Below, one piece after another: positions 1 through 25,946 of a DNA stretch of 25,946 nucleotides; the first letter of the stretch is position 1; every line of letters starts with the position of its first letter. The notes under the pieces were generated by a model. That model was given only the letters and a program-made list of their open reading frames with translations, ran no database searches and had not been told where the DNA came from. Source of the DNA: a virus; IMG/VR virus record IMGVR_UViG_3300046003_002002, positions 1 to 25,946 of that record. One strand, 5' to 3'. Both the position numbers and the translations under genes were made by a program.

Positions 1-495
1 ATGATTTACATAAAGATAAGGTATTTTATTTGCTTCACAAAATGATTTAAGAGAAATTATCTGATGAGATACCCTTAGTAATGAAGGAGTTAAGTGTGTT
101 TGATGAATTACATACTTACTATCTGTTAATCGTGTCTCATCAATTGTACCCCATTTATCTTTATGTGTCCATAATCTTTCATTTATAAACACATCACCAT
201 CAAAATAATCAAATCTAGTAGGTGCGGTAAATGAAATCAATACAAACATCTCATCTACTTTAACATAACCTAATTCCTCATTGTAAATTGGCTCACCATT
301 AACAAACTTACATAAATCTCTTAAAGTATTTCTATAAATTCTATCATTGGATATACCACTACTAGCTACATTGAAATCTACCAAACCTTTTTCTTTGGCC
401 AACAATGTAGAGAAACGATTAGTTCTATCCTTTAATTCAGAACCCCAACTAACCGAATCACCATTTGTATATAGTATTTTTAATTTTTTCTCCAT
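1..495 (-). CDS. SGNH/GDSL-hydrolase-like phage protein (C-terminus beyond window)
   Basis: Open frame of 165 codons from an ATG at 495 with no stop before the window edge, so only the N-terminal part is visible. The first strand is followed by NGDSVSWG (residues 11-18), which fits block I (GDS, nucleophile Ser14) of SGNH hydrolases. ASSGISNDRIYRN near residues 48-60 fits the block II Gly region. The remaining blocks, including the catalytic Asp/His pair, would lie outside the window. Proteins of this look occur in many myovirus genomes, usually with no tested substrate; esterase or glycan deacylase activity is only a family-level guess. It overlaps the upstream methyltransferase gene by 16 bases, so the two are probably translated together. 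Codon-level agreement across the whole stretch makes the gene itself safe; the function is tentative. Confidence 0.75.
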   Translation of the reverse strand, partial: MEKKLKILYTNGDSVSWGSELKDRTNRFSTLLAKEKGLVDFNVASSGISNDRIYRNTLRDLCKFVNGEPIYNEELGYVKVDEMFVLISFTAPTRFDYFDGDVFINERLWTHKDKWGTIDETRLTDSKYVIHQTHLTPSLLRVSHQIISLKSFCEANKIPYLYVNH

Positions 496-1712
496 ACCCA
501 CATTGGTTCACAAAAAGTTTTATCAGCTGCTTCTCTTGCTTTTTCTAATGCTTCTTCGGTATATCTACCTTCATCACCCTCTATAATTGCCCCAGCACCT
601 GCACTACCAGGTCTTTTTGCCATTTCCATACCCATACACCCTAAGTATTCTGCACCCTCTTGTTTCTCAAGGTATTCGTTCATAGGAGTAGTGATTGCTC
701 TATAACCTTTATCCGTTCCTTTTGATGAAGCGTACACATCCGCAATGTTTACAATTAGAACACCACCTTTTTTAAGTGTTTTCCAAATCTTTCCTAATGC
801 TTTGTGTAAGAATTGTTCGTTCCACTCATCAATTGTTTTATATCTAACCCAACTTTGTGTATCATCATACGAATACCGTTCCACACTAAAATAAGGAGGA
901 CTTGTAAAAGCAATATCAAAATAGTTATCATATCCAGCATAGTCAAAATCTTCAGCTGGACTCTCCACAAAATCAGCTTTCTTTTCCAATTCAAAGAAGC
1001 CATTATTTTTTTCATAGAACTCCGCTTGTTGTCTATAAATAGGATGGTTTTCTTTACGCGGGTCAATACCTACATAATGTTTTCCGTATTCACTCGCATA
1101 GAAACCACACATTCTATCTCCCCAACCTGCTGCAAAATCTAATACGGTTTCTGCTTTAAAGTAATCGTATAATGCTTTTGCTACATTTGGTTTGAACTGA
1201 GAACAAATATATTTTCGTAAAGATAAAGCTACTCTTAAACTACCTCTATCAATTTCATCAAACTTTAATGTGTACATTGCACCCATTAGCGTAACCATAA
1301 ATTCATATGTTCTCCAAGTTCTATCAGGACCCGGTGATACCGTTCCATCTACACCCCATCTATTCGCTTGTTGAAAATAGTTTGATGCTTGGTTTCCGGT
1401 ATTAACTCGTCTAAAATACAATTGTTTACCTTCGAATCCTAATCCGAATTTACTATCACCTGCTTTACGAATGAACCACTCATCATCTTTCAATAATTCG
1501 TTCCATCTCGTCTTTTTTAATGCTAAGTATTCTTTACGGGCATCATCCTCACTAATTTCTTGATAAGGTAAGGGATATTCCATAGCTAATCTTGCTAAGG
1601 ATTCACACACATCTGCTTTCTCAAATGTGGTTTGAATATGTTTCCATTGTTCTGCATTGATATACAGGTATGGTGACATATTTTTGAATTGGTCAAAGTA
1701 ATCTAAATACAT
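480..1712 (-). CDS. SAM-dependent DNA methyltransferase-like protein with TSPPY motif
   Basis: A 410-aa protein with a class I methyltransferase core in its second half. VLDFAAGWGDR (about residues 190-200) is the SAM-binding motif I, GIDPR (215-219) is the acidic end of strand 2, and FTSPPYFSVERYS (269-281) is catalytic motif IV. TSPPY is typical of amino-methyltransferases acting on N4-cytosine or N6-adenine. GGVLIVNIADVY further on fits the later core strands. The first 180 residues are not recognised and may carry target recognition. No restriction partner is adjacent, so an orphan phage enzyme that modifies phage DNA is the likeliest role; small-molecule or protein substrates cannot be excluded. 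ATG at 1712 is used; a second Met lies at residue 12. No Shine-Dalgarno is visible. It follows the thioredoxin gene after a short gap and overlaps the SGNH-like gene downstream. Confidence 0.8.
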   Translation of the reverse strand: MYLDYFDQFKNMSPYLYINAEQWKHIQTTFEKADVCESLARLAMEYPLPYQEISEDDARKEYLALKKTRWNELLKDDEWFIRKAGDSKFGLGFEGKQLYFRRVNTGNQASNYFQQANRWGVDGTVSPGPDRTWRTYEFMVTLMGAMYTLKFDEIDRGSLRVALSLRKYICSQFKPNVAKALYDYFKAETVLDFAAGWGDRMCGFYASEYGKHYVGIDPRKENHPIYRQQAEFYEKNNGFFELEKKADFVESPAEDFDYAGYDNYFDIAFTSPPYFSVERYSYDDTQSWVRYKTIDEWNEQFLHKALGKIWKTLKKGGVLIVNIADVYASSKGTDKGYRAITTPMNEYLEKQEGAEYLGCMGMEMAKRPGSAGAGAIIEGDEGRYTEEALEKAREAADKTFCEPMWVWRKN

Positions 1713-1748
1713 ATAACTAAATTTACGAAAATTATTTGATAAAACCTA

Positions 1749-2012
1749 TTATTTTATAGCTTCATTTATAGCATTTACATATGCTAATTTAGAACTCAAT
1801 CCTGTAAACCTTTCAACAATTTCACCATTTTTTTCTATGATGATTGTTGGGACTGATGTTACATTATATTTTTGTGTTTCTTCCATATAATCATCTACAT
1901 CATAATCTTCAAACTTTACATTTGAAAATTGTCCTTTAATCTCTGTCATAACCGGTGCTAATGCTCTGCATGGTCCACACCACACTGCACTAAATTTTTT
2001 AACTGTTACCAT
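1749..2012 (-). CDS. Thioredoxin
   Basis: An 87-aa thioredoxin-fold protein, slightly shorter than the usual ~105 residues. The redox motif WCGPC is at residues 11-15 and the cis-proline loop SVPTI follows in the expected place. The frame is open further upstream to a TTG near 2057, but those residues overlap phoH and precede the first thioredoxin strand, so the ATG at 2012 (protein beginning MVTVKKFSAV) is preferred; it overlaps the phoH stop by 14 bases. The expected role is a cytosolic disulfide reductant. A class II ribonucleotide reductase is encoded three genes upstream in the same direction and ends in a CxxxxC pair that needs re-reduction each turnover, so this thioredoxin is a natural partner. 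That pairing is inferred from context. Confidence 0.92.
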   Translation of the reverse strand: MVTVKKFSAVWCGPCRALAPVMTEIKGQFSNVKFEDYDVDDYMEETQKYNVTSVPTIIIEKNGEIVERFTGLSSKLAYVNAINEAIK

Positions 2013-2721
2013 TTTTTTTGTTTTTAAAATCTTCATATTCTTCCAATAGGGCATCAACTACTGAATGTCTATGATTTACTAATAATGTCTGCGATGCCAT
2101 CTCTTTTACTTTCTTAGCTACCCTAAGTAAAAATCCAAATCCACTTTCACCCCTTTGTTTTAAATCTACCTGAGCAGTATCACCACATACTACCATCTTA
2201 CTTCTAATACCCAGTCTACTTACAATCATTTCCATTTGTTCATGAGTGCAGTTCTGAGCTTCATCTACAATTACAAATGAGTCTAAGAAAGTTCTACCTC
2301 TCATAAATGCTACCGGCACAATTTCAACTTGTCCGTTTGCTAATATCTCATCTATTTTTTCTCTATTATAAAGTAGATAGAAGTTTGAATAAATTGGTTG
2401 CATCCAGGGTTCCATCTTTTCTCTAAGGTCTCCTGGTAGAAATCCAATTTCTTCTTTACTTACTGTCGGTCTTGTAATGATAATTTTACTAACCGTTTTC
2501 TTAAATAACATATCCAATGCAATTTGACAAGCTAATAGTGTTTTACCACTACCCGCTTTACCACTTAGAATTGTAATTGCGTTATTTAAAATTTTATCTT
2601 TTGCCTCTTTTTGTTCCTCATTCAATTGAATTTGAAACTTAATAGGTCCTTTTTCTTTTTGCTTTTCTTCTTTAATTTTCTCTGTCAATTCTTTATGTTT
2701 TGTTGATTGGTTTTCTGCCAT
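1999..2721 (-). CDS. phoH: PhoH-family P-loop ATPase
   Basis: A 240-aa PhoH-like protein. Walker A GKAGSGKT is at residues 54-61 and Walker B FVIVDEAQN at 149-157; the RPTVSKEEIGFLPGD segment (84-98) and the CGDTAQVDL strand (179-187) are characteristic of the PhoH core. The first 30 residues are charged and probably not part of the fold. PhoH genes are common in marine phages; the protein is an ATPase related to RNA/DNA helicases, but its job in infection is not settled. The start codon overlaps the end of the DUF5522 gene by 37 bases and its stop overlaps the thioredoxin start, suggesting translational coupling. The ATG at 2721 is the only start that leaves the family fold complete. Confidence 0.92.
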   Translation of the reverse strand: MAENQSTKHKELTEKIKEEKQKEKGPIKFQIQLNEEQKEAKDKILNNAITILSGKAGSGKTLLACQIALDMLFKKTVSKIIITRPTVSKEEIGFLPGDLREKMEPWMQPIYSNFYLLYNREKIDEILANGQVEIVPVAFMRGRTFLDSFVIVDEAQNCTHEQMEMIVSRLGIRSKMVVCGDTAQVDLKQRGESGFGFLLRVAKKVKEMASQTLLVNHRHSVVDALLEEYEDFKNKKNGNS

Positions 2722-2885
2722 AACGTTTCTAATTGAGTATTATCTTTTATATGGTTTGGTTCATACGGACAATGGCGGCACTTATTACCACAGCAATAAC
2801 CTCTTGCCATATGATACTCTGGAGTAAAAACCACCTTACCTTGTTCCAAATAGTATAACTTTTCATTTTCTTTATTTAATTTCAT
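2685..2885 (-). CDS. DUF5522-type small cysteine protein
   Basis: A 66-aa protein with a compact cysteine motif, RGYCCGNKCRHCPY (about residues 28-41), preceded by PEYHMARG. This is the signature I associate with the DUF5522 family of short bacterial proteins, frequent in Bacteroidota, whose function is unknown. The four closely spaced cysteines (CC, C, C) suggest a metal or Fe-S site, but this is inference. The C-terminal 25 residues after the motif are not family-like and overlap the phoH start. It sits between the ribonucleotide reductase and phoH and may have been captured from a host. Confidence 0.8.
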   Translation of the reverse strand: MKLNKENEKLYYLEQGKVVFTPEYHMARGYCCGNKCRHCPYEPNHIKDNTQLETLWQKTNQQNIKN

Positions 2886-2950
2886 CTGTTTGTCCTAATA
2901 GGATGATATATCCCATTAATAATATTTTGAACTACACTATCATGTACCAT
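2882..2950 (-). CDS. Possible 22-aa micro-ORF between RNR and DUF5522
   Basis: The ATG immediately follows the ribonucleotide reductase stop (TAAATG) and the TGA overlaps the start of the DUF5522 gene (ATGA). The frame is 22 codons plus stop and fills the intergenic space exactly. It encodes a peptide beginning MVHDSVVQN with no recognised motif. Exact tiling with both neighbours suggests at least ribosome reinitiation through this stretch. Coding function is unproven; it may be only a coupling leader or the result of chance. Confidence 0.3.
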   Translation of the reverse strand: MVHDSVVQNIINGIYHPIRTNR

Positions 2951-4807
2951 TTACTTAACCTCACACGCTCCACCGGCACATGCTAACTCACCACTTAGGT
3001 CTGTCATATCTTCGGTTTCAATAACTTTAGATAAGTCAACATCACTTAATGTTTTTAATAGTTCTTCATATCTTTCTTTTGTACAATCTTCAAATGGTGC
3101 TTGAATATAAGTTCCACCATCGTAAGGTAATACCGAAAGTCCATTATAGAACTCTTTGTTTTCCCACATCCATTCACCAACTGCTTTCCACTCATGCTCT
3201 CTAATAGATATTGTTGCAGATACATTATGAGAATTATTTCCACTTCTATGTCCAGGTTTAATCCACTCACCATGTACTTTTTTAACTCTTTCTAATAATT
3301 GAATTGGAGATTCAGTTCTAAAAATTGCAGTATCAGGTGCCTTTTGTGGAATACCAATTACTGCAGTATCATGTGGTCTGAAATATTCATCTTCAATTAA
3401 TTCAGGATGATTGATTAATAAGTGTGAATACATTGATTCATTCTTACCAACTCTTACTCTACGAATGTAATAATCATTATGCCATGCGTGAATACCACTA
3501 CTTGTTCCTAATGTTAATGATGTTGTTCCTGCCGGTTTAACAGTTGTAGTTCTTGCTGAAACATTTATTTTTAATATTTCTGCTACCCTTCTATTTTCTG
3601 TCTTAACTACTTTTGCAGATTCTTTCATATCCAATTTCAAAACTGCACCACTACCAATACCAGTCATAGATACACCAATCAATGCATCCTTTTCGGTTGT
3701 TCTCTGCCAAATTGGGCGAAGGTAATGGAAATCAGTATACCCTGCTTGCAATGTTCCAATGAATGATGCTGCCTTTACTCTTGCATTTAAATCATCCTGG
3801 TCAACTACATCACTTACATTCACTTCACATAAGTTACAGAATTGGAAAGGTCTTAATGCAATCTCACAACATGGATTAGTTCCCCAATCTTTGTCATTTG
3901 ATAAGTAGATACCAGGCTCACCTGCTCCACTTGCTTCAATTCTTTTCCACAAATCCATAAAGTAATCCTTTGTGATTTTGTGTCTCATTAATACCGCTGA
4001 GTTATTTGCTCTACCTCTTTGTGGATTTGTTTCCCACCATGCTCCACTCTTACAACTAATCATTTGTTCGTCACTTGCTGAGAACAAACAAATTAATGCT
4101 GCTCTACGAATACCACCTGCCAACACTGCATCTGCAATATGGCAAACAATATCATGCACTTCAATTGGTTTTAATTTCTCACCATCTTTTTTAGCATCTA
4201 ATATACCTTCAATCTTAATTAAACATTCTTTTAGGGGTTGAGGTCCAGGTGCTTTACCACCACTTGTAATTAATCGTGCACCCTTTGCTCTAATATCTCT
4301 AAAATCAAATACTGGTTTTGAACCACCAAAGAAATATGATTTTACTAATACTGAAATTGAATCCGCCCATCCTTCGATAGAATCACCGATAAGAAATCTA
4401 CGTGTCTTATCTACATTTGGTTTTCTAATTTCAGGCAATGCATCAACATGATGTGATTGTACTGAATATCCTACACCAGTTCCACCTAAAAGTAAGAACA
4501 TAATTTCAGAGAATACTCTCCAATCATCAATCGGTGCGAATGCACAATTGTAAATTCTATTTGGACTAATTTCAATCGGTTTACCTGCGAACTGCATTGA
4601 ACGCATTGAAGGTAAAACTTTCTTATCATAAACGAACTTATAGTTCTCTCTGATTTCGTCTTCTAATTGAGGATACGTTTTTATATGCATATCCATATTT
4701 CTTGTAACCAACTCTTGCCATGTCTCTCTTCTTTTTAATTCTGGCTTATATTTTGCGTACTTCATGTACACCGTAATTTCTGATAGGATTCTTGTCGAAA
4801 TGTCCAT
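2951..4807 (-). CDS. nrdJ: Adenosylcobalamin-dependent class II ribonucleotide reductase
   Basis: A 618-aa single-subunit reductase of the RTPR type (the Lactobacillus enzyme is about 739 aa). It reduces ribonucleotides to deoxyribonucleotides in the cytosol using coenzyme B12. All expected cysteines are present: Cys88 in YNCAF (equivalent of C119), NPCCEI at 311-316 with thiyl Cys313 and Glu315 (C408/E410), Cys324 in FCNL (C419; the 11-residue spacing is preserved), and the C-terminal shuttle pair CAGGAC (C731/C736). GGTGVGYSVQ near 108-117 and the TTVKPAGTTSLTLGTSSG stretch are family hallmarks. A class II enzyme works with or without oxygen but depends on host cobalamin. No NrdB-type or NrdG partner is needed. 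It heads the downstream nucleotide/accessory unit; a thioredoxin follows. No intein or intron interrupts it. Confidence 0.95.
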   Translation of the reverse strand: MDISTRILSEITVYMKYAKYKPELKRRETWQELVTRNMDMHIKTYPQLEDEIRENYKFVYDKKVLPSMRSMQFAGKPIEISPNRIYNCAFAPIDDWRVFSEIMFLLLGGTGVGYSVQSHHVDALPEIRKPNVDKTRRFLIGDSIEGWADSISVLVKSYFFGGSKPVFDFRDIRAKGARLITSGGKAPGPQPLKECLIKIEGILDAKKDGEKLKPIEVHDIVCHIADAVLAGGIRRAALICLFSASDEQMISCKSGAWWETNPQRGRANNSAVLMRHKITKDYFMDLWKRIEASGAGEPGIYLSNDKDWGTNPCCEIALRPFQFCNLCEVNVSDVVDQDDLNARVKAASFIGTLQAGYTDFHYLRPIWQRTTEKDALIGVSMTGIGSGAVLKLDMKESAKVVKTENRRVAEILKINVSARTTTVKPAGTTSLTLGTSSGIHAWHNDYYIRRVRVGKNESMYSHLLINHPELIEDEYFRPHDTAVIGIPQKAPDTAIFRTESPIQLLERVKKVHGEWIKPGHRSGNNSHNVSATISIREHEWKAVGEWMWENKEFYNGLSVLPYDGGTYIQAPFEDCTKERYEELLKTLSDVDLSKVIETEDMTDLSGELACAGGACEVK

Positions 4808-4964
4808 TGTTTTTTTGTATTTTTGTAAGATTAATAAATAAAACTTTTTTCAATAAAAGTATAAAATGTACCAATAACTATTAGTATATTTGTATATAGA
4901 TACGACTTTTGAAAGAAAAAAACCCACTTTTTTTAAGTTTTTTTTTCCACAAGTTATATACTTA
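4808..4964 (-). other. A+T-rich spacer between helicase and RNR genes
   Basis: The longest gene-free stretch here. On the coding strand it has several A and T runs, including two copies of CCAC followed by T-runs and AAGTT on the plus strand. I see no convincing hairpin terminator and no TTTG box at the right distance from a TAnnTTTG-like box; TACTTTTA near 4863-4870 is only a weak match. It probably contains the RNR promoter, but I cannot place it. Confidence 0.4.
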
Positions 4965-6323
4965 TTAACCCATATTTTCTATATATTTTTTGTGTAAAAG
5001 TTTCTTTTCTAAATTACCACCATTACTAGATTCTTTTTGTGTCATTACACCATCTGCTGATAATGGTTCAAACACATCTATCTGCCCAATCATAGTATCC
5101 ATTTTAGCCGGGAAAGTTAAACCATCTGCTCCAAATCTATTTTTCATAACATGGAATCGTGCTGTATTACTTAACTTATCTTTTGCTTTTCTACTTACAC
5201 TCATAATGAAATCTGATGTCATTACTTTTGCATAAGAATCTGCGATTGAATCGGCTTGGATAACTTCAAAATCAATAGCTGAACGATTAGTTTGTGATGC
5301 TGTCCAAATTGGCACACCTAACTCACCACTCAATCCTCTGATTTCTTCATATACACCACCCAATTCTGCATAGGTACTATCTCGTTTGTTTACAGGTTTT
5401 AACAAATCAGCATAATCAATAATAATTAAATCCGGTTTGAAGCCGAATCCTTTGTACTTATCTAAATGTGCTTTAATTGTTTTTGTACTTGCCCCTCTCG
5501 GTGGATAATACTTAACCATCAAATTTGCTTTGTGGTTTTTAAGTTTAGCTACTACTTCATCTTTCCTATCTTTCAATTCGTTAGATGGAATACCAGTCAT
5601 AATAGTATCATATCTTGTACCTGCATAGATTTCTGATAATTCTAGTGTATAATGCATTACATTGTAACCTTGCCTTACGGCATCGGCTGCTATCTTACAT
5701 AATACCCAAGTCTTACCAACTCCACTCGGTGCTACAATTACTCCCAATTCACCTGGTCCTAATCCACCATCCATTAAATCATTGATAGGTTTCCATCCGG
5801 TAGGTACTGAACTTCTTTTAGTTTCTTCCATCCTCATTGCAATATCCTTATAGTAATCATGTCCTAAATTGTTTTCCATTCCCGCTTTTAATGCGTTCTG
5901 AACTACAACTCCTATCTCGTCCCAACTCTTTTCGGATTTGATTAGGTCTACTGATTGAAATATTGCGGCTTTTAACTTCTGAAACTTTGAGAATTTAATA
6001 TATTCGGTTTTTACAAACTCCATATCTTCACTACCGAATACATCATAGATTTGTTTTATCCTTTCTATGATTTGTTTCTTTTGAGAATCAGTTCCTAATG
6101 ATGCCAACTTAACTTTAAATACGTCTAATGTTGGTGCGGCGAATTGTTTACTTTGATAATCTAATATCGCTTCTACAATCCACTTATCTTGCTCACTCTC
6201 AAAATAATCTTTGTTTGTAATTTCAGAAACTTGATTAAGAAAAGGTAAATCCGATAATAATGCAGCTATGACTTTAGATTGGTATGATTCACCAAATTTT
6301 TCTAATGTATCTACTGCGTTCAT
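4965..6323 (-). CDS. Replicative DNA helicase, DnaB/T4 gp41-like
   Basis: A 452-aa hexameric-helicase-type protein. An N-terminal helical domain (roughly residues 1-150, with SYQSKVIAALLSD matching the usual DnaB N-terminal start) precedes the RecA-like motor. Walker A APSGVGKT is at 198-205, a LELSE segment at 227-231 follows, Walker B DLIIIDYADLL at 298-308, and the SQTNRSA DNA-binding/sensor loop at about 343-349. GGLGPGEL just before Walker A is typical. It should unwind the phage fork 5'-3'. Its start codon overlaps the stop of the 51-aa gene (TAATG). It is the last gene of the replication run ssb-recA-exonuclease-51 aa-helicase. No separate primase is seen in the window. Confidence 0.93.
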   Translation of the reverse strand: MNAVDTLEKFGESYQSKVIAALLSDLPFLNQVSEITNKDYFESEQDKWIVEAILDYQSKQFAAPTLDVFKVKLASLGTDSQKKQIIERIKQIYDVFGSEDMEFVKTEYIKFSKFQKLKAAIFQSVDLIKSEKSWDEIGVVVQNALKAGMENNLGHDYYKDIAMRMEETKRSSVPTGWKPINDLMDGGLGPGELGVIVAPSGVGKTWVLCKIAADAVRQGYNVMHYTLELSEIYAGTRYDTIMTGIPSNELKDRKDEVVAKLKNHKANLMVKYYPPRGASTKTIKAHLDKYKGFGFKPDLIIIDYADLLKPVNKRDSTYAELGGVYEEIRGLSGELGVPIWTASQTNRSAIDFEVIQADSIADSYAKVMTSDFIMSVSRKAKDKLSNTARFHVMKNRFGADGLTFPAKMDTMIGQIDVFEPLSADGVMTQKESSNGGNLEKKLLHKKYIENMG

Positions 6324-6478
6324 TATTTACTTTCTTTTTCTTTTGTTTCTTTCTTAGGATTCTTATATTCTTTCCACTCTGATTTAGGAATAAATTTCCA
6401 TTCACTCGTTGCGTTGTAAGCATCTTTATCACTTACTCTAATAATGTTTCCTGTTTTGTTGCTTTTAAGACACTTCAT
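6323..6478 (-). CDS. Conserved small phage protein, 51 aa
   Basis: A short frame, ATG at 6478 to TAA at 6323-6325, filling the gap between the exonuclease and helicase genes. The product begins MKCLKSNKTGNIIRVSDKDA and continues with WKFIPKSEWKEY before a lysine/glutamate-rich tail. The pattern 'SDKDA...WKFIPKSEWKE' resembles short orphan proteins found in many phage genomes; function unknown. It has a near-consensus Shine-Dalgarno (GGAGG, nine bases before the ATG), unusual in this window, and a TAATG overlap with the helicase start, which supports real translation and coupling. Confidence 0.75.
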   Translation of the reverse strand: MKCLKSNKTGNIIRVSDKDAYNATSEWKFIPKSEWKEYKNPKKETKEKESK

Positions 6479-6509
6479 AGGTTGTTTCCTCCATGTTTGT
6501 TTTTAATTG

Positions 6510-7538
6510 TTATTTATGTAATTTTGCGAAAGTAGTTTGAATCCAGCTATTAACATCACCAAATGAATTAATAACCTTCATTCCCATTGCTTTCTTTATG
6601 AATCCTAATTTATCCAATTTTGCTGAATTATCCAAATATTTTTGGTTAATTGTTAATTTTTTATTGGTTGGTATTTCCGGATCTGATAATTGCATTAGTT
6701 TATAGTTCCTTTCAATTATCTTTTTACCATCTAAAATCTTATCATAGAATTTATTTTCACTCTTGCGATTTTCACATAGAATAAACATATCATCTATTGT
6801 AATTTCTTTTTCTTCCACCACCTCAGGGAATCTCTTAATAATAGTTTTAAGACCACACCCAGCAATACCATCAATGTTATCGGACTTATCACCATCAAGA
6901 GTACGATAAACCATAAAGTTTGCAGGATGAACACCATACTCTGATACAACAAGGTTGGTATCGTATAATTTTTTCTTTGTAGGCGAATAAACTTTAACTC
7001 TTTCATTTACTAATTGTAGGAAATCTTTATCAGCACTCATAATAACTGCTGATTCATCCTCTTTTAAAAGTTGTGATGCAATATAGCCCATAACATCATC
7101 TGCTTCAATACTATCATATAGCATAATTTCCACAGGTAGATACTCTAGGAGTTCGATTAACCCAATCATTTGTCGTTTCATAGATACACCTTCTTCTTCT
7201 TTGTTCATCAAATCTGAGTATGCTCTATTCACTCTAAAACGATTGTTTCCTCGATTCTCTTTATAACCACTATATAAATCCTTTCTACTTTTAGAACCAC
7301 CCTTACCATCGAATACAATTATACAACGAGTTGCATTATATTCTCTGATAGCATAACCGATACCTTTTAATGTACCTACTATACCGCCAATGTGGTCACC
7401 ATTATCATCCATTGTAGGATTTACCGTCCAGCTTCGTATAAAAGTATTAAGACCATCAACAATTAATACTTTTTCTTTTCCTAATTGCTGATAGTCTTTT
7501 TCTACTTCGTTTAGTAACTTTTTATATGTTTCGTTCAT
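6510..7538 (-). CDS. RNase H / FEN-type 5'-3' exonuclease (T4 Rnh-like)
   Basis: A 342-aa PIN/FEN-like nuclease. The metal-binding acidic residues are in order: VLIVDGLN (Asp28), IVFDGKGG (Asp77), SIEADDVMGY (Glu145, Asp147, Asp148), MSADKDFLQL (Asp170, Asp172), and LDGDKSDNIDGIAGCG (215-228). The last leads into the helix-hairpin-helix DNA-binding region. Length is close to T4 RNase H (305 aa). The likely role is removal of RNA primers and flaps from lagging-strand fragments beside the gp32-like and gp41-like proteins encoded in the same operon. It starts at the ATG at 7538, with a weak AAAGG upstream, 22 bases after the recA stop. Confidence 0.92.
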   Translation of the reverse strand: MNETYKKLLNEVEKDYQQLGKEKVLIVDGLNTFIRSWTVNPTMDDNGDHIGGIVGTLKGIGYAIREYNATRCIIVFDGKGGSKSRKDLYSGYKENRGNNRFRVNRAYSDLMNKEEEGVSMKRQMIGLIELLEYLPVEIMLYDSIEADDVMGYIASQLLKEDESAVIMSADKDFLQLVNERVKVYSPTKKKLYDTNLVVSEYGVHPANFMVYRTLDGDKSDNIDGIAGCGLKTIIKRFPEVVEEKEITIDDMFILCENRKSENKFYDKILDGKKIIERNYKLMQLSDPEIPTNKKLTINQKYLDNSAKLDKLGFIKKAMGMKVINSFGDVNSWIQTTFAKLHK

Positions 7539-7560
7539 AAACCTTTATTTGTTTGTAACC

Positions 7561-8682
7561 TTATTCGGTATCTATATCCGGTTCAGGCTCTTGCCCTCCG
7601 TTATCATATGTAATTTCATCCGGATCGATTCCTTCTTTTTTATATTGTAAGATTGTTGATTCACAAATCTTTCTATAAATTTGGTCTCTTAATTCATCCC
7701 TAACTCCCATCATCTGAATAAAATCTTTGGATTGGAATTTGATAACTTCACCAGTATCAGTATCAATGTATTCGTACCATGCACCACCTTGCTTAACTAA
7801 TTTATTATCTTTCATCACCTTTAACCATCCACCAAAATTATCAATACCTCTATCAAAGAATATATCGAAATCTGCTGAACGTAATGGTGGTCCTAATCTA
7901 TTCTTAATAACCTGTGCTCTTACTTTGATACCAACGATTCTCTCACCTGCTTTAATCTGTCCCATATTCTTTAAACGAATACGAACCGAAGCGTGGAATG
8001 CTAATGCTTTACCACCCGATGTAGTCCAAGGATCACCAAACATCACACCTAATTTTTGCCTAAGTTGATTAGTAAATACAACGGAGATTCTTTGTCTACC
8101 AATTACATTTGTAATCTTTCTCATTGCTTTTGAAATGATAATTGCCTTATCAGTTGCGTAACCATCTTTATCATAATCAGCATCCATCTCCTTTTTAGTT
8201 GATGCTGCTGCTACTGAATCGACTACGATTGTAACTAATCTATCCTTATCACCTTTACGAACTTGTTCAATGATTGTATCAATTGTTTCAAATATATCTT
8301 CAACTGTGTCTACTGAAACGTATAATAGTTTAGAAACATCTACTCCAATTGCATCAAAGAACTCTCTACTTACCGCAGTTTCAGTATCAATCAATACTGC
8401 TACCCCACCTTGTCTTTGTGTTTCAGCCAACACGTGTGCTGATAAAAGTGATTTACCACTTTGTTCTAAACCGGTGATTTCGGTAATTCTTCCTACGGGT
8501 AATCCCCCATAAGGTCTGTTCGAAATTGCTACGTCTAACATTGCTGTTCCAGTGGAAACCCAACCTGGTACATTGGTTGGGGCTCCATCGGAATCATCAT
8601 CCAAGAAGAAAGCTACCTTTTGGTCTTTCCACTTTTTGTTAAGACTATCAGCAATTTGATTTGCTAAGTCTACTTTTGCCAT
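7561..8682 (-). CDS. RecA/UvsX-like recombinase
   Basis: A 373-aa strand-exchange ATPase. Walker A GLEQSGKS is at residues 71-78 and Walker B LVTIVVDSVAA at about 149-159. The L1/L2 region is well preserved: VVFTNQLRQKLGVMFGDP followed by TTSGGKALAFHASVRIRL, closer in wording to bacterial RecA than to T4 UvsX. The extreme C-terminus is acidic (EPEPDIDTE), as in RecA. The expected function is homologous recombination and recombination-dependent replication on gp32-coated single strands. The start lies just five bases after the ssb stop, and the exonuclease follows at 22 bases, consistent with one operon. Confidence 0.94.
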   Translation of the reverse strand: MAKVDLANQIADSLNKKWKDQKVAFFLDDDSDGAPTNVPGWVSTGTAMLDVAISNRPYGGLPVGRITEITGLEQSGKSLLSAHVLAETQRQGGVAVLIDTETAVSREFFDAIGVDVSKLLYVSVDTVEDIFETIDTIIEQVRKGDKDRLVTIVVDSVAAASTKKEMDADYDKDGYATDKAIIISKAMRKITNVIGRQRISVVFTNQLRQKLGVMFGDPWTTSGGKALAFHASVRIRLKNMGQIKAGERIVGIKVRAQVIKNRLGPPLRSADFDIFFDRGIDNFGGWLKVMKDNKLVKQGGAWYEYIDTDTGEVIKFQSKDFIQMMGVRDELRDQIYRKICESTILQYKKEGIDPDEITYDNGGQEPEPDIDTE

Positions 8683-8687
8683 AAAAA

Positions 8688-9338
8688 TTATGAATTAAAT
8701 AAGTCATCAAATGCTGCTGCCACATCCACTTTTGGTGCCGGGGCTGCTGTCTCGTCATCATCCCAAGGTAAATCATTAACTAATCCACTTCCACCGATTT
8801 CAGGTGCAGCATCTTTAGTTACTAATTGTTCTTCAACTTTTTTTGGTTGAGGTGCTAATGTTTGTTGAGAAACAGAAGGAGTTGGATTTTCTTCTTCAAG
8901 CACTGCCGTTGGGTTTAACCAATTCTCTAATACCGTCTTTAATTCTGCATAAGATAATTCTGAATAGATATCAGTAATATCAGTTTGCTCATCTAACAAT
9001 TTAGTTGCGATTGTAGAATTGTCATGTAATAAAGATACATTTGGTTTTACTCTGATTCTGGTTTCAGGATATGTTTTACCTGCTTCCTCTACAATTTCAA
9101 TAACAATATCTCTACCATTTGTTTCATCGGTAATATCACCGTAATCAGGATCAGCTACGATAGCTAAAATCTCTTGATACACAGTCTTACCAAATCCCCA
9201 AAATTTAACACCTTCGTTTTCTTGACCTCTGATTACCACAGGTGCGAAAGTTCCAGGTTTGGTTTTCCACAATGAGTCCGTTTTCTTCGAAGTGTTTTGC
9301 AACGAATTAAGACGTTGCTTGATTGCATTAATGTTCAT
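8688..9338 (-). CDS. gp32-like single-stranded DNA-binding protein, internally shortened
   Basis: A 216-aa protein (T4 gp32 is 301 aa). A basic N-terminal segment (MNINAIKQRL...SLWKTK, residues 1-27) resembles the cooperativity domain. KFWGFGKTVYQEILAIVADPDYGDITDETNGRD (in pieces at about 45-77) matches the second half of the gp32 OB-fold core. A Gln/Pro-rich linker leads to an acidic tail (LPWDDDE, then AAAFDDLFNS) like the protein-interaction tail of gp32. Between residues 29 and 30 the sequence goes directly from SLWKTKPG to TFAPVVIRG; in related phage proteins I expect about 70-80 residues there, including the first OB strands and the T4 zinc site. No CxxC or zinc-binding motif is present. 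ATG at 9338. Confidence 0.85.
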   Translation of the reverse strand: MNINAIKQRLNSLQNTSKKTDSLWKTKPGTFAPVVIRGQENEGVKFWGFGKTVYQEILAIVADPDYGDITDETNGRDIVIEIVEEAGKTYPETRIRVKPNVSLLHDNSTIATKLLDEQTDITDIYSELSYAELKTVLENWLNPTAVLEEENPTPSVSQQTLAPQPKKVEEQLVTKDAAPEIGGSGLVNDLPWDDDETAAPAPKVDVAAAFDDLFNS

Positions 9339-9343
9339 GCTGT

Positions 9344-9382
9344 TTTGTTTTTAAGTTTTAAAAATTTGTTTTTAAGTTTTAA
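9344..9382 (-). repeat. Tandem 18-base direct repeat in the ssb mRNA leader
   Basis: Two perfect copies of an 18-base unit (plus strand TTTGTTTTTAAGTTTTAA) occupy 9344-9361 and 9365-9382, a period of 21. On the mRNA they read as A-rich, unstructured UUAAAACUUAAAAACAAA units ending six bases before the AUG. The arrangement resembles the A/U-rich operator in the T4 gene 32 leader to which gp32 binds to shut off its own translation. Confidence 0.75.
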
Positions 9383-9405
9383 GATTATCGCGATTTAATC
9401 TCACG

Positions 9406-9415
9406 TATAAATATC
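9406..9415 (-). promoter_or_regulatory. Candidate promoter box GATATTTATA upstream of ssb
   Basis: Coding-strand GATATTTATA, an exact member of the repeated [TG]ATATTTATA element seen before three other genes. An ATTG (9435-9438) lies 19 bases upstream in place of TTTG. It would give an ssb leader of about 60 bases containing the duplicated A-rich repeat. Confidence 0.5.
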
Positions 9416-9437
9416 GATTTTCTTAATTCCTATACAA

Positions 9438-9469
9438 TAAAGATACGATAATTTTTTGAAACTACCAAA
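9438..9469 (-). promoter_or_regulatory. Candidate Bacteroidota-type promoter for ssb
   Basis: On the coding strand, TTTG (9466-9469), a 20-base spacer, then TATCTTTA (9438-9445), seven of eight positions of the spaced TAnnTTTG pattern counted with the free positions. The TTTG abuts the stop of the DUF3310 gene. Together with the downstream GATATTTATA it suggests two start sites for ssb. Confidence 0.5.
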
Positions 9470-9700
9470 TTATTTAGAGAGTAATTTTATCCTTCTTTCG
9501 AGGTAAAAAACTGCTTTCTTCAAATCCTCTAGTTCCTTTGCTGGGTCCTTCTTTCCGGCCCTTGCTATGTATTTTGCTACATTGAATAGGTATGCATCTT
9601 TGTCTAATCCCCATGCTTCACATACTTTAATTACTTCATATGGGTTATCGATACCACCATAATATGCTGGTCCGTTTACTGCTTCTTTTATATCCGACAT
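9470..9700 (-). CDS. DUF3310 family protein
   Basis: A 76-aa protein with the pattern of DUF3310: a short lead, YYGGIDNPYEVIKVCEAWGLDKDAY (in parts, residues 14-38), then FNVAKYIARAGKKDP and a Lys-rich helix LEDLKKAVFYLERRI. The family is common in phages and often annotated loosely as nucleotide-kinase-like; its biochemical role is not established. It follows DUF2061 by five bases and is the last gene of the mixed block before the ssb promoter region. Confidence 0.9.
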   Translation of the reverse strand: MSDIKEAVNGPAYYGGIDNPYEVIKVCEAWGLDKDAYLFNVAKYIARAGKKDPAKELEDLKKAVFYLERRIKLLSK

Positions 9701-9705
9701 ATAAC

Positions 9706-9915
9706 TTATTTTTTTAAACCGTACTTAATCCATTTATACCAAACTCTTTCATGTAGATAATACTGAATAGGTTTGTAAATCAATTCTGCTACCCCAAATG
9801 CGGCACCTACTTTAATTGAACCACTTATCAACCACATTAATAAGAAACCAATTAACGTACTTACAATTCGATATGAGATAGTTTTTGCAATGTGTCTCTT
9901 TCTTTCTACTATCAT
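9706..9915 (-). CDS. DUF2061 small membrane protein
   Basis: A 69-aa protein with the DUF2061 pattern: RHIAKTISYRIVSTLIGFLL at residues 7-26, then a second hydrophobic stretch (VGAAFGVAELIYKPI) and the terminal YYLHERVWYKW (52-62). Two membrane segments are likely, placing it in the host inner membrane. Its function is unknown. The ATG shares an ATGA with the stop of the methyltransferase gene upstream, and an AAAGGA lies before the start. The family is widespread in bacteria and recurrent in marine phages. Confidence 0.9.
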   Translation of the reverse strand: MIVERKRHIAKTISYRIVSTLIGFLLMWLISGSIKVGAAFGVAELIYKPIQYYLHERVWYKWIKYGLKK

Positions 9916-10526
9916 ATCAGTCCTTTTATTTCTCTGTTTGAGTAAAAATTAGTACCGTCAAATGTAGTATATTTTAATTCAAAACAATTTGAGTTAAATG
10001 CTTGGTGGTTTTTGTAAGGTAGGGAATCAAATTCGGATGCGGTTAACGAATGTCTGATACCTGTGAAACGTGTATCAAATTCTAGATATTCAAAAAATCC
10101 AACTATTGAATTAATTTTACAATTGCTTTTAACATAATCTAAAAATTTTGATATATTTGGGTCAAGGTGCGTATCGTGTAGTATACCATCAAATTTAATT
10201 CCATTTAAAGGTAATATATTAATCCAATCTCCCAATATTACTTTTACATTTTTTTTATCTTTAGCCCACTCAATAGCTAACTTGTATATTTCAGGATGAA
10301 CTTCTATAATTGTATGCGATGTCACCTTTGGATTACTTTGAATTGCGTCTGCAGATAAATGCATTCCAAATCCAATTTCTAATATATCTCCACCATTTAC
10401 TGTTATAATTTCAGCTAATTTTTCCATTAGTGATTTTTCACTAATGTGCATAACTGCAGATGTTTCATTATCTGTTGATAATTTTATTTGCTCATTTGTT
10501 ATTACTATAGTTTCACTTCCTTTCAC
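9912..10526 (-). CDS. GAMT-like class I methyltransferase
   Basis: A 204-aa protein resembling guanidinoacetate/arginine N-methyltransferases (GAMT/RMT2 type). Residues 48-55 give ILEIGFGM, the SAM motif I in the exact form of that family. HTIIEVHPE follows as strand 2 with its acidic residue, then VILGDW and FDGILHDT (about 133-140; GAMT has FDGILYDT). FFEYLEFD and a C-terminal strand complete the Rossmann core. The small-molecule or peptide substrate is unknown; the family likeness suggests a guanidino or amino group. The start used is GTG at 10526, six bases after the previous stop; an in-frame Met at residue 26 would still keep the core. It overlaps DUF2061 by four bases. Confidence 0.75.
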   Translation of the reverse strand: MKGSETIVITNEQIKLSTDNETSAVMHISEKSLMEKLAEIITVNGGDILEIGFGMHLSADAIQSNPKVTSHTIIEVHPEIYKLAIEWAKDKKNVKVILGDWINILPLNGIKFDGILHDTHLDPNISKFLDYVKSNCKINSIVGFFEYLEFDTRFTGIRHSLTASEFDSLPYKNHQAFNSNCFELKYTTFDGTNFYSNREIKGLI

Positions 10527-10531
10527 TTATC

Positions 10532-10906
10532 TTAAATATTTGGATGTTGAATTAAATTACCATTAGAGTTCATATAACCATTTCTAATCTTTGTCCCACT
10601 TATCTGCTCGATATCTGTAGGTGGCTCATGGTAGATTACTTCGTATCCAACACCTCTACCATAGTTTACACTTTCGATATCTGGAATGATTGATAATAAA
10701 ATCTTATCAAAATTATTTGTAAAGAATGGTTCGGTTGATAATTCTTTTAAAACCTGTTGTGCGGTTTTAGGATTATTCTCATCTAATGGAACATCTCTAA
10801 TTGCCACCCAAACATTTTTACCTTTTTCTAACTGCTGATTAATTAACCACTCATGTCCTTTGTGCCACGTTTGCCATCTTCCGATGAATAATGCGTATTT
10901 TTTCAT
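10532..10906 (-). CDS. HxGH-type nucleotidyltransferase (cytidylyl/adenylyltransferase-like)
   Basis: A 124-aa compact nucleotidyltransferase. The N-terminal nucleotide-binding motif reads FIGRWQTWHKGH (residues 7-18), with the paired histidines His15 and His18 of the HxGH signature. ISGTKIRN (about 102-109) corresponds to the ISGTxIR motif of archaeal NadM-type NMN adenylyltransferases and related cytidylyltransferases. It is shorter than NadM (about 170-180 aa). It presumably joins a nucleoside monophosphate to a phosphorylated substrate; which one cannot be read from sequence. The adjacent CysC-like kinase gene ends 24 bases upstream, suggesting a kinase-then-nucleotidyl-transfer pathway. 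Confidence 0.82.
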   Translation of the reverse strand: MKKYALFIGRWQTWHKGHEWLINQQLEKGKNVWVAIRDVPLDENNPKTAQQVLKELSTEPFFTNNFDKILLSIIPDIESVNYGRGVGYEVIYHEPPTDIEQISGTKIRNGYMNSNGNLIQHPNI

Positions 10907-10930
10907 ATACTTTAATATACAATTTATTTA

Positions 10931-11368
10931 TTAAATTCCCAAATAATTACGAAGTTTTTTAAAAGTATCTAATTCTCTTTCATTTGTAGTATCTAAATCA
11001 ATATAAAATTCAGTAGGTGCTTCGTAGTTAGAAACATGGAAACTTTCTCTACCTCTTTCATTTGTAGTATGAACATAAATTTCTATTAGGTTCTCACCCA
11101 TTTCTAATTTGAATTTATCTCTTTGGTCTTTGTATGGTGAAACCAATGATACCACTACGTTGTAGCCTTTGTGTTGTAAGAACTTAGCCAATGTTTGTGC
11201 ATTAGTTATATTCTTTTTGCGACCTTCTTCTGAGTAATCTTTGTTTTGAAATACATCTCTAATATCATCACCATCAATAGTGATAACTTTATGTATTAAA
11301 TGAGCTTCCATCCAATTAGCCATAGTAGTTTTTCCACTACCAGGTTGTCCTGTAAACCAATATATCAT
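10931..11368 (-). CDS. Adenylylsulfate-kinase-like (CysC-type) kinase, shortened
   Basis: A 145-aa P-loop kinase of the CysC family (usual length about 200). Walker A GQPGSGKT is at residues 7-14, TIDGDDIRD at 30-38, YSEEGRKKNI at 45-54, and VSPYKDQRD at about 76-84, the segment that holds the reactive Ser in APS kinases. The lid region, which in true APS kinases carries the GLYKKARAGxIxxFTGID stretch, is reduced here to a few residues (NERGRESFHV) before NYEAP. The substrate may therefore not be adenylylsulfate. No ATP sulfurylase gene is nearby. It lies six bases after the 132-aa gene and precedes the nucleotidyltransferase. Confidence 0.85.
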   Translation of the reverse strand: MIYWFTGQPGSGKTTMANWMEAHLIHKVITIDGDDIRDVFQNKDYSEEGRKKNITNAQTLAKFLQHKGYNVVVSLVSPYKDQRDKFKLEMGENLIEIYVHTTNERGRESFHVSNYEAPTEFYIDLDTTNERELDTFKKLRNYLGI

Positions 11369-11374
11369 AACTAT

Positions 11375-11773
11375 TTATTTTGTCAAATCTATCACATCAA
11401 ATACTCTAGTGTATATTTTTTTAACACCTTCTGTATTTGTAACCAATATACAATTTCTAAATTTTTCCCAATCCACTTCAAACTTATTATCTAACTGTCC
11501 ACCGGTTGCTTCCATAATAACATTGTTTAATGCATTGATTGTGTATAATGTATTACTTTGTTTTTTTCTATGAACCAAAATAGTTTTCATTTCTAAGTTT
11601 GGTTGTGTATTTTCTACTACTACATTGTAAGTTATAAACAATTCATTTGGAATATTTTTGTTTTGAAGAACATAGATGTAGTTATAAGCCAATGTATAAT
11701 TGCTTTTAATTAATTCTAAGTGATTCTCTACATCTGATTTTGTACTAAATGTGCAAAGTAATTGTGTCTTCAT
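11375..11773 (-). CDS. Uncharacterised phage protein, 132 aa
   Basis: Not assigned to a named family. The protein is a compact alpha/beta sequence without membrane segments. It begins MKTQLLCTFSTKSDVENHL, has strands around YNYIYVLQNK and ELFITYNVVVEN, then TILVHRKKQSNTLYTINALN, and ends with EVDWEKFRNCILVTNTEGVKKIYTRVFDVI. It has the feel of a short conserved myovirus protein often placed near structural genes, but that is only recollection. Its ATG overlaps the stop of the 787-aa gene by one base (TAATG), a sign of coupled expression with it. Confidence 0.6.
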   Translation of the reverse strand: MKTQLLCTFSTKSDVENHLELIKSNYTLAYNYIYVLQNKNIPNELFITYNVVVENTQPNLEMKTILVHRKKQSNTLYTINALNNVIMEATGGQLDNKFEVDWEKFRNCILVTNTEGVKKIYTRVFDVIDLTK

Positions 11774-14136
11774 TATTGTCTCTTGGGTGCATTATGAAAT
11801 CTACCTGCGCCAGGGTTTTTACTTTTACCATCTAATGTAAATCCAATATTAAATTCTGATTGTGGATATGCTAATACATCAATTCCGTTTGAACTATCTA
11901 TTGCAATTTCGCCTGCTTTAACTAATTTTCCACCACCTCTATCTTCTTTTTGTGATAATACTGAATCATTTGCAAAATCTTGTACATCTACATTTTGATT
12001 ATATGCTTCATGTGCTAAGTTAGTATACATATAATATGATTCTAAACGCATTTTAATTTTAGCCAATGTATCTTTATCGATTGGTATGCCGGCTCTATTT
12101 CTTTCTAATACAATACCACCCAATGCAGATGCTATTTTTTTAGCTGCTCTACCACCTGGTTTCATTTCTGATTCCATTTGTTTAATAAATGCAGGATTTA
12201 CATTTAATTCTAATGCTTTCTTTTTAATTTCAGATTGATATGCATCGTTTAATTTTTTGTGGTCTGCTGCTGATTTATCCATACCCAATCCATATGGTAC
12301 ATTGTGTGATTCTGATAATGCTATTACACCTTTTTTAATCAATCCTTTTGGGTCATTTTTATATGTAGATTTTCTTGTTTTTGAAGTCAATGCACTTGCA
12401 CCACCTACTCCTTTCTTAACACTTCTACCATCTAATGTTACAATTCTATTTGTCCCCATACCATCACTAATCGTAATAACATCTACGGTTTCTAATGTTT
12501 GTGATTGTGGTAATAATGCACACTTACCATGTTCTGTACCATTACCATTATCTTGCATTTCTTTAATTGCTACAAATATTTCTGCGTAGTTTGCCCATCC
12601 TTCTCTTAACGATGGTTCACCTTCATGATTAGCTACCTTAGATAAAATATGTTCAAAATCTTTCAACCATTCTTTTGGATTTTTATTAGGGTCTCTTTTA
12701 CTGAAATTATCTAATACCGTAATTAATGCTAATGTTTCTTTATCACCAATCATTGCCTTATCTGCTAATACTTTAAAACGATTTGCCATACCACTAATAG
12801 CATTTTGAATTACTATTACTCTATTTTTAGGAGAATCAGGAACTACACCTTTATCCATATCAATAAAGTCCATATCATTTGCATCAATCTTAGCTGAATA
12901 TTCTTCTAAGTTTCTATTATTTCTTTCTCTTAATTTCTTTTCGTTTGGTTTAATTCCTTTTTCATTTGGGTCTAATCGTATAATATTTAATCCGCCAATC
13001 TTAACTGATTGTACTACACCATTCTTATCTCTATTTACTTTTGCTGCACCTTTAAGTAATCTAGTATTTCCTTTTTCATCCGTAAATGTTTGATTAGCCG
13101 TTGTCTTTTTTCCACCAAATGTAGATGTTGATAATTCAGGAATACCATTTTTAGTTGCCCATTGTCTAAATGCTCCGATTATTGGAGTTGATTTATCTTT
13201 TGCACCAACATATACTCTACTTCTTTTATCTTGCCCAGCTGTTTTAAAAACACCCGGTTGACGTGCAACATATATTTTACATGCGTTTGGATTTGCATCA
13301 GTTGGTTCTGCTACTCTAACATATTGTGCTAATAATTTTTTCTCACTTGCACTTAATGGAGTACCAGTAAACATTTTTTGTAATGATGCTTTTACTGCTA
13401 TATGTGCTTTTTGATTAGGATTATTTTTATCTTTAATAAATTTATCCACTTCCTTATAAACACTCTTAATTGCAGTTACTACATTATCTTTACTTGTCTT
13501 AGTATTTTTATTATCTTCAAATCTACCAAATACATCCTTCAATGAACCACTTAAATTAACATTAACAGGTTGTTGAACCGGTGCTGTTTTTTTAGTTGGT
13601 GCTGCCGTTGGAGTTTGTGGTTGTGGTTTTTGTTGTGGTTGTGGTTTTGATACTACTTTAGATTGTGGAGTAACTTGTGGTTTTGGTTTAGCATAGTATT
13701 GTGGTTCTTCCGGGTTAGGGTCATCAATCATATCCACATTCTTTTCACTATAACCTGCTCCTTTTAACATTGCAGCTGCTGCGTGATATGCCGACCTTGC
13801 TCCACTACCTTTTTGGTCTTTATAATTCAATGCCGATGCTACCGTTACATCTCTACCTGTATCTGCATTTCTTACTTTCTTTTTTAAGATTGCTGCTAAC
13901 TTAGGGTCAGTACCATCTTTCTTAGGTGCTTCTAATGTAAATTTCTTTGGTGCTAAACTAATAGCTTCCATCAATTCTATATCGGTAAATGCTTCCGCAC
14001 CGAATTGTTCTAATACTGAACGTAAATGTTCTAGTTGTTCTTTGTTATCAAAGTTTGGAATTGGATATGTAACACAAAATTCTGTTAAAACCTCATCAAT
14101 AATTTCACTAAGATTGTCTAAGTTAAAGTTCATCAT
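11773..14136 (-). CDS. Large uncharacterised phage protein, 787 aa
   Basis: No confident family. Residues 1-60 are helical (DNLSEIIDEVLTEF, then a Leu-rich stretch). Around 72-130 lies a basic module (KKVRNADTGRDVTVASALNY, then ARSAYHAAAAMLKGAGYSE), which resembles short domains seen in other phage proteins. A Pro/Gln/Lys-rich linker (about 148-195) separates it from a large alpha/beta region that contains KIGGLNIIRLDPNEKG, SLREGWANYAEIFVAIKE and VDVITISDGMGTNRIV. The final 100 residues are helical. The length and modular linker fit a virion or virion-assembly protein, but enzymatic activity is not excluded. It starts with two Met codons, overlaps the polymerase-like gene by 14 bases and the 132-aa gene by one. 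Confidence 0.6.
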   Translation of the reverse strand: MMNFNLDNLSEIIDEVLTEFCVTYPIPNFDNKEQLEHLRSVLEQFGAEAFTDIELMEAISLAPKKFTLEAPKKDGTDPKLAAILKKKVRNADTGRDVTVASALNYKDQKGSGARSAYHAAAAMLKGAGYSEKNVDMIDDPNPEEPQYYAKPKPQVTPQSKVVSKPQPQQKPQPQTPTAAPTKKTAPVQQPVNVNLSGSLKDVFGRFEDNKNTKTSKDNVVTAIKSVYKEVDKFIKDKNNPNQKAHIAVKASLQKMFTGTPLSASEKKLLAQYVRVAEPTDANPNACKIYVARQPGVFKTAGQDKRSRVYVGAKDKSTPIIGAFRQWATKNGIPELSTSTFGGKKTTANQTFTDEKGNTRLLKGAAKVNRDKNGVVQSVKIGGLNIIRLDPNEKGIKPNEKKLRERNNRNLEEYSAKIDANDMDFIDMDKGVVPDSPKNRVIVIQNAISGMANRFKVLADKAMIGDKETLALITVLDNFSKRDPNKNPKEWLKDFEHILSKVANHEGEPSLREGWANYAEIFVAIKEMQDNGNGTEHGKCALLPQSQTLETVDVITISDGMGTNRIVTLDGRSVKKGVGGASALTSKTRKSTYKNDPKGLIKKGVIALSESHNVPYGLGMDKSAADHKKLNDAYQSEIKKKALELNVNPAFIKQMESEMKPGGRAAKKIASALGGIVLERNRAGIPIDKDTLAKIKMRLESYYMYTNLAHEAYNQNVDVQDFANDSVLSQKEDRGGGKLVKAGEIAIDSSNGIDVLAYPQSEFNIGFTLDGKSKNPGAGRFHNAPKRQ

Positions 14137-15469
14137 AATTTTTACCGGTCGTTGTTTTTACTTGATACCTACCATAACCACCTTTTAATATAGGTATGAT
14201 ATCAGTATATAAATATTGTTTTTCTGACGGATACACATCAAATACAAACGCATCGTATGTATATAATATCAATTTTGTGTGTTTTCCTTCTAATTTCTCT
14301 TTTATTTTTAGTATTTTTCTTATATTTCTTTCAGTTTCGTATGCTTGGATATAATAATTAAGAACTTTTGCGGGAGTTATAGGTTCTAATCTTTCAATAC
14401 CAAACTGAATATGATATGAATGCGTAAAGATTGCTTTGTTTTTTACCATTGTTTCTGATAATAAATCAGTAAGATGTTGTATCTCTTTAAAATATTGAAT
14501 ATCTAATAACTCACTTCTAATCCCACCATATAAATTTTGGAATATTAAAGTTTTTACTTCGTTTCTATCATCAATACCAATTTGATTTCCAATCCATGTA
14601 TAAAAATCTAACCCACTACCATAGAAATCTTTCATCCATTGCATTTCTTTTACATTTGCAGTTGAATTAAGTTTCATTTGGTAAATAATATCCATCAATA
14701 ATCTTGGGTGATACGCTTCAAAATCACAACTAATCAATTCACCACCATCAAATCTACTTATAAATGCCTTTCTTTCACCGGTATCTTTTTTAAGTGCAGC
14801 ATAGTTTACACCACCATATCGGTTCGATGGTCGGAGTGTAGATGTCATTAGGTTATATTGAGTATAAACCATATTATCCTTCGTTAAATGAACTGGATTG
14901 TAGGTTAAAACGTAATCCCCATCTACCTTTAATCCACTACTTTCAATATAACTAAATGCCTTTGTTGCATCATCTATGTATTTAATTGAATTTTTGTTTA
15001 CATTAAGTGAAAACTTAGAAACATATTGTTGTATAAGTTCTATTTGTTTAACCATTGGAATACTATCATTCAAATATGGTTCACCTTTAAACTTTGATTT
15101 GTAAAATTGGTTTAACTGATTATCTCCTAATTCAATATCATGATAACCATACTCAATAAATTTAGCTAAATCTACATCAAATCCTTTTGTAAAATTTAAT
15201 ATTTGTGAGATTGCTTTGTAATTAAAAATTAACTGAGGATGTATTGTGTCTAATAATTGTGATAATGCTTCTACTTTAATTCCTAGCCCATCCCCATTGT
15301 TTACATTTATAACCCACTCATTCTTTTTTGATTTGACATATATAAAAGATATACGATTATTCATCACATGCTTTTCTTCATCTGATAATCTAACGTATAT
15401 TAAATTAGTATACTTTCTATATTCTATTAAGAAACTTTCAAAATCAAATTTATCTTCTACAAATATCAT
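14123..15469 (-). CDS. Divergent family A DNA polymerase-like protein
   Basis: A 448-aa protein whose C-terminal half carries the family A polymerase motifs. TLRPSNRYGGVN (211-222) sits where Pol I has TGRLSSxxPNLQN. Motif A is ELISCDFEAYHPRLL, with catalytic Asp249. Motif B reads R302-x3-K306-x3-F310-x3-Y314-G, the exact spacing of R754/K758/F762/Y766 in E. coli Pol I. NYYIQ (371-375) matches N845/Q849, and motif C is LILYTYDAFVFDV with Asp406. Departures: the motif A Glu (E710) is His, motif C HDE is YDA, and R841 is absent. Residues 20-115 may be a degenerate exonuclease-like domain (HPQLIFNYKAISQIL without the Asp). The palm-finger part is about 250 residues, much shorter than Pol I. Polymerase activity is plausible but unproven. 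Confidence 0.7.
   Translation of the reverse strand: MIFVEDKFDFESFLIEYRKYTNLIYVRLSDEEKHVMNNRISFIYVKSKKNEWVINVNNGDGLGIKVEALSQLLDTIHPQLIFNYKAISQILNFTKGFDVDLAKFIEYGYHDIELGDNQLNQFYKSKFKGEPYLNDSIPMVKQIELIQQYVSKFSLNVNKNSIKYIDDATKAFSYIESSGLKVDGDYVLTYNPVHLTKDNMVYTQYNLMTSTLRPSNRYGGVNYAALKKDTGERKAFISRFDGGELISCDFEAYHPRLLMDIIYQMKLNSTANVKEMQWMKDFYGSGLDFYTWIGNQIGIDDRNEVKTLIFQNLYGGIRSELLDIQYFKEIQHLTDLLSETMVKNKAIFTHSYHIQFGIERLEPITPAKVLNYYIQAYETERNIRKILKIKEKLEGKHTKLILYTYDAFVFDVYPSEKQYLYTDIIPILKGGYGRYQVKTTTGKNYDEL
14208..14242 (-). promoter_or_regulatory. Possible promoter inside the polymerase-like gene
   Basis: Coding-strand TTTG (14239-14242), 21 bases, then AATATTTATA (14208-14217), a near match to the element found before four other genes. 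It would start transcription about 60-70 bases ahead of the 787-aa gene. It lies in coding sequence, so chance is a real alternative. Confidence 0.3.
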
Positions 15470-15474
15470 ATATC

Positions 15475-15505
15475 CAAAGATAATACATTTTGGTTATAAT
15501 ACAAA
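15475..15505 (-). promoter_or_regulatory. Bacteroidota-type promoter for the polymerase-like gene
   Basis: On the coding strand TTTG (15502-15505), 19 bases, and TATCTTTG (15475-15482), a full match to TTTG/TAnnTTTG. Only five bases separate the box from the ATG, so the transcript would be leaderless or nearly so. It lies directly behind the PhyH terminator. Confidence 0.6.
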
Positions 15506-15509
15506 ATAA

Positions 15510-15535
15510 AAAGGAGAGTAATTAAACTCTCCTTT
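15510..15535 (-). terminator. Intrinsic terminator after the PhyH gene
   Basis: A perfect 10-base-pair stem, AAAGGAGAGT with ACTCTCCTTT, around a six-base loop (15520-15525), ten bases after the PhyH stop. On the minus strand it is followed by TTTATTTTG. The symmetric A and T flanks could let it act in both directions, but no plus-strand gene faces it. Confidence 0.85.
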
Positions 15536-15544
15536 CGTTTGTGA

Positions 15545-16354
15545 TTAGAAACCACCGTAATTTTTTTCATCAGATTCTGTCCAATGTTTCGCTTTTAAAG
15601 CGTGTAAATCAATTGGCTCTCTTTTCATATGCCCACCTTTGTTAAAGTTTGCACCTTTTTTTAAGTAACCACCCAAAAAGTTCCTACGGAATCGATTTGA
15701 GTTATTTGTCTCCGAGCCATGGATGTTGTGTGAATGTAACAAAACTACTTGACCCTTTCTGCAATGTCCTTCGATTTTTCTAAAGTCATGTCCTTCGGGC
15801 ATAACACAAGGTTTACCTCTTTCATTTCTCCAAAAAGTAGGATTGGTTTTTGTTCTCTCCTCATCTACTTCAATTGGTAAAATTGGTAATCTATGTGAAC
15901 CTTCGTAAACCCACACTGCTCCATTTTCAGGATCGTGATTATCTAAAGCCAAAGAAGTGTTGATGATTTCGTTGTGTTTGCAACCTGTGTAGAATGCATT
16001 TTGATGCTGGTCTCTACCCAATTGTCCGGGTGGTTTAAAATAACACCACGTCTGCATTCCTTCTGCTTCACCTTCCATTAAATATTCTACTGCTTCCAAA
16101 ACTTTTGGATGACAAAATAGTTTTTCTAATTTAGCTGAAATTTTATGTGGATATGAAAACGGGTCCCAATCTCCCCACTCTTTACCATCTTCGGTAGTAG
16201 TGCCGATTCTTTCTTGACGAAGTGTTTCTAACTCCGCGTTAATTTCATCACACTCTTCTTCTGTTAATAAATCTAATATTGTGAATCCTTTGTAACGCCA
16301 ATCAAATGTAATTTGTTGGACTTCTTCTTCACTAAGATGTTTTAATTTTGCCAT
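15545..16354 (-). CDS. Phytanoyl-CoA dioxygenase (PhyH)-family protein
   Basis: A 269-aa Fe(II)/2-oxoglutarate-dependent oxygenase-like protein, complete for the family. TWCYFKPPGQLGRDQHQNAFY (in parts, 102-122) leads into the first metal-ligand site; GAVWVYEGSHRLP (145-157) is the conserved second-strand region. The distal His212 is in IHGSETNNS and Arg223, eleven residues on, fits the 2-oxoglutarate contact. The usual HxD pair appears here as His117-Gln118-Asn119, so the Asp ligand is replaced by Asn. Substrate unknown; phage relatives are often thought to act on host metabolites, glycans or modified bases. The gene stands alone with its own promoter upstream and a terminator downstream. 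Confidence 0.85.
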   Translation of the reverse strand: MAKLKHLSEEEVQQITFDWRYKGFTILDLLTEEECDEINAELETLRQERIGTTTEDGKEWGDWDPFSYPHKISAKLEKLFCHPKVLEAVEYLMEGEAEGMQTWCYFKPPGQLGRDQHQNAFYTGCKHNEIINTSLALDNHDPENGAVWVYEGSHRLPILPIEVDEERTKTNPTFWRNERGKPCVMPEGHDFRKIEGHCRKGQVVLLHSHNIHGSETNNSNRFRRNFLGGYLKKGANFNKGGHMKREPIDLHALKAKHWTESDEKNYGGF

Positions 16355-16372
16355 ATAACTTGTTTTATTTAT

Positions 16373-16406
16373 TATAAATATAATCTATTATTTTTTATTA
16401 ACCAAA
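16373..16406 (-). promoter_or_regulatory. Promoter for the PhyH gene (TTTG-20-TATATTTATA)
   Basis: Coding-strand TTTG (16403-16406), exactly 20 bases, then TATATTTATA (16373-16382), 18 bases ahead of the ATG. Same architecture as the site at 25791-25824. It resembles the Bacteroidota TTTG/TAnnTTTG promoter with the last base changed. Confidence 0.6.
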
Positions 16407-16423
16407 TAAAAATATGACTTTTA

Positions 16424-16780
16424 TCAGTTTTTCCAAAATTTAAGATAATTGTTAATATAGGTATCTAAATTTGAAATAGTTTTCATTACATATTCAACTG
16501 ATTTTTTATTTGCTATTTCGGTTTCAGTTCTATCACCATATATTTTCCATTTAAGTTTAGCACTAATATATAATGAATTGTTTTTAAACTCATCAAATTT
16601 AAATTTACTTATCTCATATATTAATCCATTTTCTTCGTTTCTTTTTCTTACAAAATAACGATAGATGTATTGATTAAGATAATCTTGTACATTAGGATTT
16701 GCTTCAAACGCCTGTATTTGTGTTTCTTTTGGTGCGTTCTTTTTTAAATTACTTGTATAATGTTTTACTATATTATCCAT
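16424..16780 (-). CDS. Uncharacterised tail-module protein, 118 aa
   Basis: A short, charged, helical protein with no recognised family. It begins MDNIVKHYTSNLKKNAPKET and ends with a Tyr/Asn-rich helix (NLDTYINNYLKFWKN). The middle has alternating strands (YISAKLKWKIYGDRTETEI). The frame is open to a TTG at 16792, but ATG at 16780 begins one base after the hub gene stop and is preferred. As the last gene of the tail unit it may be a minor baseplate component, which is context-based only. Confidence 0.55.
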   Translation of the reverse strand: MDNIVKHYTSNLKKNAPKETQIQAFEANPNVQDYLNQYIYRYFVRKRNEENGLIYEISKFKFDEFKNNSLYISAKLKWKIYGDRTETEIANKKSVEYVMKTISNLDTYINNYLKFWKN

Positions 16781-16781
16781 A

Positions 16782-18743
16782 TTATTTTCCAATTACATCG
16801 TTAGCAACTCTATATTTACATTCTACCATAGTTGTCCATTGTGCATCATCTACTTTATGTTCTACCGATGTTACTTGCCAATATCCTCTATCCTTAAGCC
16901 ATGGTACAGGACTTGGTGTAAACATAATAGCAGAACCAAGTGATATACCTGACATACCCAGTAATGTAAATGATACTGTTACCGGAACTAATGCATTATT
17001 TCTTTTAAAATCTTTTCCAAAAACATAATGTTTTACACAACTTACATCTTTAAATACACCAAACATAGGGTCTGCACCGGCATCCCCAAATTTAGCGCTT
17101 TTTGCAAATTTTATTCTATTTTCACCTGGCATATTGAATACATTTGAAAAGAAACTAGGTATAATTGCAAACATAATTCCAATTTCTGCCCAAAAGCTAG
17201 TGGTATCATCATTTGCAAGTGCACCCCCCTTTGCGGGTGGTGGTTTGGGTACAAGTTGCATAACTGGATCTGGTTTTTGCATTGCAAACATTCTTAAACC
17301 AGGATTATCATCATGTTGTGCAGGGTCCTTGCTATCCATTACCATCATTGAAACTATTTCTTTTGGCATATCACAATTCATAGAGATATCAATTACTCTA
17401 CTACTATTTCCAAATAGATTTACCTTAGGTATAGCCGTTACCGGATGAAATAAATTTAAATCTACTATTGAATATATTAATTTAGAATTTTTATCAGTTG
17501 TTTCTCTTCTTACTAAATTATATAATCCCGCACCTGCTACATTTAATTCTGATATTATTTTATCTAAAAAATCATTAACACTTTCACATCCTTTTGCAGA
17601 ATCTTTAAGAAAGTCAGTTTTTATGTATATGTTTTCAATATAGCCTGCCGTTTTACCGGTAATATTAACATTTGCATCACCAATTGTTGTATTAACAGTA
17701 TCTATTGGAAATTCATGTGTACCATTAAATGGACCAAATTTTTGTGTAGCACTTAATGTAGGTGTTAATACTCTTGCATTTTTTTCTGAGTACCCACCGA
17801 TAAATCCCATCGTTGTAGAATTTGGAAATAATACATTTTCAGATACACTAATCATATTTGGATGACCCATTGCAATTGCATTACTCAAATCAATTCCTAA
17901 TTCAAGTTTATTTTTATCAGTTTCTTTTGGTCTAAATTTATTAAGTATTGCTGTTAATGCAAATCCTAATTGAACGTATGTATCACTACTTTCTGCAAAC
18001 GTACTTGCTTTATCTATTCTATCTTCTCTAAAATTAATTGTATGTGCTTTAATTTCCGCTTCGGTTGTACCTGTTAATTTTCCATCTAAATCTAATCCTT
18101 GACATACTACTACAATATCATCACCTTCCGATTTTGCATCTGTCGATGATTCTTTATCTTTTTTACTTAATGCTAAGAATCCTGGTATTTCCGATGGTGA
18201 ACCTAATTCTAATTCTGCATCAATAGTTGCATCTGAATTTATTTTAAAATTAAAATTCACCAATGGTCCTGCCATATAATCTATTTCATAATCGGCTAAT
18301 GCAACTTCGTTTTGCCAATTAGCAATATTAAGTACAATGCTGGCTGCTGTTGCAATATTAGTAGATGGTGTTCCTGTTGATGATTTAACCCATCCCCAAG
18401 ATACCATTTGTGTATTACCAATTAACAAAAAATCTTTATATGTTTGCAATTGTTCAATATCTGAAAATTTAACATTAATCTTTGCTTTTCTAATTGCACC
18501 CAATGTACCACTATTTGATACATCTAATCCCGTTATAAGTGGTGGAAATCTTTCATTTTGACTTTGTACTTGACTTAAATCAAACGCCGTATAACTAGCG
18601 TAATTAATTGATTGTTTGGCTCCACCTACATATTTTGTGAGTTGTATAAATGCTTTATTACCACCAAATGTTTCTCTGTTAGTTTTGTTTATTTTACTTA
18701 CTATTCCACCCTTCATAGGTGATATCGCTGGGAATGAAGACAT
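16782..18743 (-). CDS. Probable baseplate hub protein (gp27/gpD-like)
   Basis: A 653-aa protein rich in beta structure. The N-terminal third (FPPLITGLDVSNSG, then KAKINVKFSDIEQLQ and MVSWGWVKS near residues 70-120) and the C-terminal segment GYWQVTSVEHKVDDAQW with TTMVECKYRV (about 621-647) are the kind of sequence seen in baseplate hub proteins of the gp27/gpD group: the last strand of the hub barrel typically has 'y.VtsV.H.i..g.w.T..e'. It lies after a LysM-like baseplate gene and after the tape measure, the right place for a hub. A lysozyme domain is not visible. Identification is by pattern and position, not by strong identity. Confidence 0.6.
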   Translation of the reverse strand: MSSFPAISPMKGGIVSKINKTNRETFGGNKAFIQLTKYVGGAKQSINYASYTAFDLSQVQSQNERFPPLITGLDVSNSGTLGAIRKAKINVKFSDIEQLQTYKDFLLIGNTQMVSWGWVKSSTGTPSTNIATAASIVLNIANWQNEVALADYEIDYMAGPLVNFNFKINSDATIDAELELGSPSEIPGFLALSKKDKESSTDAKSEGDDIVVVCQGLDLDGKLTGTTEAEIKAHTINFREDRIDKASTFAESSDTYVQLGFALTAILNKFRPKETDKNKLELGIDLSNAIAMGHPNMISVSENVLFPNSTTMGFIGGYSEKNARVLTPTLSATQKFGPFNGTHEFPIDTVNTTIGDANVNITGKTAGYIENIYIKTDFLKDSAKGCESVNDFLDKIISELNVAGAGLYNLVRRETTDKNSKLIYSIVDLNLFHPVTAIPKVNLFGNSSRVIDISMNCDMPKEIVSMMVMDSKDPAQHDDNPGLRMFAMQKPDPVMQLVPKPPPAKGGALANDDTTSFWAEIGIMFAIIPSFFSNVFNMPGENRIKFAKSAKFGDAGADPMFGVFKDVSCVKHYVFGKDFKRNNALVPVTVSFTLLGMSGISLGSAIMFTPSPVPWLKDRGYWQVTSVEHKVDDAQWTTMVECKYRVANDVIGK

Positions 18744-18749
18744 ATTGTA

Positions 18750-19031
18750 TTATATTAAATCGGTAACTCTATTAGTATTAGTTGGTATTCTTAATTGAGT
18801 ACCAGGTTTACATTTTAAATCAATATCCGTTAAATTATTTGTCATTGCGATTAACCACCATTTAGTTGCATCACCAAAATAATGATTAGCCAATAAATCT
18901 AATCTATCACCATCTACGGTCATAATTAATATATCACTATCATCGGCGGTAATGTTTGGTATTAAATTAGATGTATATACCTTTCCTTTACCGGATTTAA
19001 GTTCTGTTTTTGTATTATCGTATCTATTCAT
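18750..19031 (-). CDS. LysM-like baseplate protein (gp53 / tail protein X type)
   Basis: A 93-aa protein. Residues 41-85 read DGDRLDLLANHYFGDATKWWLIAMTN followed by PGTQLRIP, in order the helix-turn-helix and closing strand of a LysM-type fold as found in T4 gp53 and in P2-like tail protein X. The N-terminal 30 residues are polar. Its likely place is the baseplate, binding the hub or wedge. The genes on both sides are tail genes and the order tape measure, tail protein, LysM protein, hub is common in contractile-tail clusters. Confidence 0.75.
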   Translation of the reverse strand: MNRYDNTKTELKSGKGKVYTSNLIPNITADDSDILIMTVDGDRLDLLANHYFGDATKWWLIAMTNNLTDIDLKCKPGTQLRIPTNTNRVTDLI

Positions 19032-19045
19032 TATTATTAAGTATA

Positions 19046-21007
19046 TTAAGAATAAAAAGTGTATGAGGTATTATCAGTATTAGATGTTACTTTATATGTA
19101 ATATCCATTTCAAATATAAATGGTTTTTGTTTTCCTTTTGTTATTTCCCAAGGTGAATCATCTGTAACCGTTAAATTACATGCTGTTAAAAATCCATATG
19201 GAGTGTTTATAATATTACCAATTTTTAATGGTATCAATTGACCAAATACACCTATGTTTCCTTTGGGTGTAGGTAGGGTTAATTTTTTAATCCTTTCTGC
19301 TTTGCTCCAAATTAAATCTAATTCTGAATTATTATCAGCATACATTTGAAATTTAAAACTAATCTCTCTTTCCCAACTATCATATAGATAAAATTTAAAA
19401 CCACTACCAACCGATTTTGTATCTGTCCAACTCGGTGTAGCATTATCACTTAAACCAGTTATAGTTCCTAATAATGTAACTTTATCAATAGACAATGCAA
19501 CAATATCAAATACTTTACCATCTGTATTTTGTAATACTTCTTTTTTTATTTTAGGATATGGTACATATTTTTCTTTTCCAGAATGATATTCAGTATCTCT
19601 GGTATTAATATCTGTATAAAATCCTTTACCATACCATGCATCCTGTTCAAACGTATTTTTATTATTAAATCTTTGTCTAGCTATTATATTTCCGTTATAC
19701 TTTATTGTTTTTGATGTAGAAAGTTTACCAGCTCCTTCTAATAAATTATCACCTGCTCCAAAATTTAGACTTGTATAATATAAATCGTTATCTACATCAA
19801 AAGAACCACTTTTATATCCATATGTACTAAATACACTTGAATTAATATCGTTTAATGATTTATCGTATACTTTTGTGTTATCGAATGAATGACTAGCAAT
19901 TATATTATTATTGTATCTAATCGTTCCATCTTTGGTTTCCCATCTATTTTTTAATATATTATCACTAGTTCCGTAATTTTGAGAAACTATTGAAGAATCA
20001 AATGTATAATAGGTAGTATCATTTCCAATATAGTAACTATAATCTAGTCCATTTTGAGTTTGATAAGTAAATGGATTTGCACTTTTATCATCCTTTGCAT
20101 CGTGTAAATTAATTACTGGTACATATCCATTTAATTTATTTGATACTTCTGAAAATTTTCTACTATAAAAATCATCTAATCTATTTGATGTTCCTTTAAC
20201 TAATCCATCTTGTGTTGGATTACTAGATAATTTTATAACTTTTATTTTACCTTCTTCTTTTCCTAATTCCATTCCTGCACCAAATAATCCACCAAATAAT
20301 CCAGGTCTATTTGAAAATTGTGTTTGGTTTACTGCAATATTATCAGTTACACCCGATTGAAATGCAAAAGTTGATGGGAAATTATCAGGATATAGTTGAC
20401 CCACAGGAAGTTTAACTGCCGGTAACTTTTTCTTTTTTAATGTTAATTTCTTTTTGTTTATTAATGCATCTAATCCAGCAGATACTAATTTTGTTGCACC
20501 ACCGATTGCTGCACTAACTAATGCATTTTTTAAATTTGCTCCTAAGTTTTTTAAACTAGCATTATCTTTTAAAAAATTTCCTAATGCTCCTTTATCGTTT
20601 CTTATTCTACCATATAGTAAATCGGTATATAAACTATTTACCATTTGGTCTGGCTCAGATTCACTTAATCCGGTATATAAATCTCCTGGTAATTTTGGAT
20701 TAGTTAATTGAGAAATTGCACCACCCGCAACACCACCCACAATAGGAATTTTTGATACTACTTTTGATGCTACTTTTACAGCTGCTTTTTTTAATTTTTT
20801 TGTATCAACTTGCCCTTGACTCATTATACGGATAATATCTGCACCATATAATTTAGGAGTTGCCTTTAACCAAGCTTTAGATTGTTCTATATTAATTGCA
20901 AACCTATCACTTGGGTCGGGCTTAATCATATCATCCGTTTGTTTATTCGGATTAAATCTAGGGTCAAACTGATATGTATCTAATAATTCTAATAATGTTT
21001 TACCCAT
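19046..21007 (-). CDS. Probable tail/baseplate structural protein with internal repeat
   Basis: A 653-aa protein of unknown family. Residues 60-200 form a helical, Ala/Gly- and Lys-rich region (VVSKIPIVGGVAGGAISQ; KKKLTLKKKKLP). The middle has an imperfect repeat: N(Y/F)G..DN(I/L)L at about 344 and 415, each followed by TI(R/K)YN.NIIA and an F(D/N)N, period about 71-76. The C-terminal 170 residues are beta-rich, with FKFYLYDSWEREISFKFQ, LIPLKIGNIINTPYGFL and FIFEMDITYKV, resembling phage baseplate or tail-completion domains. Between tape measure and LysM-like genes, a baseplate role is the best guess. Confidence 0.6.
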   Translation of the reverse strand: MGKTLLELLDTYQFDPRFNPNKQTDDMIKPDPSDRFAINIEQSKAWLKATPKLYGADIIRIMSQGQVDTKKLKKAAVKVASKVVSKIPIVGGVAGGAISQLTNPKLPGDLYTGLSESEPDQMVNSLYTDLLYGRIRNDKGALGNFLKDNASLKNLGANLKNALVSAAIGGATKLVSAGLDALINKKKLTLKKKKLPAVKLPVGQLYPDNFPSTFAFQSGVTDNIAVNQTQFSNRPGLFGGLFGAGMELGKEEGKIKVIKLSSNPTQDGLVKGTSNRLDDFYSRKFSEVSNKLNGYVPVINLHDAKDDKSANPFTYQTQNGLDYSYYIGNDTTYYTFDSSIVSQNYGTSDNILKNRWETKDGTIRYNNNIIASHSFDNTKVYDKSLNDINSSVFSTYGYKSGSFDVDNDLYYTSLNFGAGDNLLEGAGKLSTSKTIKYNGNIIARQRFNNKNTFEQDAWYGKGFYTDINTRDTEYHSGKEKYVPYPKIKKEVLQNTDGKVFDIVALSIDKVTLLGTITGLSDNATPSWTDTKSVGSGFKFYLYDSWEREISFKFQMYADNNSELDLIWSKAERIKKLTLPTPKGNIGVFGQLIPLKIGNIINTPYGFLTACNLTVTDDSPWEITKGKQKPFIFEMDITYKVTSNTDNTSYTFYS

Positions 21008-21009
21008 AA

Positions 21010-23964
21010 TTAAGTAGGTTGTCTTTTGTTACTAATTGCTAATCCTGTGTTCATTTTCTTACCATCTATATACACCGCAATCTTACCATCGCTCATATCT
21101 TTTCTTAATCCCATAATTTCTTCTAATAATTTAGTAGAAGTATCTTCTTTACCACCACCGGCACCGGAACCACCACCCATCAGTGCCATTAAAATACCAC
21201 CACCGATTGCTAATCCTGCTAATACAGGAAGTGCAGCGATACCCATTTGTCCAATCATTGCTAATGAAAGTGCCAATGCACTAAATGCTAATGCTAATCC
21301 TAATATTTGAGGAACTATTGCTATTAATCCCGTTACATATGTTTGTATTCCCCCTAACGTTGCACCCATTGCTCCTGCTCCTGCTGCTAATATACCCAAT
21401 GCAGTTCCAAATACTAACAATGCTAATGCACCCATCATAATTGGTCCGGCAAATGTTCCAAATATTGCAAGTCCAATTCCTAATGGTATTAATGCTAATC
21501 CAAATAATGCCAATTTACCAACATCTAATGCTGCAAAACTTGCTGTGAAACTTTCCATTGGTCCCGCAACATAACTTAATCCAACACCTAATACCATCAT
21601 TGCAAGTCCTAATCCAGCTAATGCCAATAACCCAGCACCAAATACAATAGCACCCGGTCCCATCATTAAGGCACCTAAAGCAAATGCGGCTCCGGCGAAT
21701 ATTACCAAACCAGCTGCAGCTGCTAATACTGAATCAATTTTTACGTTTGCTATTAAACTCATAGCAAATGCAAATGGAATCAATGCTACTCCCAATACTG
21801 CTAATGCAATAGCTCCTTTAATGATTTGCTTTTCCGCCTTTGCCATGGCAGCAGCTATTCCAGCTAAAATAATTAATGCACCCAATCCCATCACAACATC
21901 TGGCCATTTTACGGTAGCAAACTCTTGAAATGCTTTTGCTGCTACAAATAACGCTGCTGATAATATCAATAATGCAACCGCTCCTTTTATTAAATCGCCA
22001 CTTTTTATTTTACCAAACTTACTTGCTTGTCCTGCCTGGTCTCCACCTGCTGCCGCCGGAGGTGGTGTTGCTGCTGCGGCTGGTGTTTTATTTGCTTTAA
22101 ATCTTTTATCAGGTAATCCGGCTTTTGTTAATGGTCCTACCATTGAAGTACCTGCATCTAATCCGGATTGTGCTGCTTTTAAACCTAACATTTTAGCAAT
22201 TGCTTTACCAATCCAACTCACCATACTTCCAAGTCCACTAAGTATTCCGTTAATTGGTTTCATCATAAAACTCATTGCCTTTGTTAAAGCAGGTATTTTT
22301 ATTCCCATTTGACTAAGATGTGCTCCGAATTGTGCACCCGATAAAACCAATCCACCCATTCCTTTTAATGCCTTTCCTGCTATTGAATCACCAATAACAT
22401 GCATTAATGTTGAAATTCTTTCGTATTGTTGTGCCGCCACACCATGCATACCTTTTAATGTTTCTTCATGTGCTACCATCTTCTGCATTTCTGCATTTGA
22501 AACACCTAATGCTTTTGCTACCGCTTGTCTTTGGTAGTAATCCATTTTATTATATTCACTTATACCACCAATTGCTTCCAATCCCGCTTCCATACTCTCT
22601 GCGATTTTACCATTGTATGCTAACTCTCTCGCCTTTCCTAAGTTTAAATCTCTACCTAATAATACAGATGCTTCCATTTCATCAGCTACCGATGTTTGGT
22701 AATCTAATAAATGGTCTGCCATTTTTTCGGCTGTTCCTAATCCTATACCTAATTTAGCTGCTGCTACCGCTGCTTCTGCAATATTTTTACCACCCTCTTG
22801 AGTAAATTTAGCCATAAATTCACTATTATTAGCAATATCTTTCATTGCTTCACCTGGCATTACACCATTTGCGGCTGATAAGGCTGATACATATTTAAGT
22901 GTATTTTGCCCCGTCATCCAACTTTGTCCTTGTAGTTCACCGAATGCCGTTGATAAATATGCTGCTTGTTCACCACTTAATTTATAATGGTATGCTAACA
23001 TCGCTGCATCGGCTGCCATACCATTTGATATATGACTAGTATCTCCTAACTCTTTACCTAATTCTTTTACTGCCTCTGCACTTTCTTGACTTAATATTCC
23101 AGCAAGTAAGATTTGAGATTTAAATCCCATAGCTTGTGTTAAGCTATATCCCATCTCTCTACCAACTTCGTGAAATTTATGTGCTAATTCACCTGCTCCA
23201 AACAAAGCCATTCCAATCATATTTCTAGTAGAACTAAAAAATACTTCTGTAGCGGTTGTTATTTTTTTAAAAGTTTTATTTATACCTTCTAAATCTTCAC
23301 CCAATTCTTCGTATAATTCTTTTGTTTCTTTTGATAGATTTGCAAATTTGCCGGCATCTTCTTTCATAGTTGATAATGCATCAATTTGTTGATACATACT
23401 ACTAATTATTGCTCTATCTATATCTGCTTTATCACTGGTTTCATCAAATAATCCTTCCGAAATTGTAAGTTGAGATTTCATTGCAGCAATTTGATTATCA
23501 ATTTCTTGACTTTTTGTTGCAATTGCTGCCGAATCTTCTTTATTTAATCCCGCTAATTCTGCAATTGATTGTAAAGTAGTTGCATATGATTTTGATGCTT
23601 CCTCAAATCCATCTTTTTGATTATTAGATGCTAATCCAATACTATCCGCTAAATTAACTCCAAATTTAACAGAACTTTTTAAATGATGTTTTAATTTTTC
23701 CTGCAGTTCAGACATACTATTAATCGTCTCTTCCGCTGCTTCGTAGTTTTGTTTTAATTCTTTAAGAGCTGTATTTTCTGCATTTACTAACTCAACTACT
23801 TTTTTTAATTGTTTAACTTTGCTAGCTAATAATGACGCATCTGCTTTAGCTATAGCATTACCTTCTTCTAATGTTTTGCGTTCTTTTTCACGTAACTCCA
23901 AAACTTCAGCAACTAATGCTTTTCTAGCTTTCTCTAATCCAGTATCATTTGGGTTATTAGCCAT
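21010..23964 (-). CDS. Tail tape measure protein
   Basis: A 984-aa protein, the largest here. Residues 1-125 are charged and helical with coiled-coil character (ELREKERKTLEEGNAIAK). Residues 250-560 are a helical domain with Met/Ala-rich segments. A low-complexity Ala/Pro linker (about 630-650) precedes a long Gly/Ala/Leu-rich hydrophobic region (about 660-930) with many candidate membrane helices. The C-terminus GKIAVYIDGKKMNTGL is typical of tape measure proteins. It sets tail length (roughly 150 nm at 1.5 angstrom per residue, by family rule) and is ejected with the DNA. The gene starts four bases after the 69-aa gene. Confidence 0.9.
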   Translation of the reverse strand: MANNPNDTGLEKARKALVAEVLELREKERKTLEEGNAIAKADASLLASKVKQLKKVVELVNAENTALKELKQNYEAAEETINSMSELQEKLKHHLKSSVKFGVNLADSIGLASNNQKDGFEEASKSYATTLQSIAELAGLNKEDSAAIATKSQEIDNQIAAMKSQLTISEGLFDETSDKADIDRAIISSMYQQIDALSTMKEDAGKFANLSKETKELYEELGEDLEGINKTFKKITTATEVFFSSTRNMIGMALFGAGELAHKFHEVGREMGYSLTQAMGFKSQILLAGILSQESAEAVKELGKELGDTSHISNGMAADAAMLAYHYKLSGEQAAYLSTAFGELQGQSWMTGQNTLKYVSALSAANGVMPGEAMKDIANNSEFMAKFTQEGGKNIAEAAVAAAKLGIGLGTAEKMADHLLDYQTSVADEMEASVLLGRDLNLGKARELAYNGKIAESMEAGLEAIGGISEYNKMDYYQRQAVAKALGVSNAEMQKMVAHEETLKGMHGVAAQQYERISTLMHVIGDSIAGKALKGMGGLVLSGAQFGAHLSQMGIKIPALTKAMSFMMKPINGILSGLGSMVSWIGKAIAKMLGLKAAQSGLDAGTSMVGPLTKAGLPDKRFKANKTPAAAATPPPAAAGGDQAGQASKFGKIKSGDLIKGAVALLILSAALFVAAKAFQEFATVKWPDVVMGLGALIILAGIAAAMAKAEKQIIKGAIALAVLGVALIPFAFAMSLIANVKIDSVLAAAAGLVIFAGAAFALGALMMGPGAIVFGAGLLALAGLGLAMMVLGVGLSYVAGPMESFTASFAALDVGKLALFGLALIPLGIGLAIFGTFAGPIMMGALALLVFGTALGILAAGAGAMGATLGGIQTYVTGLIAIVPQILGLALAFSALALSLAMIGQMGIAALPVLAGLAIGGGILMALMGGGSGAGGGKEDTSTKLLEEIMGLRKDMSDGKIAVYIDGKKMNTGLAISNKRQPT

Positions 23965-23967
23965 TTA

Positions 23968-24177
23968 TTATTGTCCGTGATATTTTTTCATGTATTTATC
24001 AAAATCACTCCAATCATTTTTCATTTTTTCCATTTTCTTAGCCACTTCTGGATGCACACCTGCCTTTTCAGCTGCTTTGATATATCTATCTGCTACACCC
24101 CTTTGTAATGATTTAAAAAAATTATCTACAATTGAAGTTAATAATCCTTCAGAAATTTGTTCTTTATTATTTTCCAT
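23968..24177 (-). CDS. Small helical tail-module protein, 69 aa
   Basis: Unrecognised. It is helical and basic in the second half: LLTSIVDNFFKSLQRGVADRYIKAAEKAG, in pieces, then VAKKMEKMKNDWSDFDKYMKKY. It follows a terminator and a GATATTTATA element and immediately precedes the tape measure gene. That position suggests a tail assembly factor, but no motif proves it. Confidence 0.6.
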   Translation of the reverse strand: MENNKEQISEGLLTSIVDNFFKSLQRGVADRYIKAAEKAGVHPEVAKKMEKMKNDWSDFDKYMKKYHGQ

Positions 24178-24194
24178 ATCTTTGCATGATTTTA

Positions 24195-24204
24195 TATAAA
24201 TATC
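24195..24204 (-). promoter_or_regulatory. GATATTTATA element before the 69-aa/tape measure unit
   Basis: Coding-strand GATATTTATA, 17 bases ahead of the ATG, the same spacing as the element at 25791-25800. No TTTG is found 19-21 bases upstream; it sits just behind a strong terminator, so a fresh promoter is needed here for the tape measure unit. Confidence 0.5.
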
Positions 24205-24215
24205 ATATAAAACAA

Positions 24216-24245
24216 AAAGTTAGGAGTTTATCTTCTCCTAACTTT
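24216..24245 (-). terminator. Intrinsic terminator overlapping the stop codon of the chaperone-like ORF
   Basis: An 11-base-pair perfect stem (AAAGTTAGGAG with CTCCTAACTTT) and an eight-base loop at 24227-24234, followed on the minus strand by TTGTTTTAT. The last codons of the overlapping ORF (K-V-R-R-R) and its stop lie inside the hairpin. Confidence 0.85.
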
Positions 24246-24497
24246 ACTATTTGTTTTTTGTATTTGTTCGTTTTCTTTCTTTTTTATTTCTACTAATTGA
24301 TGCACATACATTTTTCGTATATGTAGTGGTAAATTATACACATCAGAGAATGTAAATCCTCCTCCACCTTGAAAAACCAAAAAGAATAGTTCTTCATAAA
24401 GTGATTTTGTATAATTAGGCGGTAGGGTAAAAAAAGCTAATCCCAAAGGGGATATCAAGTGCCTCCGACTCACCCGTAACTTCTGATACAAAATCAT
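24228..24497 (-). CDS. Overlapping +1/-2-frame ORF, candidate frameshift extension (tail assembly chaperone-like)
   Basis: An 89-codon frame from ATG 24497 that overlaps the gp26-like gene by 83 bases. The first ~22 codons are just the shifted reading of that gene. From FTLPPNYTKSLYEELF on the sequence looks like real protein: a hydrophobic helix, a GGGGF turn, SDVYNLPLHIRKMYVHQL and a charged Lys/Glu tail. This pattern resembles short proteins encoded between baseplate and tape measure genes in other myoviruses. It could be made by internal initiation or by ribosomal slippage on a seven-T run (24429-24435) 12 bases before the upstream stop. Size and place match the 'T' extension of lambda-type gpG/gpGT chaperones. 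Confidence 0.65.
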   Translation of the reverse strand: MILYQKLRVSRRHLISPLGLAFFTLPPNYTKSLYEELFFLVFQGGGGFTFSDVYNLPLHIRKMYVHQLVEIKKKENEQIQKTNSKVRRR

Positions 24498-25242
24498 ATT
24501 TCATATTTAAATCGGGAGAAAGTTCTTTAAAGAAATTTCTCAATGCCTTTGTATCACCTGCTAACATATTTGGTACAAACTTATTAATAAATCCTCTATC
24601 GCTATTACCATCTACTTCTACAATCATATATTTAAATCTTGTAGTAACATCAGTACCTACACTCTTGCCTTTTGTTAATCTTTCCATCGCTTGAGTTTCT
24701 TGTGTGATATCTTTTTCATCTTTATGTGTAAGTAATCTAACTATTAATTTCTTTTTAGAAACCGGTAGAGTTAACTCATATCTATTTTGTGAATTTAATC
24801 TACTATAATCAATATCTTTGGTTTGGATTGCAGATAAATCAATTGTTACTTTTTGTTTTTCACCACTAAAAGGGTCAGTTATTTCTACATCATAATCAGG
24901 ACCATATCCTAACATACGAGTTGCTAAATAAACTGCATTGATATCACCGATTACCAAATCATCTACGTTTACACCAGGTTGAACTACTACTGATTCTAAT
25001 AATTTTTGTAGAACGATACCTTTGTTAATTAAGTTTCTATCAGCTAAGATATCTTCTTCTCTCGCTGTCATATACTTAATTTCTAATGTTCCTTTACTCA
25101 ATGGATTTGATTCTGCGTATACTTTACCTTCGGATGGTAATGATATAACTTGCGTTGGAAAATCAAATGTTGGAGCTGCTTGCTGTGTTTGTTGAGGTTG
25201 TACTGGCGTTGTACCTCTTTGAATGTTTATGTTTTCTTCCAT
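24415..25242 (-). CDS. T4 baseplate gp26/gp51-type protein
   Basis: A 275-aa protein of the T4-type baseplate family. After a Gln/Pro-rich N-terminus (residues 11-24), the conserved block begins: VISLPSEGKVYAESNPLSKG (33-52), LEIKYMTAREEDILADRNL, INKGIVLQKLLESVVV, and DLVIGDINAVYLATRMLGYG. The rest is alpha/beta and ends FGISFFYPTA. In T4 the related gp26 and gp51 act in hub assembly rather than in the final virion. The gene precedes the overlapping ORF and tape measure gene. The 3' end contains a seven-T run that may allow frameshifting. Confidence 0.82.
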   Translation of the reverse strand: MEENINIQRGTTPVQPQQTQQAAPTFDFPTQVISLPSEGKVYAESNPLSKGTLEIKYMTAREEDILADRNLINKGIVLQKLLESVVVQPGVNVDDLVIGDINAVYLATRMLGYGPDYDVEITDPFSGEKQKVTIDLSAIQTKDIDYSRLNSQNRYELTLPVSKKKLIVRLLTHKDEKDITQETQAMERLTKGKSVGTDVTTRFKYMIVEVDGNSDRGFINKFVPNMLAGDTKALRNFFKELSPDLNMKYDFVSEVTGESEALDIPFGISFFYPTA

Positions 25243-25287
25243 AATAACTTTTTGTTTGTTTTATATAACTATTTGTTTTTTAAATTT

Positions 25288-25773
25288 TTATTCTTCACCA
25301 CCTAAATCATAAGTATCTTCCCATTCTTTTACCGATTTTGCTTTTCTTTTTTTGAATTTAGATTGTTTAGTTGGTTTTAATGAATCATCATCTTGTGTAG
25401 AAAATGGTTGATTTGATGTTGTATAACTCCATGCTGAACCACTCGGATATCCATATGCAGTTGATGTACTTCCAAATCCAAATGGTGGATTAGCTATTGT
25501 AATAGAACCACTTCCAGGTGTTGTTGTAATCGTTGTACCATTAGTATCGCCACAATTTATTTGAAATGGATTATACGGATTGTATGGTTGGATAAATGGT
25601 AATGTTTGTATTGGTGCAGTATTTGGTGTTCCAAACGGAAATCCTATTGGTGTTTCATCTTTAACTTCTGCTAATTTATCTTTTAATAAATCCCATTGTT
25701 TTGGAGTAATATTATATTCATGTACTCCGTCCGTAAATCCTTTTAACCAAAGTGTAAATTCTTTTGATGTCAT
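25288..25773 (-). CDS. Uncharacterised tail-module protein, 161 aa
   Basis: The N-terminus MTSKEFTLWLKGFTDGVHEY (1-20) with ITPKQWDLLKDKLAEV forms a short two-helix domain that I recall from many phage hypothetical proteins. The centre is low-complexity, rich in Pro, Phe, Tyr, Asn, Thr and Gly (PFIQPYNPYNPF; GSGSITIANPPFGFG). The C-terminus is basic then acidic (KQSKFKKRKAKSVKEWEDTYD). No catalytic motif. It lies between the tail tube and gp26-like genes; a tail assembly or scaffold role is possible but unproven. Confidence 0.6.
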   Translation of the reverse strand: MTSKEFTLWLKGFTDGVHEYNITPKQWDLLKDKLAEVKDETPIGFPFGTPNTAPIQTLPFIQPYNPYNPFQINCGDTNGTTITTTPGSGSITIANPPFGFGSTSTAYGYPSGSAWSYTTSNQPFSTQDDDSLKPTKQSKFKKRKAKSVKEWEDTYDLGGEE

Positions 25774-25790
25774 AACTATATATTTGTATA

Positions 25791-25824
25791 TATAAATATA
25801 ACGAAAATAAAAAAGGGAAACAAA
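25791..25824 (-). promoter_or_regulatory. Promoter for the 161-aa/gp26-like unit (TTTG-20-TATATTTATA)
   Basis: Coding-strand TTTG (25821-25824), exactly 20 bases, TATATTTATA (25791-25800), and 17 bases to the ATG at 25773. The TTTG lies in the loop side of the preceding terminator hairpin, so the two signals overlap. Confidence 0.6.
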
Positions 25825-25839
25825 TAATGTCTCCCTTTT
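25811..25839 (-). terminator. Intrinsic terminator after the tail tube gene
   Basis: An 11-base-pair stem on the minus-strand RNA (one G-U pair) between 25829-25839 and 25811-25821, with a seven-base loop, followed by TTATTTTCG. It is 20 bases after the tail tube stop codon. Confidence 0.8.
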
Positions 25840-25859
25840 CTTTTATATTTTTCTTTAGA

Positions 25860-25946
25860 TTAGAATTCTAAGATTGCGTAATCGTAAGTAATTGTTAATG
25901 ATATCATAACTGGATCGTTTGAACTCCAATCTACATCACCAATTCT
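25860..25946 (-). CDS. Tail tube protein, gp19-like (C-terminal 28 residues only)
   Basis: The frame enters from beyond the right edge and ends in TAA at 25860-25862. The visible residues RIGDVDWSSNDPVMISLTIT and DYAILEF fit the final strands of T4-type tail tube proteins, where 'W.S.dpV.i.vti.YD' is the usual ending. Position also fits: the tube gene normally lies just before the chaperone and tape measure genes. The N-terminal portion, and probably a sheath gene, would be outside the window. Confidence 0.7.
   Translation of the reverse strand, partial: RIGDVDWSSNDPVMISLTITYDYAILEF

Follow-up and report, generated by a model that had tools for sequence, protein, structure and literature searches.

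A short and a long form of the tail assembly chaperone of T4-type phages are very probably made here from a single locus by programmed +1 ribosomal frameshifting. The locus lies on the minus strand of the window, by which we mean the whole stretch of 25,946 nucleotides that was analysed (IMG/VR virus record IMGVR_UViG_3300046003_002002). Most ribosomes would stop at the TAA at 24415 and release a short gp26-like chaperone, and a minority, carrying tRNA-Phe in the P site of UUU_UUU_U, would slip +1 and add a 66-residue helical gp51-like domain; in relatives the slipping P-site tRNA would sometimes be tRNA-Leu (CUU). By analogy with lambda gpG and gpGT, several short copies would coat the tape measure protein and a few long copies would recruit tube or hub components.

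The gp26-like gene and its extension

The gp26-like ORF (24415..25242, minus strand, 275 aa), the proposed short or G-like form, overlaps a second minus-strand ORF of 89 aa (24228-24497), which has its own ATG at 24497. The overlap spans exactly 24415-24497, as the first-pass annotation had placed it. Across the junction, frame 0 reads GGG ATT AGC TTT TTT TAC CCT ACC GCC TAA and the second frame reads GCT TTT TTT ACC CTA CCG, a relation that corresponds to +1 or -2. The proposed shift site, TTT TTT T at 24429..24435, is kept as TTTTTTT across the near clade and would allow P-site tRNA-Phe to re-pair at +1. The frame-0 stop TAA (24415..24417) ends the short product 6 codons past the start of the shift site; the distance from the last T of the run to this stop is 11 nt, close to the 12 bases given earlier. 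The +1-frame extension, which begins TLPPNYTKSLYEEL, covers 66 codons (24231..24428) up to a stop at 24228-24230, and the fusion of the gp26-like protein with the extension has a length of 337 aa.

The genes are ordered sheath, tube (PF06841), a 161-aa ORF, gp26, extension, a 69-aa ORF (23968..24177, minus strand) and tape measure, which places the gp26/extension pair between the tube and tape measure genes with one extra ORF on each side. The part from sheath through tube (PF06841, 1.5e-11) and the 161-aa ORF to gp26 was read in the near-identical locus L002, and the tape measure gene was read in the window. The latter (21010..23964, minus strand, 984 aa), downstream of the gp26/extension pair, matches the annotated tape measure protein of the Flavobacterium isolate immuto (E 4e-16) and its counterpart in the Microcystis isolate Mel-JY01 (2e-25). 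Mel-JY01 also has an ORF of similar size at the position of the 69-aa ORF. Elsewhere in the window, on the strand that carries the tail genes, we observed ribonucleotide reductase, exonuclease, single-strand DNA binding protein-like and kinase-like matches (2951-4807, 6510-7538, 8688-9338 and 10931-11368).

The gp26-like protein matched PF12322 (5.4e-8, 33.2 bits, above the curated cut-off of 24.5) and phrog_150 (1.4e-14). The gp26 part and the extension were folded separately. The best PDB match of the predicted gp26 model (pLDDT 92) was the HK97 tail assembly chaperone 2ob9 over residues 17-113 (Z 4.9, the next row at 2.4); this match is modest, with Z below 8 and a Foldseek E of 1.9, and falls on the predicted class, a tail assembly chaperone. 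The extension was predicted to form three helices (H4-20, H27-31 and H35-65). A PDB search with this model gave no usable match, and tblastn of the extension alone against the phage collection gave no match. Compared with phrog_634 (gp51, hub assembly catalyst), the extension scored 0.1 in the window and at best 0.0016 among 24 relatives, 4 of which had a weak match. The Pfam family DUF6760 was matched at 0.052 in the window, below the curated cut-off, and at best at 1.4e-4 among the 24 relatives.

Conservation of the frame relation and of the slip site

Homologous loci were collected in a first scan of 80 loci and in four more scans with distant queries, which yielded L090-L348. The sampling is metagenomic and its groups are set by the query that retrieved them, hence the locus counts given here are not counts of independent events. 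Where the gp26 stop could be read (341 loci), the +1 frame stays open for 120 nt or more beyond it in 327 loci and the other frame in 40; several of the loci that fail for the +1 frame are contig ends. All readable near relatives keep the T-run, nearly all of them with a +1 continuation of about 64-73 residues, and the +1 relation is found in 13 of 13 complete loci from genome-collection contigs, all of them MAG records (Flavobacteriales, Winogradskyella, Halobacteriovorax, Methylococcaceae, WOR-3 and others). The dN/dS of the extension is 0.14, equal to that of gp26, whereas the other two frames over the same segment give 1.27 and 1.36, with 3.5 and 7.8 stops. Of 272 unique junctions, 271 have their frame-0 stop 5-9 codons away from the first slip codon. 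In one locus, L115, gp51 lies at -1, for which an indel of one base past the shift site is the probable cause, and this locus was set aside.

Together these data show that hundreds of distantly related T4-like viruses retain the +1 arrangement, in which two overlapping ORFs have a conserved frame relation at a site close to where the first one stops, and they support the candidate programmed frameshift proposed in the first-pass annotation. The true second segment starts at the run (24428) and not at the ATG at 24497. A sequencing error in a homopolymer, splitting what is really one in-frame gene, might be suspected at a site that in the window is itself a homopolymer. We regard this as vanishingly improbable, since the shift is kept by hundreds of independent contigs, including sites with no homopolymer, and by the isolate genomes Flavobacterium immuto, Bacillus SP-15 and Microcystis Mel-JY01.

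The commonest slip classes are TTT TTT TGG (173), TTT TTT TAC (86), TTT CTT TGG (39) and TTC TTT TGG (17), followed by TTT CTA TGG (4), CTT TTT TGG (3), TTC TTT CGT (3) and singletons. What the main classes share is a codon for Phe or Leu, in first or second place (TTT_T, TTT_C or CTT_T), on which the P-site tRNA can re-pair at +1. Alignment of homologous loci, the check suggested at the outset, showed that the run varies (T7, T8, TTTCTTT, TTCTTTT, TTTCTAT) and that the frame relation is unbroken in the lineages that retain the site. On a gp26 tree of 280 sequences, built without the junction columns, interrupted runs occur in 66 sequences with the same +1 relation as the T7 sites; T7 and interrupted runs replaced one another 11 times or more, and the frame relation was kept except for rare losses.

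The interrupted runs argue against both -2 slippage and transcriptional slippage as the general mechanism. In the latter, RNA polymerase would drop or add a U at the T7 run, aided by a stem-loop in the nascent RNA as in Roseiflexus IS630, and ordinary translation would then give the fusion. Such slippage would fit the conservation of T7 in the near clade and the terminator-like anatomy of a stem-loop followed by a U-run, and stem-loop dependent slippage is described in a review (PMC5009743); the same review, however, puts highly efficient slippage at runs of 9, and the 66 interrupted runs (TTTCTTTGG, TTCTTTTGG, TTTCTATGG), mostly with at most 4 consecutive T, are still followed by the +1 frame, so that we consider this route improbable. 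The first-pass annotation had left the slip as +1 or -2. A -2 ribosomal shift, known from phage Mu and arteriviruses (PMC5009743), would give one extra Phe, and in T7 sites the A-site tRNA can indeed re-pair at -2. Re-pairing of the P-site tRNA at -2 is poor even in T7 sites, though, and A-site re-pairing fails at TTT CTT TGG, TTC TTT TGG and TTT CTA TGG, where one or both of the two codons allow +1; the -2 half of the proposal is therefore very unlikely and the +1 half stands. As the interrupted sites offer neither good -2 re-pairing nor a homopolymer for polymerase slippage, we infer from the junction sequences that the shift is probably made by the ribosome rather than by RNA polymerase.

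A separate small gp51 gene, initiated independently or by coupling to gp26, would account for the fusion frame with no shift at all. The 89-aa ORF of the window starts with an ATG, and in L259, L264, Cygsa01, Vibrio YC and S-SSM7 the gp51 start codon lies at or just past the gp26 stop. Against this, the ATG at 24497 is not conserved, with only 11 of 78 near relatives having an ATG upstream of the run in the extension frame. Among the 272 unique junctions, that frame has no upstream ATG in 199 and none of ATG, GTG or TTG before the run in 87, and in L019, L064 and L076 a second-frame stop stands directly before the run. An internal start would also drop the conserved FTLP/FGL residues, which begin at the run. 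Separate initiation is thus most unlikely as the reading of the window, and +1 frameshifting remains the preferred one. Homologues in which the second ORF has its own conserved start and no overlap had been named beforehand as what would speak against a frameshift, and these are confined to the rare L259 and L264 and to some distant relatives (L352 and L452, in which gp51 has its own start and no slip site). In L259 and L264 the slip site is lost and gp51 is a separate ORF with its own ATG, which suggests a natural replacement in which the covalent link to gp26 is not always needed and the gp51 domain can work unlinked.

Selected elements upstream of the shift site

Two elements precede the shift site on the minus strand of the window: a Shine-Dalgarno-like GGAGG (24462..24466), 26 nt upstream, and a stem-loop, AUCCC-CUUU-GGGAU (24440..24453), 4 nt upstream. 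In the near clade GGAGG is present in 61 of 61 sequences, compared with 3.1 expected from synonymous resampling; the codon preceding GAG GCN varies there in its amino acid and always ends in G, which keeps GGAGG invariant. The motif is enriched in other sampling groups too, mostly 23-27 nt from the slip site, and is missing from part of the relatives (in one group 13 of 63 have it). The 24 nt leading up to the site form a small stem-loop whose stability exceeds that of synonymous resampling in 5 of 5 sampling groups. In the near clade its energy is -4.80 versus -2.96 kcal/mol after resampling, whereas random gene windows differ little (-1.25 versus -1.07). The stem sequence differs by group (AUCCC/GGGAU, ACCG/CGGU, ACAUCC/GGAUGU), and 2-4 nt separate the 3' end of the stem-loop from the first slip codon. 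Both GGAGG and the stem-loop are under selection at synonymous sites.

Given this selection, GGAGG and the small stem-loop are candidate stimulators of the shift. The end of the stem-loop occupies roughly the place that the Shine-Dalgarno helix has at the prfB +1 site, which suggests, by analogy, that the stem-loop may stand in for that helix. GGAGG, at 23-26 nt, stands much further off than the stimulatory Shine-Dalgarno sequences known so far (in prfB the distance to the slippery codon is 3 nt), and Shine-Dalgarno-like sites are seldom used by Bacteroidia, a likely host group (PMC8710568); both points speak against such a role for this motif. RNAalifold found no downstream RNA structure past the run. 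Two other functions considered for GGAGG were rejected: pairing with a CCUNCC past the run, since immuto has GGAGG without that partner, and service as the start site of the second ORF, since there is no suitably spaced start codon and stops follow in many relatives.

T4, cyanophages and known recoding systems

In cyanophage-type loci gp26 ends with NNT TTT TTC, a canonical -1 heptamer, in 76 of 76 unique junctions, and gp51 invariably follows at -1, with a nearby ATG in 70 of the 76 and no start codon in 5. The isolates Syn30 (gp51 unannotated and no ATG near), S-CRM01 and HTVC008M fit this pattern; the isolates Vibrio YC, K369 and Cygsa01 have a coupled start only. A -1 frameshift between gp26 and gp51 in cyanophages and Pelagibacter phages is likely from these junctions, and no earlier report of a gp26-gp51 frameshift was found in the open-licence literature. 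Across L349, L354-L433 and L448-L450, from cyanophages and Pelagibacter phages, we observed gp26 ending in the -1 heptamer (NNT TTT TTC or TTT) with gp51 at -1.

Profile comparisons, each E-value being that of a single comparison, connect these proteins with T4. Positions 26-338 of the +1 fusion and 5-304 of the cyanophage -1 fusion form one collinear alignment (E 1.8e-16) in which the two FF junctions coincide, and this ties the extension to gp51 much more strongly than the phrog_634 match does. The alignment of T4 gp51 with the -1 fusion runs through the junction of the latter (8.5e-12). T4 gp26 in turn aligns with T4 gp51 (3.9e-16; BLASTP 2e-6) and stops at the point at which the extension starts. 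T4 gp26 and gp51 appear to be short and long paralogues, gp51 carrying the extra C-terminal domain (L088:3803-5229). Both figure as hub assembly chaperones in PMC3004832, where gp51 is given as required and absent from the virion, and the G-T shift is described as conserved in long-tailed phages except T4 (review, Atkins et al. 2016, PMC5009743). The first-pass remark that T4-type systems are not known for such a shift is correct for T4 itself, whose genes 26 and 51 lie on opposite strands, and does not hold for the wider group.

On balance we favour, with less confidence than in the +1 shift itself, a wider reading in which the T4 superfamily is no exception to the tail-chaperone rule, gp26 being the short (G-like) form, gp26 plus gp51 the long (GT-like) form, and the +1 type being driven from upstream by the stem-loop and the distant GGAGG. 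Four routes would lead to the pair: the +1 shift described here; in cyanophages and Pelagibacter phages, a -1 shift at U_UUU_UUC; in T4, a pair of paralogues (gp26 and an in-frame fused gp51); and in a few lineages, a coupled separate gp51; the short/long reading would account for all four arrangements. Four points go beyond the first-pass annotation: the identity of the extension as gp51, GGAGG and the stem-loop upstream of the site, the cyanophage -1 counterpart, and the T4 paralogue pair. The tail-chaperone frameshift is textbook recoding with T4 as its exception, and the +1, -1 and paralogue versions would, if true, close that gap and explain the old puzzle of gp51, needed for hub assembly and absent from the virion. 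The slip sites would also form a natural series for +1 shifting by tRNA-Phe and tRNA-Leu with upstream, not downstream, stimulators. The annotation of published genomes would change: we observed the gp51 part missed or mis-called in immuto (immuto35A_232) and SP-15 (SP15_046) and left as gaps in LIS04 and Syn30 (L082, L084, L086, L449).

Like lambda gpG/gpGT, the window locus lies between the tube and tape measure genes, would give a short and a C-terminally extended form from one gene, and has its shift near the end of the first ORF, with a gp26 N-domain modestly resembling HK97 2ob9. It differs from lambda in a +1 instead of a -1 shift, a larger first protein of the T4-superfamily PF12322, and selected elements upstream. 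The cyanophage (Kyanoviridae) junction has the same gene pair, the same FF position and a collinear fusion alignment; it differs in that gp51 is at -1 behind an invariant heptamer, mostly with an ATG. In T4, gp51 likewise consists of the gp26 family plus an extra C-terminal domain before which gp26 stops, but the two are separate genes on opposite strands with no frameshift. With prfB, whose +1 sites use CTTT and, rarely, poly-T with tRNA-Phe (PMC12421855), an exchange that the slip classes here mirror, the locus has in common +1 slippage of tRNA-Leu or tRNA-Phe on CTTT or TTTT and a purine-rich upstream element. The prfB combination of an A-site stop with a Shine-Dalgarno-like element 3 nt ahead of the slippery codon was not found at window-type sites: the A site holds TAC or TGG, GGAGG is 23-26 nt away instead of 3, and the stem-loop is the nearest element. 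Listeria phage PSA (+1), Mu (-2) and HSTV-2 (likely +1) are similar as rare recoding other than -1 in phage tail or capsid genes (PMC5009743); they use other slip sites (CCC_UGA in Listeria phage tail genes), and the likeness is one of recoding type.
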